Part shown: one piece after another, positions 1 to 64,000 of the stretch | Numbering within the stretch: the stretch's first letter is position 1 | How the letters are laid out: each line of letters opens with the position of its first letter | NCBI GenBank assembly: GCA_944323335.1 | Contig: CALUSB010000005.1 | Coordinates: 1 to 64,000, forward strand | Direction of reading: 5' to 3' | Length of the DNA stretch: 64,000 nucleotides | Source of the DNA: Candidatus Gastranaerophilales bacterium | Lineage (GTDB): Bacteria; Cyanobacteriota; Vampirovibrionia; Gastranaerophilales; Gastranaerophilaceae | The notes under the pieces: generated by a model | Seen by the model: the letters and a program-made list of their open reading frames with translations, nothing else | The model's database searches: none | What the model was told of the DNA's origin: nothing | Program-made: the position numbers and the translations under genes

Positions 1-123
1 GAATTTGGAGGAAGCGGAGGCGGAGGCGGAGGAGTAGTAGGTGACTCCTTTGAACAAGGCTCAGGAGGTAACGGCTCCTCAGGTTATTTGAGGATAAGGT
101 GGGACATGTCAGAGCAAGAGTAA
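1..123 (+). CDS. C-terminal end of a glycine-rich protein (partial)
   Basis: The window opens inside a reading frame that runs for 40 codons to a TAA at 121-123. The visible tail is strongly glycine- and serine-rich (a run of six Gly) and closes with a hydrophobic/aromatic GYLRIRW segment and an acidic end. Gly-rich domains that end in a short G-x-(V/L)-R-I-x-(W/Y) strand are typical of bacterial surface or tail-fibre-like proteins, so an exported or surface protein is plausible. The start and most of the protein lie outside the window, so no function is assigned. A good terminator follows at 197-236. Confidence 0.55.
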   Translation, partial: EFGGSGGGGGGVVGDSFEQGSGGNGSSGYLRIRWDMSEQE

Positions 124-196
124 AAACAAGCCTAAGGGCTTGCGACGAGCAAGACTGCAGACATAGAGTTCAAACTTTACAAGTTTTGTATCTTTT

Positions 197-236
197 GGGT
201 GCACTCCAGGTTAAAAAAACCGCACCCATTTTTTTT
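197..236 (+). terminator. Rho-independent terminator after the Gly-rich gene
   Basis: GGGTGC (197-202) pairs with GCACCC (222-227), and inside it GGTT (209-212) pairs with AACC (218-221). A run of T follows from 229. The T run is on the plus-strand side only, so this ends the rightward gene. It abuts the stop codon of glmS on the other strand. Confidence 0.75.
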
Positions 237-2085
237 ATTCTACAGTTACGGATTTTGCCAGATTTCTTGGCTGGTCGACATCTTTACCCAAGTATTCCGC
301 AATATAGTATGCAAGAAGCTGTAATACTACAATATTTAAAGCAGGAGATAAGGTATCTGATACATCAGGTATTAATAGCACGTCGTCAAACAAGTCTTTG
401 TGTTTTTTATCAATAAAGTTAGAAACTCCAATGAGTTTTGCCTGCCTTGCTTTTGCTTCTTCGCAGTTAGACATGACTTTATCGTATACAAGTCCTTTAT
501 TTAGTATTGCAAGAACGGGCATAGTTTCATCAAGCATTGCTATAGGGCCGTGTTTTAGCTCTCCTGCGCTGTAGCCCGTTGCATTAATGTAGCTTATTTC
601 TTTAAGTTTTAGCGCGCCTTCAAGTGAAGTCGGGTAGTTAATACCGCGGGCAATAAATATAAAATCTTTAAAGCTTGAATATTTTTTGGCTACTGCTTTA
701 ATTTTTTCGGTGTCATTTGTAACGGTTTCGATTTTATTTGGCAGCTCAAGCAGTTCCTGTTTAAGAGAAATTATTTCTTTATCTTTAATAGTTTCGGGGT
801 TTATTTTTTGTGTAATAAACATAGTTAAAAGATACAATGACAAAAGCTGTGCCATATAAGACTTCGTAGCTGCAACAGATACCTCAATACCGGCGTTAAC
901 AGGCAGCAAACTGTCAGCCAAACGAGCCATTGTGCTATCGGGTCTGTTTGTAATTATAACAACGTGAGAGCCTTTTTCTTTTACCTGTTTAATTGCAGTA
1001 ATTGTATCTGCGGTTTCACCTGATTGGGATATACCTATTACAAGAGTGTTATTGTCAGCTATTGTATCTCTGTAAATATATTCGCTTGAGGCTTCAACAT
1101 CAGTTGGAATTTTAGCAAATTTTTCAAGGATATATTTGCCTACAAGTCCCGCATGCAGCGATGTTCCGCAAGCGATGATTTGAATTCTTTTTATGTTTTT
1201 TATTTCATTTTCGCTTAACTTCACATCTTGCAGAGTTATTTGAGATTTTGAGTCTTTTAATTTTCCGCTAAGTACATTTCTTGCAACGTCGCTTTGCTCA
1301 TGGATTTCTTTTAGCATGTAGTGCTTATAACCCATTTTAGAAAGTGCTACGGGTTCAAAAGGCAGCATTTCAACCTTGTTTTCAAGGATGTTGCCGTTTA
1401 GGTCTGTTATTTTAATTGAATCTTTTTTAACTTCTGCTACCTGATTGTCATTTAGATAAATTGCTTTTTTTGTGTATTCAATAATGGCGGGGATATCACT
1501 TGCTATAAAGTTTTCACCCTCTCCAACGCCAATGATTAGGGGAGCATTTTTTCTTGCAACAATTATTCTGTCGGGCAATGTTCTGTGCATAGCACAAAAT
1601 GCATACGCACCGTTAATTTTTTTAACGGCTGAGGTCATGGCTTTAAGCAAGTCTTTGCATTTAGAAAATTCATGTGCTATAAGGTGGGCAGCAACTTCAG
1701 AATCGGTTTGAGACTTAAACTCGCAGCCGCATTTTTCAAGCTCGGCTTTTAGTTCTTTATAGTTTTCAATTATACCGTTATGAACCACAACAAGGCTGCC
1801 GCAGTTGCAGGTATGCGGGTGAGCGTTAAGCTCTGTAGGAAGTCCGTGAGTTGCCCAGCGTATGTGACCTATCCCGCAAGTGGATTTGTTGCAGATGTCT
1901 TGAACGGAGCTTAGGACATCTCTTAGGTTGTTTAATTTCCCCGGTGCTTTAAAAATCTCTATCTTATTTTTTGTCATAAGGGCAACGCCTGATGAGTCGT
2001 AGCCTCTGTATTCAAGATAAGAAAGCCCTTTTAGGAGCACTTCGCTTGCTTTTGAATTACCTATATATCCCACTATTCCGCACAT
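235..2085 (-). CDS. glmS: Glutamine--fructose-6-phosphate aminotransferase (isomerizing)
   Basis: GlmS makes glucosamine-6-phosphate from fructose-6-phosphate and glutamine, the first step to UDP-GlcNAc for peptidoglycan and LPS. The 616-residue protein has the usual length. It starts MCGIVGYIG, so Cys2 is exposed as the amidotransferase nucleophile after Met removal. The class II glutaminase domain covers about residues 1-220. Two SIS sugar-isomerase domains follow (GTSLHAG, then SQSGETADT), and it ends in the family tail DQPRNLAKSVTVE. An AAGGGAA Shine-Dalgarno lies about ten bases before the ATG. It follows mtnA by 60 bp. That gap holds a 7-bp inverted repeat (2103-2109/2121-2127) but is too short for a glmS ribozyme. 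Confidence 0.97.
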   Translation of the reverse strand: MCGIVGYIGNSKASEVLLKGLSYLEYRGYDSSGVALMTKNKIEIFKAPGKLNNLRDVLSSVQDICNKSTCGIGHIRWATHGLPTELNAHPHTCNCGSLVVVHNGIIENYKELKAELEKCGCEFKSQTDSEVAAHLIAHEFSKCKDLLKAMTSAVKKINGAYAFCAMHRTLPDRIIVARKNAPLIIGVGEGENFIASDIPAIIEYTKKAIYLNDNQVAEVKKDSIKITDLNGNILENKVEMLPFEPVALSKMGYKHYMLKEIHEQSDVARNVLSGKLKDSKSQITLQDVKLSENEIKNIKRIQIIACGTSLHAGLVGKYILEKFAKIPTDVEASSEYIYRDTIADNNTLVIGISQSGETADTITAIKQVKEKGSHVVIITNRPDSTMARLADSLLPVNAGIEVSVAATKSYMAQLLSLYLLTMFITQKINPETIKDKEIISLKQELLELPNKIETVTNDTEKIKAVAKKYSSFKDFIFIARGINYPTSLEGALKLKEISYINATGYSAGELKHGPIAMLDETMPVLAILNKGLVYDKVMSNCEEAKARQAKLIGVSNFIDKKHKDLFDDVLLIPDVSDTLSPALNIVVLQLLAYYIAEYLGKDVDQPRNLAKSVTVE

Positions 2086-2145
2086 AAATTAATTCCCTTA
2101 TCGTGTAATTCAGTTATTTTATTACACAAGATTTTTCTAATCAAA

Positions 2146-3204
2146 TTAAGATTTCATAAAGAGTTTATGAAGTTCGTTTGGCTTAAAAATACCCTCTTCC
2201 GTTATAATACCCTTAATAAGCTCGTTTGGTGTAACATCAAAGCTCGGGTTAATAACCTTTACACCCTCGGCGCAAATTCTTTTCCCGTTAATAACGGTTA
2301 CTTCTTCTTCACTCCTTAGCTCAATCGGTATCTCGTCTCCGCTTTTAATTGACATATCAATTGTAGATTTTGGTGCAGCAATGTAGAATGGAACATTGTA
2401 GTATTTTGCTGCTATTGCAACGGTACAAGTCCCTATTTTATTGGCTGTGTCACCGTTTGCGGCAATTCTGTCCGCTCCGACTACAACAAGGTCTATCATG
2501 CCTTTTTTCATAAAATAAGAACACATGCCATCTGTTATAAGCGTTACGGGTATATTGTCTTCAACAAGTTCAAAAGTTGTAATGCGTGCCCCTTGTTGCC
2601 TTGGGCGTGTTTCATCGGCAAAGACCTGAACGGTGTTGTCTTTAGCATAAGCACTTCTTACAACACCAAGTGCCGTGCCGTATCCGACCGTCGCAAGAGC
2701 TCCCGCATTGCAGTGAGTTAAAATTGTTGCGCCCTTGGGTACAATTTGTGCTCCAAAATCACCTATTCTTTTGTTTATTTCAATATCTTCGTTTTCAAGT
2801 TTTATGGCGTTTTCAATGAGTGCTTTTGTTATTTGTTCTTTTGTGCCGCCTTTTTCAATTATTTTTAACTGCTCGTTCAGTGCCCAGCTTAAATTCACTG
2901 CCGTAGGGCGAGAAGAGTTTAAATACTCTACGCCTTTTTTAAGTTCGTCCGTGAAATTTTGCTCACCTTTTTCAAGAAGCTCAATAGCACAAAGTGCAAC
3001 GCCATGAGCGCCTGAAATGCCTATAGCGGGAGCGCCGCGCACTATCATGGTTTTAATGGCGTCGTACATCTGCTGCACTGTTAAAATGTCAACTTTTTTA
3101 TATTCATATGGTATTAATGTCTGGTCGACCATTCGTGAAACTCCTTTCAGGTCGCCAGTTTTGACCCATTCAACCGTTTTTATTTTAGAGTGAAATTCGC
3201 TCAT
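2146..3204 (-). CDS. mtnA: S-methyl-5-thioribose-1-phosphate isomerase
   Basis: MtnA converts methylthioribose-1-phosphate to methylthioribulose-1-phosphate in the methionine salvage pathway. It belongs to the eIF-2B alpha/beta/delta-like family. The 352-residue length is typical. Family signatures are visible: RGAPAIG near residue 55, THCNAGALAT with the catalytic cysteine near residue 165, DETRPRQQGAR, and GADRIAANGDTANKIGT with the catalytic aspartate near residue 245. No other methionine-salvage genes are adjacent, although metX/metW lie at 24.5-26.2 kb. It sits 11 bp after a small membrane-protein gene and probably shares the ruvC transcript. Confidence 0.95.
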   Translation of the reverse strand: MSEFHSKIKTVEWVKTGDLKGVSRMVDQTLIPYEYKKVDILTVQQMYDAIKTMIVRGAPAIGISGAHGVALCAIELLEKGEQNFTDELKKGVEYLNSSRPTAVNLSWALNEQLKIIEKGGTKEQITKALIENAIKLENEDIEINKRIGDFGAQIVPKGATILTHCNAGALATVGYGTALGVVRSAYAKDNTVQVFADETRPRQQGARITTFELVEDNIPVTLITDGMCSYFMKKGMIDLVVVGADRIAANGDTANKIGTCTVAIAAKYYNVPFYIAAPKSTIDMSIKSGDEIPIELRSEEEVTVINGKRICAEGVKVINPSFDVTPNELIKGIITEEGIFKPNELHKLFMKS

Positions 3205-3215
3205 TTTTTTATCCT

Positions 3216-3722
3216 TTATTCAATATTTATGTCAATTTCTTCAATGTCGTCAGGTCTTTTTTCAAACTGCGCAAGCAAAAACACTGCTCCCATAGCGGTT
3301 GTAGAGTTAGTAAGCGCGCAGACAATTGCAAGCATTATAATAATTATGAAAAATAACCAGAGTGAATCAAATCTTACAAGATATTGCAAGCCGTAAGCGT
3401 AGTGATATCCGCCTATAAAAGGGAGAATTTTATTTACAAGGGGTGCAAGTTTCAGAAAAATAAGAGTAAGCGGAGTAAATACCACAAAAAAGCTTATAGT
3501 AGAGCAAAAACCGCAAAGCCCGCCAAGAGCTGCTGCCTGCTGATTTTCAAGAAAGCCGATTTTGTTTGTTTTCTTCAGATACAAAATAACCGCAGGTGCG
3601 CAAAAAAGTGCAAGTGCGAATGTAACTAACCCTATAAGAAAGTTAAAAGACCCAAAGATTGCAAGTATAGCACCTAAAATAAGGCTGTATATTGCTGCTT
3701 GTTTGGCAATTAAACTGTTCAT
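3216..3722 (-). CDS. Small multi-pass membrane protein, unknown function
   Basis: I do not recognise a family. The 168-residue product has about four hydrophobic segments (roughly residues 7-30, 30-48, 65-92 and 118-142) and an acidic C-terminus (RPDDIEEIDINIE). I chose the ATG at 3722: AGGAG lies eight bases upstream, and the ATG overlaps the ruvC TGA as ATGA, which is typical translational coupling. A longer in-frame extension to 3767 lies wholly inside ruvC and has no support. It lies between ruvC and mtnA in one leftward operon. Confidence 0.8.
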   Translation of the reverse strand: MNSLIAKQAAIYSLILGAILAIFGSFNFLIGLVTFALALFCAPAVILYLKKTNKIGFLENQQAAALGGLCGFCSTISFFVVFTPLTLIFLKLAPLVNKILPFIGGYHYAYGLQYLVRFDSLWLFFIIIIMLAIVCALTNSTTAMGAVFLLAQFEKRPDDIEEIDINIE

Positions 3723-4213
3723 CTTATGCACTCCTTTTTTTGAATTTCTAAATTTCTGGCATGGCATATGCCTATTGCTATTGAATCTATTGTATCATCA
3801 AGCTTTGTGTTGGGATTTAGCTCAACATATCTTTGCACCATGGATTTTACTTCATCTTTGCTTGCTCTGCCATGGCCTGTGAGGACTTGTTTAACGACAA
3901 TTGGAGTATATTCTCCTATCTCAACCCCTGATTCTTCCAGTGCCGCAAGGATAACTCCGCGAGCTTGTGCAACGGGAATAATTGTTTTTTGGTTTTTAAA
4001 GAAAAAAAGCTGTTCTATGGCAGCGCTATGCGGGTTAAACGAAGCGCAAATTTCTTTTATGTCACGGTAAATCTCTGCCAGCCTTTTTTGATGCGGCAGG
4101 TCTTTGTCCGTTTGAATAGAGCCGCAGGATAAAAGCGTGTAAGAGTCGTCTTGCGCCTCAATAATACTGTATCCTGTTATCCCGATACCGGGGTCTATTC
4201 CTAAAATCCTCAT
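3719..4213 (-). CDS. ruvC: Crossover junction endodeoxyribonuclease RuvC
   Basis: RuvC resolves Holliday junctions during homologous recombination, working as a dimer with RuvAB. The 164-residue length fits. The RNase H-like fold is marked by the N-terminal MRILGIDPG (catalytic Asp7), AIEQLFF (catalytic Glu near 65) and the C-terminal DDTIDSIAIGICH acidic cluster. ruvA and ruvB are not nearby. There is no Shine-Dalgarno. The ATG lies six bases after a perfect TATAAT, so the mRNA is predicted to be leaderless, and the start codon lies inside a large inverted repeat (separate entry). Confidence 0.95.
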   Translation of the reverse strand: MRILGIDPGIGITGYSIIEAQDDSYTLLSCGSIQTDKDLPHQKRLAEIYRDIKEICASFNPHSAAIEQLFFFKNQKTIIPVAQARGVILAALEESGVEIGEYTPIVVKQVLTGHGRASKDEVKSMVQRYVELNPNTKLDDTIDSIAIGICHARNLEIQKKECIR

Positions 4214-4242
4214 AAAACAATTATATTATGAGGATTTTTAGG
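4200..4242. repeat. 16-bp inverted repeat spanning the ruvC promoter and start codon
   Basis: The left arm CCTAAAATCCTCATAA (4200-4215) and the right arm at 4226-4242 are reverse complements except for one extra T in the right arm. The 10-bp centre holds the -10 box. The left arm covers the first codons of ruvC and the right arm fills the -10/-35 spacer. It could be an operator or a DNA/RNA structure. Confidence 0.75.
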
Positions 4243-4247
4243 GTCAA
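4214..4247 (-). promoter_or_regulatory. ruvC promoter, predicted leaderless start
   Basis: On the minus strand: TTGACC (4247-4242), a 16-bp spacer, TATAAT (4225-4220), six bases, then the ruvC ATG at 4213. This is close to the sigma-70 consensus and places transcription start at or next to the A of the ATG. Confidence 0.75.
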
Positions 4248-4278
4248 AAAGTTAATATAAATTTATAAGCAAAATAAA

Positions 4279-4303
4279 ATGCGACTTGTAGAACAAATCG
4301 CAT
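4279..4303 (-). other. Intergenic hairpin, possible weak terminator
   Basis: ATGCGA (4279-4284) pairs with TCGCAT (4298-4303), extended by further pairs around a short loop. Read leftward it is followed by TTTTATTTT, like a terminator. No leftward gene lies upstream that it would serve, so its role is unclear. Confidence 0.3.
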
Positions 4304-4423
4304 AAGTCAAGAAAGGAATGGTTAGACTATTAACGATTTTCATTATTGCACAAAAAATATTACTATGCAAATTTCTTAATATATTTTAACGTATCTTAAA
4401 CAAATCCTGTAATAAACAAATTG

Positions 4424-4459
4424 TTGCATAATTTTAAAACAGAAGTTAAAATATTACCT
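4424..4459 (+). promoter_or_regulatory. Promoter of the GH35 gene, predicted leaderless start
   Basis: TTGCAT (4424-4429), 17 bp, TAAAAT (4447-4452), seven bases, then ATG at 4460. A second possible promoter lies upstream (TTTAAC 4385-4390, 17 bp, TGTAAT 4408-4413). Confidence 0.6.
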
Positions 4460-6898
4460 ATGGATGTAAAATTTGATAAATATTCGCTAATTGTTGACGG
4501 TGAAAGAAAATTTTTAAAATCAGGAACGCTGCACTACTTTAGGGTTTTTGGTGAGGATGAGTGGAAAGACAGACTCTCAAAAATGAAATCAGGCGGCTAC
4601 AACTGTGTGGATTTGTATTTATGCTGGTCTTTTCATAACCCCAAAAAAGATATCTGGGATTTTGAAGGATATAAAAATATAAGAACTCTTTTTCAGGTTG
4701 CAAAAGACTTGAATATGTTTATTATCCTGCGTCCGGGGCCTTATATTAACGCTGAGGTATCGGCAGGCGGACTTCCATATTGGTTAATGAAAGAAAAAGA
4801 TGTTGTTTTAAGAAACAGAATAGATGGTGACTACACATACTCAAGCGCTTACATGGAACACCTTAAGGACTGGTATGGCAAGGTTTTACCTATAATAAAA
4901 GATTTTGATAATTTAATTGCATTGCAGATTGAAAATGAGTATTCAACTAACGGCGGAGAAAATGAATACATAAAAGAGCTTTATCAAATTGTCCGCTCTT
5001 ACGGTATTAATGTTCCGATATTCCACAATGACGCCTATATTGCAGGACTTTACGCTGATGATGTAGATATTTACGCGTGTGATATTTACCCCTACATTAA
5101 CCCGAAAACCAACTGGAGAGAGGAAACTTACGCATTCGATACTCTTGATAATCTTGAAGAAGTAGTCAGAATGTTTAAGGATAATGCTCCTTTGTTTATT
5201 GCTGAAATGCAGTCAGGCTGGTACGATAAGTGGCTCGGTTACGGTTATGACTACATTAGAGAAGATATGGGAACTTCTCATATTAACATAATGACAAAAA
5301 CTGCACTCTCTCAAGGCGTTACAATGTTTAATCACTACATGTGCGCAGGGGGGACAAATATCCTTGATATGTCATCTGATGAAGTCTATACAAGCTATGA
5401 CTTTGCCTCTCCCATTAGTGAGCTTGGTGTTATTAAGGACAATTTTAAAAAGGCAAAAGAGATAAACTACTTTCTTGATGCTTTCAATTTAACTCAAACA
5501 GAGGCTGATGAGTGTGATTTTGAAGTTGAACAAAACTGCTACGCCAAAGTACGCAGAGATTTAATAAACAACTGCAAATGGCTTTTTTTAAGGAATTTTA
5601 ACACCTGCGAAACAATGATAAACGGGGTTAATCTTGACTCTTTTGATATGAAAATTCTCCCTCAAGATTTAAAACTGAGAGCCTGTACTATTGTAAAATC
5701 AGGCGTTGAGATATTTACGCGCCTTGAAGATAAGGATAGAGAAGTCGTATTTTTGTTTTCCGATGAGAAAAACTCAATCACAATAGAAGATGAAAACGGA
5801 GTCCAAAAGACAATAAGCGCTGATAGAGAAGATTTTGAAGGCTTTTTCTACGGTATGGATAACGATTGCGGCAAAAAGACGACCCTTGTTTTTGTCACAA
5901 GAAAAACCGCTCAAGACTGTTGGAAGCTTAATAACGCTCTTGTCTTTGGCGCAAAATTTGTTTATCCTAACGGAAAAATAGCGCTTGAGAATGAGACGCT
6001 TGTAAAAACTTTTGATTTGAAAAACGGTTTTAGCGAGCACTGCTTCACCCCTCAAATTCAGCCAAAGAGGATTAAGCTCACAGATTTTGATGTTTATTTC
6101 TGTGCTCCTGAAATTGAACCCGGCTATGACTATTCTTCTTGGAAAAAAATTAAACACAATGAAGATTTTAGCCTGCAGGACACTTTCTCATCTGATGTTT
6201 ACTCTGAATTTGTCTGGTACAAGGGTAAAATTTCAAATAAGGTAAGAGAAATAGCAATTAGTGCAAGGCATATTTTTGCAATTTACATAAACGGTTTTGA
6301 AATCCTAAATCGTAACAGCTACAAACACGATAACCTTGCAACAATAGATGAACACATTGTCCTTGATGTAAACCCGAGCGTGTTTAGAGATTGTGACAAT
6401 GAAATTACCGTACTTGTTCAAAATCTCGGTTTTGACAGGGGTTTTAGTAACAACATAGGCTCACCCAGAGGCTTAATTTACTTTAAAACAGATACAAATG
6501 AACTTATAAATTGGCACATAAGAGGCAGGATTGCCCTTGATAAAAGAGAGGCAGATGATACTCAAGCACCATATCTTGCATGCTTAGAGAAAGAATTTAG
6601 CATACCTGATGAGTATTTTGACAAAAATGTCTTTGCGCCTTTTGTCCTTGATATGGAAAAAACCCCATTCAGGCGTGCAACTATATTTTTAAACGATGTT
6701 AAAATAGGGCGCTACATAAGGCACAATGCTAACCAGTCCAAGTTTTATCTTCCAAAGGAATTTCTCAAGCAAAACAATGAAATAAAAATTGTAATATGGG
6801 AAAAAAGCCACAGGATTAAGGGGGTCTGGGACTTTAAAAACTATTTAAAAGATGTTATAATAAATATAGAGACCCATAAAGTTTATCAGCTTTTCTAA
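4460..6898 (+). CDS. Glycoside hydrolase family 35 (beta-galactosidase-like)
   Basis: GH35 enzymes are retaining beta-galactosidases that remove terminal beta-galactose from oligosaccharides. The 812-residue protein has an N-terminal TIM barrel with family landmarks: GTLHYFRV, RPGPYINAE, GGLPYWL, the acid/base Glu in IENEYS, and the nucleophile region FIAEMQSGWYDKW. C-terminal beta-sandwich domains follow. Deviations from typical family members are WSFHNP where W-x-x-HEP is usual, and AEMQSGWYD where TENW-type sequence is usual, so substrate specificity may differ. There is no signal peptide, so it is probably cytoplasmic and acts on imported sugar. I chose ATG 4460 because the in-frame TTG at 4421 lies beside the -35 box and has no ribosome site. 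Confidence 0.85.
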   Translation: MDVKFDKYSLIVDGERKFLKSGTLHYFRVFGEDEWKDRLSKMKSGGYNCVDLYLCWSFHNPKKDIWDFEGYKNIRTLFQVAKDLNMFIILRPGPYINAEVSAGGLPYWLMKEKDVVLRNRIDGDYTYSSAYMEHLKDWYGKVLPIIKDFDNLIALQIENEYSTNGGENEYIKELYQIVRSYGINVPIFHNDAYIAGLYADDVDIYACDIYPYINPKTNWREETYAFDTLDNLEEVVRMFKDNAPLFIAEMQSGWYDKWLGYGYDYIREDMGTSHINIMTKTALSQGVTMFNHYMCAGGTNILDMSSDEVYTSYDFASPISELGVIKDNFKKAKEINYFLDAFNLTQTEADECDFEVEQNCYAKVRRDLINNCKWLFLRNFNTCETMINGVNLDSFDMKILPQDLKLRACTIVKSGVEIFTRLEDKDREVVFLFSDEKNSITIEDENGVQKTISADREDFEGFFYGMDNDCGKKTTLVFVTRKTAQDCWKLNNALVFGAKFVYPNGKIALENETLVKTFDLKNGFSEHCFTPQIQPKRIKLTDFDVYFCAPEIEPGYDYSSWKKIKHNEDFSLQDTFSSDVYSEFVWYKGKISNKVREIAISARHIFAIYINGFEILNRNSYKHDNLATIDEHIVLDVNPSVFRDCDNEITVLVQNLGFDRGFSNNIGSPRGLIYFKTDTNELINWHIRGRIALDKREADDTQAPYLACLEKEFSIPDEYFDKNVFAPFVLDMEKTPFRRATIFLNDVKIGRYIRHNANQSKFYLPKEFLKQNNEIKIVIWEKSHRIKGVWDFKNYLKDVIINIETHKVYQLF

Positions 6899-6941
6899 AT
6901 TAACAACGCAATCTTCGCATACTAAATATAAGGAGTTGAAT

Positions 6942-7319
6942 ATGGCTGTCGTCCCTGATTTTTTAATCAAAAGGGTTTACAAAAAGGGTTCTCTGCGCTC
7001 ATGTGAGGAGGGAATCGAGTTTGACCTTAAAAATGTATTGGGCCCCGGTGTAATCTGCGGTCTTGAGTACGTCCAAATTAACGATTACAAGTTTACAAAA
7101 GATGCAATAAGCTTTATTACACAAGGTGTTGAGCTTTTTGCAAATTCTGTAAGCGAGATTAATCCTATTCGTTTTCGCCTTGGACAAGAAGGCACTATGC
7201 GCCTTATGGAGCAGGTTGAGTGCCTTAAAAACGGGGTAAATAAAATAATTATAGAGTTTTTAAACCCCGAAGCAGGCAGAATGAAAATCACTCTTGAGGA
7301 CAATCTAAATATTGCCTAA
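6942..7319 (+). CDS. Conserved hypothetical protein, 125 residues
   Basis: A small, probably cytoplasmic protein with alternating hydrophobic strands, beginning MAVVPDFLIKRVYKKGSLR and containing FDLKNVLGPG. I have seen this N-terminal pattern in conserved bacterial proteins of about 120 residues but cannot attach a reliable function. The start is set by AAGGAG at 6930-6935, six bases before ATG 6942. It follows the GH35 gene by 43 bp on the same strand and may be cotranscribed. Confidence 0.7.
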   Translation: MAVVPDFLIKRVYKKGSLRSCEEGIEFDLKNVLGPGVICGLEYVQINDYKFTKDAISFITQGVELFANSVSEINPIRFRLGQEGTMRLMEQVECLKNGVNKIIIEFLNPEAGRMKITLEDNLNIA

Positions 7320-7371
7320 ATAAAGAATAGATAAAGATTGTATACTATGCTGGACAAAAATATTTTTTGGG

Positions 7372-7412
7372 TGTAAAATACTAGGGCTTAATTTAAGAGA
7401 AGGTATTTTACA
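7372..7412 (+). promoter_or_regulatory. 10-bp perfect inverted repeat around a small-ORF ribosome binding site
   Basis: TGTAAAATAC (7372-7381) and GTATTTTACA (7403-7412) are exact reverse complements separated by 21 bases. In RNA this hairpin would hold the GAGAAGG ribosome site (7397-7403) at the 3' edge of the loop and pair the A of the small-ORF ATG. As DNA it could be an operator. Confidence 0.55.
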
Positions 7413-7492
7413 TGCTAAAAACTTTATTTGAATTACTGCGACGTAGATTTTGCAAGTTACAGGAGGCTCGCATTTACGTTCGTATTGATTAA
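7412..7492 (+). CDS. Possible 26-residue leader peptide or small protein
   Basis: ATG at 7412 is preceded by GAGAAGG with an eight-base gap and runs to TAA at 7490-7492. The peptide is basic: it starts MLKTLFELL, then three consecutive Arg codons (7439-7447), and has five Arg in total. It lies directly before a strong terminator, and an internal segment can pair with that terminator's 5' arm. That layout fits a leader peptide of an attenuator. A free-standing small protein is the alternative. Confidence 0.4.
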   Translation: MLKTLFELLRRRFCKLQEARIYVRID

Positions 7493-7534
7493 AATAAATA
7501 ATTGAATATGAATTTTCCAAAGAGCCGCCTGTAA
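7457..7534 (+). promoter_or_regulatory. Possible antiterminator pairing (attenuator)
   Basis: TTACAGGAGGCTC at 7457-7469 can pair at 12 of 13 positions with GAGCCGCCTGTAA at 7522-7534. The second segment is the 5' arm and loop of the terminator at 7520-7548. The two structures exclude each other, as in transcription attenuators. Confidence 0.45.
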
Positions 7535-7548
7535 GACGGCTCTTTTAG
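7520..7548 (+). terminator. Rho-independent terminator in the 7.3-7.7 kb gap
   Basis: AAGAGCCG (7520-7527) pairs with CGGCTCTT (7537-7544), followed by TTAGTTT. It lies 180 bp before the next large gene and could act as the terminator half of an attenuator. Confidence 0.7.
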
Positions 7549-7632
7549 TTTAAAATTTTTAACAAAAGTGTATAAAATACGCAAAAAAATGTCATCACAA
7601 GTGTTATTTAATAAGTGAAGGTAGATAAAGTA

Positions 7633-7707
7633 ATGAAAAATATACGACGTTCTCTACAAATTAATAAGGGGGTTCAAAGGTTTATGAACCTTATTTGGGG
7701 ACTATAG
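7633..7707 (+). CDS. Possible 24-residue ORF overlapping a hairpin
   Basis: ATG 7633 follows GAAGG (7617-7621) at a somewhat long spacing and ends at TAG 7705-7707. The peptide begins MKNIRRSLQ and ends in IWGL. Its 3' part contains a hairpin: AATAAGG-GGG-TTCA (7663-7676) against TGAACCTTATT (7685-7695), 11 pairs with a three-base bulge. It may be a second leader element for the 7728 gene. The rest of the 7320-7727 gap shows no other gene. Confidence 0.25.
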   Translation: MKNIRRSLQINKGVQRFMNLIWGL

Positions 7708-7727
7708 TAATTTTGTAGGGATAAAAA

Positions 7728-9077
7728 ATGTCAAACTTGAGCATAACAACAAAAATAATTCAACAACTAAGTAACAACAGCGGCTCTGTAGTACCGATTG
7801 CCGCAAAAGACACTTTAAGCAACTGTGCTATTACTTATATTTATAATAAAGAAGCATCTAAAGAAGATGGCAGGGAAAGAGCAATAGAAGAGTTTGGAAC
7901 GGAAGCTCTCTGGATTGGCGGTATACCGTTATTAAAAAAACTTTTTGATAAAACGGTTTATAAATTTTTTAAAGCTGACCCCGATTTTGATATTAGAAAT
8001 TTAAAGAAAAATGCTCAAGGCAAGCTGGATAAGCTTGAATTTCTTGCTAAAAATGCCCCTGATGTAAAGCAAAAAGAAGTTCTTGAAAATATCTTAAAAA
8101 ATGAAAATGTTCAAAAACTCTACAAAAGACTCCATGTTGCAAAGTTTATAACCGCAACCGCCGCAACTTTAGCGGGTTTGAGCGGACTTATAGTTTATAA
8201 ACAAAAAACAACTCAAAAAGAGCTTGAACAAAAATACAAGAAAAAAATGGAGCTTCAAAACGCCTGCAATAAAGAAATAAAGAAAAGCCCCGTGTTTGAT
8301 AAGTTTATGGGTAATAAAGAAACATCTTTTAAAGGCGGCGGTATATCTAAATTTTTATCAGGATTTATGTATAACCCTGTTATGAATATGTCTATACTTG
8401 ACGGTGGTATTACTGCAACAAGACTTGCTCAGGGCAGAAAAGGCGAAAGATTTGAAATAGGTTTTAAAGAAGGATTTCAAATATTATTTATTTACTGTCT
8501 TGCAGAACCCATTCAAAAAGGTCTTGAAAAGTTAAGTGCAAAATTCTTAAAAACACCTATCAAAAACGAATATCAACTTTTAAGTAATGATAAATTAAAA
8601 GAGCTTATAACATCAGAGGGTTTAAAGGACTCGGTTGAAACCCTTGTAAAATTTGATGATAATAAAGCCCTTGAATACGTATTTAAAAACCAAGACAATG
8701 CACTTGTAAAAATGCTTAAAATTTCGGGTGAATTGCCGACAATAAAGGGAAGCGATACTATTGACTCACTTGCTTTTATTGATACAAAAAAACTGAAAAA
8801 TGCCGCAAAAAATATATCCGAACTTGCTCAAAGCACGGCAGGAAAAGGGGATTTGGATAAATATTTATCCAAAGTTAAAAACATTAAGGGTGCATCTGTT
8901 ATAGCAAATATTTTAATAGGTGCAGCGGCAATAGGTATATTGCAGCCTACGCTAAATATAATCCTCAGAAAGAAAAACAACCACGGCGAAACCATTAATC
9001 CGGCTATTAAGCAACTTGAAAAAGATATGGAACAAAAGTTCGCATTTAGCGGAAGCAAACAGGTTAAACCTCAATAA
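7728..9077 (+). CDS. Hypothetical membrane-associated protein, 449 residues
   Basis: No family recognised. Probable membrane segments lie near residues 138-157, 248-262 and 386-408, separated by Lys/Glu-rich helical regions. An SFKGG motif is present at about residues 200-204 and FSGSK close to the C-terminus. Its architecture (scattered membrane helices, long charged helices, F-x-G motifs) resembles the two linked proteins at 33.6-35.3 kb, suggesting a lineage-specific family. TAGGGA six bases before the ATG supports the start. The gene follows an attenuator-like leader. Its last 14 bases overlap the 3' end of the convergent small gene. Confidence 0.75.
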   Translation: MSNLSITTKIIQQLSNNSGSVVPIAAKDTLSNCAITYIYNKEASKEDGRERAIEEFGTEALWIGGIPLLKKLFDKTVYKFFKADPDFDIRNLKKNAQGKLDKLEFLAKNAPDVKQKEVLENILKNENVQKLYKRLHVAKFITATAATLAGLSGLIVYKQKTTQKELEQKYKKKMELQNACNKEIKKSPVFDKFMGNKETSFKGGGISKFLSGFMYNPVMNMSILDGGITATRLAQGRKGERFEIGFKEGFQILFIYCLAEPIQKGLEKLSAKFLKTPIKNEYQLLSNDKLKELITSEGLKDSVETLVKFDDNKALEYVFKNQDNALVKMLKISGELPTIKGSDTIDSLAFIDTKKLKNAAKNISELAQSTAGKGDLDKYLSKVKNIKGASVIANILIGAAAIGILQPTLNIILRKKNNHGETINPAIKQLEKDMEQKFAFSGSKQVKPQ

Positions 9078-9300
9078 ATAAGCGCCTGCCTACAATATTT
9101 GGTTTTCCGTTGTAATAGCCTGCAAAATATCCGCCGCTAACAGGGGTATTTTTACCGTAGTTTTGTGATGAATTAAAGCTTGAGCCTAAAAACGGATTTT
9201 GCTCTTGAGCGAAAGGGTTGTAGCTTTTTTTAGTGCTAACGGGAGCACTTTGAGTTGTTTGAATTGACTTTGTAATCATAGAAACAAGATTTGTAAGCAT
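9064..9300 (-). CDS. Small hypothetical protein, 78 residues
   Basis: A Ser/Asn/Gln-rich N-terminal half (KSYNPFAQEQNPF) leads to a compact C-terminus, GGYFAGYYNGKPNIVGRRLF. AAAGGAA lies about six bases before the ATG on the minus strand. It overlaps the end of the preceding convergent gene by 14 bp. The composition and ribosome site make it look like a real gene, but no function can be given. It could also start at Met8 (MITKSIQ). Confidence 0.55.
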   Translation of the reverse strand: MLTNLVSMITKSIQTTQSAPVSTKKSYNPFAQEQNPFLGSSFNSSQNYGKNTPVSGGYFAGYYNGKPNIVGRRLFIEV

Positions 9301-9492
9301 TTCATTCCTTTCACACGTTTGTATAATTTTTTATAATGAAATTTTAAGATTTGTCTATATTTATTTTAGCGAATTATGAAGAAAAAAATAAAATAAAGAT
9401 GCAAAAAATCCTCCGTTTGTAGGGCATTTTGACAACCAAAAAAATCTTCTTGTAAAAATATCTGTTAAAAATTCAAAATCCATGCTAATATT

Positions 9493-11064
9493 TTGTTATA
9501 TTGGCACTATCCGTATAAGAGGTACAGGAAGATTAATTATATAATTCATATAATACTTGCAGTTTTGACTGTTGCACTTATTATTTCACTAATTTCAAAT
9601 GCAAAGCAGAAAACAAAACTTGAAGTATTCAGCGAAAACGAAAAGAAATTACAAAAAGAATTTGAAGAAAAAGAAAGCTTTTTAAAGAAAGAAGCTATGA
9701 TTGCTGCAAAAGAGCAGCTTCATTTTGAGCGTCAAAAATTTGACGATGAAGTTCGTGAAAGACGCTCTGAGATTAACAGGCTTGAAAATTCTTTAATGAA
9801 AAAAGAAGAGCAGCTTGAAGAGCGTGTTCAAAAAAATGTTGATAAAGAGCATGAATTAAACAAAAAATACGACGAACTTCTTGATAAAGAAGATTATCTT
9901 GCAGAAATTGTTGCAAAACAACTCTCTGAACTTGAGCGTGTTGCACAGCTTTCTCGCGAAGAGGCAAAAAATATGCTCTTAGAGCAGCTAAAGGCAGAAC
10001 TTGCGCAAGAGCAGGTTCAGTTAATTCGTGAAAACGAACAAAAAATCAAAGAAACGGCTGAAGAAAAATCAAGAGAGATTTTATCTCAGGTTATGCAAAG
10101 ATGTGCAATAGAGCAGGTTATAGAATCTACCGTATCTGTTGTTTCTCTGCCATCTGACGAGATGAAAGGCCGTATTATAGGCCGTGAGGGCAGAAATATC
10201 AGAACTCTTGAAACTCTGACAGGAGTTGACCTTATTATTGATGATACGCCCGAGGCTGTTGTATTATCCTCATTTGACCCTGTAAGACGTGAGATTGCCC
10301 GTCTTACAATAGAAAAACTAATTGCTGACGGCAGAATTCACCCTGTCAGAATTGAAGAAGTTTATGAAAAGTCTACAAAAGAAATTGAAAATAAAATGAG
10401 ACAAGAAGGCGAGCGCGCAGCGCACGACCTTGGAATTATGAACCTTAACAAAGAGCTTACCAAGACTCTTGGACGCTTATATTATAGAACAAGCTACGGT
10501 CAAAATGTGCTTAAACATTCAATTGAAGTGGCGCAAATTGCAGGTATGTTGGCATCTGAGCTGGGTGCTGATGTCAATCAGGCAAAGCGCGCAGGCTTGT
10601 TGCATGATATCGGCAAAGCAGTCGATCAGGAGCAAGAGGGCACACACATTTCATTGGGTGTTGAACTTGCAAGACGCTTTGGCGAAAAAGAAGAAATAGT
10701 TCATGCAATAGAAGCTCACCATGATGATGTTCCGGCACATACTCTTGTTGCTGCACTTGTTAAAATTGCAGACACAGTGAGCGCTGGCAGACCCGGTGCA
10801 AGACGTGACACGCTTGAAATCTATATTAAACGCCTCAAAAAGCTTGAAGAGATTGCAAGCAGTTATGAGGGTATAAGACAGTCCTTTGCAGTTCAGGCAG
10901 GTCGTGAGGTTAGGGTTGTGGTTCAACCTAATGTGTTTGACGATGCTGCAAGTGCAAAATTGGCTCGTGACATAGCTAAACGCATTGAGGATGAACTTGA
11001 ATACCCTGGGCAAATCCGTGTTACGGTTGTCAGGGAAGCACGAGTTACCGAAATTGCAAAGTAA
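9493..11064 (+). CDS. rny: Ribonuclease Y
   Basis: RNase Y is a membrane-anchored endoribonuclease that starts mRNA decay. The order of parts is canonical: an N-terminal membrane helix (about residues 16-38), a long Lys/Glu coiled coil to about residue 195, a KH domain with GRIIGREGRNIRTLE, and an HD domain with LLHDIGKAVD near residues 368-377 and AHHDDVPAHT. The start is uncertain because no ATG is in frame before the helix. TTG 9493 is the outermost start but has no ribosome site. ATT at 9532 has AGAGG nine bases upstream and gives an N-terminus (NYIIHIILAVLTV) more like family members. The metallophosphoesterase gene follows after 3 bp. Confidence 0.93.
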   Translation: MLYWHYPYKRYRKINYIIHIILAVLTVALIISLISNAKQKTKLEVFSENEKKLQKEFEEKESFLKKEAMIAAKEQLHFERQKFDDEVRERRSEINRLENSLMKKEEQLEERVQKNVDKEHELNKKYDELLDKEDYLAEIVAKQLSELERVAQLSREEAKNMLLEQLKAELAQEQVQLIRENEQKIKETAEEKSREILSQVMQRCAIEQVIESTVSVVSLPSDEMKGRIIGREGRNIRTLETLTGVDLIIDDTPEAVVLSSFDPVRREIARLTIEKLIADGRIHPVRIEEVYEKSTKEIENKMRQEGERAAHDLGIMNLNKELTKTLGRLYYRTSYGQNVLKHSIEVAQIAGMLASELGADVNQAKRAGLLHDIGKAVDQEQEGTHISLGVELARRFGEKEEIVHAIEAHHDDVPAHTLVAALVKIADTVSAGRPGARRDTLEIYIKRLKKLEEIASSYEGIRQSFAVQAGREVRVVVQPNVFDDAASAKLARDIAKRIEDELEYPGQIRVTVVREARVTEIAK

Positions 11065-11067
11065 GAA

Positions 11068-11874
11068 ATGTCTAAAGAGTTCAAAATACTTTTTCTGGGC
11101 GACATTGTAGGCCGCCCCGGAAGAGAGATTGTAAAAGAGTTTTTAGAAAACGATAAAAAGGCTAAAAGCTGCGACTTTGTCATTGCAAATGCCGAAAACG
11201 CCTCCCATGGGTTTGGTTTGACTTTAAAAAACCATGACGAGTTTCTTCAGTGGGGTATAAATTGCCTGACATCAGGTAATCATATTTGGGACAAAAAAGA
11301 TGTTTTTAGCTATATTGACGAATCAAGCGCTCTTATAAGACCTTATAATTATCCTGAGGCTCAAGGGGTAGGCTACAGGATATTTGAAAATGGTGTAATT
11401 GTCATAAATATGCTGGGCAGAACTTTTATGCCGCCGATTGATTGTCCTTTTAGAGCTTTAAAAGAAGTTGTGGAGAAATTAAAATCAACTTGCGAATTTG
11501 AAAATATGATTTCCTTTGTTGATTTTCACGCCGAAGCAACGGCTGAGAAAATTTGTTTTGCAAAGTATGCCGCGTCATTGGGAATTAAAGCGGTTGTCGG
11601 TACTCATACCCATGTACAAACATCAGATGAAAAAATAATTGACGGGAAATGCGCTTATTTAACCGATGCCGGTTTTTGCGGTTCGTCAGAGGGTGTAATC
11701 GGTATGGATTATCAAAATTCACTAAAGCGCCTTTTAAGCGCTATTCCCGCAAGGTTTGATGTAGATGAGTCAAATTACTCTCAAATTAATGCCTGTATTA
11801 TCTCTTTTGATAAAAAAACAGGCATAGCAAAAAAGATTGAAAGAATTAATTTTATTAGTGAGGTAAAGAAATGA
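11068..11874 (+). CDS. ymdB: YmdB-family metallophosphoesterase
   Basis: This family contains B. subtilis YmdB, which hydrolyses 2',3'-cyclic nucleotides and affects biofilm and motility gene expression. The 268-residue protein shows the metal-binding motifs FLGDIVGRPGR at the N-terminus, IANAENASHGFG, GNHIWDKKD, DFHAEATAEK and GTHTHVQTSD. It starts 3 bp after rny, the same order as in Firmicutes, which supports a shared role in RNA turnover. The symbol follows the B. subtilis name; the substrate is not shown here. Confidence 0.92.
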   Translation: MSKEFKILFLGDIVGRPGREIVKEFLENDKKAKSCDFVIANAENASHGFGLTLKNHDEFLQWGINCLTSGNHIWDKKDVFSYIDESSALIRPYNYPEAQGVGYRIFENGVIVINMLGRTFMPPIDCPFRALKEVVEKLKSTCEFENMISFVDFHAEATAEKICFAKYAASLGIKAVVGTHTHVQTSDEKIIDGKCAYLTDAGFCGSSEGVIGMDYQNSLKRLLSAIPARFDVDESNYSQINACIISFDKKTGIAKKIERINFISEVKK

Positions 11875-11887
11875 TAGAGAGGTAAAA

Positions 11888-12739
11888 GTGAAGATTGATT
11901 TGCACATTCACACCACCTACTCGGATGGGGCTTTTTCTCCCGAGCAGGTGGTTGATACAGCACTTGAAAATAATCTTGACGTGATTGCGCTTACTGACCA
12001 CGATAACATTTTGTCGCACAAAATCGCAAATGATTACGTTAAAGAAAAAGGCTATAAGCTTGAAATCATTCCCGGAGTTGAGATTAATACAATTTATAAG
12101 GGTTATGAAGTCCATATCTTAGGATATTTTATGGATACGGATAATCCTGACTTTGTAAAACTCCTAAAAGAGCAGCAGCAGGCGCGTATCAACCAAACTA
12201 CAAAGATAGTTGAATTGTTAAATAAAAAAGCAGGTATAAGAGTAAAATTTGACGATATAAAAGCTCTTGTTGCCCCCGGAGGCAGTATTGGGCGCCCTCA
12301 CATAGCGCGCGCCATAACATCAGCCGGCGGTGTGGCAAATGTTATGGAAGCGTATTCAAAATACATAAATGACTCGTCTCCTGTTTATGTAACAAGAAAA
12401 ACAGTGAGCCCCCATGATGCAGTTGAGATTATATATGATGCAGGCGGTATTCCTGTTTTTGCTCACCCTATTGATGTTGATATATCAGAAAAATTAATAA
12501 AAGAATTGACAGGTTTTGGACTAAGGGGTATTGAAGCGTACCACAGAAAGCACTCCCCTGCGGTTGTTGAGTATTTTTCATCCTTGGCTGAAAAATACGG
12601 ATTGATAATAACGGGCGGGTCGGATTTTCATGCTCCATCTGTTAACCACGGGACAATATTAATGGGCAAAAACTTTGTCCCGGCTTGGGTTTATGATGAA
12701 CTTATAAAAGAGAAAAAAAGGATAGAAATGCTATATTAA
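11888..12739 (+). CDS. PHP-domain phosphoesterase (RNase AM/YciV-like)
   Basis: The PHP metal-binding signature is clear: DLHIHTTYSDG at the N-terminus, ALTDHDN near residue 37, GVEINT, GRPHIARA, and C-terminal FAHP and GSDFHAP. In E. coli the related YciV/TrpH protein (RNase AM) is a 5'-3' exonuclease on short RNAs and 3',5'-bisphosphates. The position right after rny and the ymdB-type gene agrees with an RNA-processing role, but that is inference. Translation starts at GTG 11888, preceded by GAGAGG at five bases. The bidirectional terminator 12738-12767 follows. Confidence 0.88.
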   Translation: MKIDLHIHTTYSDGAFSPEQVVDTALENNLDVIALTDHDNILSHKIANDYVKEKGYKLEIIPGVEINTIYKGYEVHILGYFMDTDNPDFVKLLKEQQQARINQTTKIVELLNKKAGIRVKFDDIKALVAPGGSIGRPHIARAITSAGGVANVMEAYSKYINDSSPVYVTRKTVSPHDAVEIIYDAGGIPVFAHPIDVDISEKLIKELTGFGLRGIEAYHRKHSPAVVEYFSSLAEKYGLIITGGSDFHAPSVNHGTILMGKNFVPAWVYDELIKEKKRIEMLY

Positions 12740-12767
12740 AAAAGACCCGTCTACTCGGGTCTTTTTT
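12738..12767. terminator. Bidirectional terminator between convergent genes
   Basis: A 12-bp perfect stem, AAAAAAGACCCG (12738-12749) against CGGGTCTTTTTT (12756-12767), with A and T runs on both sides. It serves the PHP gene and the leftward gene ending at 12751. Confidence 0.9.
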
Positions 12768-14187
12768 CTGGTTTAAGTGTGTATTTATCGCAGAAATTTA
12801 ATATCTCGTCACAAAGCTCTTCTATTTTATCTTGTTTTTCTTGATTTATTCTTTTGTCAACAAAGGGGAACGGAGAGAGCTTGTGCGTTTTTCCGTTAAG
12901 ATAATATCTTCCTGATTTGCCATTGCTATCTTCAACAAGCAGCTGATGTTTGATGTCAATTGACTTGTCGAATTCTTCAAGGAAGTAACTTAAGTCTAAG
13001 TCACCGGGAAGAGATGAGCTTGAAATTACGTTAAATATTTTCATTGGAGTTTTTGACGGCGGAACAGGTGTGGGGCCGGGTGAAGCAGGATGTTGTATAT
13101 CTATTGTTCTGCCTGATTCCCTGTCTAAAAACCAGTTTTGAATTTCATATCTTGTTGTGTTGTTGCCGTCTCTAAAATACAATCTTACAGATTCTACTTT
13201 TCCGCTGGATGCAATTTCTACGGGTTCTTTTCCTTCATAGTTTTCGGTTGAGTCGCTCATTCTGCTTGTAAGAAATCTTACCTGAAACTCATATGCCATT
13301 TTTTGTTTTTCACCCGGTTTTTGTTCTCTAAGTGTAATCGGATTATCGGTTATACCATAATATGTCATTTCATATGGTCTGCCATGCATATCATAAAAAA
13401 TAAGACTTGTTACGTTGCCATTTTTATCAAATGTTTTTTCGCTTCTTTCGTATGAACTTCTGTCAAATGTTGTTATTTTTTTGACTGTTTTACCGTCTTC
13501 ATAGTAGTCGGTTCTTTTTTTAGGCTTATGCTTTTCTGTTAGCATACCGATACTATCTCTTACTTCTTTAGGGTACACATCCGGATATAAAATGCCTCTT
13601 TTTAAGAAATGTGTTTCAGACATTTTTTTGTTTGTTTTTCTGTCTCTTATAACAAGTGTTGTGTCGCTTAATTCTATTTCGCCTATGTGGTGATGAGCGT
13701 ATATTTCGGGGGTAAAAGTTAATTTATCCCATACGGTAAAGCCACCTGCTAAGTCATTGTATTGAAGAATTTCAACTTGCTTTATATCGGGATTGTTTTT
13801 GTCGGGATAAGAAAACTCATATATTTTCTCTGCTTCCATGTCGTTATCGGGTGAGAATCTTGTCATGCGCTCAAGCTTCCCGTTATTGTAGTCAAAAGTT
13901 GTTTTTCTGCAGTATTCTTTTCCGTCCTGAACTATTGTGCCGCTATAGGGTTTTCCATCAATCTTGCTGCATATTAATCCTTGTGAATTTTTATAAAATA
14001 AAGAGTTTTTTTGTTTTTTTCCTATTCCTATATCAGCTTGTCCAAGTGTAGCAAGTATGTCTTGATTTAAGCTGAAATCACTTTCTGTGCAAGATGCAGT
14101 ATCGGTCTTTTTTTCTTCATTTCCTTTAAATGAAAGCTTGTTGAGTGTTTTTGCCGATACGTAAGATATAGCATTTATTGTATTCAT
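12751..14187 (-). CDS. Hypothetical protein with N-terminal SFKGN motif, 478 residues
   Basis: I do not recognise a domain with certainty. After a short N-terminal region with SFKGN at residues 19-23, the protein contains many beta-hairpin-like repeats of the type KTTFDYNNGKLERMTRF, KIYEFSYPDKNN and EKTFDKNGNVTSLIFYD. These resemble YwqK/MORN-like or RHS-like strand repeats. There is a Pro-rich linker (PASPGPTPVPPS) near residue 375 and a helical C-terminus. No classical signal peptide is seen. AAGGAG seven bases before the ATG supports the start. It is monocistronic, with its own terminator. Confidence 0.8.
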   Translation of the reverse strand: MNTINAISYVSAKTLNKLSFKGNEEKKTDTASCTESDFSLNQDILATLGQADIGIGKKQKNSLFYKNSQGLICSKIDGKPYSGTIVQDGKEYCRKTTFDYNNGKLERMTRFSPDNDMEAEKIYEFSYPDKNNPDIKQVEILQYNDLAGGFTVWDKLTFTPEIYAHHHIGEIELSDTTLVIRDRKTNKKMSETHFLKRGILYPDVYPKEVRDSIGMLTEKHKPKKRTDYYEDGKTVKKITTFDRSSYERSEKTFDKNGNVTSLIFYDMHGRPYEMTYYGITDNPITLREQKPGEKQKMAYEFQVRFLTSRMSDSTENYEGKEPVEIASSGKVESVRLYFRDGNNTTRYEIQNWFLDRESGRTIDIQHPASPGPTPVPPSKTPMKIFNVISSSSLPGDLDLSYFLEEFDKSIDIKHQLLVEDSNGKSGRYYLNGKTHKLSPFPFVDKRINQEKQDKIEELCDEILNFCDKYTLKPEKRPE

Positions 14188-14344
14188 TTAAAACTCCTTA
14201 TGGGGATATGTGTTTTTTAAAACATGTAAAAAAAATAATTTACCTTTTTTTTCGGATTGTTAAGAAAACTTAAGCGCTGTAACATATTTGGATATTTTAG
14301 AAGTGCAATGTAGAATGTTATATGTAATAATTTTAAGGGATATT

Positions 14345-14914
14345 ATGACAAAAATTGAAACACTAAATTCTATATCTAAATTTTTAGAACTCGCCCTAAG
14401 CGAGCAAGGACTGGAGTTTTATCTAAATATAAAAAAATCTTTTGCCGCTGATGAGGAGATGTTTTTTGACTTTTTGTATGATTACTTAACTATACAAAAG
14501 GGCGGGAAGGCTCCGCAGGCAGATTCTTTGTATGCTGATTTTACTGTTTATTTTGACAGATTTTCAGATATTCAGGGTGAGAGAAAAATTCTTGAGCAAA
14601 TTGCAAGATATGCAAAGTATTATCTTATGCTTAGGCTTGAATATATTGATAACAAAGACTTTGCAAGAAGCATTTCTGTCATAAATGCCTATGGGGCATG
14701 GGATGTTTACCCGTTTTTGCTCGAAGTCATGGATGATTGGGAAAACAAAAGAATAGATAGTTCGGCCCTGCTTGAAATGCTTAATATGATTGAAGATTTA
14801 GCATACAGAAGACTACAGGGCGAAGAAGATATTGACCTTACATCAATCGGGCTTGATATCAATAAAATGCTCTACGATACAAGTGATTATACCTCTCAAA
14901 GGAGTGCAAGTTAA
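14345..14914 (+). CDS. Hypothetical helical protein upstream of obgE
   Basis: A 189-residue, acidic, mostly helical protein starting MTKIETLNSISKFLELALSEQ, with no membrane segment and no recognised domain. I chose ATG 14345 because AAGGGA lies four bases upstream; the longer frame back to TTG 14288 has no ribosome site. Its TAA overlaps the obgE ATG by one base (TAATG), so the two are translationally coupled. Confidence 0.75.
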   Translation: MTKIETLNSISKFLELALSEQGLEFYLNIKKSFAADEEMFFDFLYDYLTIQKGGKAPQADSLYADFTVYFDRFSDIQGERKILEQIARYAKYYLMLRLEYIDNKDFARSISVINAYGAWDVYPFLLEVMDDWENKRIDSSALLEMLNMIEDLAYRRLQGEEDIDLTSIGLDINKMLYDTSDYTSQRSAS

Positions 14915-16200
14915 TGGCTGCATTCATTGATAAAGCAAAAGTAAAAGTTGTGTCAGGCCGAGGCGGTAACGGTTGTGTTGCTTGGAGAAGGGAAAAATTT
15001 GTTGACAAAGGCGGGCCCGCTGGTGGTGATGGCGGCTCAGGCGGAGATATTTATTTTGTAGCTGATGAAAATCTCTCTACACTTCTTGATTTTACTTATA
15101 AGTCCGTATTTAGGGCGCAAGACGGTGAGAACGGCAGAAATAAAAATCAACACGGGCATGGCGGAAAAAGTCTTTATTTAAAAGTACCTGTAGGTGTTAT
15201 TGTAAGAGATTTAAAAACCGATAAAATAATTGCAGATTTAAACGAACATGAAAAAACAGTGCTTGTCGCAAAGGGCGGCAGAGGCGGCAGAGGTAATGCC
15301 AGATTTGCTACTGCTCAAAAAAGAAGCCCTCAGTTCTGTGAGCCGGGTGAAGCCGCAGTTGAGCGTGAGCTAGAGCTTGAGTTAAAACTCATAGCTGATG
15401 TCGGGCTTCTTGGTATGCCAAATGCGGGAAAATCCAGTCTCATAAGTCTTATAAGTTCAGCTAGGCCTAAAGTTGCGGATTATCCTTTTACTACACTGAC
15501 TCCAAATTTAGGTGTTGTAAAAAAGCCTGATGGTGACGGCTTTGTTGTGGCCGATATCCCGGGGCTTATTGAAGGAGCATCAGAGGGTGTAGGTTTAGGG
15601 TATGAGTTTTTGCGCCACATTCAACGCTGCAGATTTTTTATTCATATGGTGGATATGAGTGCTCAAGACCCGCTTGATAATTATATAAAAATAAATAAAG
15701 AATTAAAAAAATACGACCAAGAGCTTGCTTCAAGACATCAAGTTTTGGTGTTAAACAAGGCAGACATTGTTGATAAGGAAACACAAGAGCGCCTCTGTGA
15801 AGAATTTAAAAAACACGATGAAGACTTTTTTGTTGTGTCATGTGCAACTTCTGACAATATAAAAGCGCTGTTGGGCAGGTTATATGAGCTGGTTGAAGAA
15901 ATACCAAGGCATGACATTGAAGTTGAAGTTGAAGAGGATATTGACTATAACAACAACGATGATTCTGCTTTTGATATTACAAAACTTAATAAAAATACAT
16001 ACACTGTTACGGGAGGAAAATTAAAAAGACTCGTTGCTGTTACGGATATTAAAAATGTTCAACAGGTAAGAAGACTGTCTAATATTATGGACTCCATGGG
16101 GGTTTGGAGCTCGCTTAGGGATATGGGTATTAATAACGAAGATACTGTAATAGTAGAGGGTGTAGAGATGGTTTATGTTGATGAGTATTTTTGTGAATAG
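14914..16200 (+). CDS. obgE: GTPase Obg (ribosome-associated)
   Basis: Obg is an essential GTPase linked to 50S ribosome maturation and stress control. The 428-residue protein has the glycine-rich Obg fold (GRGGNGCVAWRREKF, GGPAGGDGGSGGD, KGGRGGRGNARF), a G domain with GMPNAGKSS (about 168-176), DIPGLIEGAS and NKAD, and a C-terminal OCT domain (KLKRLVAVTDIKN through NEDTVIVEG). AAAGGAG precedes the ATG. The PilP-like gene begins 129 bp downstream. Confidence 0.97.
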   Translation: MAAFIDKAKVKVVSGRGGNGCVAWRREKFVDKGGPAGGDGGSGGDIYFVADENLSTLLDFTYKSVFRAQDGENGRNKNQHGHGGKSLYLKVPVGVIVRDLKTDKIIADLNEHEKTVLVAKGGRGGRGNARFATAQKRSPQFCEPGEAAVERELELELKLIADVGLLGMPNAGKSSLISLISSARPKVADYPFTTLTPNLGVVKKPDGDGFVVADIPGLIEGASEGVGLGYEFLRHIQRCRFFIHMVDMSAQDPLDNYIKINKELKKYDQELASRHQVLVLNKADIVDKETQERLCEEFKKHDEDFFVVSCATSDNIKALLGRLYELVEEIPRHDIEVEVEEDIDYNNNDDSAFDITKLNKNTYTVTGGKLKRLVAVTDIKNVQQVRRLSNIMDSMGVWSSLRDMGINNEDTVIVEGVEMVYVDEYFCE

Positions 16201-16329
16201 TTTGTTTGGATGATTTTTTACAAAATTTGACGACAAGATGATATGAATATATCATAATAGTTAGTAAGTATACATGTAAACTTAGGATAGTTTGGTATTG
16301 TGACCAAATGTCGGTATTGAAAGAGACAG

Positions 16330-17556
16330 ATGTTTTTTGAGGACGAAAAGGAAAATTTAGATAGTCTGGATAACTTAGACGATTTAGAGCTTGATTTGGA
16401 CGATGAAGCAGATGATGAGTCTATCAACTGGGAAGAACTGCTTAAGGATGATAGTGTTCAAGATTCTGCCAATTCTTCAGTTGTTTCAAGCGAAGCTGAA
16501 CCGCTTAAAATAAGAAGCATCAAAGAAGAGGTAAGGTCTGAGTCTGAGGATGCAAATACTCCCCAAGAAGAGGAGGATTTTGAATTTCCTGATTTGGATG
16601 ATGAAGAAGAATTATCGGAAACACTTGAAGAAGAACCAAAGAAGGATGCCTTCGAGGTGTTTGGCGGTAATGCTGAAGACGATATAACTTCTGACGATTT
16701 AACGGTTGTAGATGATGATATATTGGATGATGACAACCAAAGTGTTCTAAATGAACTGGATAATATGGAATCAACCGATGCTCTTGACGAAGAGTCTGAA
16801 GATAGTGTATCTCTGCCTAATTATGCTGCAGATGCATCAAAACCAAAACTTGATATTCCTGTTATAGCAGGGGTGTTGCTTGCGGTTTTCTTAGTTGTCG
16901 GTTCAATAGCCTTTATTTTTGCAGGCCCCAAAACAGATAAAAATCAAAATATTGTTACTCAGCAAAATCCCCCTGAAGAGGCTCAACAGGCTCCATCAAG
17001 TGAAGAAAACACCGAAGTGAATCTGCCTTCTCAAGAGCAAGAGCAAATACCTGTTTTGGATGATAAAAATGCAAAAAAATTAAAACCTGAGAAAAAAGTT
17101 GTTTTGTCTGTTGAAAGTGCGGGTCGCCTAAATCCTTTTATGCCAACTTTTGATGAGTTTAACGGAAAGTATTATGCGGGAGTTCCTGCTCAAGTTCTCA
17201 TGCCGCCTGATGCGTACGGTAATGAGCCTGATGCTCAAGACCTTATGAAGGTTGCGGTTTCAGGTATATTGTTTGATAATGTAAAACCTTCTGCAATTAT
17301 AACAATCAATGATGTGGATTATTTTGTCCAGAAAGGTGATAAAGTTGATGATTATATGGTATTAGATATTAATCGTCAATCAGTTGTAGTTAAAAAAGGT
17401 ACCAATATCTATAAAGCCGGTGTTGGTGAAAGATTTAACCAAAACGTCAAGATAGACGGCAGCGCCGTTTATGGTTCAGGCGGTGCTATGTATTATTCAA
17501 GTGCAAGTTCAAGCTATACGTCAGCATCTGATGTTGAGGTTCGTACACAAGATTAA
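16330..17556 (+). CDS. Type IV pilus PilP-like assembly protein with acidic cytoplasmic domain
   Basis: Residues 1-170 are extremely acidic low-complexity sequence. One membrane helix follows (about 175-198, IPVIAGVLLAVFLVVGSIAFIF), then a Gln/Pro/Glu linker. The C-terminal domain (about 250-385) contains GRLNPFMP and VSGILFDNVKPSAIITINDVDYFVQKGD, which resembles the PilP beta domain that binds the secretin. It lies 32 bp before the secretin gene. PilP is normally a lipoprotein; here the domain is tethered by a helix to a cytoplasmic acidic region. I infer an inner-membrane link in the pilus machine. No pilM, pilN or pilO is present here. Confidence 0.7.
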   Translation: MFFEDEKENLDSLDNLDDLELDLDDEADDESINWEELLKDDSVQDSANSSVVSSEAEPLKIRSIKEEVRSESEDANTPQEEEDFEFPDLDDEEELSETLEEEPKKDAFEVFGGNAEDDITSDDLTVVDDDILDDDNQSVLNELDNMESTDALDEESEDSVSLPNYAADASKPKLDIPVIAGVLLAVFLVVGSIAFIFAGPKTDKNQNIVTQQNPPEEAQQAPSSEENTEVNLPSQEQEQIPVLDDKNAKKLKPEKKVVLSVESAGRLNPFMPTFDEFNGKYYAGVPAQVLMPPDAYGNEPDAQDLMKVAVSGILFDNVKPSAIITINDVDYFVQKGDKVDDYMVLDINRQSVVVKKGTNIYKAGVGERFNQNVKIDGSAVYGSGGAMYYSSASSSYTSASDVEVRTQD

Positions 17557-17588
17557 GTAAATAAAGCAAACTAGGAGTTTAGATAGTA

Positions 17589-19559
17589 ATGTTCACGCGC
17601 GAGACAAAAAAAATAGTTCAAAAAATTACCGTTTTGGTAATGTTATTTTCGCTTGTTCAGTCTTCTTGGGCAGGTTTAAATTTAAAGCTTAACGATAATG
17701 AACTCAGTGGTGCAAAACTTGCGTATTCAAACTTTGATACGCCCGCGAACTATTATTCAACAGATTCTTCAGAATCAAATATTATGAACATCAATAATTA
17801 TGTTGATGAAGGTCGCAGCGGCGCCGTAAATTTGAATGAAAACGTGAAAATCACTAATTCAAGCTCCAAAATTAACCTTTCTCTGCGCGATTCTGATGTT
17901 AAACAAGTTTTGAGAATGTTTGCTCAAAAAGCAGGGATGAATGTTATTTTTCATAATTCTGTTTCAGGAAAAGTAACGCTTGACCTTGTAAATGTTACAT
18001 TAAATGACGCTTTTTTAATGGTTTTGCGCTCAGCAGAGCTTACTTATGTTAAGGATGGTAAAAACTTAATAGTGGCTTCAAATGCGCAAGGCTCAAAATT
18101 GAGCTTTACAAAGCAGTCCTTGACGATTATTCCTGTTAAATACGAAAGAGCCCAAAATATTGCTAACTTCTTAAATAACAATGTCTTTGGTGCAAATATT
18201 ACTGGTCTTTCAAACGATAAAATTGTAACTTCCAACCCTGCGACAAATGAGCTAATGCTTTTTGGCTCACAAAATGATGTTGAAGTTGCTAAAAAAATAG
18301 TTGAAAAACTGGATAGAAAACCTATGATTAACACATTTAAAGTTAATCATACCACTCCTAAAGAAATGGCAATGCTTCTTTGCAGTACTTTTGTAGAAAC
18401 AAATAAAGAAGTTTCAACAGAAGAGGAGGATGATTTGGCTGAGGATGATGATGAAGATACCGAAATGGATGAAGAAGATAAAATCAAAAAAGTTAAACTT
18501 GGCAGCGGCATTGTTGCTTGCCGCGCTACAGAAAGTGTAGTGAGAGGCGACTCTGAGAGCACTACATCGTCTTCTTCAACAACTGATTCTTCAAGTTCTT
18601 CAATTGCGATGTTCGGTTCCGCTCCTCTTTCCATTGTTTACTTTACAGAACTTGGTACAATCAATGTAAATGGCGGTTCTTATGAACAAATTAAAGTTAT
18701 AAAAGAATTTATTGAACAAAATGACAAAAAACAACCCATGGCATATATTGAGATGTCAGTTGTTGAACTTAACGAATCGGGTTCAAAAGAGTTTGCTAAC
18801 GAGTGGAATTTGTGGACTCCTTTTATAAGTTTACAGTTTGATACTTCTCAAGGCTTAAGTACAAATGCAAATCACCCCACATTCTTTATGGGCGACAGAT
18901 ATAATGTAGTAGACTCTGCTAATCCCGGTACTGTTAAATATACGGTAGATAAGTATAGAGGCGATTCAACACTTGTTTACAGATTGAAATATTTGGTACA
19001 AAACGGTAAGGGCCGTGTACTCACAAACCCAAAAATCATGGTTACCAATGGTCAAAAGTCTGTTATTGATATGACTTCTGATTATGTTAAAACAGTCAAA
19101 TCTGAACTTATTACAACAATTGATAACGCGGGTATGTCAAGAACATATGAAATCGGCGATGATGAAGGTCTAAAAATAGAGCTAGTGCCATTTATAAGTC
19201 CTGACGGTTATGTATCAATGAACGTAAAACCTGAATTTGCTACCATTAAAGAAAGGGTTTATGCGCCCGGTCAAGGCGGTGATGATGAGCTGGTAGCCAC
19301 TCTGCTTCAAAGACGTGATTTATCTTTGAATAATATAAGAATAAAAGACGGTGAGACTTTAGTTCTTGCTGGTTTAATCAAAGAAAACGAAACTCAACAG
19401 GTTACTAAAATCCCTGTTCTTGGAGATTTGCCCTTAGTTGGTGTTTTCTTTAGAACATCTTCAAACCAAAAATCTAAAGAAGAGCTTGTAATAATGATAA
19501 CTCCGCACATTGTGTACTCTTCTGAAGAAATTGCGGATATTAAACCTGTAGATTTATAA
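17589..19559 (+). CDS. pilQ: Type IV pilus secretin PilQ-like
   Basis: The outer-membrane channel of the pilus. A signal peptide (about residues 1-29, cut near SWAG) is followed by an STN/N0 domain (NLSLRDSDVKQVLRMFAQKAGMN is its start), N1-type repeats, and the C-terminal secretin domain with GRVLTNPKIMVTNGQKS, GETLVLAGLIKE and KIPVLGDLPLVGVFFR, ending EELVIMITPHIV. Unusual features are an inserted run of Glu/Asp (about residues 276-300) and a Ser/Thr-rich stretch (about 315-335) between N1 and the secretin core. TAGGAG precedes the ATG. It is followed by the ATPase gene after 12 bp. Confidence 0.92.
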   Translation: MFTRETKKIVQKITVLVMLFSLVQSSWAGLNLKLNDNELSGAKLAYSNFDTPANYYSTDSSESNIMNINNYVDEGRSGAVNLNENVKITNSSSKINLSLRDSDVKQVLRMFAQKAGMNVIFHNSVSGKVTLDLVNVTLNDAFLMVLRSAELTYVKDGKNLIVASNAQGSKLSFTKQSLTIIPVKYERAQNIANFLNNNVFGANITGLSNDKIVTSNPATNELMLFGSQNDVEVAKKIVEKLDRKPMINTFKVNHTTPKEMAMLLCSTFVETNKEVSTEEEDDLAEDDDEDTEMDEEDKIKKVKLGSGIVACRATESVVRGDSESTTSSSSTTDSSSSSIAMFGSAPLSIVYFTELGTINVNGGSYEQIKVIKEFIEQNDKKQPMAYIEMSVVELNESGSKEFANEWNLWTPFISLQFDTSQGLSTNANHPTFFMGDRYNVVDSANPGTVKYTVDKYRGDSTLVYRLKYLVQNGKGRVLTNPKIMVTNGQKSVIDMTSDYVKTVKSELITTIDNAGMSRTYEIGDDEGLKIELVPFISPDGYVSMNVKPEFATIKERVYAPGQGGDDELVATLLQRRDLSLNNIRIKDGETLVLAGLIKENETQQVTKIPVLGDLPLVGVFFRTSSNQKSKEELVIMITPHIVYSSEEIADIKPVDL

Positions 19560-19571
19560 TTAACAATTAAT

Positions 19572-21905
19572 ATGACCAATGATTTATTAGATAAACTGAT
19601 TAAAAAGATTAATTTTGAGCATGCCAATAATTTTGAGTTGGCAGTTGCAAAGGAGTACTCTTTTGTGCCGATTAACGTACAGGGCGACTCCTTTTTTGTT
19701 GCTGTGTCACCTGATGCAGATAAAGAAAAAATCATTGAGTATATTAAGCCAATAGTTGACAAAAAGGTTGAATTCATTTTTTTATCAAAGCAAAATTTCG
19801 ACACTTTGTTCGAGGGTTTTTTGAAGAAATTCTCGTCAACTTTTGGCTCCGTGCTCTCAGATGCTACTGCAGACAATCCTTTTGGCGAGGTTGCATTCGA
19901 AGCTAAAGAACAAAAAAATTCCAGAGATATCCCCCGGCCTGTAGAATCTGATAATGATGATTTAATAATTGACGATAGCTTTGATATTAGTGATGATGGT
20001 GACACTTTAGAGCTTTCGGAAGACAGTATTGACCTTGACGATGACGAAGATGAAAAAGAGGTTGATTCAAATAATGTTTTAGAAAAGCAAGAGACACTTA
20101 AACAGCCTAGCGAACCAAGCAGCGACTCTTCTGCGGGTGAAGAAAAAATTCGCGGCAATATTAATGCTGTCGATGCTCCTACTACAAAAAAAATAGGTGA
20201 AATACTTATTGAAGAAGGCTTAATCAATGATAAACAGCTGGCAATGGCGCTTGCAGAAGCTAAAGTTCTTGGTATTCCCTTGGGCTCTGTTCTTGTCAAG
20301 ATGGGTTTCATTACAATCAAGGAGCTTAAAGAGGCACTTGGCGCTCAGATGGGGGTTAAGCTTGCTTCTGCTGAGCAGCTTAAGGCACTTCCTACAGCCA
20401 TTTCTGTTTTGCCTGAGGATTTTGTAAGAGAAAATAAAGTTATTCCTCTCAGTATGACGGATAAATCTCTGGTTGTTGGTATGGTTGACCCGGGCAATTC
20501 TAAAACTATCAATGAAATTGTATATCAAACCGGTTTAAAACCAACTGTTATAATGGTTACTCACTATGAGTATGAAGCTTTCTTAAAGACATACTATGAG
20601 AATGAGAAGGAAACAGCTAATAAACTGCTTCAAGAAATTGCAAGTGAAAAGGCAGAAGCAGTTGATGACACGTCGCTTTGGGAACAAGTTGAAACCGAAA
20701 TTCAAGATACTTCAGGTACTGTTGCAAAATTTGCTAACAAAATTGTTACACTTGCAATTGACCAAAAAGCATCAGACATACATATTGAGCCAAGGCTTGT
20801 AGGATATGTTGTGCGTTTTCGTATTGACGGTACCTTAAGGGAAGTATTAAAAATCCCTGCTAAAGTTGACTCTGCAGTAGTTTCGCGTTTTAAGGTTTTG
20901 GCACGTATGAATATTGCCGAGCACAGGCGTGCGCAAGACGGAAACTTCTCAATCAAATACAAAAAAAGTCAGCATGACTTCCGTGTAAACACTCTTCCTG
21001 TGGGCAATAAAGAAAAAATGGTTATAAGGGTTTTAGCCCCTGCGATAACCGATTCAAATAACGATAAAGAAATAAAAATTGATGGAATTTCTGAAGAGGA
21101 TAGAAAGAAAATAGAATACCTGATATCCCTGCCAAATGGTATCGTGCTCACGTCAGGTCCTACAGGTTCAGGTAAAACAAGTACACTGTATTCGCTAATT
21201 AGAACTCTAAACTCTGAAGACGTAAACATTACAACAATTGAAGACCCTATAGAAATCAAAATGGACGGTGTTAACCAGTCTGCGGTAAACCCTAAAGCCG
21301 GTATTACATTTGCAAACTGCATGAGAGCAATCCTAAGGCAAGACCCTGATATTATACTTGTGGGTGAAATCCGTGACTTTGAGACATTAGAGGTTGCAAT
21401 TTCAGCATCTCTTACGGGTCACCTTGTGTTAAGTACAATCCACACAAACTCAGCTGCTGCAACTATTACAAGGCTTATTGAAATGGGTGCGAAAGACTAT
21501 TTAATATCATCTACCGTAACGGGTGTTATCGCTCAAAGGCTTGTTAAAAAGCTATGCCCTGAATGTAAGGTTGCATACAAGCCAACAGTTGAAGAGGCAA
21601 GAAGAATTCTTACAAATCCTGATGATATAAGGAAATTAACGGAAACCACAATATATAAAGCTGGCGGCTGCCCGTATTGTAATGACACAGGTTACTCGGG
21701 CAGAACAGGTGTTTTCGAGATAATGCTTATTAACAAAGAAATGAAAAAAATGATAGCTCAAAGGGCCCATGATGTTGAGCTTGAAGATTATGCGATTAAA
21801 CATGGCATGAAAACGCTTAAAATGGCATGTTTAGAGCATATATTAAACGGTGTTACAACAATAGATGAATTCGTAAGAATTCTCGGACTTGCAACAGAAG
21901 AATAA
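19572..21905 (+). CDS. pilB: Type IV pilus assembly ATPase PilB (GspE family)
   Basis: Hexameric ATPase that powers pilus extension. The 777-residue protein is longer than most PilB because of an extra N-terminal region and an acidic linker (about 120-180). A GSPII_E/MshEN domain follows (about 205-350, KKIGEILIEEGLIN). Then come the ATPase motifs: Walker A GPTGSGKTS (about 529-537), the Asp box, Walker B DIILVGEIRD, and the His box GHLVLSTIHTN. Tetracysteine zinc motifs are CPEC near 661 and CPYC near 699. No retraction ATPase pilT is adjacent. It starts at ATG 19572 with little Shine-Dalgarno, probably coupled to pilQ. Confidence 0.95.
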   Translation: MTNDLLDKLIKKINFEHANNFELAVAKEYSFVPINVQGDSFFVAVSPDADKEKIIEYIKPIVDKKVEFIFLSKQNFDTLFEGFLKKFSSTFGSVLSDATADNPFGEVAFEAKEQKNSRDIPRPVESDNDDLIIDDSFDISDDGDTLELSEDSIDLDDDEDEKEVDSNNVLEKQETLKQPSEPSSDSSAGEEKIRGNINAVDAPTTKKIGEILIEEGLINDKQLAMALAEAKVLGIPLGSVLVKMGFITIKELKEALGAQMGVKLASAEQLKALPTAISVLPEDFVRENKVIPLSMTDKSLVVGMVDPGNSKTINEIVYQTGLKPTVIMVTHYEYEAFLKTYYENEKETANKLLQEIASEKAEAVDDTSLWEQVETEIQDTSGTVAKFANKIVTLAIDQKASDIHIEPRLVGYVVRFRIDGTLREVLKIPAKVDSAVVSRFKVLARMNIAEHRRAQDGNFSIKYKKSQHDFRVNTLPVGNKEKMVIRVLAPAITDSNNDKEIKIDGISEEDRKKIEYLISLPNGIVLTSGPTGSGKTSTLYSLIRTLNSEDVNITTIEDPIEIKMDGVNQSAVNPKAGITFANCMRAILRQDPDIILVGEIRDFETLEVAISASLTGHLVLSTIHTNSAAATITRLIEMGAKDYLISSTVTGVIAQRLVKKLCPECKVAYKPTVEEARRILTNPDDIRKLTETTIYKAGGCPYCNDTGYSGRTGVFEIMLINKEMKKMIAQRAHDVELEDYAIKHGMKTLKMACLEHILNGVTTIDEFVRILGLATEE

Positions 21906-21914
21906 GGTGAATAA

Positions 21915-23141
21915 ATGCCAACATTTTCATATACTGCACTTAAAAATAATAAAGATATCGTAAAGGGTAAAGTTGACGCCCAAGACGCCCGCTCTGCCCG
22001 TGAAGCGGTTAAAAAAATGGGTCTTTTGCCCACAAAAATCACAGATGATTCATCAAGTGAAAAAGGTGCCCAGCAGCAAGCAAGTAAGGTGATTTTACCC
22101 CAGAAAATAAAATCTTTTTCGCTAAAAGATAAAATCGAGTTTACCCAAACACTGCAAATTTTGACTTCAACAGGTATACCTATTATTGAGACCCTTGTTT
22201 TTTTAGAGAACAATGCGGAATCAAAGTCTATAAGAGGTGTTGCCCATGAACTCAGAAGAAATATTATCGTGGGCGGTTTGACCCTTGCTGAGACTTTGGA
22301 AAAATACAGAAAAGTTTTTGGCAGAGTTTTTGTTGGTCTTGTTAAAGCCGGTGAAGACTCAGGTGAATTAGATAAAACACTTACCCGTATGTTGGAGTTG
22401 CTAAAAAAGCAAGATGATATTAAAGGCAAGGTTGTAGGGGCGCTTGTTTATCCTATATTTGTAATTTTGTTAGCATGTCTTGTTGTAACAGTTATGCTTG
22501 TATTTGTATTTCCTGCATTTAAAGATATGTTTGACAATCTGGGGCGTGAGCTTCCTTTGATGACGCAAATTTGTATGTCTTTAGGACTTTTTGTTAGAAA
22601 GTTCTGGTTTGTGCCAATTATTTTTATTACTTTTTTGGTAATGGCCGTAAAGCATATTTTATCAAATGATGTTACTAAGCGTCCTGTCGATAAATTTTTC
22701 TTGGAAGTGCCGCTTTTATCGGACTTGTTAAAATACGCAAACTATTCAAACTTTCTTGCCGTACTGCAGGTAGCATATGAAGCTGGTATTCCTATTGTTG
22801 ATTGTTTATATCTTGCCAATATGACATTGGATAATTTAGTCTTAAAGGATGCAATACTTGGAGCAACCGCTAAGGTTCAGCAAGGTGTCCACTTATCTGT
22901 TGCACTTCGCTCTTCAAATCAAATTCCTAATATGATGACATTTATGATTGCAACCGGTGAACAGTCAGGTCGTTTGGGCGAACTGTTACATCACTGTACG
23001 ACATTTATCGACCAAAGGCTGGATGGTATTATAGACAAGTTTACAAAACTTGTAGAGCCTGCGATGTTAATATTTATCGGTGCGATTGTACTGTTCTTGG
23101 CACTATCACTATACATGCCGCTATTCGCCGCTTACGGTTAA
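21915..23141 (+). CDS. pilC: Type IV pilus inner-membrane platform protein PilC (GspF family)
   Basis: PilC is the membrane platform that passes PilB motion to pilin subunits. The 408-residue length is standard. Two T2SSF repeats are visible (about 70-190 and 270-395): FTQTLQILTSTGIPIIETL with GLVKAGEDSGELDKTLTRML, then FLAVLQVAYEAGIPIVDCL with MIATGEQSGRLGELL. Three membrane helices occur near 175-195, 220-245 and 375-400. It begins 9 bp after pilB. No pilin or prepilin peptidase gene follows; the gene is followed by the 108-bp repeats. Confidence 0.95.
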   Translation: MPTFSYTALKNNKDIVKGKVDAQDARSAREAVKKMGLLPTKITDDSSSEKGAQQQASKVILPQKIKSFSLKDKIEFTQTLQILTSTGIPIIETLVFLENNAESKSIRGVAHELRRNIIVGGLTLAETLEKYRKVFGRVFVGLVKAGEDSGELDKTLTRMLELLKKQDDIKGKVVGALVYPIFVILLACLVVTVMLVFVFPAFKDMFDNLGRELPLMTQICMSLGLFVRKFWFVPIIFITFLVMAVKHILSNDVTKRPVDKFFLEVPLLSDLLKYANYSNFLAVLQVAYEAGIPIVDCLYLANMTLDNLVLKDAILGATAKVQQGVHLSVALRSSNQIPNMMTFMIATGEQSGRLGELLHHCTTFIDQRLDGIIDKFTKLVEPAMLIFIGAIVLFLALSLYMPLFAAYG

Positions 23142-23150
23142 AGAACCTGC

Positions 23151-23593
23151 GAAGCTTGAATTGTGATGCTTTGCATCCAATGAAAGCGAGCAGGCATAAG
23201 GATGTGAGCCCGAACGGGAAGGCGTGAGCCTTGCCGACAGGGCGAAACTCGACTAGGCGAAGCTTGAATTGTGATGCTTTGCATCCAATGAAAGCGAGCA
23301 GGCATAAGGATGTGAGCCCGAACGGGAAGGCGTGAGCCTTGCCGACAGGGCGAAACTCGACTAGGCGAAGCTTGAATTGTGATGCTTTGCATCCAATGAA
23401 AGCGAGCAGGCATAAGGATGTCGCTTCAGTTGTAGGCGAAGAATGAGCCTTACAAATGAAGTGTGCGCAGGCGGCGTAGTAAAATCAAGTTTCTAACTTT
23501 GATTTTCAAGCCGACCAGCTGCCTAATAGGAAGGCGTGAGCCTTGCCGACAGGGCGAAACTCGACTAGGCGAAGCTTGAATTGTGATGCTTTG
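23151..23593. repeat. GC-rich 108-bp tandem repeat array after pilC
   Basis: Two identical 108-bp units (23151-23258, 23259-23366) are followed by a third copy broken off after 23421, a 107-bp unrelated stretch (23422-23528), and the unit resuming at 23529-23570 plus the first 23 bp of another copy (23571-23593). By hand count 59 of 108 bases are G or C, far above the surroundings. Each unit can form hairpins: GATGC-TTT-GCATC with outer ATTG/CAAT, and AAGGC-GTGA-GCCTT. The inserted stretch also holds a hairpin, AAAATCAAG against CTTTGATTTT. No coding role is evident, although 108 is a multiple of three and leaves repeating open frames. The rest of the 23142-23670 gap holds only the tpiA promoter region. 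Confidence 0.9.
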
Positions 23594-23623
23594 TTTAAAA
23601 TTAAAATTCCTTAAACTATCTTT

Positions 23624-23652
23624 TTGTGATATTATTTGCATGTTGATACAAA
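23624..23652 (+). promoter_or_regulatory. Possible tpiA promoter
   Basis: TTGTGA (23624-23629), 17 bp, TACAAA (23647-23652). The predicted start falls just at the AAGGAG ribosome site, giving a very short leader. Confidence 0.35.
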
Positions 23653-23670
23653 ATTTAAGGAGTTTTAAAA

Positions 23671-24447
23671 ATGAGCAGAAGACCTATTATTGCAGGTAAC
23701 TGGAAAATGCACAATAACCGCGAAGAAAGCAAAAAACTTGTTTGCGGTATTAAAGATGCAATTAAAGATATTGATAAAGACGTACTTCCTGAAGTTGTCG
23801 TTGCACCTGTATTTACTTCCCTTGGTGTTGTAGCCGATGAAATTGCAAGCTGCGGCTGCGGAAAAATCAAACTTTCTGCACAAAACTGCTACTATGAAGC
23901 AAAAGGTGCTTTCACGGGTGAAATTTCAATCGATATGATTAAAGATTTTGATGCTAAATTTATCATCATTGGTCACTCGGAACGTCGTCAAATATTTTCT
24001 GAAACTGATGAAATGATTAACAAAAAAGCAAAAGCTATAATTGAAGCAGGCTTAACTCCTATTATCTGCTGCGGTGAAACACTTGAACAAAGAGAACTCG
24101 GTGTAACAGACTCTCATATAGCTTCTCAAATTGTAAAAGCTCTTGATGGTGTTGCACCAACTGATGTTGCAAATGTTGTTATCGCTTATGAACCAATCTG
24201 GGCTATAGGTACAGGTAAAACTTGCGATAGCGTTGAAGCAAACAGAGTAATCAAAGGCATTAGAGCAACATTGGCTCAAATTGCAGGAAAAGAAAATGCT
24301 GATAAAGTTAGAATCTTATACGGCGGTTCTGTTAAACCCGAAACTATTAAAGAACAAATGGCACAATCTGACATTGACGGTGCTTTAGTTGGCGGCGCAA
24401 GCTTAAAAGCTGACAGCTTTGTTGAAATCATAAAAGGTGCTATGTAG
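23671..24447 (+). CDS. tpiA: Triosephosphate isomerase
   Basis: Interconverts dihydroxyacetone phosphate and glyceraldehyde-3-phosphate in glycolysis. The 258 residues show all active-site signatures: GNWKMHNN (Asn/Lys near 10-12), IGHSERR with the catalytic His near residue 101, AYEPIWAIGTG with the catalytic Glu near 173, and the phosphate-binding YGGSV and GALVGGASL. AAGGAG lies about nine bases before the ATG. It is monocistronic, with a terminator directly after. Confidence 0.98.
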   Translation: MSRRPIIAGNWKMHNNREESKKLVCGIKDAIKDIDKDVLPEVVVAPVFTSLGVVADEIASCGCGKIKLSAQNCYYEAKGAFTGEISIDMIKDFDAKFIIIGHSERRQIFSETDEMINKKAKAIIEAGLTPIICCGETLEQRELGVTDSHIASQIVKALDGVAPTDVANVVIAYEPIWAIGTGKTCDSVEANRVIKGIRATLAQIAGKENADKVRILYGGSVKPETIKEQMAQSDIDGALVGGASLKADSFVEIIKGAM

Positions 24448-24461
24448 TTAAACCTTTATAA

Positions 24462-24497
24462 TAAAAGCAGCCTCATAATTGGGGCTGCTTTTATTTT
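24462..24497. terminator. Bidirectional terminator between tpiA and metW
   Basis: AAAAGCAGCCTC (24463-24474) pairs with GGGGCTGCTTTT (24481-24492) with one G-T pair, flanked by A and T runs. It overlaps the metW stop codon. Confidence 0.88.
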
Positions 24498-25081
24498 GAT
24501 ATTACAAATACAACTTCTTCGGAGAAAAAATTTGTAATAGTCCTTATTAATATCCCGCTTCTTGCTTTTTTTCTTGTAAGGTAGACCGATTCTTCGATTT
24601 TTATATTTCTTTTTTTGCAAAATTCAAAAAAGTCATTCACGGTTAAAAGGTGAATATTGGGCGTATTGTACCATTCGTAGGGAAGTGCCTTACTTTTTGG
24701 CATTTTTCCTTTGAAAAATAAATAAAATCTTACTTTCCAGTATGCAAAATTAGGAAAGCTCACAATAGAGCGCTTGGCCACTCTAAGCATTTCATCAATT
24801 ACAAGCTCGGGGTTGTTTGTGGATTGCAGTGTCTGATTTAGGATTGCATAGTCAAAACTCTTATCCGGAAACTGCTTTAGCCCTTCATCCAAGTCACCTT
24901 GAATAACGCTCAAACCTTTTTCAAGTGCTTCAATGACGCAATTTTCATCAATTTCAACACCCACACCTTTGACATTTTTCTTATCGACAAGCATTTTAAA
25001 AAGTGCGCCCGAGCCGCAACCAAGGTCGAGGATTTTAGAGTTTTCTTTTACCAGTTTTACAATTGCATTATAATTTAGCAT
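24491..25081 (-). CDS. metW: Methionine biosynthesis protein MetW
   Basis: A 196-residue SAM-dependent-methyltransferase-fold protein with motif I LDLGCGSGALFKML near residue 18 and the MetW signatures SFDYAILNQTLQSTNNPE and ISFPNFAYWKVR-type sequence (here SFPNFAYWKVRFYLF). MetW supports homoserine acylation with MetX in many bacteria; its exact activity is not settled. It begins one base after the metX stop, the common metX-metW pair, leftward. Confidence 0.93.
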   Translation of the reverse strand: MLNYNAIVKLVKENSKILDLGCGSGALFKMLVDKKNVKGVGVEIDENCVIEALEKGLSVIQGDLDEGLKQFPDKSFDYAILNQTLQSTNNPELVIDEMLRVAKRSIVSFPNFAYWKVRFYLFFKGKMPKSKALPYEWYNTPNIHLLTVNDFFEFCKKRNIKIEESVYLTRKKARSGILIRTITNFFSEEVVFVISK

Positions 25082-25082
25082 T

Positions 25083-26180
25083 TTAGCCTTTCAAAAAACT
25101 TTCGATAATTTTTGTCTGTTTTTCCCACTCAATTAAAAACGCATCGTGTCCGCAGCCGCTTTTTAATTCTACAAAAGATACTTCCTTATCTGCCTTAACA
25201 AGAGCTTCCACCATAATTTTTGCCTGTTGTGTCGAAAAGAGCCAATCTGAGGTAAAGGATATTATAAGAAATCTTGAATTCGTGTTTTTAAAAGCGTTTT
25301 CAAGCGAGCCGTATTTTCTTGCAGGGTCGTAGTAGTCAACTGCTTTTGTTATGTAGAGGTAACTGTTTGCATCAAACCTGTCTACAAATATTCTGCCCTG
25401 ATGTTCAAGATAGCTTTCAACCTGAAAATCTACACCAAAGTCAAATGAGGGTTTGTCTTTAAAATCTCTGCCGAATTTATTGTGCATTGCTTCTTCGCAA
25501 AGATAAGTTATGTGCCCCACCATACGTGCTATAGAAAGCCCTTGCTCAGGGTGCTCGCCGTGGTAGTAGTTTCCGTTGTTAAAGTTTTTATCTGATATAA
25601 TGGCGTTTCTGCCAACTGCGTTAAAGGCAATGCCTTGAGCCGTAAGCCTTGGAGTGCAGGCAATGATAATTGTTGATTTAACCATCTGCGGGTAAACAAT
25701 TGACCACTCAAGAGCCTGCATACCGCCCATAGAACCGCCCACAACAATAAGTTTTTTTACCCCGAGATAGTCAATCAGCTCTTTTTGGACTTTTATCATA
25801 TCTCCAACGGTAATTACAGGAAAATCAAGGGCATACTCTTTGCCTGTTTTTGGATTAATTGAAGAAGGGCCTGTTGTACCCTTGCATCCGCCAAGTACGT
25901 TTGAGCAGATTACAAAAAATCTTTTTGTATCAAAAGCTTTGCCGTCTCCTATCATTGTGTCCCACCAGCCGGGCTTTTTATCTTCTTTTGTATGATAATG
26001 AGCGGCATGCGCATCAGCCGTCAGCGCATGGAGAATTAAAATGGCATTGTCTTTATTTTCGTTTAACTCGCCGTATGTTTCATAGGCTACTTGAATATCT
26101 TCAAGCTCTCTTTGACACTCAAGCTTTATTGGTTTATCAAGTTTAAAGTACTTGGTTTCTACAAGAATCTTCTCTTCCAT
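25083..26180 (-). CDS. metX: Homoserine O-acetyltransferase
   Basis: Activates homoserine for methionine synthesis. It is an alpha/beta-hydrolase-fold protein with LHALTADAHAAHYH, the nucleophile elbow VVGGSMGGMQALEW, the catalytic Asp in TSDWLFS and the catalytic His in GCGHDAFLIEW near the C-terminus. I start at ATG 26180 (365 residues): a TACAAT box (26195-26190) lies nine bases upstream, while the further-upstream TTG at 26204 would be upstream of the promoter's -10. Acyl specificity (acetyl or succinyl) cannot be fixed by eye. Confidence 0.92.
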   Translation of the reverse strand: MEEKILVETKYFKLDKPIKLECQRELEDIQVAYETYGELNENKDNAILILHALTADAHAAHYHTKEDKKPGWWDTMIGDGKAFDTKRFFVICSNVLGGCKGTTGPSSINPKTGKEYALDFPVITVGDMIKVQKELIDYLGVKKLIVVGGSMGGMQALEWSIVYPQMVKSTIIIACTPRLTAQGIAFNAVGRNAIISDKNFNNGNYYHGEHPEQGLSIARMVGHITYLCEEAMHNKFGRDFKDKPSFDFGVDFQVESYLEHQGRIFVDRFDANSYLYITKAVDYYDPARKYGSLENAFKNTNSRFLIISFTSDWLFSTQQAKIMVEALVKADKEVSFVELKSGCGHDAFLIEWEKQTKIIESFLKG

Positions 26181-26207
26181 AACATCTGTATTGTAGCATA
26201 TCAAATG

Positions 26208-26231
26208 AAAGTTTACTTTTATGTAAACTTT
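26208..26231. promoter_or_regulatory. 9-bp palindromic repeat in the metX / HD-protein divergent region
   Basis: AAAGTTTAC (26208-26216), six bases, then GTAAACTTT (26223-26231), a perfect inverted repeat just upstream of the metX -10 and between divergent genes. It is a good candidate for a repressor or activator site. No regulator can be named. Confidence 0.5.
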
Positions 26232-26315
26232 AGTATAAATTTTGTAAAAATTCCAAAAGTTTTTCTAAATTGTGCCGATAGTATAAATACAAGACAACAC
26301 ATGTAGGAAATTTTT

Positions 26316-27599
26316 ATGGAAAACTTTAGAAACCATAATGGTGAAGGTGAAGATTCAGGAGTTTCAATTTACTCTCGTTCAATAAATCTTCTTGATGATG
26401 ACCCGTTAGAGGAAATTTTTGCGCTTAATTTAGGTGATTTTTTAACGGAACATTTAATAAATCCTGAACTTGCGCATAAAATCGGTGACAAGGTAAGAGA
26501 TAAAAACGAAAGTTTAAAAGAGCAGTTAAGAGAGCTTGTATCTATTTATTCTATAGACAACACCCTTTCTCTTTTAGGTTTTAAAAATAACGAAGATTAT
26601 GTTATTTATAATTCAATAGCAAAGACAATTAAGCTAATGCTCACCTTGGATGAGTGCAATATATATTTGTGCAACAAAGGTGAAGAGCTTAAACTTCGCG
26701 GCAATTCAAACGATGAAATCAACAAGGAAGTTGAAGATTATATTCTAAAATGTCACACGGATGAGGACGATATCGTATTTGAGCGCGACGGTAAGCAGAT
26801 AAGTGTTTTTCCCATGAAAAACAACTTTGAATGTATAGGCTCAATTGAGATTGTAAGAAGTATCGACAAGCCTCTTGAGGAGCAGTTTGCGCAGTTAATT
26901 AAAATAACCGCGGGGCTTTTTGTAACTTCTTTAGGCTTGCAAAAACTTATTGATGAAGTTAACAGACTTATTTCTCAAAAGGTTGTTTCAACTTCAGAGC
27001 TGCAGAATCTTCGTGCGCAGCTAACGGCGATTATCGGCGATTTGGGCGACCAGCAGCAGGCTTTTGTTGAAAAACTGGCATATGCCGTTGATTGCAAAGG
27101 TAAATACAAAAATAATCACTCAAGAAGAACTGCAGAGCTCTCAAGAGAAATTTGTCATTATCTTGAGTTAAACGAAAAAACAACGGATTTAATATATTAT
27201 GCGGGATTATTGCAAAATATAGGCAAAATCACGCTTAGTGATGATTTGTTCTCCAAAAAAGGCGAACTTACAAAAGAAGAGTGGGAAAAGCTTCAGGAGC
27301 ATCCTAACGCAGGTGTAAGTTTGTTGATGAACATAAACTTTATGTCAGAGGTTGTTCCATACATTCACTATCAGCGTGAACGCTGGAACGGACAAGGTGC
27401 GCCCGAGGGGCTTAACGGTCAGTCTATTCCTTTCGGTTCAAGAATTATAGCAGTAGCTGACGCTTATTGTGCTCTGCTTGAAGACAGACCGCAAAGAAAA
27501 GCACTAAGTAACACCCAAGCTCTTGAAATTCTAAAGAAAGAAAGCGGTATCAAGTGGGACCCGGCTGTTGTGGACGCACTTGTAAAACTAAAAGCTTAA
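26316..27599 (+). CDS. GAF-like plus degenerate HD-GYP domain protein
   Basis: The 427-residue protein has a helical N-terminus, a GAF-like middle (about 85-205), a short coiled linker and a C-terminal domain that aligns with HD-GYP cyclic-di-GMP phosphodiesterases (about 250-427). Retained: NHSRRTAE (His268), EHPNAGVSLL (His329), IPFGSRIIAVADAYCALLEDRP. Changed: the HD pair is Gln300-Asn301 (LLQNIGKI), the HHE motif reads QRE (353-355), and GYP reads GAP (361-363). It is therefore probably not a phosphodiesterase but a sensor or binding protein. TAGGAAA precedes the ATG. A terminator follows. Confidence 0.85.
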   Translation: MENFRNHNGEGEDSGVSIYSRSINLLDDDPLEEIFALNLGDFLTEHLINPELAHKIGDKVRDKNESLKEQLRELVSIYSIDNTLSLLGFKNNEDYVIYNSIAKTIKLMLTLDECNIYLCNKGEELKLRGNSNDEINKEVEDYILKCHTDEDDIVFERDGKQISVFPMKNNFECIGSIEIVRSIDKPLEEQFAQLIKITAGLFVTSLGLQKLIDEVNRLISQKVVSTSELQNLRAQLTAIIGDLGDQQQAFVEKLAYAVDCKGKYKNNHSRRTAELSREICHYLELNEKTTDLIYYAGLLQNIGKITLSDDLFSKKGELTKEEWEKLQEHPNAGVSLLMNINFMSEVVPYIHYQRERWNGQGAPEGLNGQSIPFGSRIIAVADAYCALLEDRPQRKALSNTQALEILKKESGIKWDPAVVDALVKLKA

Positions 27600-27620
27600 G
27601 CATAAGTCAAAAAGTTAGAC

Positions 27621-27650
27621 ACTCCCTTTTAATAAAGAAAGGGAGTTTTC
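27621..27650. terminator. Bidirectional terminator
   Basis: ACTCCCTTT (27621-27629) pairs with AAAGGGAGT (27638-27646), followed by TTTTC. It separates the HD-type gene from the leftward permease gene ending at 27652. Confidence 0.85.
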
Positions 27651-27651
27651 A

Positions 27652-29184
27652 TTATCTTTTAGAATTTTTATTTCTATGGGCGGGATATCCGTACAAAAAG
27701 TAAATTACTATACCTATTAAAATCCATATAGGAAATAGTGCAGAGGATGTTTTTAGAGTTTTTAGAGAATACACAATAAGTCCTCCGCAAAAAACTATTC
27801 CTAAAATCGGAAACAGAGGTACAAAAGGTACTCTAAAAGGTCTTGGGCGGTCGGGGTCTGTTTTTCTTAAGATTAAAACAATAATACATATAACGATAAA
27901 TGATGTGAATGTACCAAAGTTACAAAGCTCTGCCGATATATTTAAGTCCATAAAAACAGAACCTATCATAACTATAAGTCCGCAAATCCAAGTGAGCAGG
28001 TTTGGAGTTCTTGTTTTTTTATTTACGACCCTCATTGAGCGCGGTATAAACTTGTCGCGGCTCATAGCGTAAAGTATTCTTACGGTTCCCAGTTGATAAA
28101 CAAGCAATACCGAGGTTAAACCCGCAATAGCACCTGCTGAAATAAACCCTGCAAACCAGTCTTTGCCCACATGGTGCATAGCGTGCGCTATAGGTGCTTG
28201 TATGTCTATCAGTTTATATGGAACCATTCCTGTTAAAACAAGGGCGACACCTATGTATAAGACCGTACAAATGCAAAGTGTGCCTAAAATGCCTATGGGG
28301 ATGTCCTTTTGCGGGTTTTTTGTTTCCTCTGCGGTTGTTGATATTGCATCAAAACCAATGTAGGCAAAAAATATTAAAAATGCCCCCATAAAGACACCTG
28401 ACATACCGTTTGGCATAAAAGGCGTCCAGTTCTCGGGCTGTACGTAGTGTGCGCCAACGAATATAAAAGTTGAAATTATAAAAAGGTTTATTGCAACCAT
28501 AACACCTGCAAAGCGCGTAGATTCTTTTATTCCTTTAATTAGGATAAATGTTAAAAGAACAACGATAAAAATCGCGGGCAGATTTATTGCAAATGGAATT
28601 TTATCAAAAAGAAAAGGGATTTTATCGTGTATATCAAGACCGTATTTATCGCACATTATGCTGATTGAGCGATAATCGTTTCTAAGCCATATGGGAAAAT
28701 TGGTTACAAATGCCGGTAAAACGTGTTTAAATCCTTTTAAAAACTGTGCAAAATATCCGCTCCAAGCGCTTGCAATCGTGATGTTGCCTATTGCATATTC
28801 TAGCATTAAAATCCAACCTACAACCCAGGCCATAAATTCACCCATTGTAACATAGGTGTAAGTGTAGGCTGAACCTGCAATCGGTATCATAGCTGCAATT
28901 TCAGAATAACAAAGGGCTGAGAATATACTTGCAATGGCAGCTAAAACCATAGAAAGTATTATGGCAGGGCCTGCTCCTGCTCCTTCGGGGCCTCCTACGA
29001 TAGCACTTCCTACAATAGTAAAAATTCCCGTGCCGACAACGGCACCAATACCTAAAATTATTAAATCAAAAGCACCAAGGGTCTTTTTAAGGTCTGATTT
29101 TTTAGCTGTTTCAACTACCTCATCCGTTGATTTTTTTTCAAGGAGGTTGGCAACAAAGCCTTTTACATTTATGTTATTTTTCAT
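27652..29184 (-). CDS. APC-family amino acid permease (copy B)
   Basis: A 12-helix cationic amino acid/CAT-type transporter of the APC superfamily. TLGAFDLIILGIGAVVGTGIFTIVG is the usual first helix; SALCYSEIAAMIPIAGSAYTYTY and GFDAISTTAEETKNPQKDIPIGI are family signatures. The neighbour at 29174-30745 is a close paralogue through its whole length. The ATG at 29184 overlaps the upstream gene by 11 bases. A TTG further upstream (29223) lies deeper in that gene, with no ribosome site. Substrate is not predictable beyond amino acids. Confidence 0.9.
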   Translation of the reverse strand: MKNNINVKGFVANLLEKKSTDEVVETAKKSDLKKTLGAFDLIILGIGAVVGTGIFTIVGSAIVGGPEGAGAGPAIILSMVLAAIASIFSALCYSEIAAMIPIAGSAYTYTYVTMGEFMAWVVGWILMLEYAIGNITIASAWSGYFAQFLKGFKHVLPAFVTNFPIWLRNDYRSISIMCDKYGLDIHDKIPFLFDKIPFAINLPAIFIVVLLTFILIKGIKESTRFAGVMVAINLFIISTFIFVGAHYVQPENWTPFMPNGMSGVFMGAFLIFFAYIGFDAISTTAEETKNPQKDIPIGILGTLCICTVLYIGVALVLTGMVPYKLIDIQAPIAHAMHHVGKDWFAGFISAGAIAGLTSVLLVYQLGTVRILYAMSRDKFIPRSMRVVNKKTRTPNLLTWICGLIVMIGSVFMDLNISAELCNFGTFTSFIVICIIVLILRKTDPDRPRPFRVPFVPLFPILGIVFCGGLIVYSLKTLKTSSALFPIWILIGIVIYFLYGYPAHRNKNSKR

Positions 29185-30745
29185 CTTTTTCAATTTTTCT
29201 TTGCTTTTTGTATCCGTAGCCAAAATATATTAATACTCCCAAAGCAAGCCATAAGGGAAATAAAAACCTTGATGTGGTTAAAAACTGCATTGAATAAATC
29301 ATCAGACCGCCGCAGCAAATTACTCCGAGCATAGGGAAAAACGGACAAAACGGAACTCTAAAGGGTCTTTTTCTGTTTGGGTCGGTTTTTCTTAATATAA
29401 TAACTGCAATGCATACAATTATAAACGATGTAAATGTGCCGAAGTTACAGAGTTCTGCTGCAGTTGAAATGTTTAAAAACATTGAACCCAGCATACATAT
29501 AATTGCAACAAGAACTGTTATTATGTGCGGAGTTTTAAATTTTTCATGTACCGTTTTTAAAATCGGAGGCAGATAATTGTCGCGGCTCATAGCGTAGAGT
29601 ATTCTTGTTCCTGCTAACATAAGCACTAAAAGAACAGAAGTTAAACCGGTCAGAGCACCAAGAGATATTAAGCCTGCAACCCAGTCTTGACCAACCGCTC
29701 TCATAGCGTGCGCTATAGGTGCGTGAGTATCAATTTGACCAATAGGAACCATACCTGTTAAAACAAGTCCGACCAATACGTAAACAATTGTGCAGGTTGC
29801 AAGAGAACCTATAATACCTATAGGCAAGTTCTTTTGAGGGTTTTTTGTTTCCTCTGCGGCAGTAGCTATTGCATCAAAGCCAATGTATGCAAAGAAAATT
29901 ATAAAAGCGCCCATAAATATTCCCTCAAATCCGTTAGGTGCAAAAGGCACCCAGTTTTGAGGTTTTACATAAAACATTCCCGTAAATACAAAAAGGGCTA
30001 TAACGGCAAGTTTTATTATAACCATAATACCTGCCATATTTGTTGATTCTTTTATGCCTTTTACAAGAATTGCCGCCATAAAAACAGTTACTAAAACAGC
30101 AGGCAGATTTATTGATATGGGTATACCCGCAATTGTCGGTATAACGGTAGTCGGGTCTATGCCTTGTTTTGTGAGTGTTGAAACTGCACTTGAGTAGTCA
30201 TTTATAAGCCAAACGGGCGGATTTGTTATAAATGACGGCAAGAAAGGAAAACCTTTTAAAAACTGTATTAAATATCCGCTCCAAGCGCTTGCAACTGCAA
30301 TGTAGCCTACAAGATATTCAAGCATTAGTACCCAGCCTACAATCCAAGCTAAAAACTCACCCATAGTAGCGTAGGTGTAAAGATAAGCAGAGCCTGCAAC
30401 AGGAATCATAGAGGCAAATTCACTGTAGCACATTGCAGAAAATACACATGCAAGAGAGGCTAAAATCATAGACACAACTAACGCCGGCCCTGCTCCTGCG
30501 CTCTCAGGCGAACCTGCTGCTGCAATACCTACAACGGTAAAAATTCCTGAGCCTATTATAGCGCCAACACCAAGTATAATAAGGTCAAATGCGCCAAGGG
30601 TTTTTTGCAAACCGCCTTTATTTGCGCCCTCTATCATTTCATCGGGGTTTTTGGTCTTAAAAAGGTTTTTTACAAAGCCGCCTATTTTTCCGACCTCAAG
30701 TTTTTCTTCGCACAAATCGTGCAAGTCGTTGTTAATCTCTCTCAT
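29174..30745 (-). CDS. APC-family amino acid permease (copy A)
   Basis: A 523-residue transporter with the same layout and signature segments as the downstream copy (TLGAFDLIILGVGAIIGSGIF, AGSAYLYTYATMGEFLAW, AATAAEETKNPQK-type loop, here AIATAAEETKNPQKN). The two are a tandem duplication that has diverged. It starts 19 bp after glyQ on the same strand, so glyQ and both permeases probably form one transcript. The pairing suggests amino acid supply, but no regulatory element such as a T-box is visible upstream of glyQ. Confidence 0.9.
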   Translation of the reverse strand: MREINNDLHDLCEEKLEVGKIGGFVKNLFKTKNPDEMIEGANKGGLQKTLGAFDLIILGVGAIIGSGIFTVVGIAAAGSPESAGAGPALVVSMILASLACVFSAMCYSEFASMIPVAGSAYLYTYATMGEFLAWIVGWVLMLEYLVGYIAVASAWSGYLIQFLKGFPFLPSFITNPPVWLINDYSSAVSTLTKQGIDPTTVIPTIAGIPISINLPAVLVTVFMAAILVKGIKESTNMAGIMVIIKLAVIALFVFTGMFYVKPQNWVPFAPNGFEGIFMGAFIIFFAYIGFDAIATAAEETKNPQKNLPIGIIGSLATCTIVYVLVGLVLTGMVPIGQIDTHAPIAHAMRAVGQDWVAGLISLGALTGLTSVLLVLMLAGTRILYAMSRDNYLPPILKTVHEKFKTPHIITVLVAIICMLGSMFLNISTAAELCNFGTFTSFIIVCIAVIILRKTDPNRKRPFRVPFCPFFPMLGVICCGGLMIYSMQFLTTSRFLFPLWLALGVLIYFGYGYKKQRKIEKDEK

Positions 30746-30764
30746 GCTAAAAGATTTTTCCTAT

Positions 30765-31640
30765 CTACTTTTTAAGTAAAGGAAAACCAAGGCTCTCCCT
30801 TTGTTGTACATACAATTTGGCAACTGCTGCTGCCATGGTTCTTACTCGATTAATGTAATTTACTCTCTCGTCTTTGCTTATAACACCCCTTGCATCAAGG
30901 AGGTTAAATGTGTGGGAGCATTTTAGTACCCAGTCATATGCAGGAAGTACTATACCTGCTTCAAGCGAAGAAAAGGCTTCAGCTTCGCACAGGTCAAACA
31001 TTTTGAATAATCTCTCGGGGGTTGAGTATTCAAAATTATACTTAGACTGCTCAATTTCATTTTGCAAATAAATATCGCCGTACTTAAGGTTATTATTCCA
31101 CATAACATCATACACGGAGTTTACATTTTGCAGATACATTGCTATACGCTCTAAGCCGTAGGTAATTTCAAGCGCTACAGGTTTAACCTCTAAACCGCCA
31201 ACTTGCTGAAAATAAGTAAATTGAGTAATTTCCATACCGTCAAGCCAAACTTCCCAGCCTACACCAGCTGCACCTAAAGTGGGGCTTTCCCAGTTATCTT
31301 CAACAAATCTTACATCGTGTTTAGATAAGTCAATTCCAATTGCTTCAAGAGATTTTAAATAGATATCCTGAGCGTTATCGGGTGAGGGTTTAAGTATTAC
31401 CTGATATTGAAAATAATGTCCAAGGCGGTTGGGGTTTTCGCCGTATCTGGCATCTGTCGGACGTCTGCAAGGTTCAATCATAGCAACACTGTACGGTTCA
31501 GGCCCCAGTGACCTTAAAAAAGTTGCAGGATTCATCGTGGATGCGCCTTTTTCAATGTCATAGGGCTGTTGAATAATACATCCGCAGTCTGACCAATATT
31601 TGGATAAATTTAATACAAGTTCTTGAAAAGTTATTGTCAT
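30765..31640 (-). CDS. glyQ: Glycyl-tRNA synthetase alpha subunit
   Basis: The catalytic subunit of the bacterial alpha2beta2 glycyl-tRNA synthetase. 291 residues, with the strongly conserved [60 protein letters not shown] and FTYFQQVGG segments. The beta-subunit gene glyS is usually next to glyQ but is not in this window; separation of the two is also seen in cyanobacteria. No Shine-Dalgarno precedes the ATG, and the promoter is directly upstream. Confidence 0.97.
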
Positions 31641-31676
31641 AATTTAGATTTTATTACAAGGGTAAAATTTACGCAA
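31641..31676 (-). promoter_or_regulatory. glyQ promoter, predicted leaderless start
   Basis: Minus strand: TTGCGT (31676-31671), 17 bp, TAAAAT (31653-31648), seven bases, ATG at 31640. Confidence 0.6.
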
Positions 31677-31696
31677 ATAAAAAATACATAAAGATA

Positions 31697-31733
31697 TTGA
31701 TGTGTGCAGTTTTTAAAATGTTATAATTTTGAA
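31697..31733 (+). promoter_or_regulatory. Promoter of the acyltransferase gene, predicted leaderless start
   Basis: TTGATG (31697-31702), 19 bp, TATAAT (31722-31727), six bases, ATG at 31734. The spacer is longer than ideal. Confidence 0.5.
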
Positions 31734-32399
31734 ATGGAAAATATGTTAAATACCGTTGTTAAAGGCGAAAACAACAATATATTTTTAATCAAAGAAGGTA
31801 TTAGAATTCCTTACAGTACCCTTGAGGGTTTATATATTGATATAAAGGGAAATAATAATACGGTAGAAATTGAACTGCCCTCAAATTTTAAATCAACACA
31901 TATCACTATAGCAGGTGATAATAATTTTATCTCAATAGCAAAAACAGGTCACAGGTACATAAGAAAAACAACATTCGGCTTATCAAACGGCGGAAAAATA
32001 ACAGTGGGTACGGGGCTTTCTGTCTATAGAGACTTAAATGTTGTTGCAAAAAATACAAAATCTGTTCATATAGGTAATGAATGCATGATAGCAAGGGAAG
32101 TTGTCATAAGAAATGATGACGCCCATGTTATGTTTGACAAAAATACGGGTGAGTTAATAAATCCTCCTGATGATATTTATATCGGAAACAATGTCTGGAT
32201 TGCTATGCGCTCGCTCATTCTAAAAGGTGCAAAAATTTCAGACGGTTCCGTTGTGGGTGCTATGTCTTTGGTAAATAAAAAATTTGAAGAAGAAAATATT
32301 GTACTTGCAGGTGTTCCCGCAAGAAAGATAAGGGGTAATGTATCTTGGAAAAGAATGGATTATAATGATTATTTGAATCTAAATCCTGATATTCAATAA
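31734..32399 (+). CDS. Left-handed beta-helix (hexapeptide) acyltransferase
   Basis: The 221-residue protein has hexapeptide-repeat character (VHIGNECMIAREVVIRND, DIYIGNNVWIAMRSLILKGAKISDGSVVGAMSLV split over rungs) and the classic final GVPARKIRGN turn of the maltose/serine/virginiamycin-type acetyltransferases. It probably acetylates a sugar of a surface polysaccharide. I chose ATG 31734, six bases after TATAAT; ATG 31743 is also possible. The GTG at 31704 lies inside the promoter. It is divergent from glyQ and followed by a shared terminator. Confidence 0.88.
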   Translation: MENMLNTVVKGENNNIFLIKEGIRIPYSTLEGLYIDIKGNNNTVEIELPSNFKSTHITIAGDNNFISIAKTGHRYIRKTTFGLSNGGKITVGTGLSVYRDLNVVAKNTKSVHIGNECMIAREVVIRNDDAHVMFDKNTGELINPPDDIYIGNNVWIAMRSLILKGAKISDGSVVGAMSLVNKKFEEENIVLAGVPARKIRGNVSWKRMDYNDYLNLNPDIQ

Positions 32400-32431
32400 A
32401 TAAGCCCTCTGGTGTGAGGGCTTATTGTTAA
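32399..32431. terminator. Bidirectional terminator between acyltransferase gene and aroF
   Basis: AATAAGCCCTC (32399-32409) pairs perfectly with GAGGGCTTATT (32416-32426). It overlaps both genes' 3' ends. Confidence 0.85.
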
Positions 32432-33462
32432 AAGTTTTTGTTATCGTAGTCAATTCTTCCGATTAACTTATTTAATTTTTTAGAGACTTCTCTAAACTGT
32501 TCGATACTCAAGCTTTGAGCACCGTCAGATGAAGCATGGTCGGGGTCGTGGTGAACTTCTATCATAAGACCGTGTGCTCCGGCTATTAGCGCTGCTTTGC
32601 CCATAGGTTCTATTAAGTAGCGTTTACCTGTACCATGAGATGGGTCAACAATTATCGGCAAGTGCGAGTATTTTCTTATAATAGGAACCGCTGCGATATC
32701 AAGAGTATTTCTTGTATAGTCATTATCTATACCCTTAATACCTCTTTCGCATAAAATTACGTTTGGATTACCGTTATAAACAACATACTCTGCTGCAAGC
32801 AAAAATTCTCTTATAGTCGCTGCAGCACCTCTTTTAATCATAACGGGTTTGTCTATTTTACCCAGTGCTTTTAACATTTTGAAGTTTTGCATATTTCTTG
32901 CACCAACTTGCAAAATATCGGCGTATTTTGATACAAGAGGAATATCCATGGTATCCATAATTTCTGTTACAACAAGAAGTCCTGTTTCTTTTCTTGCTTG
33001 GGCAAGGTATTCTAAGCCTTTTTCTTCTAAACCTTGAAAGTCATAGGGTGAAGTTCTGGGTTTAAAAGCACCGCCTCTTAAAAATTGGCAACCCATCTCT
33101 TTTGCAGCTTTTGCAACTTTAAGAAGTCCATCGTAGTCCTTTTCAACGCTGCAGGGGCCAACCATTAATACAGGGCGCTCAAGTCCGCCGATTTTTACTC
33201 CGTTTTTAAAAGTTATAACGGTGTCTTCTTCTTTTGTGCTTCTTGAAACAAGTTTATAAGGTTCTTGAACTAATTTTACTTCATGAACGCCTTCAATTGA
33301 ATTGATATTTGACTGGCTGAGTTTTGTTTTATCCCCTAAAACCGCAACGACAGTCAGATGCTCACCCCTGTTAATATTAACTCTTAAACCTTTTGACTGG
33401 ATATAGTCGACAACCTTATTAATTTGTGCTTCGGTTGCCTTTGGTTCCATAATGACAATCAT
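32428..33462 (-). CDS. aroF: 3-deoxy-7-phosphoheptulonate synthase (type I-beta)
   Basis: First enzyme of the shikimate pathway, joining phosphoenolpyruvate and erythrose-4-phosphate. The 344-residue protein has an N-terminal ferredoxin-like regulatory domain (about 1-70) as in Thermotoga-type enzymes. The barrel follows with VLMVGPCSVE, FLRGGAFKPRTSPYDFQG, GARNMQNF, KRGAAATIREFLLAAEY, CERGIKG, DPSHGTGKR and EVHHDPDHASSDGAQSL. GGAG about nine bases before the ATG supports the start. The downstream steps aroB, aroK and aroC lie at 49-52 kb. Confidence 0.95.
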   Translation of the reverse strand: MIVIMEPKATEAQINKVVDYIQSKGLRVNINRGEHLTVVAVLGDKTKLSQSNINSIEGVHEVKLVQEPYKLVSRSTKEEDTVITFKNGVKIGGLERPVLMVGPCSVEKDYDGLLKVAKAAKEMGCQFLRGGAFKPRTSPYDFQGLEEKGLEYLAQARKETGLLVVTEIMDTMDIPLVSKYADILQVGARNMQNFKMLKALGKIDKPVMIKRGAAATIREFLLAAEYVVYNGNPNVILCERGIKGIDNDYTRNTLDIAAVPIIRKYSHLPIIVDPSHGTGKRYLIEPMGKAALIAGAHGLMIEVHHDPDHASSDGAQSLSIEQFREVSKKLNKLIGRIDYDNKNF

Positions 33463-33500
33463 GTTTATACTCCAACTTAATGCTATTACTGAAAAATATT

Positions 33501-33539
33501 AAAGCACAAAAACCTCATTTTGGTGAATTTTTGTGCTTT
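33501..33539 (-). terminator. Terminator of the 35.3-33.6 kb leftward operon
   Basis: AAAGCACAAAAA (33501-33512) pairs perfectly with TTTTTGTGCTTT (33528-33539). Read leftward it is followed by AATATTTTT. It lies between the end of the membrane-protein operon and the aroF start. Confidence 0.7.
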
Positions 33540-33564
33540 AAATGTTTATAAAACTTAGTATTTA

Positions 33565-34467
33565 TTAATCTTTGTCGTCGTCTTTTTCATCGTCATCGTC
33601 GTCTTTGTCATTGTCGACTTTTGTTTTTACCTCATCGTCTTCTTTTTCTGTTGCAGGGGTATTTTGTGTATTTTCTGAGGGCTTATTGTTTTCGGTTTTG
33701 TCTTCCTTATTTTCTTCTTTGGGTTTGGCTCTGCCTGTCTTTTCTTTTATTATTTCAACTATTTTACCTGCAACAGGAACCATAAGGACGGTTACAAGGA
33801 ATCTTACGGTGAAAGAGAATATAGTTAGTGATTTTGCTTTTTCTACTCGTTTTGTGTAATCCCTAAGACCTTTTCTAAATTCTTTTGAATTAAGGATATC
33901 TTTGCCAAGTTCCTTAATGCCGTCTTCACCTTTTTCTAAGACTTCGGGTGCTTTTTTTATTACTTCATCAAGAACTTGTTTACCTTTTTCCTGATAAAAT
34001 GCACCCTTTACTCTGTCTAGGAAAACATCGCTTCCTTTGTCAATAAGCGCTGCCATTGTAGAAGATACCGCCGTTACTGTTATGTTATTAACCATAAGCG
34101 GCATTTTACGTTCTTCGGGAATTTTTTCTGATTTTCTTGTGTTATTTACATAAAAGAAAGTTATTGCAAATGAAGCTAAGTCTGCCATTCTGGCTGACGG
34201 TTTTTTGAAGTGATTAAGTGCCTCTACGCATTTTTTGGAAAAAGTTGTATTTGTTGCTGACCCGATAACATGGCCTATTCCATCTGTTATTTTGTCATAA
34301 ACTTTACCCATTTCTTTTGCGTCTTTGCCGGCTTTTGGAAGAACATCCGAAAAAGATTCCTTAATGGATGAATTTATTACATCCATTACCTTTTGAGAGT
34401 ATTTTGACTCCATACCATTAAAGTTTGTTGAATTCTTTTTGTATTGACTTACGGGAGTTATTCTCAT
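33565..34467 (-). CDS. Hypothetical membrane protein with NFNG motif and acidic tail
   Basis: 300 residues with NFNG at residues 15-18, probable membrane segments near 95-115, 128-145 and 215-238, and a C-terminal 60 residues almost wholly Glu, Asp, Lys and Asn, ending in runs of Asp. No known domain. The gene overlaps the upstream gene as ATGA, and GGGGGAGG precedes the start, so the two are coupled. Shared architecture with its partner and with the 7728-9077 protein suggests one lineage-specific family. Confidence 0.78.
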   Translation of the reverse strand: MRITPVSQYKKNSTNFNGMESKYSQKVMDVINSSIKESFSDVLPKAGKDAKEMGKVYDKITDGIGHVIGSATNTTFSKKCVEALNHFKKPSARMADLASFAITFFYVNNTRKSEKIPEERKMPLMVNNITVTAVSSTMAALIDKGSDVFLDRVKGAFYQEKGKQVLDEVIKKAPEVLEKGEDGIKELGKDILNSKEFRKGLRDYTKRVEKAKSLTIFSFTVRFLVTVLMVPVAGKIVEIIKEKTGRAKPKEENKEDKTENNKPSENTQNTPATEKEDDEVKTKVDNDKDDDDDEKDDDKD

Positions 34468-35333
34468 TTTACTATGCCTCCCCCAAATTGTTTAAATATC
34501 TGCTCTTTTTCATTTAACTGTATTTGTCCTATAGGCTGAGAATTATTTGTTTTTGCAGCTTCTTCTTTTGCTTTATTTCTCTTGCCAAATAGTGCATTTA
34601 ATAGATAAGGCATAAATGTTATAGTGATTTTTGCTTTCGTTGGTGTGATTCCAAGGTCTGCAACTTTTTTGTAGAAAGTTGAATATGCATCAGCCAAGTA
34701 CCCGCCCATGATGTCCTTGCCGTCTTTTGTTTTACCGACAACAATATCTTCCCATTTAGGGTCTATTAATTTGGCGTATTCGGGATTAATGCCGAATTTT
34801 GACATATCTTTGGTTACTTTTTTAACACTCTTTGAAATTGGAGTTAGTATTAGTGAAGACAATACAAAGCCTGTAACGGCGGCTACAAAGTTTTTGGTTG
34901 CTGCCATTTGCTTGTCTTCTTCCTCGGCTCCCGGCATAGCAAGTACGCATATTGGTTTTAGAAGTCCTGCAAGGAATATTGTAATAATATTTTCAAATAA
35001 GGCTTCGTTGTCCTTAACAAGTTTTAGAGCGTGATTTACCTTGTCGCTTTTTATGAAATTCACGGCCCATTGTGGGGCGTCTTTAACTCCTTTAAAATCT
35101 TTACCCCCTTCTTCCACAAGTTCCTTAAGGGCTGATTTAATAATTTTTTGGGTATCAAAACTTGCAGACCCGCTAAAGTTTACACTTTTAGCGGGTCTGT
35201 TTTTGTATAAGTTTTTATCTGTGTTTTTATGCTCAGAAATATTCTCTGCTTCTTTGAATGCTCTGCTTTTTGTACGCTGCATATGAGGCGAAGAATTAAA
35301 ATTTAAATGTGATGTTAAATGCTCGATTCTCAT
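34464..35333 (-). CDS. Hypothetical membrane protein with NFSG motif
   Basis: 289 residues, basic polar N-terminus with NFSG at residues 52-55, membrane segments near 115-135, 145-170 and 235-250, then a Lys-rich tail. No recognised domain and no classical signal peptide. It is first in a two-gene leftward operon. There is no Shine-Dalgarno; TATACT (35345-35340) lies six bases before the ATG. The codons around the NFSG motif form a 13-bp perfect inverted repeat (separate entry). Confidence 0.78.
   Translation of the reverse strand: MRIEHLTSHLNFNSSPHMQRTKSRAFKEAENISEHKNTDKNLYKNRPAKSVNFSGSASFDTQKIIKSALKELVEEGGKDFKGVKDAPQWAVNFIKSDKVNHALKLVKDNEALFENIITIFLAGLLKPICVLAMPGAEEEDKQMAATKNFVAAVTGFVLSSLILTPISKSVKKVTKDMSKFGINPEYAKLIDPKWEDIVVGKTKDGKDIMGGYLADAYSTFYKKVADLGITPTKAKITITFMPYLLNALFGKRNKAKEEAAKTNNSQPIGQIQLNEKEQIFKQFGGGIVK
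35165..35204 (+). other. Terminator-like hairpin inside a coding sequence
   Basis: CAGACCCGCTAAA (35165-35177) and TTTAGCGGGTCTG (35187-35199) are exact reverse complements with a nine-base loop, followed by five T on the plus strand. It sits antisense within the gene at 34464-35333, exactly over codons for the NRPAKSVNFSGSA region. Confidence 0.6.
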
Positions 35334-35345
35334 GGTACTAGTATA
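35334..35345 (-). promoter_or_regulatory. -10 box of the 35333 gene
   Basis: TATACT (35345-35340) six bases before ATG 35333 on the minus strand. No clear -35. Confidence 0.4.
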
Positions 35346-35396
35346 AAGCGAAAAAATTTTTTTCTTTGCTATAATATATCATTTGTTTTACAAATG

Positions 35397-36386
35397 TTAA
35401 CAATTACTGAAAACGCTTTCTCTGTGCTGGTTTATAGAGTTATAGATATAATGTTCAAGCTTGTCTGTTATTATTTTTTCAAGATTAATTTTATAAAGCG
35501 AGTTAATTTCTTTTATAAAAAAGCATGGGCTGGTTATGTTTATTTCAATTATTTTTGTTCCTATAGTATCAAGTCCCGCCATTATTACACCGTCGTCTAA
35601 AAGTTTTTTTGAAATTATATTTTCAATAGCTTTTTCTTCAGGTGTGATTGAGCCGAATTTTAAATTTGCATCACAGTGTTCATTAAATTTAAAATCGTCA
35701 TTTGTTGCAACTTTTTGTACACAATACTCAAGGATTTCTCCGCAGATGAATATCAGCCTTTTATCTCCGTTTTTAATTTCAGGCAGATATTCTTGAACCA
35801 TAACGATTGTTTTGCCGTTATCGGTTGCGGTATTTATTATTGTATTTGTGTTTTTATCCCCATAACAAAGGTAAAACACCCCGCTTGAAAAACAACGGTT
35901 AAGCGGTTTTATTATTATTTCTTTATTTTCTTTTAAAAATTCTCTTATAAACTTAACGTCTGATGTGACAATGTTTTTTGGTGCAAGAGAGGGAAAATCG
36001 TTTATGTAAAGTTTTTCGTTTTTGTTCCTTATGGCGTCAGGTGAATTTAGAACAATAGTTTTTTTAGGATTAACCATACTTAAAATATAAGTTGCGTTTA
36101 TATAGTTAATATCAACAGGAGGATCGGGGCGGAAAAATATCGTATCAAACTCTTCAAGGGTTGTATTTGTAAGTTCGTTTGATTTATAGAGTTCATTATC
36201 TTTAAACACTGTTTTTGTGCAAAAACAACACGGCCTCGTCTCAAAAACATTTAGCATGTTTTTTGTTGCAACATAAACACTGTGGTTGCGTTTTAAAAAT
36301 TCAACATTTAACCAAAAGTTGGTTACAAGCTTGTTAAACTCAAAATATTTAAACTCTAGTTCGTCTATTATAAAAAGTATTTTCAT
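35397..36386 (-). CDS. Divergent glutathione-synthetase-like ATP-grasp protein
   Basis: The 329-residue protein matches the layout of E. coli GshB: FFRPDPPVDINYINATYIL, VLNSPDAIRNKNEKLYINDF, IIIKPL, MVQEYLPEIKNGDKRLIFICGE, and the C-terminal metal site GLDTIGTKIIEINITSP. Two glycine-rich ATP-binding loops of GshB are not conserved: after KPL it reads NRCFSSGVF, where GshB has a Gly-Gly loop, and the A-A-G-G-R-G-E loop is missing. Cysteines are unusually common. It may ligate a different amino acid or thiol, or be non-catalytic. It is monocistronic; TATAAT (36399-36394) lies seven bases before the ATG. Confidence 0.82.
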   Translation of the reverse strand: MKILFIIDELEFKYFEFNKLVTNFWLNVEFLKRNHSVYVATKNMLNVFETRPCCFCTKTVFKDNELYKSNELTNTTLEEFDTIFFRPDPPVDINYINATYILSMVNPKKTIVLNSPDAIRNKNEKLYINDFPSLAPKNIVTSDVKFIREFLKENKEIIIKPLNRCFSSGVFYLCYGDKNTNTIINTATDNGKTIVMVQEYLPEIKNGDKRLIFICGEILEYCVQKVATNDDFKFNEHCDANLKFGSITPEEKAIENIISKKLLDDGVIMAGLDTIGTKIIEINITSPCFFIKEINSLYKINLEKIITDKLEHYIYNSINQHRESVFSNC

Positions 36387-36399
36387 ATTATAAATTATA
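36387..36399 (-). promoter_or_regulatory. -10 box of the GshB-like gene
   Basis: TATAAT (36399-36394), seven bases, ATG 36386 on the minus strand, with no Shine-Dalgarno. The -35 is weak. Confidence 0.45.
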
Positions 36400-36441
36400 T
36401 AATAAACAAAACGTACGATTTTAAATTAAACAATTATATAG

Positions 36442-36454
36442 TATAATCCTGACT
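36442..36454 (+). promoter_or_regulatory. -10 box of the Cys-rich miniprotein gene and its operon
   Basis: TATAAT (36442-36447), seven bases, ATG 36455. A weak TTTAAA (36420-36425) lies 16 bp upstream. Confidence 0.5.
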
Positions 36455-36664
36455 ATGAAAAAATGTCCTTTTAGTAACAACGGTTGTTCTGTAGAGTGTG
36501 CTTTGTTTATCTCAAAAGACGAGTTAAACGAGCTGGTCGTAAACAGGCTAAAAGCCATTGGAGTTTTTAACGATGAACAGGGTGGCATATGTTCGCTCAA
36601 GTCCGTTGCTCTTGCACAATCAAGGTACATTTTTGAAAATACTTCTGTATATAACAAAAAATAA
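36455..36664 (+). CDS. Cysteine-rich small protein, 69 residues
   Basis: It starts MKKCPFSNNGCSVECALF, with Cys at residues 4, 11 and 15 and a fourth in GGICSLK near residue 46, a pattern that could bind zinc or an Fe-S cluster. The rest is helical. I have seen comparable short CPF...ECALF proteins in other bacteria but know of no proven function. It is followed after 11 bp by a TPR gene and seems to head a long rightward run. Confidence 0.7.
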   Translation: MKKCPFSNNGCSVECALFISKDELNELVVNRLKAIGVFNDEQGGICSLKSVALAQSRYIFENTSVYNKK

Positions 36665-36675
36665 GAGAGATAAAA

Positions 36676-37716
36676 ATGCACAAAGAAATTTTAATCAAAG
36701 ATTTAAAAGAAAAAATTGCAAACAATCCGGAGTGTGATGAGAACTACAGGGCTCTTGCAAATATTTATGTAGCGGATGAGGACTATGAAAACGCACTTGA
36801 TGTTTATGTAAAACTTTTGGAAAAATTTCCGCAAGACGTGCAAGCACTTATAAACACGGGTAGTATTTATTTTTATAAAAAGGATTACGAAAAAGCTATA
36901 GAGAACTATCTAAAAGCAAATAAAATAGAGCCTTCATCATTTGCGATAAATTTTAACTTAGGCAATGTTTATGCTGAAATCGGCAGTTTTGCAAATGCAC
37001 TAAGATACTATAATAATGCTCTTGAAATCAAACCTGACTCGGCTGATGTTTATAACGCAATAGGTTTTCTCCATCAGGATAATGAAGATTACCAAGAGGC
37101 AAGAAGATACTATCAAAAAGCAATTGATTTAAATTCAGAATGTGCGGAGTATGAAATAAATTTAGCTAATGTATACCAAAAAATTAATGAATTCGAACTT
37201 GCTTCAAAGCACTATAAAATTGCATATGATATGGATAATTCAGATAAAAAAGCCTGTCTTTGTCTGGCTAATGCGTATGCTTCAATGGAGAACTTTGATG
37301 AGGCTGCAAAGTACTTTGAAAGAACAACTCAAATTGACCCGAACTATTACCCTGCTTGGGTTTGCTGGGCAATAGCGGTTGCTGATTCAGGGGATTTAGA
37401 CAGAGCTATCATGCTCTTTAAACACGCTATTGAATTAGATGTATCTAAGCCAAACGCCTATCTTCTTTTGGCCAATATTTTAATTGGTGAAAAACGCTAC
37501 TCTGAAGCAATTTCACTTTATGAAAGTGCACTTAAGCTTGCAGTTGATAAAACAAAAATCTACGTACTTATGGCAAATGCTTATATGATGCTCGATGATA
37601 TTAAAAATGCAGCCAAGTACTACAGGCTTGCTATGAAAGAAGACCCTGCCAATCTTGAAATTAAGCTTATATATATCGATGTTGCAAATAACTTTATTAT
37701 GAAAAAGGTGGCATAA
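36676..37716 (+). CDS. Tetratricopeptide repeat protein, 346 residues
   Basis: About nine TPR units fill nearly the whole length (for example NFNLGNVYAEIGSFANALRYYNNAL and AYASMENFDEAAKYFERTTQIDP-like units). There is no signal peptide or membrane segment, so it is a cytoplasmic scaffold. AGAGAGA precedes the ATG. Its TAA overlaps the next ATG by one base. The partner is unknown; a second TPR protein lies 2.2 kb downstream in the same run. Confidence 0.88.
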   Translation: MHKEILIKDLKEKIANNPECDENYRALANIYVADEDYENALDVYVKLLEKFPQDVQALINTGSIYFYKKDYEKAIENYLKANKIEPSSFAINFNLGNVYAEIGSFANALRYYNNALEIKPDSADVYNAIGFLHQDNEDYQEARRYYQKAIDLNSECAEYEINLANVYQKINEFELASKHYKIAYDMDNSDKKACLCLANAYASMENFDEAAKYFERTTQIDPNYYPAWVCWAIAVADSGDLDRAIMLFKHAIELDVSKPNAYLLLANILIGEKRYSEAISLYESALKLAVDKTKIYVLMANAYMMLDDIKNAAKYYRLAMKEDPANLEIKLIYIDVANNFIMKKVA

Positions 37717-38132
37717 TGCGCTCGGGCGGTATCGGAGTTCAGTTGATTGAACGTATTATAAGTGCTCTGTCATATCTTACTTTTGGTATGGCGGGTGTTG
37801 TATGGATTATAGTCTGCTATGTAACTAAAAACCAAATGTCGTCTTTTTGTTCATATAACATATACCAGTCGATATTTTTTGCAGTATTTATCTATATACT
37901 TTCGCTTTTCTGCTCAATTGTTATGGGGCTATTGAGTGCCGTTCCTTTTTTGGGCAAGCTGATTAATGATTTTGCAATGTTTTTTGCAGGTACTCCAATT
38001 TACTTTGGATACTCGCTCTGGGGTCTTGTTGTATTTTTAGTAATCTGTTATCTTGCAATATTTTCTTTTTTTGGAAGATATCCCTACCTGCCTTTTATTT
38101 CAGATGTTATAGGTTCAAATTTTAGGAGATAA
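37716..38132 (+). CDS. Small membrane protein, Tic20/DUF4870-like
   Basis: 138 residues with four predicted helices. ISALSYLTFGMAGVVWIIVCYV followed by polar residues and YNIYQSIFFAVFIYI resembles the S-x-L-x-Y ... N-x-x-Q-x-I pattern of cyanobacterial Tic20-like (Ycf60) and DUF4870 proteins. The assignment is by eye and tentative. It is coupled to the TPR gene by a TAATG overlap. Confidence 0.55.
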   Translation: MRSGGIGVQLIERIISALSYLTFGMAGVVWIIVCYVTKNQMSSFCSYNIYQSIFFAVFIYILSLFCSIVMGLLSAVPFLGKLINDFAMFFAGTPIYFGYSLWGLVVFLVICYLAIFSFFGRYPYLPFISDVIGSNFRR

Positions 38133-38136
38133 AAAA

Positions 38137-38586
38137 ATTAAAACTCTTTTGTCTTTATTTTTTCTTTTTTTTACAAGTCTTGCAGCAACGGCGCAAGAAG
38201 GCCCATATGCAGGCACAGAACTGCAGGAAGTTCTAAAACACGACACATATGAACCAAATTACTTTACTATGATTTTTGGTTTGATTTTTGTCATATTTTT
38301 GATTTATTTGACGGGCTTTATCTACCAAAAACTAATAGGTGTGGGCTCTAAAATTAATAAAAAAGCACTAAAAAATTCATCTCTAAATAAGGTAAATATC
38401 CTATCTTCTATGCCTTTAGGCAGAGGAAAAAATATATACGTAGTTTTAGTTAACGGTAAAACCTTAATGCTTGGCGCAACAGAAAATCAAATAACTCTTT
38501 TAAGAGAATTTAGCGAGCAAGAACTGCTCGAGTACTCAAAGACTTTGCCTGATGATATGGAGTTTGAAGATGAAAAAGACTGTTAA
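38137..38586 (+). CDS. FliO-like membrane protein
   Basis: A signal-peptide-like start, a short periplasmic stretch, one membrane helix (about 42-64) and a cytoplasmic domain containing VNILSSMPLGRGKNIYVVLV and LGATENQITLLREF, which matches the FliO/MopB domain. No flagellar genes are in the window, so it may serve another export system. Start choice is unusual: ATT at 38137 has AGGAG eight bases upstream and gives a proper Lys-containing signal sequence (MKTLLSLFFLFF). The only conventional alternative, TTG 38149, has no ribosome site and loses the Lys. Confidence 0.65.
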   Translation: MKTLLSLFFLFFTSLAATAQEGPYAGTELQEVLKHDTYEPNYFTMIFGLIFVIFLIYLTGFIYQKLIGVGSKINKKALKNSSLNKVNILSSMPLGRGKNIYVVLVNGKTLMLGATENQITLLREFSEQELLEYSKTLPDDMEFEDEKDC

Positions 38587-39451
38587 AATAGGAAAATATA
38601 ATGTTGGCGACCCGACTCATTGCTTCATTATAGCTGAAATAGGTATAAATCATAACGGTGATATTGACCTTGCAAAAAAGCTAATCAAGATGGCGCATGA
38701 TTTGGGAGCTGATGCGGTAAAATTTCAAAAAAGAACGGTCGATGTAGTCTACACAAAACACGAACTTGAAATGGAGCGACCCAATCCCTTTGGTGAAACG
38801 AACGGTGATTTAAAGCGCGGTCTGGAGTTTGGACTAAGTGAGTACAGTGAAATCGATAAATATTGTAAAAAGCTTGGCGTCTTATGGTTTGCTTCTTGTT
38901 GGGATGAAGCTTCGGTTGATTTTATAGAGCAATTTAACCCCCCTTGTTATAAAATCTCATCTGCCTCTTTAACTGATGATGATTTGCTTTTGCACACAAA
39001 AAGCAAGGGAAGACCGATTTTGCTTGCTACCGGTATGAGCACACAAGCTGAAATTGACCATGCGATAGATATTCTTGGGCAGGATAATTTAGTTTTGCTG
39101 CATTGCACTTCAACTTATCCAAGCCAAGAATCTGAACTAAACTTAAATGTTATCCCAAACTATATTGAAAAATATTCTTGCCCTATAGGTTATAGCGGGC
39201 ATGAAAAGGGTGTTTTCCCCTCGGTACTTGCTGCCTCCATGGGCGCTTGTGTTGTTGAAAGACATATAACAACAGATAGAACCCTATGGGGTTCAGACCA
39301 TCCTGCAAGCCTTGAGCCTGAGGGGCTAAGGAGGCTTGTCCGTGATATAAGGCTTTTAAATACCATAAAAGGGGATGGCAAAAAGGTTGTCTATGAGTCA
39401 GAATTGCCAATAATTAAGAAATTAAGAAGAAAGAAAACCGTACAATGTTAA
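38570..39451 (+). CDS. NeuB-family sugar acid synthase (lacks SAF domain)
   Basis: NeuB-type enzymes condense phosphoenolpyruvate with an N-acetylhexosamine to make sialic or related nonulosonic acids. The 293-residue barrel has FIIAEIGINHNGDIDLAKKL, DAVKFQKRT, YKISSASL, LATGMST, LLHCTSTYP and IGYSGHEKG, ERHITTDRTLWGSDH. Full-length NeuB is about 345 residues and ends in an SAF (antifreeze-like) domain; this one stops right after the barrel. ATG 38570 has GGAG seven bases upstream; an earlier ATG at 38552 does not. It overlaps the FliO-like gene by 17 bp and the phosphatase gene by 7 bp. Confidence 0.88.
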   Translation: MKKTVKIGKYNVGDPTHCFIIAEIGINHNGDIDLAKKLIKMAHDLGADAVKFQKRTVDVVYTKHELEMERPNPFGETNGDLKRGLEFGLSEYSEIDKYCKKLGVLWFASCWDEASVDFIEQFNPPCYKISSASLTDDDLLLHTKSKGRPILLATGMSTQAEIDHAIDILGQDNLVLLHCTSTYPSQESELNLNVIPNYIEKYSCPIGYSGHEKGVFPSVLAASMGACVVERHITTDRTLWGSDHPASLEPEGLRRLVRDIRLLNTIKGDGKKVVYESELPIIKKLRRKKTVQC

Positions 39452-39924
39452 ATTTATCAAAAGATATAAAACTTGTTGCCTCAGATTTTGACGGAGTATT
39501 TACCGATGGGTCAGTGTATATTGATGAGGATTTAAAACAGGTTAAAAAAATAAATTTCTCAGATATTATGGGTGTTTCAAGACTCATAAAGGCAGGTTAT
39601 AAATTTGCGATTATTTCAGGTGAGACTTCAAATATACTGAATTATTTTAAAAATAAATTTAATATAGATGAAATCCATGGCGGTGTTCGTCAAAAGGGTA
39701 TTGTATTAAGCGAGATTATGGAAAAATACTCTCTTTCATACGATGAAGTTTTATACATTGGTGATGATATAAATGACATAGCAGCTTTTGACTGCGTTAA
39801 ATACAAAATTGCTCCAAAAAACGCTAATCCCATAGTAAAAGTAAAAGAGGGTATTCAAATTACTCAAAACTCAGGCGGTGACGGGGCTTTTCGCGAGGTT
39901 GTTGATACACTTTTAAATTCATAG
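39445..39924 (+). CDS. KdsC-family HAD phosphatase
   Basis: 159 residues with HAD motifs: ASDFDGVFTDGSVYI (nucleophile DFDGV), IISGE, and GDDINDIAAF. This family dephosphorylates KDO-8-phosphate or N-acylneuraminate-9-phosphate. Directly after a NeuB-type gene, with overlapping ends, it probably removes the 9-phosphate from the product of that enzyme. KDO metabolism is the alternative. No CMP-sugar activating enzyme is in the window. Confidence 0.9.
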   Translation: MLNLSKDIKLVASDFDGVFTDGSVYIDEDLKQVKKINFSDIMGVSRLIKAGYKFAIISGETSNILNYFKNKFNIDEIHGGVRQKGIVLSEIMEKYSLSYDEVLYIGDDINDIAAFDCVKYKIAPKNANPIVKVKEGIQITQNSGGDGAFREVVDTLLNS

Positions 39925-39937
39925 TAAAATTATTTTA
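39902..39937 (+). promoter_or_regulatory. Internal promoter before the second TPR gene, predicted leaderless start
   Basis: TTGATA (39902-39907), 17 bp, TAAAAT (39925-39930), seven bases, ATG 39938. The -35 lies within the end of the phosphatase gene. No Shine-Dalgarno is present. Confidence 0.6.
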
Positions 39938-41650
39938 ATGCTTAAGTTTTTTCAAAAAATAGCAAAACAGGTAAATAAATTTAACACTATTGTTAATGAT
40001 TACAAGGCTGTAGGAAAAGAGGTTTCCCTGCCTTCACATGCTTATGTGAACTGGGGTATGCAGCTTGCGCAGGAGGGTAACACTAAAGAGGCGCTTGAAA
40101 AATTTGAGCTGAGTGCCAATATGGTTAACTCTACTCCCGATGCCTTTGTTAACCTTGGAATAATGTGCGCCAAAAAGGCTGATTTTACTCAAGCGATTGA
40201 ATTTTTTAAAAAAGCTATAAGAATAGATGACACCTGTGCAAAAGCTTGGGCGCTTTTAGGCAGCGCTTACGGTGAAACGGATAACATAAAAGAGGCTAAA
40301 AAAGCTTTTAAGCTCTCTTTAAAATATGACCCGAGAAGTTTTCAAACTTACTTAAATCAAGGAATATTCTTTGCTAAAATAGGTGAAGTTGAAAACGCGA
40401 TAAGCAGTTTTAAAAACGCTTACGCTTTTAACCCTCAAGAGCCGCAGAGCGTATTTTTATCGGGTATTTTATATTCTCAAATGAGGGATTTTGAAGAGGC
40501 GATAAGAAAATTTAAACTCGTTATCTCAATCTCGCCTTTTCACTCTGAAGCTCTTTACCACCTTGCTTTTTGCTACTATCAGGTTCAAAATTTTGAACTT
40601 GCGCTAAACTTTGCTAAAAAGTCAAAAAGCGCCAGCCCTACAAAAATAGAAAACTATATAATAATAGCTGAAAGTTATATGGCGCAAAAAGATAAAGACG
40701 AGTGCTTTAAAACTTACGAAGAAGCAAAAAAAGCAGGACTTGTTTCCTATCAGCTTTTATATTCAAATGCCGTTGCTTATCAGGCTTTTGATATGTGGCA
40801 AGAGGCTATAGATATTCTTAAAAAAGCAATTGAACTTGATAGTAATAACTTTGCCGCTTACTATGCTTTATCTCTTTCTTATTTAAAACTTGATTTAAGA
40901 GAGGAAGCATATGGGGTGCTTAAGCGTACGCTTGAGCTAAATCCTAACCATACGGTCTCTATGTTTAATTTAGGGCAATTGTATTTAAAAGATTCAAGAT
41001 TTGATGAGGCAATTGAATGTTACAAAAACGCTATAGCGCATGACGCTAAGCTTACGCATATGTATTTTAATATTGCAAACGCATATCATCTAAAGGGTGA
41101 TGCGCATAAAGCAATAAAATACTGGGAAAAAACCGTTGAGTATGATGATAAAAACACAGGCGCTCTTCTAAATCTTGCAAATGCGTATTCTCAAATAGGC
41201 GATAGCGCACTTGCCTTAAGGAAGGCAAGAAGCGCTTATATGATTGATAAGAAAAATCCTGATGTAATTATGGCGTACGCTATAATACTTCTTAAAGAAA
41301 ACAGTGTTTATGACGCAAGGGAAAAATTTGAAGAAGTGCTTGAGGTTAATCCTGACTTTCTTTCTGCAAAATTTGCACTTATTGAATGTATGATAAAAAC
41401 AAACAAGCCAAAAGAGGCAATGAATGAGCTTGAAAAATACAAAGAAACTCACGGTGATAAAAAAGAATTTATGATGTTAAACCTCCTTGCTTATCTTAAA
41501 ATTGAAGAAATGGAGCAAAATAATTATTTGCTTGACCAAATAATCGAGGTTTGTGATAAGATATTAAGTACTCACGGGGAAGATTCGTGGGTTCAAAAAG
41601 TAAAGGATGAATATCAAAAGAAGCACGACAACAAAGATAGTGAAGGTTAA
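39938..41650 (+). CDS. Tetratricopeptide repeat protein, 570 residues
   Basis: About 14 TPR units (for example AYVNWGMQLAQEGNTKEALE and AFVNLGIMCAKKADFTQAIE) after a short basic N-terminus. It is cytoplasmic and has no other domain. It could be a scaffold or glycosylation-linked protein, but nothing in the sequence fixes the role. It ends 3 bp before lysC. It lacks a ribosome site and has its own promoter, so it may start a new transcription unit running through lysC. Confidence 0.88.
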   Translation: MLKFFQKIAKQVNKFNTIVNDYKAVGKEVSLPSHAYVNWGMQLAQEGNTKEALEKFELSANMVNSTPDAFVNLGIMCAKKADFTQAIEFFKKAIRIDDTCAKAWALLGSAYGETDNIKEAKKAFKLSLKYDPRSFQTYLNQGIFFAKIGEVENAISSFKNAYAFNPQEPQSVFLSGILYSQMRDFEEAIRKFKLVISISPFHSEALYHLAFCYYQVQNFELALNFAKKSKSASPTKIENYIIIAESYMAQKDKDECFKTYEEAKKAGLVSYQLLYSNAVAYQAFDMWQEAIDILKKAIELDSNNFAAYYALSLSYLKLDLREEAYGVLKRTLELNPNHTVSMFNLGQLYLKDSRFDEAIECYKNAIAHDAKLTHMYFNIANAYHLKGDAHKAIKYWEKTVEYDDKNTGALLNLANAYSQIGDSALALRKARSAYMIDKKNPDVIMAYAIILLKENSVYDAREKFEEVLEVNPDFLSAKFALIECMIKTNKPKEAMNELEKYKETHGDKKEFMMLNLLAYLKIEEMEQNNYLLDQIIEVCDKILSTHGEDSWVQKVKDEYQKKHDNKDSEG

Positions 41651-41653
41651 AAA

Positions 41654-42913
41654 ATGGGAATTGTAGTTCAAAAGTTCGGCGGTACATCCGTTGCTGACGC
41701 CGAAAAAATCAAAAACGTAGCCGACGCGGTTATTAGAGAGAAATTAAACGGCAACAAAGTTATAGTTGTTGTTTCTGCTATGGGACATACAACAGATAAC
41801 CTTATTAAACTTTCAAAAGAAATAACAACAACCCCTCCGGATAGGGAAATGGATATGCTTCTATCTACCGGGGAGCAGGTTTCTATGTCATTACTTGCTA
41901 TGGCAATTAATGAAAAAGGCCATAAGGCAATAAGCTTAAATGCTATGCAAGTTGGTATAATGACTGAACCAAACCACGGAAGAGCAAGAATTGTTGATAT
42001 AAAACATCAAAGAGTTAAAAAACACCTTGATAACGATGAAATAGTCATCATCGCAGGTTTTCAAGGTATAACAGATGACGGCGAGATTACAACACTGGGA
42101 AGAGGCGGCTCTGATACATCGGCCGTTGCTCTTGCCGCTGCTTTCAATGCTGACAGATGCGACATTTACTCTGATGTTGAGGGTGTTTATACTACTGACC
42201 CAAGGGTTGTACCTACTGCTCAAAAGCTTAAAGTTATTTCTTATGAAGAAATGCTTGAACTTGCAAGAGTCGGTGCAAATGTTCTTCACCCCCGCTCTGT
42301 TGAAACGGCAAAGCTTTGCGGTGTGCCGATGAGAGTTAGAAGCTCTTTTAAACTTGATGATTTAGGAACATTAATAATAGGAGTAGATAAAATGGAATTA
42401 CATAAACCCGTTACAGGTCTTGCATGTGACAGCTCGCAAGTAAGAATAGTAATCTGTGATGTTCCCGATAAACCGGGTAACGCAGGCAAGCTCTTTACTT
42501 TGCTTGCAAATAGCGGTCTTAGTGTTGATATGATTATTCAATCTTATGCAAGAAGTGTCGGTAACACTAATGATATCGCATTTACAATTGATAAAGGTGA
42601 TGTGGCAAAATTTGAAGAAGTTGCACCTGAAATTAAAAAGACAATGAACCCAAGCAATATTCACCTTGATGAAGACATTGCGAAAGTTTCTATCGTAGGC
42701 GCAGGCATGATTGACCGTCCCGGTATCGCTGCTCAAATGTTTGAAACTCTTGCTGAGCTTGGCATAAACATTAAAATGATTTCTACATCTGAAATAAAAA
42801 TCAGCTGTCTTGTGGAAAAATGCCATGCAAAAGAAGCAGTTATCGCTCTTTGCAAAGTGTTTGAACTGGATGGTGCTGCGGTAGCTGATGTTAAAGGTGA
42901 CCTGCCCGTTTAA
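41654..42913 (+). CDS. lysC: Aspartate kinase
   Basis: Phosphorylates aspartate, the entry to lysine, threonine and methionine synthesis. 419 residues: the kinase domain starts IVVQKFGGTSVADAEKI and contains VSAMGHTTDNL, LLSTGEQVS, TLGRGGSDTSAVALAAAF and YTTDPRVVP. Two ACT domains (about 260-335 and 340-410) give feedback control by end-product amino acids. Length and layout match the Bacillus/cyanobacterial lysine- or threonine-sensitive type. An internal ribosome site at 42379 suggests a second product (separate entry). The LdpA-like gene begins at the stop codon. Confidence 0.97.
   Translation: MGIVVQKFGGTSVADAEKIKNVADAVIREKLNGNKVIVVVSAMGHTTDNLIKLSKEITTTPPDREMDMLLSTGEQVSMSLLAMAINEKGHKAISLNAMQVGIMTEPNHGRARIVDIKHQRVKKHLDNDEIVIIAGFQGITDDGEITTLGRGGSDTSAVALAAAFNADRCDIYSDVEGVYTTDPRVVPTAQKLKVISYEEMLELARVGANVLHPRSVETAKLCGVPMRVRSSFKLDDLGTLIIGVDKMELHKPVTGLACDSSQVRIVICDVPDKPGNAGKLFTLLANSGLSVDMIIQSYARSVGNTNDIAFTIDKGDVAKFEEVAPEIKKTMNPSNIHLDEDIAKVSIVGAGMIDRPGIAAQMFETLAELGINIKMISTSEIKISCLVEKCHAKEAVIALCKVFELDGAAVADVKGDLPV
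42392..42913 (+). CDS. Probable internally initiated aspartate kinase beta subunit
   Basis: ATG 42392 (Met247 of LysC) has a strong AGGAG eight bases upstream (42379-42383). It would yield a 173-residue protein made of the two ACT domains only. B. subtilis and corynebacterial aspartokinases are alpha2beta2 complexes whose beta subunit is made from just such an internal start in lysC. The position, between the kinase domain and the ACT domains, is the same. Confidence 0.6.
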   Translation: MELHKPVTGLACDSSQVRIVICDVPDKPGNAGKLFTLLANSGLSVDMIIQSYARSVGNTNDIAFTIDKGDVAKFEEVAPEIKKTMNPSNIHLDEDIAKVSIVGAGMIDRPGIAAQMFETLAELGINIKMISTSEIKISCLVEKCHAKEAVIALCKVFELDGAAVADVKGDLPV

Positions 42914-43815
42914 TGTTTAAACTTATTTTCGGATTAGGAAATTCAGATATAAAAAACATCGAAGCCCTTGCAAAGCTCTATGCTCAAGCAGGGGCTTGGA
43001 TGTTTGATGTGTCACCTTTTATGTTGCCTGTTTTGCATAATGCTCTTATAGGTTCAAGCTTTAATCCTGATGATTTTAAATACTGTGTGTCAGTACCTGT
43101 TGAGGGGGATGTTCACGGTAAAAAGGCAAAAATTCTAACTCAAAAATGCAAAAAATGTCTAAAGTGTCAAAAGATCTGTCCGCAAGGCGCTATTTGCAAC
43201 TTAATTGTTGATGAGAAAAAATGCATCGGTTGCGGCATATGCAAGAAAAAATGCTCCCATGGTGCAATAAAGCTTTACGATAAAACAGATTATTTTAAAG
43301 AGCTTAAAAAACTAATAAAAAATAACGAAAAAATAGATTGTATTGAACTGCACTCAAGCGTTGCAAACAGAAAAGAAGTCCTAAAGCTTTTAAGTAAAAT
43401 CGCCAAAAGATATAAAGGCGCAATAAGCCTCTGTATATCGAGGAAAAATTACTCAACCGATGAGGCTTTTAAACTTATTAATCAGGCAAAAGAAATTTTA
43501 AAAGACAACAGTGACTTTTTTGTTCAAGCGGATGGAAAATCTATGAACGGGGGTTCTTGTGATTTTTCATCAAGTCTTGAAAGCGTTGCTTTTGCTCTTG
43601 CTTTAAAGGATTTAGGAATTGACGAGAAGAAAATAATTTTAAGCGGCGGTATAAATGCTCATACAAAAGACCTCTGCGCCAAGTTTTCTATCTTGCCTCT
43701 GGCACTTGCTTTTGGAACTTATGCAAGAAAATCCGTTCAAGATAAAAACCAAGATGAAGCTTTCAAAATTGCATCAGAGCTTGTAAAAAATGCTTGCGAG
43801 GCCTGCGGTGAGTGA
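42913..43815 (+). CDS. LdpA-like iron-sulfur protein
   Basis: 300 residues. The middle carries two ferredoxin-type clusters: CKKCLKCQKICPQ (about 76-88) and CIGCGICKKKCSH (about 103-115). The N-terminus reads GLGNSDIKNIEALAKLYAQAGAWMFDV, and the C-terminus has FFVQADGKSMNGG and IILSGGINAHT. This arrangement matches cyanobacterial LdpA, a redox-sensing input to the circadian clock, including an N-terminal segment that tracks a sugar- or TIM-barrel-like domain. No kai genes are present, so the role here must be different. The ATG overlaps the lysC TAA (TAATG). Confidence 0.75.
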   Translation: MFKLIFGLGNSDIKNIEALAKLYAQAGAWMFDVSPFMLPVLHNALIGSSFNPDDFKYCVSVPVEGDVHGKKAKILTQKCKKCLKCQKICPQGAICNLIVDEKKCIGCGICKKKCSHGAIKLYDKTDYFKELKKLIKNNEKIDCIELHSSVANRKEVLKLLSKIAKRYKGAISLCISRKNYSTDEAFKLINQAKEILKDNSDFFVQADGKSMNGGSCDFSSSLESVAFALALKDLGIDEKKIILSGGINAHTKDLCAKFSILPLALAFGTYARKSVQDKNQDEAFKIASELVKNACEACGE

Positions 43816-45109
43816 GATTATTTTAAAAGTTCAAAATTTTCTTAATCAATATAATGTCACGGGCAATGTCTTGTGTGCCTTATCTGGCGGCTGCGATAGT
43901 GTTGTAATGACGCATATTCTTGCAAAACTTTTGCCTCAAAAACCTGTAGTAATACATCTTAATCACAACTGGCGAGGTGAAGAGTCTTTGCGTGATGAAA
44001 ATTTTTCAAGAGAATTTGCAAAAAAATCAGGACTTGAATTTTATAGCGAAAAATTAAGCAGTGATGTTAAAAAAACTGAAGATTCAGCCAGAATAGCAAG
44101 GTATGATTTTTTTGAAAAATGTGCTAAAAAGTTTAATTCAAATTTTATAATGCTTGCGCACAATAAAAACGATAACGCAGAAACCCTGCTCTATAGGATA
44201 ATTAAGGGCACCGGCATTAAAGGCCTTTGCGCTATAAGTGAGAGGAGAGATATTTTCTACAGACCCTTGCTCGATGTTACAAGGCAAGAAATTGAACTCT
44301 ACGCTAAAGAAAATAATTTACAATACGTTAATGACAGCTCAAACGATGATATAAAGTATTCAAGAAACCTTATAAGAAAAGAGCTTTTGCCCCTTGCGCA
44401 AAAAATTAACCCTGATGTAATAAATTCTCTTTGTAATTTATCAAATCTCTCAAAACTCCAGTCCGAGATTATTTCAGATGCATTGAATAAGACTAAAAGC
44501 GATATTTGCAAAAACAATAAAATTAATCTTGAAAAATTTCTCTTGTTAAGTGAGGCGCTAAAACTTGAAGTTATGAATGATTTTCTGGCTGACGAGCTAA
44601 AATATCGTGATTTTAAAAGAGTTAAATCCTACGTTGACTTTGTGATGTCTAAAAAAGGTAAAAAATCTGTTAACTCTGAACTTTTTCTTGAGGTTTCGGA
44701 GGGTTGGATTTTTAAAAGCAAAAAAGAGAAAAAATGCACCGATGAGATTTTAATAAAAAAAGAAGGTGTGTATAATATCGCAAATAAAACTGTTGTCATT
44801 GAAAAAACTGATTTGCCCGATGATTTTAAAAATTCTCAAGGATATAAATATCTGAGTCTTGATTTTAGCAAAGATATTATTTTAAGGACAAGGCGCGAGG
44901 GGGATATTTTCTGCCCTTATGGTATGCAAAAAGGTAAAATGAAGCTTAAAGAGTACTTAATTAACGAAAAAATACCAAGACAAAAGCGTGATAATTTGCT
45001 ATTATTAACCTGTGGAAACGAAGTTTTGTGTATAGTCGGTCTGCAAATAAGTAATAAAGCAAAGGCCGATAAAGATAAAGAGTGTTACAGGGTAAAAGTT
45101 GCGGAGTAG
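43808..45109 (+). CDS. tilS: tRNA(Ile)-lysidine synthase
   Basis: TilS makes lysidine at the wobble base of the tRNA that reads AUA. 433 residues with the PP-loop LCALSGGCDSVVMTHIL, HLNHNWRGEES, LAHNKNDNAET, RPLLDVTRQEIE, and NDSSNDDIKYSRNLIRKELLP. The C-terminal substrate-binding domain has RREGDIFCPYG. I start at GTG 43808, with GAGG six bases upstream, rather than ATG 43790, which has none. It overlaps the LdpA-like gene by 8 bp. The hpt gene follows, as in many bacteria. Confidence 0.94.
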   Translation: MSEIILKVQNFLNQYNVTGNVLCALSGGCDSVVMTHILAKLLPQKPVVIHLNHNWRGEESLRDENFSREFAKKSGLEFYSEKLSSDVKKTEDSARIARYDFFEKCAKKFNSNFIMLAHNKNDNAETLLYRIIKGTGIKGLCAISERRDIFYRPLLDVTRQEIELYAKENNLQYVNDSSNDDIKYSRNLIRKELLPLAQKINPDVINSLCNLSNLSKLQSEIISDALNKTKSDICKNNKINLEKFLLLSEALKLEVMNDFLADELKYRDFKRVKSYVDFVMSKKGKKSVNSELFLEVSEGWIFKSKKEKKCTDEILIKKEGVYNIANKTVVIEKTDLPDDFKNSQGYKYLSLDFSKDIILRTRREGDIFCPYGMQKGKMKLKEYLINEKIPRQKRDNLLLLTCGNEVLCIVGLQISNKAKADKDKECYRVKVAE

Positions 45110-45111
45110 AT

Positions 45112-45642
45112 ATGTCTGATAATAAAGAATTAAAAGTGTTAATCAATCAAAGTGAACTTGCAGCAAGAATAAAAGAGCTCGGGGAGGAGATTAACGCTCA
45201 CTATGGCATAGAAAATGAGCTTACAATAGTTTGTGTGCTAAAGGGAGCGGTGATGTTTTTTTGCGAGCTTGCAAAACATCTTAAAATGCCTGTAAAAATG
45301 GAATTTGTAAGCCTCTCTAGTTATGGTGATGCGCAAAAATCTTCAGGCAAAGTTTCTGCACTAAATTTATCCCTGCCTCCGCTTGAGGGTAAAAATGTCC
45401 TTGTAGTAGAAGATATTATGGATACAGGGCTTACGCTAAACTTTTTGTTAGACTTTATTCGTTCAAAATGTAAGGCAAAAGATGTCAAACTTGCTGTTAT
45501 GTTTGACAAAAAATGTGCAAGAAAATACCCTGTAAAGCCTGACTTTAGTGCTTATGATGTGGGCGATAAGTTTATTGTAGGCTTCGGACTTGACTATTGT
45601 GAATTTCAGCGTAATTTGCCATACATTGGCTATTATGAATAA
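45112..45642 (+). CDS. hpt: Hypoxanthine phosphoribosyltransferase
   Basis: Purine salvage: converts hypoxanthine or guanine plus PRPP to IMP or GMP. 176 residues with IVCVLKGAVMFFCELAKHL, the PRPP-binding VLVVEDIMDTGLTL, and VKPDFSAYDVGDKFIVGFGLDY. ATG 45112 has GGAG seven bases upstream, within the tilS end. Its 3' end overlaps the convergent spmB gene by 10 bp, with no terminator visible between them. Confidence 0.95.
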   Translation: MSDNKELKVLINQSELAARIKELGEEINAHYGIENELTIVCVLKGAVMFFCELAKHLKMPVKMEFVSLSSYGDAQKSSGKVSALNLSLPPLEGKNVLVVEDIMDTGLTLNFLLDFIRSKCKAKDVKLAVMFDKKCARKYPVKPDFSAYDVGDKFIVGFGLDYCEFQRNLPYIGYYE

Positions 45643-46169
45643 AAGAAAAACCTTGAAACAATAACCGCGCAAACTATTCCTACCATATCTGCAAGAACAC
45701 CTGTTAAAAGTGCGTGTCTTAGCTTTGTAATGCCTATTGCGCCAAAGTAAACCGCTATGACATAAAAAGTTGTTTCAGAGCTTCCCGTTATAACTGCTGC
45801 AAGCTTTGCAGCATAAGAGTCTGCGCCGTGGTTGTTTACAATGTCGCTAAAAATACCAAGCGTTGCGCTTCCCGACAGTGACCTTGTTATCATTAAAGCA
45901 AGAGTGTCGGATGGGATTTTTAGCGCTTCAAGAGGAGTTTTGAAAATTTCATACAAAAACTCAAGTGCTCCTGAGGCTCTAAACATTGATACCGCAACCA
46001 TTATAGCTACAAGGTAGGGAAGAATTTTAACCGCTACCCAAAAGCCCTCTTTTGCTCCATCGCAAAAAGTTTCATAGAGCGGGATTTTTTTATATAACCC
46101 ATGCAGCAAAATTACACATATTATAACAGGTAAAATCCAGACAGAGATTGTGTTTAAAACTTCTTTCAT
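45633..46169 (-). CDS. spmB: Spore maturation protein B homologue (nucleoside-recognition domain)
   Basis: A 178-residue multi-pass protein with the family segments GAKEGFWVAVKILPYLVAIMVAVSMFRASGALE, RSLSGSATLGIF and GSSETTFYVIAVYFGA (read in separate pieces). SpmA and SpmB were named for spore core dehydration in Bacillus but occur widely in non-sporulating bacteria, where the role is unknown, probably transport. The ATG overlaps the spmA stop. Confidence 0.9.
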   Translation of the reverse strand: MKEVLNTISVWILPVIICVILLHGLYKKIPLYETFCDGAKEGFWVAVKILPYLVAIMVAVSMFRASGALEFLYEIFKTPLEALKIPSDTLALMITRSLSGSATLGIFSDIVNNHGADSYAAKLAAVITGSSETTFYVIAVYFGAIGITKLRHALLTGVLADMVGIVCAVIVSRFFFYS

Positions 46170-46744
46170 TAAAACACCCTCTCCAGTATTTTTGAAATCA
46201 ATATTGCACTTACAAAAGATATTGAAGTAACAATAAGCGTTGGTAAAATTATCTCAGCAGCGTTTGTTGCACCTGAGGCTACAAGTATAGCCAACACTGA
46301 CGCCGGTACAAGTTGAAAACCTGCGGTATTCATTGCAAGCAGAGTACACATGGCATTTGTTGCAACTTTTTTATCTCCCGAGTTTTCTTTTTGCAAGTCC
46401 TGCATAGCTTTAATACCGAAAGGAGTAGCGGCATTAGCAAGCCCGAGAGCGTTTGCGCTAAAGTTAAGAGCAATATTTGAGTACGCTTGAGAATCTTTTT
46501 TTGTATCCTTAAAAATTTTTCTCATAACAGGGCTTATGGCTTTTGAAAAAAGATTAATAAGTCCTGATTTTTGAGCTATTTTAACAATACCGAGCCAAAA
46601 AGCCATAATGCCTATAAGGGAAAAAGCCACCATAACGGCACTTTGAGATGATTTTAACATGGCATTTACCACCTCTTCCATTCTGCCGTAAATAGCGGCA
46701 AAAACAAAAGAAATGATTATTAAAGCCAGCCAAATTATGTTCAT
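46169..46744 (-). CDS. spmA: Spore maturation protein A homologue
   Basis: 191 residues, multi-pass, with MNIIWLALIIISFVFA, MAFWLGIVKIAQKSGL, LNFSANALGLANAATPFGIKAM and TNAMCTLLAMNTAGFQLVP, which are SpmA signatures. It forms a pair with spmB, coupled by TAATG. No sporulation genes exist in the window and the rest of the gene content points away from spore formers. Confidence 0.9.
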   Translation of the reverse strand: MNIIWLALIIISFVFAAIYGRMEEVVNAMLKSSQSAVMVAFSLIGIMAFWLGIVKIAQKSGLINLFSKAISPVMRKIFKDTKKDSQAYSNIALNFSANALGLANAATPFGIKAMQDLQKENSGDKKVATNAMCTLLAMNTAGFQLVPASVLAILVASGATNAAEIILPTLIVTSISFVSAILISKILERVF

Positions 46745-46747
46745 CTA

Positions 46748-47296
46748 CTACCCGCGCAGTCGGTTTATAAAATAAGTTTCGCCCTCATCATTAAGAGTGT
46801 ACTTGGTTGCTCCCTCGTCTTCCCATGAGCTTAAAAACCCTCTGTTTTTAGCGTCTTCAACCATAGATAGGTCAACTAAACTTCCTGTTGCGGGATAAAA
46901 CTTGGAGTTAAGCATTTTTAGGGTAAAAAACTCTTGGTTGAGAACTTTTTTCATATAATAAGCGCTTATAATAAACTCCGAAAAGGCGTCATAGCTTTTG
47001 TTTGACGCTATAAATTCATTTAAAGCCGGAATCTGACTGCATGTATTGCCTTGCGCCTGATGATACTCCTGATGTTGAGGTTGTTGATTCAGGCTGAATT
47101 CCTCCATGCGGGGTTCACTATGTTGTGTTTGTTGTTGGTAATAATTTTGCTGCACAGGCTCATATTGGGTGCTTATTTTTCTGCCCAAAAAACTCTCAAG
47201 ATACCTGTCCATCTCTCTTGCAAGTATAGTGCCGTTTTTGGCAACAACCTCAACCTGTGCGTTGTTGCATTTTACTCTAAGGCGATATATGCTCAT
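46748..47296 (-). CDS. Hypothetical protein with small beta-hairpin/helix head and Gln-rich linker
   Basis: 182 residues. The first 38 (IYRLRVKCNNAQVEVVAKNG, then a helix) resemble the 41-residue product of the gene just upstream. A Gln/His/Tyr-rich linker (about 45-90) leads to a C-terminal region (about 95-182) that looks like a winged-helix fold, ending YTLNDEGETYFINRLRG. The function is unknown; DNA binding is possible. AAGGA lies nine bases before the ATG. It ends 3 bp before spmA. Confidence 0.7.
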   Translation of the reverse strand: MSIYRLRVKCNNAQVEVVAKNGTILAREMDRYLESFLGRKISTQYEPVQQNYYQQQTQHSEPRMEEFSLNQQPQHQEYHQAQGNTCSQIPALNEFIASNKSYDAFSEFIISAYYMKKVLNQEFFTLKMLNSKFYPATGSLVDLSMVEDAKNRGFLSSWEDEGATKYTLNDEGETYFINRLRG

Positions 47297-47302
47297 TTGT
47301 TT

Positions 47303-47428
47303 CTATCCTTGTTTTTTAAGTATTTCTTCACGCCATTTTGCGAGTTGTTGCTCAACAAATTCCGCATCATCAGATGAAAGTTCGATTTCAACTTCACCTT
47401 TTTTCATTTTAAAAACATATTCTGCCAT
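47303..47428 (-). CDS. Very small protein, 41 residues, paralogous to the head of the next gene
   Basis: ATG 47428 has AGAGGA eight bases upstream and the frame ends at TAG 47303-47305, six bases before the next gene. The sequence (YVFKMKKGEVEIELSSDD, then EFVEQQLAKWREEIL) is a predicted two-strand plus helix unit, with the same pattern as residues 3-38 of the following protein. It is probably a free-standing version of that domain. It is below the length most gene finders report. Confidence 0.65.
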   Translation of the reverse strand: MAEYVFKMKKGEVEIELSSDDAEFVEQQLAKWREEILKKQG

Positions 47429-47650
47429 TTTAAATATCCTCTTTTTTACTAATATTATGCAATAAGTATATGAATTTCACAAAATATTTTAACAAAAATT
47501 TATATCCCATGCTTGAAATTTAAAAGAATTTTATTAAATTGTAATTGTTGCTCCATATATTTCGGTCGTTTGTATGAACACTATAAAATACTCTTCTTCT
47601 ATACTATTAATGGGAGTATCAGGGTTCAAGATAAAATCGGGGATATACTT

Positions 47651-49288
47651 TTGTACAATTCAATTAATCCTATAAATATAACATATAGAAACCCGAGGCA
47701 AAATTATGCCTCTCAAACTTCTGATGCTCAAAACCAAGAGCAGCAAGCTCCTGTTTCATACGAACAAGGAAGCTCGGGCAATAGCAGACAGTTTCCAAAC
47801 GGAGCAAAAGTTGCTATTGATTATACAAAAAATACAATTAACATCTCTCAAATTGTAACCGATTTTAAAAGCACAATTCTTGCTATTAACGCTCCTGATG
47901 ATATTTCTCAGGAAGTTAGCTCCTATTTATCTCTTGTTGAAAAAGAATCCCAAAAAGCAAGCCCCTCAAGAGATATTATTGTTTCTAACTTAAAAAACGC
48001 TTCAAAAATTTCCGATGAATATATTGCAAAAAGCTTAAATAAACCCTCAAGAGTGGTTGAGGGGTGGATTGATGCTTTATTTATGCAAAATATTGAACTA
48101 AAAGCTGACCCTACACATATTAACCCTGATTTTCAACTTGATATTCCCGATAAGAAAAAACAAAAACCAAAAGAGTCTGCCGCGCCTGTTGAGCAAGAAA
48201 ATATTCAGAATAAGTTTGAACAGATTCAACCTTTTGCAAGAGAAATAAAAGAACAAGAAACCGCACCTGTTCAGATTGAAGTTAAACAAGATGTACAAAA
48301 AGAACCCGAACAGCAGTACACACTTCCTGATTTTGTAGTTAGAAGAGAACCTCAAATATCAGCTCAGCCTGTGATAGAAGAAGTTGAAGAGGATGATTTT
48401 GCACCGGTTAGTGCTATTGAGCAAACTTCAGTACCAGCTGAACCTGAGCCCGTTAGTGCTTTTCTTGAGCAGCAAGAGCAGATTGAAACTGTTACGCTTG
48501 AAGATACAAAGCCTAAAAAACCTCAATATATAACTACAGAGCATGATAGAATTATCTCAAAATCTCTCAAAGAGGCAAAAACTCTTTTAACTCTTGAAGA
48601 TGACCCCGCTGCAGCGCTTGAAACACTAAATGACGCACTTGGTGAAGTTACTCCCGAGACAAACAAAAACCTTCGCGCTGCACTTCACTTTGAGCGCGGT
48701 AAGATTTTTGATGATTATGACTATGTAAACTACGCGCTTCGTGATTTTTATGAGGCTACAAAGTGTGATGATAATAACTTAAAACTTCAAGCACATGTCA
48801 AAATGGCAAGAATTTATGATGATTATGTTGAATTTGAGCCTGCAATAGAGCATTATCAAGACGCTGTTGCCTATGGCGGTGAGGCGGATAATTTGCGTGC
48901 GCAGACAAAAATCCTCTCTGAAATGGCGTCAGTTTACGCAGGCAGATTTGATGTTGAAAATACTCAAATGCTCACCGAGTTATCTGTTGAGGCTGCAAAA
49001 GAGTCAAATAACTCACTTCTTTTGTCTCAAACATACTCAAGTGCTGCAAAGAACTACGAATACATAGGCGAAGACGCTATGGCGCTTGAAAATTATAAAA
49101 ATGCAGTCAAAGCAATAAATTCTTTTAACCCTGATTTAGAAACTTATGAAATACTTGCTCAAAATTATGAAGATGCGGCCGATGTAATGGACAGACTCGG
49201 TAATGCCGCTAAGTCAGAGTCTCTTTTATCAAAAGCTCGTCTGTATCGTCAAAGGATTTTGCTTGAGCAAATGTCAGAGGCAGTATAA
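47651..49288 (+). CDS. TPR-type protein with disordered N-terminal half
   Basis: 545 residues from TTG 47651. After NINPINIT-like polar sequence (INPINITYRNPRQNY) comes a helical segment (about 60-150), a Pro/Glu/Gln-rich disordered region (about 155-300) and a helical C-terminal TPR-like array (about 310-540, e.g. AALHFERGKIFDDYDYVNYA). The start is uncertain: TTG 47651 has GGGGAT seven bases before it. The open frame continues back to TTG 47513, adding 46 Cys-rich, unlike residues. The upstream gap 47429-47650 shows no other gene. The 3' end overlaps aroB by 80 bp. Confidence 0.72.
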   Translation: MYNSINPINITYRNPRQNYASQTSDAQNQEQQAPVSYEQGSSGNSRQFPNGAKVAIDYTKNTINISQIVTDFKSTILAINAPDDISQEVSSYLSLVEKESQKASPSRDIIVSNLKNASKISDEYIAKSLNKPSRVVEGWIDALFMQNIELKADPTHINPDFQLDIPDKKKQKPKESAAPVEQENIQNKFEQIQPFAREIKEQETAPVQIEVKQDVQKEPEQQYTLPDFVVRREPQISAQPVIEEVEEDDFAPVSAIEQTSVPAEPEPVSAFLEQQEQIETVTLEDTKPKKPQYITTEHDRIISKSLKEAKTLLTLEDDPAAALETLNDALGEVTPETNKNLRAALHFERGKIFDDYDYVNYALRDFYEATKCDDNNLKLQAHVKMARIYDDYVEFEPAIEHYQDAVAYGGEADNLRAQTKILSEMASVYAGRFDVENTQMLTELSVEAAKESNNSLLLSQTYSSAAKNYEYIGEDAMALENYKNAVKAINSFNPDLETYEILAQNYEDAADVMDRLGNAAKSESLLSKARLYRQRILLEQMSEAV

Positions 49289-50273
49289 GGTTAATCTTTG
49301 AGTTGCGGACTTTTTTGTCTGACTTCATAATCTCAAGGGCTTTGTTGGGGTTCAATTTTACGCTTTTTGGCGCAAGATTGTATTTGTCGATAGTTGAGAC
49401 GCCGTAGTTGTAGTAAGTTTCGTCAATGAAGTTTCTCAACAGCGATGCTTTAAGTGCCATTTTGATACCTTGTGCTACCGCTTGACCGTGGGGCGTTTTG
49501 TAGTTTGTGAGTTTTTCTATAGCATGAGCGTATGTGTGGCCGAGGTTTAAAAGTGCCCTGAGGCCTTTTTCTTTTTCGTCCTGCTCTACAACTGCCGCTT
49601 TAATGCTTACACAAGCATAGATTATGTCTTCAATTTTATCTTTTAGGGTACTTGGGTTTAGTTTTTCAAAAGTATCAAAAAGATTGAAAAACTTTTTTGC
49701 TCCGCAGCTGTTTTCAATAAAAGCGTATTTTATAACTTCACCCATACCGCTTTGAAAATCATTGTAAGAGAGAGTGTTTAGTGTTGTCGGGTCAATAAGA
49801 ACTTTTTTTGGCTGTAAAAATGCGCCTATAAGGTTTTTGCCGTGTTTGTCGTTAAAGCCTGTTTTGCCGCCCACCGAGGAATCTACTTGAGATAAAAGAG
49901 TAGTTGGAATTTGAATAAAATCCACTCCTCTTAGAACGCTTGAAGCGCAAAAGCCCGCCATATCACCTATAACGCCTCCGCCAAAGGCTATAATGCAGTC
50001 TTTTCGCTCAATTTTATTATCTAGCAGTTTGTTTAAAATATATTCTATTGTTTTTAGGTTTTTATATTTTTCACCGTCTTTAATGATTATTGTATTTTTT
50101 TTATCAAATTTTTTTAAAAAATCACTGTATATTTTTGCGACTTTATTGTTTGTGACAAGAAAATATCTCCTATCTTCAAGATAGCTTTCAATATTTTTTA
50201 AAATGTTGTTTTCAATTACTATAGGATATGAAGTATCAATTTCTTTTTTTAAATTAACGCATAATTTTTTCAT
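49209..50273 (-). CDS. aroB: 3-dehydroquinate synthase
   Basis: Second step of the shikimate pathway. 354 residues with DGEKYKNLKTIEYI, AFGGGVIGDMAGFCASSVLRG, IPTTLLSQVDSSVGGKTGFN, KNLIGAFLQPKKVLID, GMGEVIKYAFI, and the zinc-site LNLGHTYAHAIE and PHGQAVAQG. ATG 50273 has GGGAG about five bases upstream and overlaps aroK by 20 bp. An upstream in-frame start at 50297 is within aroK and unsupported. It is last in the leftward gmk-to-aroB operon. Confidence 0.96.
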   Translation of the reverse strand: MKKLCVNLKKEIDTSYPIVIENNILKNIESYLEDRRYFLVTNNKVAKIYSDFLKKFDKKNTIIIKDGEKYKNLKTIEYILNKLLDNKIERKDCIIAFGGGVIGDMAGFCASSVLRGVDFIQIPTTLLSQVDSSVGGKTGFNDKHGKNLIGAFLQPKKVLIDPTTLNTLSYNDFQSGMGEVIKYAFIENSCGAKKFFNLFDTFEKLNPSTLKDKIEDIIYACVSIKAAVVEQDEKEKGLRALLNLGHTYAHAIEKLTNYKTPHGQAVAQGIKMALKASLLRNFIDETYYNYGVSTIDKYNLAPKSVKLNPNKALEIMKSDKKVRNSKINLILPLTFAQAKSFDDTDELLIKETLT

Positions 50274-50766
50274 AAATCTCCCGTGCAATTTGCTCAATAT
50301 TTTTGTTGTCCGTAACTATCTTTTCGCCTGACTTTTCATACTTTTCAAGTCTTGAAGATAAAATATCCTCAATTGTTTTTTTGGGGTCTTTTGTGTTTAA
50401 AAGCGGCCTTTGGGTTTGTTCTTTTACCCTGTCATATATTGTATGAATATCTGCGCTTAGGTAAAAGACCTCTCCCAGCGACTTTAAAATTTCAAGATTT
50501 TCTTCCTTTAGTACTGCCCCGCCCCCTGTCGAGAGAACAAAAGCTCCGTTGTTTTTAAAATTTTTTAGCTCTGAAGTTTCGATTTCTCTAAAGTAATTTT
50601 CGCCTTTGTCTTTAAAAATTTGTGTTATTTTGCCATACTTTTTTTCAATTATTTCATCAAGGTCAAAAAAATCACACTCGAGAATTTTTGCAAGCTCAAG
50701 CCCGACGCTTGTTTTGCCCGAACCCATCATACCTGTTAAAATTATGTTTTTAGATTTTTGTTGCAT
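50254..50766 (-). CDS. aroK: Shikimate kinase
   Basis: Phosphorylates shikimate. 170 residues with the P-loop IILTGMMGSGKTSVG, FFDLDEIIEKKYG (shikimate-binding Asp), FREIETSEL and STGGGAV, and the lid Arg in QRPLL. I start at ATG 50766; the TTG at 50775 has no advantage. It overlaps aroC by 17 bp and aroB by 20 bp, so all three are tightly coupled. Confidence 0.95.
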   Translation of the reverse strand: MQQKSKNIILTGMMGSGKTSVGLELAKILECDFFDLDEIIEKKYGKITQIFKDKGENYFREIETSELKNFKNNGAFVLSTGGGAVLKEENLEILKSLGEVFYLSADIHTIYDRVKEQTQRPLLNTKDPKKTIEDILSSRLEKYEKSGEKIVTDNKNIEQIAREIYEKIMR

Positions 50767-51853
50767 TGTTTTCAAAATTCTTTTTTATTTCATTAAAGTT
50801 GTCGCAGCCGAATTTTTCAAAAAATGCGTCTAAAATAACAATGGCGCACATATTTTTTACAACCGTTGCACAGGCGTCTACCGCACAGGTGTCGGCACGC
50901 TCAAAGTGGGCTGATACCGCCTCATTTGTATTAATATTTATGGAATTTAGAGCTTTTTTCATTGTGGGGATAGGTTTCATTGAGGCTTTTATGACTATAT
51001 CTTCCCCGTTTGTCATCCCGCCTTCAATGCCGCCAGAGTTATTGGTTTTTCTGTAAATTTTTTCTCCGTCAGAAAAAATTTCATCGTGCACTTGTGAACC
51101 TTTTTTATCAGCACAATCTGAGCCAAGGCCTATTTCAACGGATTTTATCGCAGGGGTGCTCATAACGGCTTGTGCTAATCTGCCGTCAAGTCTTCTGTCC
51201 CACTGGACATGGCTTCCAAGCCCTACGGGGAGATTTTTTATTGTTATTTCAACATTTCCGCCAAGGCTCTCGCCCTCTGTTTGCGCTTCTTTTACTTTTT
51301 GTTCATAGTTATTTGGGTCATATTCCCCGCCAATGGATATGACGCGCGCTTGAAAGGTTATACCAAAGTTTTTTAAAATATTTTGGCATATTGCACCGAC
51401 TGCCACCCTTGTTGTTGTTTCTCTTGCGCTTGAGCGCTCAAGTATGTTTCTTATGTCTTTTTGGCCGTATTTGACTGCTCCTGCAAAATCAGCATGCCCG
51501 GGGCGTACGTGCTCGATTTTTTTAGACTCAAGGAGTTCTTTTTCTTCTTGGGTTAGCGAATTTATATCAAGTTCTTCTACACTCATTGGTATGAGCCAGT
51601 TTTGCCAGTCGCGATTTTTTATTTCAAGACAAATCGGAGCACCCGTGGTTTTAGAAAACCTTACGCCCGAGTTAAAATGAATGGTGTCGTTTTCTATTTT
51701 CATTCTGCCGCCGCGTCCTAAGCCGCCTTGACGGGCTTTAAGTTCCGAGTTTATAAAGTCAAAATCAAGTTTAAAATTAGCTCCAATACCCTCTATTATG
51801 GCATTTAGGCACTGTCCGTGCGATTCTCCCGATGTTAAAAATCTAAGCGGCAT
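50750..51853 (-). CDS. aroC: Chorismate synthase
   Basis: Last step to chorismate, FMN-dependent. 367 residues with LTSGESHGQCLNAIIEG, ARQGGLGRGGRMKIE, RPGHADFAGAVKYG, RNILERSSARETTTRVAVGA and GGIEGGMTNGEDIVIKASMKPIPT (read as separate motifs). AAGGAG precedes the ATG. Gene order aroC-aroK-aroB is a common shikimate cluster; the first enzyme, aroF, is 17 kb away. Confidence 0.97.
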   Translation of the reverse strand: MPLRFLTSGESHGQCLNAIIEGIGANFKLDFDFINSELKARQGGLGRGGRMKIENDTIHFNSGVRFSKTTGAPICLEIKNRDWQNWLIPMSVEELDINSLTQEEKELLESKKIEHVRPGHADFAGAVKYGQKDIRNILERSSARETTTRVAVGAICQNILKNFGITFQARVISIGGEYDPNNYEQKVKEAQTEGESLGGNVEITIKNLPVGLGSHVQWDRRLDGRLAQAVMSTPAIKSVEIGLGSDCADKKGSQVHDEIFSDGEKIYRKTNNSGGIEGGMTNGEDIVIKASMKPIPTMKKALNSININTNEAVSAHFERADTCAVDACATVVKNMCAIVILDAFFEKFGCDNFNEIKKNFENNATKI

Positions 51854-51862
51854 TTTTTCTCC

Positions 51863-52600
51863 TTAAATATAAACCCATGGCACTTGTTCGCGCGCAATTA
51901 TTGTTTCTACTCCTGTTTTTGCAATCAGCCCTTGAATTAGAGGCAGTACAGGAAGTTCTGATTCAAAGTGTCCTATATCAGCCACGGCAAAGCCCTCAAC
52001 TTCAAGCGCTGCATGGAATTTTACATCGCCTGTAATATACAGGTCAATGTCATAGTCGCTCAGCGCCTCAATAAATCCGCCGCCCGCTCCTGCACTTATT
52101 GCTACATTTCTGACTGTTTGAACGCCGTTTGGGTTAATAAGTTTAATCCTGTCTGAATTAAGCGATTGCTTAACGCCTAAAACGAACTCATCAAGTGCTA
52201 TTTCATCTTTTAGGTGTGAGATTTTAATGTAATCATTAACTGTTACAAGATTTTTAAGACCCAAAACGCCGCAAAGTGCGTCGGTTGTAGAGCCGTATGT
52301 TTTATCAAGGTTTGTGTGCGCGCTATAAACACAGATATTGTGCTTAATAGCTTGAATTAGTATGTTGTTGTCTATTTTATTTAATTTATGAAAAATTGGC
52401 GGATGGTGAGTTATTATAAGGTCGCAATCGTTTGTTATTGCTTGCTCAAGGACTTCTTTCGTAAAAGAAAGTGCTACAAGTACGCGGTTTGTGTAATCAT
52501 GATGAAGATTAATCTGCCAACCCGTATTGTCCCAGCTTTCTGCAAGGTCGGGGGAGGCGTACTTTTCGATTTTTGAAATGATTTCATCCGTTTTAATCAT
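51863..52600 (-). CDS. Nif3-like dinuclear metal center hexameric protein
   Basis: 245 residues, the length of the short (YbgI-type) members without the central insert. Metal-binding motifs are visible: ESWDNTGWQ, DLIITHHPPIF, VYSAHTNLDKT, GDVKFHAALE and DIGHFESE. Some members act as GTP cyclohydrolase type I-like proteins in annotation, but the real role is unsettled. ATG 52600 has TGGAG seven bases upstream and overlaps coaBC by 8 bp. Confidence 0.9.
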   Translation of the reverse strand: MIKTDEIISKIEKYASPDLAESWDNTGWQINLHHDYTNRVLVALSFTKEVLEQAITNDCDLIITHHPPIFHKLNKIDNNILIQAIKHNICVYSAHTNLDKTYGSTTDALCGVLGLKNLVTVNDYIKISHLKDEIALDEFVLGVKQSLNSDRIKLINPNGVQTVRNVAISAGAGGGFIEALSDYDIDLYITGDVKFHAALEVEGFAVADIGHFESELPVLPLIQGLIAKTGVETIIAREQVPWVYI

Positions 52601-53756
52601 ATAAATTCTCCAAAATTGCAAGCGCTACATTATTTTTGGTTGTTTTTTCTATTTTTTGAATGTTATCTTTTTTATCTATTATCCAAACTTCGTTTTCATC
52701 GCTGCCAAGTGCTGTTTTTGCCTCATTTGCAACTATAAAATCGCACCCTTTATTTTTTATTTTTTCTTTTGCATTCTCAACGACATTTTCGCTTGAAAGG
52801 CAAAAACCTATTACTTTTTGATTTTCTTTTTTTTCTTGGCACATTGTCTTTAATATATCAGGATTTTGAACAAGTTCAAGTGTCAGAGTTTGTCCTGTTT
52901 CTTTTTTTGAGATTTTTGAATTTGAATAATTTTTTACTTTAAAATCGCTCACCGCAGCTGCCATAATAAGATAATCCGCAGTCTCTTTTATGAAATATTC
53001 CCTTGTTTTATTAAGCATATCATCGCAACTCTGTGCAAGGACTGTTTTATAGGGTTTTTCAACTGCAAAAGTTGAAACAAGAGTAACATCCGCCCCTAAA
53101 TTATAAGCGCAATCGCTAAGTGCAAGACCCATTTTGCCGGATGATGAGTTTGTAATATACCTTACAGGGTCAATAGGTTCTTTTGTGCCGCCTGCTGTTA
53201 TTACGACTTTTTTGCCTCTTAGGGGTTTATTTTCATTAACGGAGTTAAATATTTTATCAAGTGAGCACAACCTGCCCTTATCTTCCGTGCCGCAGGCAAG
53301 AAAACCGCTCTCGGGTTCAAGGATTTTGCAGCCGCAATCGGATAGTTTTTTTAAATTTTCCTGTACAAAAGGATTTTCCCACATGCCTGTATTCATTGCA
53401 GGGGCTAGAATTATCGGTTTTTCGTGTCCCAAATATGCGCAAAATACGGAAGTTAAAAGGTTATCGCAAATGCCGTTAGCGATTTTACTCAAGGTGTTTG
53501 CACTTAAGGGGGCTAATATAAATGCATCCGCCCAATTACAAAGGCTTATGTGCTCAACAGAGTCGCGCGGGTCAAATTGTGAAACGTACAGTTTGTTATT
53601 GCTGAGCGTTTCTATGCTTAAAGGAGTAACAAAGTTAAGAGCGCTTGGAGTTGCGACGACTTTTACATTGTAATCTGCTCTTTTGAACATCCTTATAAGT
53701 TCTAAGATTTTATACGCTGCAATAGATGAAGATATACCGATGAGAATGTTTTTCAT
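52593..53756 (-). CDS. coaBC: Phosphopantothenoylcysteine decarboxylase / phosphopantothenate--cysteine ligase
   Basis: Bifunctional coenzyme A biosynthesis enzyme. Residues 1-175 form the flavin decarboxylase CoaC (GISSSIAAYKILELIR, HISLCNWADAFILAPLSANTL, PAMNTGMWENP, and the Cys of FLACGTEDKGRL). Residues 180-387 form the CTP-dependent ligase CoaB (VVITAGGTKEPIDPVRYI, NSSSGKMG, VSDFKV). 387 residues is standard. The ATG overlaps the gmk stop as ATGA. Confidence 0.95.
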   Translation of the reverse strand: MKNILIGISSSIAAYKILELIRMFKRADYNVKVVATPSALNFVTPLSIETLSNNKLYVSQFDPRDSVEHISLCNWADAFILAPLSANTLSKIANGICDNLLTSVFCAYLGHEKPIILAPAMNTGMWENPFVQENLKKLSDCGCKILEPESGFLACGTEDKGRLCSLDKIFNSVNENKPLRGKKVVITAGGTKEPIDPVRYITNSSSGKMGLALSDCAYNLGADVTLVSTFAVEKPYKTVLAQSCDDMLNKTREYFIKETADYLIMAAAVSDFKVKNYSNSKISKKETGQTLTLELVQNPDILKTMCQEKKENQKVIGFCLSSENVVENAKEKIKNKGCDFIVANEAKTALGSDENEVWIIDKKDNIQKIEKTTKNNVALAILENLYD

Positions 53757-54325
53757 AGGGCACTTTCTTTCTCATAGATTTGCTGCAGCTGATTAAAAGC
53801 CTCATCTACTTTATCGTTTACAATTAAGTATTTGTAGTTTTTAGACTCTTCAAGCTCTCTTTTAACCGCTTCAAGGCGTTTTTGAATAGCATCTTCCGTT
53901 TCTGTTTTTCTACCCCTAAGGCGTTTTTCAAGTTCGTCTAAATTTGGCGGAGTTATAAAAATCGACACGCACTCGGGGTATTCTTTCATAACTTTTTTAG
54001 CGCCTTGTGCTTCTATTTCTAATACCACGCTTTTGCCTTCATTCAGGCATTTTAGTACAAAACTTTTTTTTGTGCCGTAGTAGTTGTCCGAATACTTTGC
54101 CCACTCTAGAAAATCTCCGTTTTCTATTTCTCTTTCAAATTCTTCTTTTGTTATAAAAAAATAGTTTACCCCGTCTTTTTCTTGAGGCCTTGGGGCGCGA
54201 GTGGTAGCGGATATCGAGTATATAATGTTATCTTTATTATGTTCAAAAAATTTATTCAAAACAGTCCCTTTGCCAACGCCTGAGGGACCTGTTATTACAT
54301 ACAACCTTGCTTTATTTTCTTTCAT
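53753..54325 (-). CDS. gmk: Guanylate kinase
   Basis: Phosphorylates GMP to GDP. 190 residues with the P-loop ITGPSGVGKGTVL, SISATTRAPRPQEKDGVNYFF, DFLEWAKYSDNYYGT, VVLEIEAQGA and the lid GRKTETEDAIQKRL. I start at ATG 54325: TATAAT lies six bases upstream and there is no ribosome site. Fifteen more in-frame codons reach back to 54370 but run through the promoter and into the neighbouring terminator. It heads a leftward operon with coaBC, the Nif3-like gene, aroC, aroK and aroB. No rpoZ follows it. Confidence 0.95.
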   Translation of the reverse strand: MKENKARLYVITGPSGVGKGTVLNKFFEHNKDNIIYSISATTRAPRPQEKDGVNYFFITKEEFEREIENGDFLEWAKYSDNYYGTKKSFVLKCLNEGKSVVLEIEAQGAKKVMKEYPECVSIFITPPNLDELEKRLRGRKTETEDAIQKRLEAVKRELEESKNYKYLIVNDKVDEAFNQLQQIYEKESAL

Positions 54326-54337
54326 AGACGCATTATA
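54326..54337 (-). promoter_or_regulatory. gmk operon -10 box, predicted leaderless start
   Basis: TATAAT (54337-54332) six bases before ATG 54325 on the minus strand; only a T-rich -35. It lies immediately after the terminator of the upstream gene. Confidence 0.5.
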
Positions 54338-54353
54338 CAACAATATTGCGCAT

Positions 54354-54380
54354 AAAAAAAGCGGTTTCAAACCGCTTTTT
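54354..54380 (-). terminator. Terminator of the LysM/EF-hand gene
   Basis: AAAAAGCGGTT (54356-54366) pairs with AACCGCTTTTT (54370-54380). Read leftward a seven-T run follows. It insulates the gmk promoter. Confidence 0.85.
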
Positions 54381-55128
54381 AGAATTTATCTTTTGTCATT
54401 CTGTTTGGGTCGGTAATTTGTTCATTTGATATCATACCATCAATTGTTTTGTCCATTTTATCAAATGCTTCAAACATATCTTCGACTTCATCAGAATCAA
54501 GAACGGAGTTGCCGTTGGCATCTAATTTATCAAACGCTTCTCTGAATCTGTCTTGATTTTCAGAAAGTACTTGTTGTTCGCTTGAAGTTATTCCTTGGCT
54601 ATACCAGTTTAAGAAAGCATCGTAAGTGATACCATTTTCATTGCTTAGTGATTTAAACATACCGTTTGCGATGCTTTTCAGGTTTTCTTGGTAATTATCG
54701 TCTTTGTTGAAGTCGAAGCTTTTTCCGCCGATAGAAGACAACGCTTCATCAAGTGCTTCTTGGTTGCCGTCTTTTTCATATGCTTCCATAGCATCAGCGT
54801 AGGCTTTTCTCCATTTTTCAAATTCTTCAAATATTTTGTTGTTATTTTCTTTAAAGTCGTTACCTTGTGTACCTTCTTCGTTATCTGCCGGAGCTACACC
54901 GCTGGCAGCTTTTTGTGTATTTTCTTGGGCAGGTTGTGCTCCGCCTGAGGGCTGAAATGTGTCTCCGGGCAGTTTTAAATTTTTACCTGTGAAAATCAAA
55001 TTTGGGTTTTCGATATTATTTAGCTGAGCAATCTCGTTAATTGTTTTTTGAATATCATTACCTGTTGCACCGCATTGTTCGGTTGCAATTTTCCAGAGTG
55101 TGTCGCCGCTTTGAATGGTGTAGCTCAT
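54379..55128 (-). CDS. LysM-domain protein with EF-hand-like C-terminus
   Basis: 249 residues. A LysM domain starts at residue 2 (YTIQSGDTLWKIATEQCG, then LIFTGKNLKLPG, ends near 55). A Gln/Pro/Asn linker follows, then a helical acidic domain (about 95-215) and one EF-hand loop, DANGNSVLDSDE, near residue 205, with a weaker second loop near 230. LysM binds N-acetylglucosamine polymers, yet there is no signal peptide, so either it is exported by a non-Sec route or it is cytoplasmic. GAGG precedes the ATG. Confidence 0.82.
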   Translation of the reverse strand: MSYTIQSGDTLWKIATEQCGATGNDIQKTINEIAQLNNIENPNLIFTGKNLKLPGDTFQPSGGAQPAQENTQKAASGVAPADNEEGTQGNDFKENNNKIFEEFEKWRKAYADAMEAYEKDGNQEALDEALSSIGGKSFDFNKDDNYQENLKSIANGMFKSLSNENGITYDAFLNWYSQGITSSEQQVLSENQDRFREAFDKLDANGNSVLDSDEVEDMFEAFDKMDKTIDGMISNEQITDPNRMTKDKF

Positions 55129-55270
55129 AGTTGCCTCGCAATTTTGTTTTATATACCTATTATATAAAACGTAATTTATTGAGCCAATCTTCAGTAAAAT
55201 TGCTTTTTTGTTACAAAACTTAACTATATTTGTAATATAACTTAATATTTAAAAATATATCTGCTTTATT

Positions 55271-55939
55271 TTACTCTTCTTCGTTGAGATATGCTTGAAA
55301 AGCTTGAATATTCATCTTAAATCTATCAGATGTAAGGTCAGTACCAATTGCATTTATTTCAAGTTGCCCGTCAACCGAGCCGTCTGCATTATCAAGAGTA
55401 GCATAAAATCCTTGCATTTCATTTTTTTCAAGTATGCCGTCACCATCTATATCTATAGTTTCAAATGATTTTTGTGCATAAGCACTTGCTGCGCTGTATT
55501 CTTCTTCTTCCATATTTTCTAAATTTGGTGCACCAAGCTGAGCGTTTGTATATTCTTCAAGGCTTATGCCTTCTTCGCCGTCTGTTTCCCAAGCTTCCAT
55601 ATCACCTTGGGCAAGTTTGCCTGTTTGTTCAACGTACGCTGGGACAAAAGTTTCGGCATCGCTCGGGTCATAGTCCCCTTCCATGAAGTTGAATTTATTA
55701 CCGGTTTCTTTTTCGCCCTTAAGGTAGTCAAGTTTTGCTTGGAGTTGTTCTATTTCTAAATCATCAAGCTTAGAGGATATTTCACTCTTTTCTGTTCCGC
55801 TTAAGCTGCCTTGGAGTTTTTCGGATATTTCACTCAGTTGCTTTTCAATATTATCCATAGCGCTTGCATAGTTGCTTGTATTCTCGCCATGTTTGTTTAG
55901 CCAAGCCTGCATTTGTCCGTAAACACCGTTTGTTGACAT
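55271..55939 (-). CDS. EF-hand-like acidic protein, 222 residues
   Basis: An acidic protein with a coiled-coil-like region (about 22-75) and a canonical EF-hand loop DIDGDGILEKNE near residue 165, plus a second Asp/Gly-rich stretch (DNADGSVDGQLE) near 190. The C-terminal layout is like the LysM/EF-hand protein downstream. No signal peptide and no known family. GAGAGGA lies eight bases before the ATG. It is separated from the LysM gene by 142 bp of AT-rich DNA with no clear signal. Confidence 0.78.
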   Translation of the reverse strand: MSTNGVYGQMQAWLNKHGENTSNYASAMDNIEKQLSEISEKLQGSLSGTEKSEISSKLDDLEIEQLQAKLDYLKGEKETGNKFNFMEGDYDPSDAETFVPAYVEQTGKLAQGDMEAWETDGEEGISLEEYTNAQLGAPNLENMEEEEYSAASAYAQKSFETIDIDGDGILEKNEMQGFYATLDNADGSVDGQLEINAIGTDLTSDRFKMNIQAFQAYLNEEE

Positions 55940-56024
55940 GATAAAATCCTCTCTCTTTAGATTCTTGTAATTTTATAAAAATTTTTTAAGAGAAAATATT
56001 TACTTTTTGTAAACAAATATTAAA

Positions 56025-56046
56025 AAACGGGTCATATGACCCGTTT
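56025..56046 (-). terminator. Terminator after rpoD
   Basis: A perfect 22-bp palindrome AAACGGGTCAT/ATGACCCGTTT (56025-56046), followed leftward by TTTTTTAA. It ends the dgt-dnaG-rpoD operon. Confidence 0.85.
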
Positions 56047-56050
56047 AATT

Positions 56051-57124
56051 TTATACTTCGATGTATTCTTTAAGTCTTTTTGAGCGGTTGGGGTGTCTTA
56101 GTTTTCTAAGTGCCTTTGCTTCAATTTGTCTTATACGCTCACGAGTTACGCCAAAGAGCTGCCCTACTTCTTCTAAGGTTCTTTGTCTGCCATCGTCCAT
56201 GCCAAAACGCAGTCTTAGAACATCTCTTTCGCGAGCTGAAAGGCTTCCTAAAACTTCAGCCAAATCTTCTCTTAAAAGTTCATGAGCTACAGTTTTAACG
56301 GGAGCATCGGCGTCTTTATCTTCAATAAAATCACCGAGGCGAGAATCTTCTTCTTTGCCTATAGGAGTTTCAAGAGAAAGAGGCTCTTGAGCTACTTTAA
56401 TGATTTCTCTTAATTTATTGATAGATATGCCCATCTCAACCGACAGTTCTTCTTCGGTGGGTTTTCTTGCTAATTCTTGAGCGAGTTTTCTTGTAACTTT
56501 TTTAAGTTTATTAATTGTTTCAACCATATGCACAGGGATTCTTATCGTCCTTGCCTGATCGGCAATGGCACGGGTTATAGCTTGTCTTATCCACCAAGTT
56601 GCATAGGTAGAAAATTTATAACCTCTTTCGTGGTCAAATTTTTCTGCGGCACGAATAAGACCCAAGTTGCCTTCTTGAATAAGGTCTAAAAAGAGCATGC
56701 CGCGACCTACGTATTTTTTTGCAATAGAAACAACAAGTCGCAAGTTTGCCTGTACGAGTTTTCTTTTGGCTATAGCGCCTTGGTTTCCGCCTGCAACGAT
56801 TTTTCTTGCTAAGTCTATTTCTTCATCGGCTGTAAGAAGTTTTATTCTTCCGATTTCTCTTAAATACATTCTAACAGGGTCATCAACAGATATGCCTCTT
56901 GGAGGAGTGATATCGCCGTCTTGTGAGTCTTCGTCGTCTTCTTTATCATAGAATCTGCCTGTCAAGTTGGCATCAATTGTGCTCACGCCATGACTGCTTA
57001 TAATGTTGCTGATATTATCCGTTTCAAGTCCTGCAGCGTCAAAATAGTTATCATCTGCAATCATGTCGGTGTTTTTATCAACTACGCTTATAACTGAATC
57101 ATCGGAACTTCTTTTTCTGCTCAT
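56051..57124 (-). CDS. rpoD: RNA polymerase primary sigma factor (sigma-70, RpoD/SigA)
   Basis: 357 residues. Region 1.2 [22 protein letters not shown]; region 2 with [33 protein letters not shown] (pieces) and [17 protein letters not shown]; region 3 from [13 protein letters not shown]; region 4 with LREREVL-like [16 protein letters not shown] and the helix-turn-helix [18 protein letters not shown]. The N-terminus is acidic and lacks a clear region 1.1. Position after dnaG marks it as the primary sigma. The ATG overlaps the dnaG stop (TAATG), and GGAG precedes it. Confidence 0.96.
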
Positions 57125-59007
57125 TAAGGTGTCTCCATTCTGTTTGCTTCAAATTGTTTGAAAAGTATTTTAAGCTTTTCATCTTCACTCAGGCTCTTAT
57201 CTTTTATTTTTTGCCTTAATTCGTGTTTTTTAAGCTTATTGTCTATGTTGTTAAGCCTTTCAAAAGTTTCATTAACGGCTTGTATATAATTTTCATAGTT
57301 AAGATTCTCATATTCTGTTGATGAAAAAATTTCATCCGATAGTTTTTGTTGAATGTCGGTACTGTTGTAAAACTCGCAAAAAAGTTTTTTTGCTAGTTCA
57401 TCAATATTATTTACTTCACGAAGTGCGTTGTCAATAGATGTAATAATCTTAAGATTAGCTTCGTTTTTGGGTTTATAGGTGCTTATTGCATGTGAATAAA
57501 AATTTCTTTTCTCGGGTGTGTTTGCAACAAAAGCAAGTTTTATAAGATTATTTTCCATTAATGTATATCGTGTGTTTAGGTCTTTTGCTGCGCGGTTTGA
57601 AGTTTTTTGTATATTTTGTGATACATCAACTTCTCCCTGAGGCAGCATGACTTTTCTTTTTGCTTTTTGTACTTGGTTTTTTAATATCTCTTCATCAATG
57701 TTAATTTTAAATGAAGTGTTTCTGATGTAATCGGCTAAAATTACAGGATTTTGAATTTCAGATAAAATATCGGCTATCTGTTGTACTATTTCACTTTTTT
57801 CTTGCGGTGTTGTGTCGTCTTTTATGTCTTTTAGTGTCTTATCCAGTCTGTAATCAAGAAATAACGGGGCATTTTGTATGTGTTTTTTGTACTCTTGTGC
57901 TCCGAATTCTCTTATAAACTCATCGGGGTCTTTGCCGCCAACTTGAGATACGACGTGAATTTCGCAAACCGAGTCGCTATTTTCACTGTAGCTTGAATCA
58001 TATTGTTTAATATCGCCAAGACTTGAGAATATGTTTTTTATAACTTCGGCTCCCGCTTTTGTTGCTTTTTGACCGGCGCTATCAGAATCAAAGGCAAGGT
58101 AGATTTTTCTTGAGGGACTGTATCTTGCAATGAGTTTTATATGCTGCGGGGTAAGAGCAGTACCGCAGGAAGCTACGGCGTTTTGAACTCCTGCGCAGTG
58201 AGCGGATATTACATCAAAATACCCCTCCATAATGACAACGGAGTCCTCTTGTTTTATGTAGTCTTTGGCACGATTTAGGCCAAAGAGCACAGAGCTTTTG
58301 TTGTATATTGAAGAATCAGGCGAGTTAAGGTATTTTGGATTTTGCCCGTCCATAATCGCACGTGCGCCAAAAGCTATTGTATTTGAGTTTACATCCATAA
58401 TGGGGATAATAATTCTGTTTTTAAACCTGTCTAAGAAATCTCCGTTTTTTTCATACAAAAGACCTGCTTTATACATTTCATCGTTTGTATATTTTTTCTC
58501 TCTTAAATATTCTTTAAGCTCAAAATTTGAATTCGGCGCAAGTCCTAAGAAAAATTTACCTATCGCAACTTCTCCGACTCCTCTTTTTTCAAGGTATTCA
58601 AGAGCGCGCTCATTTTTTAAAAGATTGTTATGATAAAACTTCATAGCTTCATCCATAGCACCAAGAAGTCTTTCTTTTTCTTCTTTGTATTTAGATGAAT
58701 CTTTAGAAGATTTAGGCAGCTCAATTCCTAAGGCTGCGGCTTGCTCTTCTATCACTTCTTTAAAGTTTTGATTGTTTATTTTCATAAGGAAAGCAAGAAC
58801 ATCTCCGCCCTCTCCGCAGCCAAAGCATTTAAAAATCTGGCGCGACGGGGTAACAACAAAAGAAGGTGTCTTTTCGTTGTGAAACGGGCACAAGCCGCTG
58901 TAGTTGTGACCTGCTTTTTTTAATACAACATATTTTGAAATCACATCTACAATATCAAGGCTGTTTTTTATTTGTTCTACTGCCTGGCTGTAAGTTATTT
59001 CCGACAT
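57124..59007 (-). CDS. dnaG: DNA primase
   Basis: Makes RNA primers for replication. 627 residues: the zinc-binding domain has Cys40, His43, Cys61 and Cys64 ([23 protein letters not shown]); the catalytic core has [11 protein letters not shown] and GARAI; the TOPRIM motifs are [11 protein letters not shown] and [12 protein letters not shown]. The C-terminal helicase-binding region (about 430-627) is helical and divergent. It overlaps the dgt end by 13 bp. The dnaG-rpoD order is the conserved macromolecular synthesis arrangement. Confidence 0.96.
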
Positions 59008-59945
59008 ATTTCCTTATGGGTTACAATGGCAAACTGGTCGCTCATGCCTGCAACATAGTCAATTGCACCTTGTTCACCGTAAAGATTTTTGTAATACTCA
59101 AACAATTCTGAAACTATCTTTTTGATTTTGTTTTCTTCCTGCTTTGTTTTATCACTAAAATAAACATTTTTAAACATCCAGCTCCTTAAATTGTTTAAAA
59201 AGTTTACACAAAGCTCGGACATTTTTATCTCACCTTGTCCGACACTGTTTAAGTAAATGTCTTTAATAACGGTATTTATGCGCTCAAATTTTGTATTGCC
59301 AAAGTATTCTTGAAACTCCTCGGGAATGTCATTGTATGTGATGACCTCTTCTCTTATGGCATCTTCTATATCGTGGTTTAAATATGCAATTCTATCCGCT
59401 ATTTTTACAATTTGCCCCTCAAGGGTAAAAGGTTTTCCAATTCCCGTGTGGTTTAAAATCCCGTCAAGTGTTTCTTTTGTAAGGTTTAGACCCTCTATCA
59501 CTTCAACCACTCTAACACCATGAACATTGTGTTTAAAGCCGTTTTTTGTAGCTTCCATTAAAGCCTCTTCACCGCTGTGGCCAAAGGGCGCATGTCCTAA
59601 ATCATGCCCCAGAGCAATGGCTTCTGTTAAATCTTCATTCAGGTTAAGGGCATTTGCAAGAGTTCTTGAAATTTGTGAAACTTCAAGTGTGTGAGTAAGG
59701 CGTGTTCTTAGGTGATCATTTTTAGGCGTGTAAAATACTTGAGTCTTTCTTTTTAGTCGCCTGAACGCTTTTGAGTTAATAATTCTGTCTTTATCTGTTT
59801 GAAATTCCGTCCTAAAAGGGTCTATATCATTTTCTTTTTTGTTTCTGCCTTTTGAATTGATTGATTTTTGCGCAAAACTACTTAGGGTCTCTTCCCTTTT
59901 ATAGAGCAGTTCTTTAATGTTTTTTAAGTCGGTAGTATGATGCAT
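58995..59945 (-). CDS. dgt: dGTP triphosphohydrolase-like protein
   Basis: 316 residues with FRRLKRKTQVF, LRTRLTHTLEVSQISRTLA, the HD pair in ALGHDLGHAPFGHSGEEAL, and AYLNHDIEDAI, which define the short Dgt family. It hydrolyses dNTPs to nucleosides and triphosphate and may adjust dNTP pools. It heads the dgt-dnaG-rpoD operon. There is no Shine-Dalgarno; an extended -10 (TGT-TAAAAT) lies six bases before the ATG. Confidence 0.93.
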   Translation of the reverse strand: MHHTTDLKNIKELLYKREETLSSFAQKSINSKGRNKKENDIDPFRTEFQTDKDRIINSKAFRRLKRKTQVFYTPKNDHLRTRLTHTLEVSQISRTLANALNLNEDLTEAIALGHDLGHAPFGHSGEEALMEATKNGFKHNVHGVRVVEVIEGLNLTKETLDGILNHTGIGKPFTLEGQIVKIADRIAYLNHDIEDAIREEVITYNDIPEEFQEYFGNTKFERINTVIKDIYLNSVGQGEIKMSELCVNFLNNLRSWMFKNVYFSDKTKQEENKIKKIVSELFEYYKNLYGEQGAIDYVAGMSDQFAIVTHKEICRK

Positions 59946-59957
59946 AGTGAAATTTTA
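59946..59957 (-). promoter_or_regulatory. dgt-dnaG-rpoD promoter -10, predicted leaderless start
   Basis: TAAAAT (59957-59952) preceded by TGT (extended -10), six bases, ATG 59945 on the minus strand. The -35 is weak. Confidence 0.45.
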
Positions 59958-59980
59958 ACACAAACTTAATATCAGACATA

Positions 59981-60008
59981 TTGAAATTTTATTTTTCTCA
60001 TTTATACT
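59981..60008 (+). promoter_or_regulatory. Promoter of the HEAT-repeat gene
   Basis: TTGAAA (59981-59986), 16 bp, TATACT (60003-60008). The ATG-ATG pair begins 12 bases later, so the leader is only a few bases long. Confidence 0.5.
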
Positions 60009-60020
60009 TGTAGTAAGGTT

Positions 60021-60986
60021 ATGATGTTGGGTCAATTGATGAGCGAGAAGAAGTTATCCTGTAAGGTCATCTTTCAGATAGAAGATGAGATTAAAAAATC
60101 TCAGGGTGATTTTGAGTCCGTATTTTTGACTCTTAAAGAAGAATTCAACAAGGATGAATTGTCTGAAATTTATTCAAAACTTTTGGGGGAAATTAAGTCC
60201 CCTAATTTTTTACGTTTGCTTATAAAAGAAATAGATAAGCTAAGGCATCCTGATAACCTTAATGATTTAATAGATTTTATATTGGATTGCGATGCAAAAG
60301 ATTTTTCCGATGCTGCTGAATACATAAACCTCAAAGTGCTTTGCATAAAAGCTATTTCAAACTACAAAGACATAAAAGCCGTTACACCGCTTCTTTATTG
60401 TTTAAATAACAAAAGCGAAAACTATAAATTCCGCCTTGCAGCTGCTGAAGCGTTAGGTAAAATCGGGGATAAAAATGCGGTTGAATCTTTAATAGACGTG
60501 GTGTCCGATGAAAACGAAAAGTCGGTGTACGTCAGAGAATCTGCAGCGCTTGCACTTGGTATGATAGGGGACGCTCGTGCGCTTGACGCTTTTGTGGGGA
60601 TTTTAGAGGCTAAAAAGAGTTTTCTTGATAAGTTTACTTTTTTAAAAGAACGCATTATAGAAGCGCTGAATAAAATTGATTTTTCGGGAAATAAAAGAGC
60701 AATAGCAGTGCTGAAAGAAGCGCTGAGCGATGAGTCGCCTCAGGTTAGGATTAACGCCATAGAGTCATTAATGAACTCATCGGTTGATGAGGCCAGTGAT
60801 TTGATATGGAAAATGCTCTATGATGAGGATGATGAAGTAAGGAAAAATGCCGTTATTGCACTATATAATATGGAAGGCAAAGATGCCCTTATAAGAATTA
60901 TTTCAGACGATACGCTCGATGTTTCCTGTAAAGAAGAAGCACAAGAAGTCCTGATTGAAGTTCAAGAGGATGAAGAGGATGAATAA
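60021..60986 (+). CDS. HEAT-repeat protein
   Basis: 321 residues of helical repeats. From about residue 110 they match HEAT/PBS-lyase-type units: AVTPLLYCLNNKSENYKFRLAAAEALGKIGDKNAVESL, then VRESAALALGMIGDARALDAF, VRINAIESLM and VRKNAVIALYNM, read as separate units. Such proteins act as protein-binding scaffolds; in cyanobacteria, relatives are bilin lyases, but nothing here points to bilins. It starts at ATG 60021 or 60024. The acidic tail overlaps queC by 8 bp. Confidence 0.85.
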   Translation: MMLGQLMSEKKLSCKVIFQIEDEIKKSQGDFESVFLTLKEEFNKDELSEIYSKLLGEIKSPNFLRLLIKEIDKLRHPDNLNDLIDFILDCDAKDFSDAAEYINLKVLCIKAISNYKDIKAVTPLLYCLNNKSENYKFRLAAAEALGKIGDKNAVESLIDVVSDENEKSVYVRESAALALGMIGDARALDAFVGILEAKKSFLDKFTFLKERIIEALNKIDFSGNKRAIAVLKEALSDESPQVRINAIESLMNSSVDEASDLIWKMLYDEDDEVRKNAVIALYNMEGKDALIRIISDDTLDVSCKEEAQEVLIEVQEDEEDE

Positions 60987-61653
60987 AAAGGCACTTGTCC
61001 TTTTATCGGGCGGATTAGACAGTCTGGCAAGCGTTGCCGCTGCGGATGATTTTTGCAAAGTTGAACTTGCACTTACTTTTAACTACTCTCAACTTGCGGC
61101 AAATGAAGAGATTGAGGCATCAGGTAAAATCGCAGAATTTTATAATATTGAGCATAAAGTCATTAATCTCCCTTTTTTGGCCGATATAACAAACTGTGCA
61201 CTTGGTGACTCAAGTAAAAATTTAGAATTTGATGAATTGGATGAAAATAGCGCGAAGGCAGTCTGGGTGCCAAACAGAAACGGTTTATTTTTAAACATCG
61301 CTGCAAGTTACGCCGATTCTTTGGGTTTTGATTATATAATAATCGGTGCAAACAAAGAAGAAGCAGGAACCTTTCCTGATAATTCGCAAGAATTTCTAAA
61401 ACGCATAGAGGCTGCTTTTGAGTATTCAACTTTAAAAAAACCAAAAATTCTGGCCCCCCTAAAGGAGCTTGAAAAATATGAAATAATAAACCTTGCAACA
61501 GAAAAAAACGCCCCGCTTCACTTGTTAAAGAGTTGTTACAATTCAAAGAATAAAACAGGAGTTAAACACTGCGGAAAATGCGAGTCCTGCAAGCGTTTGC
61601 ACGATGCGATTTTAAAAAGTGTTAACAAAGACTTGCTAAATCTCTTTTTTTAA
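60979..61653 (+). CDS. queC: 7-cyano-7-deazaguanine synthase
   Basis: Makes preQ0 from 7-carboxy-7-deazaguanine for queuosine in tRNA. 224 residues with the PP-loop ALVLLSGGLDSLASVA, WVPNRNGLFLNIAASYA and the zinc-binding C-terminus SCYNSKN, HCGKCESCKRLHDA. ATG 60979 has AGAGG upstream; earlier in-frame ATGs lie inside the previous gene. Other queuosine genes (queD, queE, queF) are not in the window. A queuosine-pathway link for the next gene is possible. Confidence 0.92.
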   Translation: MNKKALVLLSGGLDSLASVAAADDFCKVELALTFNYSQLAANEEIEASGKIAEFYNIEHKVINLPFLADITNCALGDSSKNLEFDELDENSAKAVWVPNRNGLFLNIAASYADSLGFDYIIIGANKEEAGTFPDNSQEFLKRIEAAFEYSTLKKPKILAPLKELEKYEIINLATEKNAPLHLLKSCYNSKNKTGVKHCGKCESCKRLHDAILKSVNKDLLNLFF

Positions 61654-61673
61654 ACCAGAATTAAACTGTGGAT

Positions 61674-62231
61674 ATGAAGAAGAAATTTATCGATAAAGAA
61701 ATAAAATACACGGGCAGAGAGCTTTCTCCTCATTGGATTTATAAAAACTTTAATCTGTGCGGGGATGCTATAGTGGCATTTGTCGGTGAAGTTGATGTTA
61801 AGCTTGATGAGATGGTGGATATTGAAGATGTCATAAATGTTGAACCCATCTATTCAAAAAGAATGCTCAATTTTATCATTGAATGTTTTAGTGCGCCCTT
61901 ATCTGAGATGGTTTGGCGTCAGAGACTTTTTGTTTCGATAATAAAAGAAGCTCTTGAAAAGCGAGGAATTGTTACTAAAAGATTTGGTGATGATTTATTT
62001 TTTGAAGATAAAAAACTCTCTGTTTCAATAGCAACAGCCTCTATAACTTCTTCTTTAATTCACACTGCACTAAATATAGTATCGGATGGTGCACCGATTG
62101 AAGTTTCTTGCCTTAGTGATATGGGAATTTATGACATTGACGTTTTTGCAGATGAAATAATGACATCTTTTGTTAATGAAGCAAAAAGTATTGATAACGC
62201 CAGATGCAAGGTGAGAGGAGTGATTGAATAA
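61674..62231 (+). CDS. DUF366-family protein
   Basis: About 185 residues. The N-terminus IKYTGRELSPHWIYKN, followed by GDAIVAFVGEVDV, EMVDIEDV, MLNFIIECF and QRLFVSIIKEAL, matches my recollection of DUF366, a small conserved family of unknown function found in archaea and some bacteria. ATG 61674 or GTG 61668 may start it; neither has a strong ribosome site. It follows queC by 20 bp and overlaps the SPOR gene by one base. Confidence 0.75.
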   Translation: MKKKFIDKEIKYTGRELSPHWIYKNFNLCGDAIVAFVGEVDVKLDEMVDIEDVINVEPIYSKRMLNFIIECFSAPLSEMVWRQRLFVSIIKEALEKRGIVTKRFGDDLFFEDKKLSVSIATASITSSLIHTALNIVSDGAPIEVSCLSDMGIYDIDVFADEIMTSFVNEAKSIDNARCKVRGVIE

Positions 62232-62935
62232 TGAGTATGAATTCTCCCGATTACCTTACTTATAAAAAAAGTAAAATTAATCCTCAAATTGAAAAGCAAA
62301 AACGCCTTTCAAGGCTAAAGATTGCACTGTGGATTTTTATTATAACTTTTTCAATCATTTTTGCAGTCGTGGTGCAAGTTGTAAGGAAATACTCGGCAAG
62401 AATAGATATTGAATACGGAAGAAACGCTGATGCTCAAGCTACAAGCGAGTCAATACTATCAGAGGGTTTTGGAGCCGATGCAAAAAAACTTATCGACAAG
62501 CGCTTAAAACTTATTCAACTTGAAGAGAACGCGCCAAGTGAGGCAAAGATAATTTCTGATGAAAAAGAAAATAATGAAGTTATTGACCTTGAACAGTTTG
62601 CAAAAATCAAAGAATCAGGCGCTGCGGGTGAAGATGAAGTTAAGATAAAAATCGAAACCAATGATTCAGCTAAGGTGCAGGAGCAAAAACAATTACAAGA
62701 CAGTAATGTAGCGGTTTATTCAAAAGTTTTAATCGGTAAATATGCAACTTTTGAAGATGCAAGAGCAGCACAGGATTCGGTAAGAGAATACAACCAAGGC
62801 ACGACTCCATTTATAAGGAAAGTTGGTGACATCTACGCTCTTCAAGTCGGCTCTTATCAGGATTTAACGACAGCCAAGCAGATAGCTTCAAAATTCAGAG
62901 CTCAGAATTTTGATGTCTGGATTTATCAACAGTAA
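62231..62935 (+). CDS. SPOR-domain membrane protein
   Basis: 234 residues: a basic cytoplasmic start, one membrane helix (about 29-50, IALWIFIITFSIIFAVVVQVV), a charged Glu-rich linker, and a C-terminal SPOR domain (about 160-234) with VLIGKYATFEDARAAQD and YALQVGSYQDLTTAKQIASKF. SPOR domains bind denuded peptidoglycan at the division septum, so a cell-division role is likely. It overlaps the DUF366 gene by TAATG. Confidence 0.88.
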   Translation: MSMNSPDYLTYKKSKINPQIEKQKRLSRLKIALWIFIITFSIIFAVVVQVVRKYSARIDIEYGRNADAQATSESILSEGFGADAKKLIDKRLKLIQLEENAPSEAKIISDEKENNEVIDLEQFAKIKESGAAGEDEVKIKIETNDSAKVQEQKQLQDSNVAVYSKVLIGKYATFEDARAAQDSVREYNQGTTPFIRKVGDIYALQVGSYQDLTTAKQIASKFRAQNFDVWIYQQ

Positions 62936-63021
62936 AAACTTGCTTAACATTTCTATACTTGATTTTCTGAATTTTTATTTTATCATTAGTGTAAGATAAT
63001 ATCACTTGAAAGGATGTAGAA

Positions 63022-63213
63022 ATGTCAATTGTTTGCGAAATATGCGGAAAAAAATCTATTAAAGCAGCAAAAATTTCTTTCTCTCATAAACAACATGTAC
63101 ACAGACAATTTCCTAATCTTCACACTGTGAAAGCTGAAATTAACGGTGTTGTTAAGAGAGTTCGTGCTTGCTCATCTTGTATTAGAGCAGGAAAAGTTAA
63201 AAAAGCTATATAA
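63022..63213 (+). CDS. rpmB: 50S ribosomal protein L28
   Basis: 63 residues, the short form, with MSIVCEICGKKS, SHKQHVHRQFPNL and VRACSSCIRAGKVKK. Cys5, Cys8, Cys50 and Cys53 make a zinc ribbon, the zinc-binding (C+) form. AAAGGATG precedes the ATG. It is monocistronic, with a terminator directly after. Confidence 0.96.
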   Translation: MSIVCEICGKKSIKAAKISFSHKQHVHRQFPNLHTVKAEINGVVKRVRACSSCIRAGKVKKAI

Positions 63214-63231
63214 GGTTTTTTAAAATTATAT

Positions 63232-63266
63232 AAAAAGACCCTTCTTTAGCGAGGGTCTTTTTATTT
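63232..63266 (+). terminator. rpmB terminator
   Basis: AAAAAGACCCT (63232-63242) pairs with AGGGTCTTTTT (63252-63262) and a T-rich tail follows. Confidence 0.88.
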
Positions 63267-63319
63267 TGGCAATTTTTTAATTAAAAATGTTTTTATTAAG
63301 ACATAACAAGGAGAGAGTT

Positions 63320-63823
63320 ATGTCTGATAATGCTATTAATTTTAATTCACCATATTATGAGAAAGGTTTTTGGTTTGAGCCAAAAAGAGTTGAACCTGAG
63401 GAAGCCGATATTTGGGGTAACAGAAAATTTCTCAAAAAATACTGGGGCGAGGGTGACTCTTCTTCAATAAATCTGTCGGGCAGTTCTCAGTATAGTTTTG
63501 ATAACTATTACACGGGTAACTACGGGGAATATGCGCAAGACTTTGCAAACAATGCTACAAGTTACAACGATGTAATGAATGGCTTTAAAGATAAATTAAA
63601 TAACTCTGATGATACGGATAGCTCTGCCGACAAATTTGCGCTTGATGCTTATTTTAGCGCAAACTACGGCGGATACGAGCAAAAAGCTGCGCAAGACGGT
63701 TTTAGCTACGATAATGTTTTTAACGCTTTTAGAGAAAAATTAAATAATTCAGGCGAGCAAAGCTCTTCCTCATCAAGCGCAATACCAAACTATTACGGGT
63801 ATTTTGATGCGTATTTTAATTAG
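63320..63823 (+). CDS. Small hypothetical protein with two internal repeats, 167 residues
   Basis: After INFNSPYYEKGFWFEPKR and a Ser-rich linker, two copies of about 37 residues follow: YTGNYGEYAQDFANNATSYN with DVMNGFKDKLNNS, and YFSANYGGYEQKAAQDGFSY with DNVFNAFREKLNNS. A Ser run and a Tyr-rich end close it. There is no signal peptide and no known family. AAGGAG (63308-63313) six bases before ATG 63320 fixes the start. Its end overlaps rex by 8 bp. Confidence 0.75.
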   Translation: MSDNAINFNSPYYEKGFWFEPKRVEPEEADIWGNRKFLKKYWGEGDSSSINLSGSSQYSFDNYYTGNYGEYAQDFANNATSYNDVMNGFKDKLNNSDDTDSSADKFALDAYFSANYGGYEQKAAQDGFSYDNVFNAFREKLNNSGEQSSSSSSAIPNYYGYFDAYFN

Positions 63824-64000
63824 AAATTTTATATGAAAAATGCAAAAAATTACCCATCAAATTTTCGTTCCAAACTTCAATGTCATCAGGAACTCTAAGG
63901 ACTGTCGGGGAAAAATTCCATATATACTTAATGTTTGAATCAACAAGAAAATCAACGGTTGACTGAGCAACAGTTCTGGGTACTGTTAAAAGTACCATTT
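63816..64000 (-). CDS. rex: Redox-sensing transcriptional repressor Rex, C-terminal end (partial)
   Basis: About 61 residues of the C-terminus run in from the right edge of the window. LLTVPRTVAQSTVDFLVD, SNIKYIWNFSP and VLRVPDDIEVWNENL match the end of the NADH-binding Rossmann domain and dimerisation helix of Rex. Rex represses fermentation and respiration genes until NADH rises. The DNA-binding half lies outside the window, so completeness is unknown. Confidence 0.85.
   Translation of the reverse strand, partial: MVLLTVPRTVAQSTVDFLVDSNIKYIWNFSPTVLRVPDDIEVWNENLMGNFLHFSYKISN

Follow-up and report, generated by a model that had tools for sequence, protein, structure and literature searches.

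A predicted ribosome-mediated transcription attenuator with arginine control codons upstream of an order-specific protein family in Gastranaerophilales

Described leader attenuators and the anatomy of the locus

The trp, his, thr, leu and phe leader attenuators combine a short ORF, control codons and an arm common to the antiterminator and the terminator, and the position of translation decides between the two. Among described leaders with arginine codons, the nearest is orf34-speF of Salmonella, in which a conserved upstream ORF carries two successive Arg codons and ribosome pausing selects the RNA structure; this leader involves Rho-dependent termination, RBS sequestration and RNase G, and its target is ornithine decarboxylase (PMC6386406). 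The leader analysed here shares with orf34-speF the consecutive Arg codons in an upstream ORF (PMC6386406), but it has an intrinsic terminator that can pair with the ORF, and the gene downstream encodes an unrelated helical protein; no sequence relation between the two leaders is claimed. At the level of sequence comparison, it displays the anatomy of the trp/his class, namely, a short ORF, control codons, an intrinsic terminator, a co-evolving antiterminator and a characteristic spacing. It differs from that class in that its target is an order-specific orphan protein without a known arginine link and in that control rests on two or three Arg codons, the first of them the rare CGA, in place of a long run. 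Furthermore, unlike the trp/his class, it belongs to Gastranaerophilales, appears to be leaderless in many of the genera and is followed by a second leader ORF. Rfam covariance models gave no match at gathering for the leader, only sub-threshold chance matches, and in the literature that was searched no leader-peptide attenuator is reported for Melainabacteria, the uncultured gut-dwelling branch of the cyanobacterial phylum studied here.

The locus lies at positions 7320–7727 of the window (the whole stretch of 64,000 nt that was analysed), in the gap between a 127-aa gene with a Pfam match to HMG-CoA_red_N and a gene for a 449-residue protein. The 181-nt leader stretch folds better than its dinucleotide shuffles (z −3.7). 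An earlier note on this DNA had described a gap free of large genes with an inverted repeat, a small ORF and a terminator; all of these are present, but a second conserved ORF, smORF2, had been overlooked. The 26-codon ORF with three successive Arg codons (hereafter ORF1) and the strong terminator, formed by AAAGAGCCG and CGGCTCTTT at 7519–7545 and followed by a T-rich tail, are seen in the sequence just as they had been described (Table 1). We propose that 7351–7727 acts as a ribosome-mediated transcription attenuator controlling an operon of smORF2 and the 449-residue protein, a reading to which we give a probability of about 0.8 on the basis of comparative sequence analysis.

Table 1. Features of the predicted attenuator and its operon
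Feature	Positions	Strand	Details
Promoter	7351–7379	+	−35 TGGACA (7351–7356), 17-nt spacer, −10 TAAAAT (7374–7379); 10/12 matches
Leader ORF1	7412–7492	+	26 codons, MLKTLFELLRRRFCKLQEARIYVRID-stop; SD AAGAGAAGG 8 nt 5'; same length in 15/15 genus genomes
Possible 1:2 hairpin inside ORF1	7437–7483	+	TACGACGTA-type arm and TACGTTCGTA (7474–7483); arms nearly invariant
Putative control codons	7439–7447	+	CGA CGT AGA (Arg-Arg-Arg); CGA CGT invariant in 15/15, AGA in 14/15
Predicted antiterminator arm b, in ORF1	7457–7469	+	TTACAGGAGGCTC, core GGCTC (7465–7469); complementary to terminator 5' arm
Conserved 3'UTR block	7505–7512	+	AATATGAA; (nearly) invariant in 15 genomes; predicted to pair with the end of ORF1 when the antiterminator forms (nascent fold)
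Intrinsic terminator	7519–7550	+	AAAGAGCCG...CGGCTCTTT and T-rich tail; 5' arm is b'; same place in other genera
smORF2, second leader ORF	7633–7707	+	24 codons, MKNIRRSLQINKGVQRFMNLIWGL-stop; 15/15 genus members, 73/80 species
Regulated gene (predicted target)	7728–9077	+	449 residues; Lys-rich, Arg-poor (66 K, 8 R), all-helical

The promoter can be aligned and is conserved in the 15 genomes of the genus, its −10 box changing only between TAAAAT and TACAAT, and promoters 5' of ORF1 score about 3–4 z units above shuffles. The transcription start probably lies near 7386. The inverted repeat that the earlier note had placed around the ribosome site does exist (TGTAAAATAC at 7372–7381 and GTATTTTACA at 7403–7412, with the SD AAGAGAAGG), but its role as an RNA element, a hairpin that sequesters the RBS, was rejected: the left arm is the −10 hexamer and is therefore placed 5' of the probable start of the transcript, leaving no hairpin in the transcript, and the arms pair without compensatory change. 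A sigma70-like promoter was sought between the terminator and smORF2 and none was detectable (mean z −0.08). Given the promoter before ORF1 and none between the terminator and smORF2, the downstream operon probably needs read-through. In many genera a TATAAT-like −10 box ends only 6–9 nt 5' of the ORF1 ATG, so that the leader mRNA in those genera is probably leaderless.

Pairing between the leader ORF and the terminator

The complementarity of 7457–7469 and 7522–7534, on which the earlier note rested its antiterminator, amounts to 12 of 13 positions here, but of the other genus members only one, which is 99% identical to this genome, matches as well. The remaining 13 members of the genus have 6–11 matches out of 13 between b and b', with the GGCTC:GAGCC core retained. 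Among the credible terminators of the window, GAGCC occurs in the leader terminator only; thus, the GAGCC type is not the house style here. In the genus alignment, 97% of cells of the terminator stem are paired and one pair is altered on both sides, and pair counts from the genus alone give no convincing covariation of the antiterminator, which has a near-constant internal mismatch. When the nascent RNA is folded as it stands before the terminator 3' arm, the antiterminator is predicted with P > 0.5 in 13 of the 15 genus genomes.

Systematic extraction of the gaps 5' of smORF2 yielded 54 usable loci from 22 genera. Other genera display the same anatomy with unrelated leader peptides (e.g. MTKLIRRNVRKFLKGLL, MLDKVIELIRRILTSRKEALIYIPIDKD and MFSELFKTIRRILQGRKKAFCRIYIER), and ORF1, the terminator, smORF2 and the same gene family are found together in about 22 genera of the family. 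Three further families of the order also have both ORF1 and smORF2, and in two of these families ORF1 has the form MRIRxYQxRCFYTN. Of 80 named species, most of them Candidatus Gastranaerophilales MAGs, 68 have ORF1, and about 12 have none that is recognisable. Paired with its own terminator 5' arm, ORF1 reaches −12.0 kcal/mol, compared with −9.0 kcal/mol for swapped arms, a difference found in 0 of 20000 permutations (one locus per genus). Moreover, the ORF1/terminator pairing has z < −2 against shuffled ORF segments in 46 of 54 loci. The spacing between Arg-Arg and the first antiterminator base is likewise narrowly held, with a median of 15.5 nt and an sd of 2.5 (16.9 in shuffled sequences; 0/200); it falls between 13 and 19 nt in 18 of 22 genera, whereas the null has a mean of 2.8 and a maximum of 8. 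Such a spacing fits a ribosome halted at Arg-Arg with its leading edge just clear of the antiterminator arm. The core of the earlier note, a leader ORF, an antiterminator and a terminator that together control the downstream gene, is supported by the co-variation of the pairing between genera, the fixed Arg-Arg spacing and the same gene family downstream throughout. It had proposed looking for compensatory changes in both pairings and for conservation of the Arg run; between genera the ORF/terminator pairing does co-vary and Arg-Arg is kept.

Fold predictions with a ribosome in place point in the same direction as far as the nascent RNA is concerned. With Arg-Arg masked, the nascent antiterminator has P > 0.5 in 54 of 54 loci, and a ribosome placed on the stop codon gives the terminator P > 0.9 in 53 of 53. 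For the full-length RNA at equilibrium and a ribosome on Arg-Arg, by contrast, the antiterminator exceeds P 0.5 in only 13 of 54 loci and the terminator mostly wins; the switch must then be kinetic, decided co-transcriptionally. According to the mechanism that we propose, transcription would begin at the start given above and a ribosome would translate ORF1. If it were slowed on CGA-CGT(-AGA), arm b, which starts about 15 nt downstream, would stay uncovered and pair with the terminator 5' arm, and transcription would extend to smORF2 and the gene for the 449-residue protein. A ribosome that reaches the stop codon would instead take b out of play, and the terminator would form. We infer both ribosome stalling and read-through at the leader from these sequence features. 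With leader peptides that differ widely over dozens of genera, the set amounts to a natural experiment on the constraints of an attenuator: the control codon, the 15-nt spacing and the co-varying arm are constrained, and the peptide sequence is free.

Arginine codon choice and the nature of the signal

The first codon of the Arg-Arg pair is CGA in 48 of 49 Arg-Arg loci, although loci within one genus are not independent. Across genera the pair is mostly CGA-CGN, the second codon being CGT, CGA, CGC or AGA; a Lys-Arg pair with CGC replaces it in some genera. In the window, 12 of 649 Arg codons are CGA (1.8%); the share is 0.4% for the downstream gene family and 33% for ORF1. The CGA figures for ORF1 are biased upward, as the ORF1 search favoured CGACG/CGAAG. 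The controls of this search gave hits in 7 of 520 window tiles, 1 of 80 antisense regions and 0 of 80 gene starts, compared with 58 of 80 upstream regions; given these low rates, the enrichment of CGA is real, even if its exact fraction is inflated. The tRNA-Arg anticodons of the genome are ACG, CCG, TCT and CCT, and a search of the genome for a tRNA-Arg with anticodon TCG found none. By established decoding rules, CGA and CGT then both depend on a single inosine tRNA, Arg-ACG, i.e. tRNA-Arg(ICG).

The signal would then be arginine, sensed as the level of charged tRNA-Arg(ICG); this is the most economical choice in view of the His-run leaders of paralogous genes (see below). It is possible, if rather doubtful, that the attenuator is real and its leader senses a general slowing of translation, brought about by ribosome-targeting drugs or through the inosine modification of tRNA-Arg for CGA, and not arginine. 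The preference for CGA, a hard-to-decode Arg codon, over the common AGA would suit such a sensor, as would its dependence on one inosine-type tRNA; yet His runs in leaders of paralogous genes are the classic amino acid pattern, and rare-isoacceptor control codons are also expected in amino acid sensing. In either case, the choice of CGA makes the idea that control codons are sensitive to isoacceptors directly testable.

Within the genus, amino acid changes in ORF1 are of the conservative kind (frame score 2.19; null −0.12 ± 0.65; 0/300), which argues for selection on the peptide reading, and the codon pattern suggests that ORF1 is translated. Of its four-fold sites, 5 of 6 are invariant, compared with 0 of 42 in the adjacent gene for the 449-residue protein, counted over those genomes (p = 3.5e-6), implying that the RNA (or DNA) is also under constraint. 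A 26-aa product that is constant within the genus, the strong nucleotide conservation and the possession of a promoter and a terminator of its own could also describe an independent small-protein gene, or a dual-function small RNA, that ends in its own terminator while the downstream operon is separate. We consider this improbable: between genera the 26-aa product is unrecognisable, yet Arg-Arg, the spacing, the terminator pairing and the downstream gene persist, and the downstream operon has no visible promoter. The stand-alone small RNA that the earlier note had offered as its alternative is not supported as the main function and figures only among the rival readings. A profile search across the family with the 26-residue peptide of the genus gave nothing convincing outside the genus, and two matches of a first DNA search were due to chance; the first impression of ORF1 as a genus-restricted gene was dropped once the gaps 5' of smORF2 in other genera were read. 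Covariation is silent, either way, on the 1:2 (pause) hairpin inside ORF1 because its arms are nearly invariant. Finally, it is very improbable that CGACG, a string seen repeatedly in ORF1 and also in many smORF2, is a nucleotide site for an RNA-binding protein with the translation of ORF1 incidental, as the string is in frame, its second Arg codon varies, some genera carry the Lys-Arg form instead and its spacing to arm b fits a ribosome footprint.

The second leader ORF and the downstream protein family

Returning to the attenuator and its predicted operon, each smORF2 that was found is followed directly by a gene related to that of the 449-residue protein. Its C-terminus, MNLIWGL-stop, is nearly invariant and synonymous codons vary freely, indicating that the peptide is selected. 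Order-wide, smORF2 has 15–45 codons, a nearly invariant (M)NL(I)WGL-stop end, a variable N-terminus and frequently CGA-CGA; a GCCCC/GGGGC hairpin spans its end in many genera. Some genera without a recognisable ORF1 retain smORF2, at times shortened and Lys-rich (MNKKSKKLKNLKWGL). A GCAA(A/T)-rich motif is present in nearly all genera between the terminator and smORF2, 50–80 nt 5' of the latter (about 7580–7588 in the window). The stretch from smORF2 to the gene start has modest structural z-scores and class-specific hairpins. We regard smORF2 as a candidate nascent-peptide or translational leader. More speculatively, the two ORFs could form a two-stage leader, in which ORF1 would read the capacity to decode CGA, set by whether the single tRNA-Arg(ICG) is charged or carries its inosine, and gate transcription, and smORF2, with CGA codons of its own and the NL(I)WGL-stop end, would serve the same gene as a second, nascent-peptide or translational checkpoint; we hold this to be unlikely on present grounds.

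The 449-residue protein is predicted to be all-helical (pLDDT 82) and has two hydrophobic, potentially membrane-spanning stretches; it is probably membrane-associated. Pfam and NCBIfam gave no match worth naming, and a fold search of its model against the PDB gave no match. A sample of the phylum yielded no family member from beyond the order; the family thus appears to be order-restricted. A paralogous group of genes in the same order has hisL-type leaders (e.g. MTARHHHTHIDPEGPGVLLLL and MFTPSVKRHHHNHHHCH), which share with the present leader a downstream protein superfamily and amino acid control codons, but have His runs in place of Arg-Arg; all of these His codons are CAT, with up to seven CAT codons. 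Leaders of these paralogues have long-range hairpins that can involve the SD of the gene, and by these SD hairpins several of the His-run leaders look translational. Tying this orphan, order-specific family to amino acid supply, with arginine in one branch and histidine in the paralogous one, would provide the first clue to its function.

The gene 5' of the attenuator varies among species of the genus, being either HMG-CoA_red_N-like and GH35 genes or a ruvC-like gene on the opposite strand, and the attenuator, smORF2 and the 449-residue gene stay linked despite the swapped neighbour.
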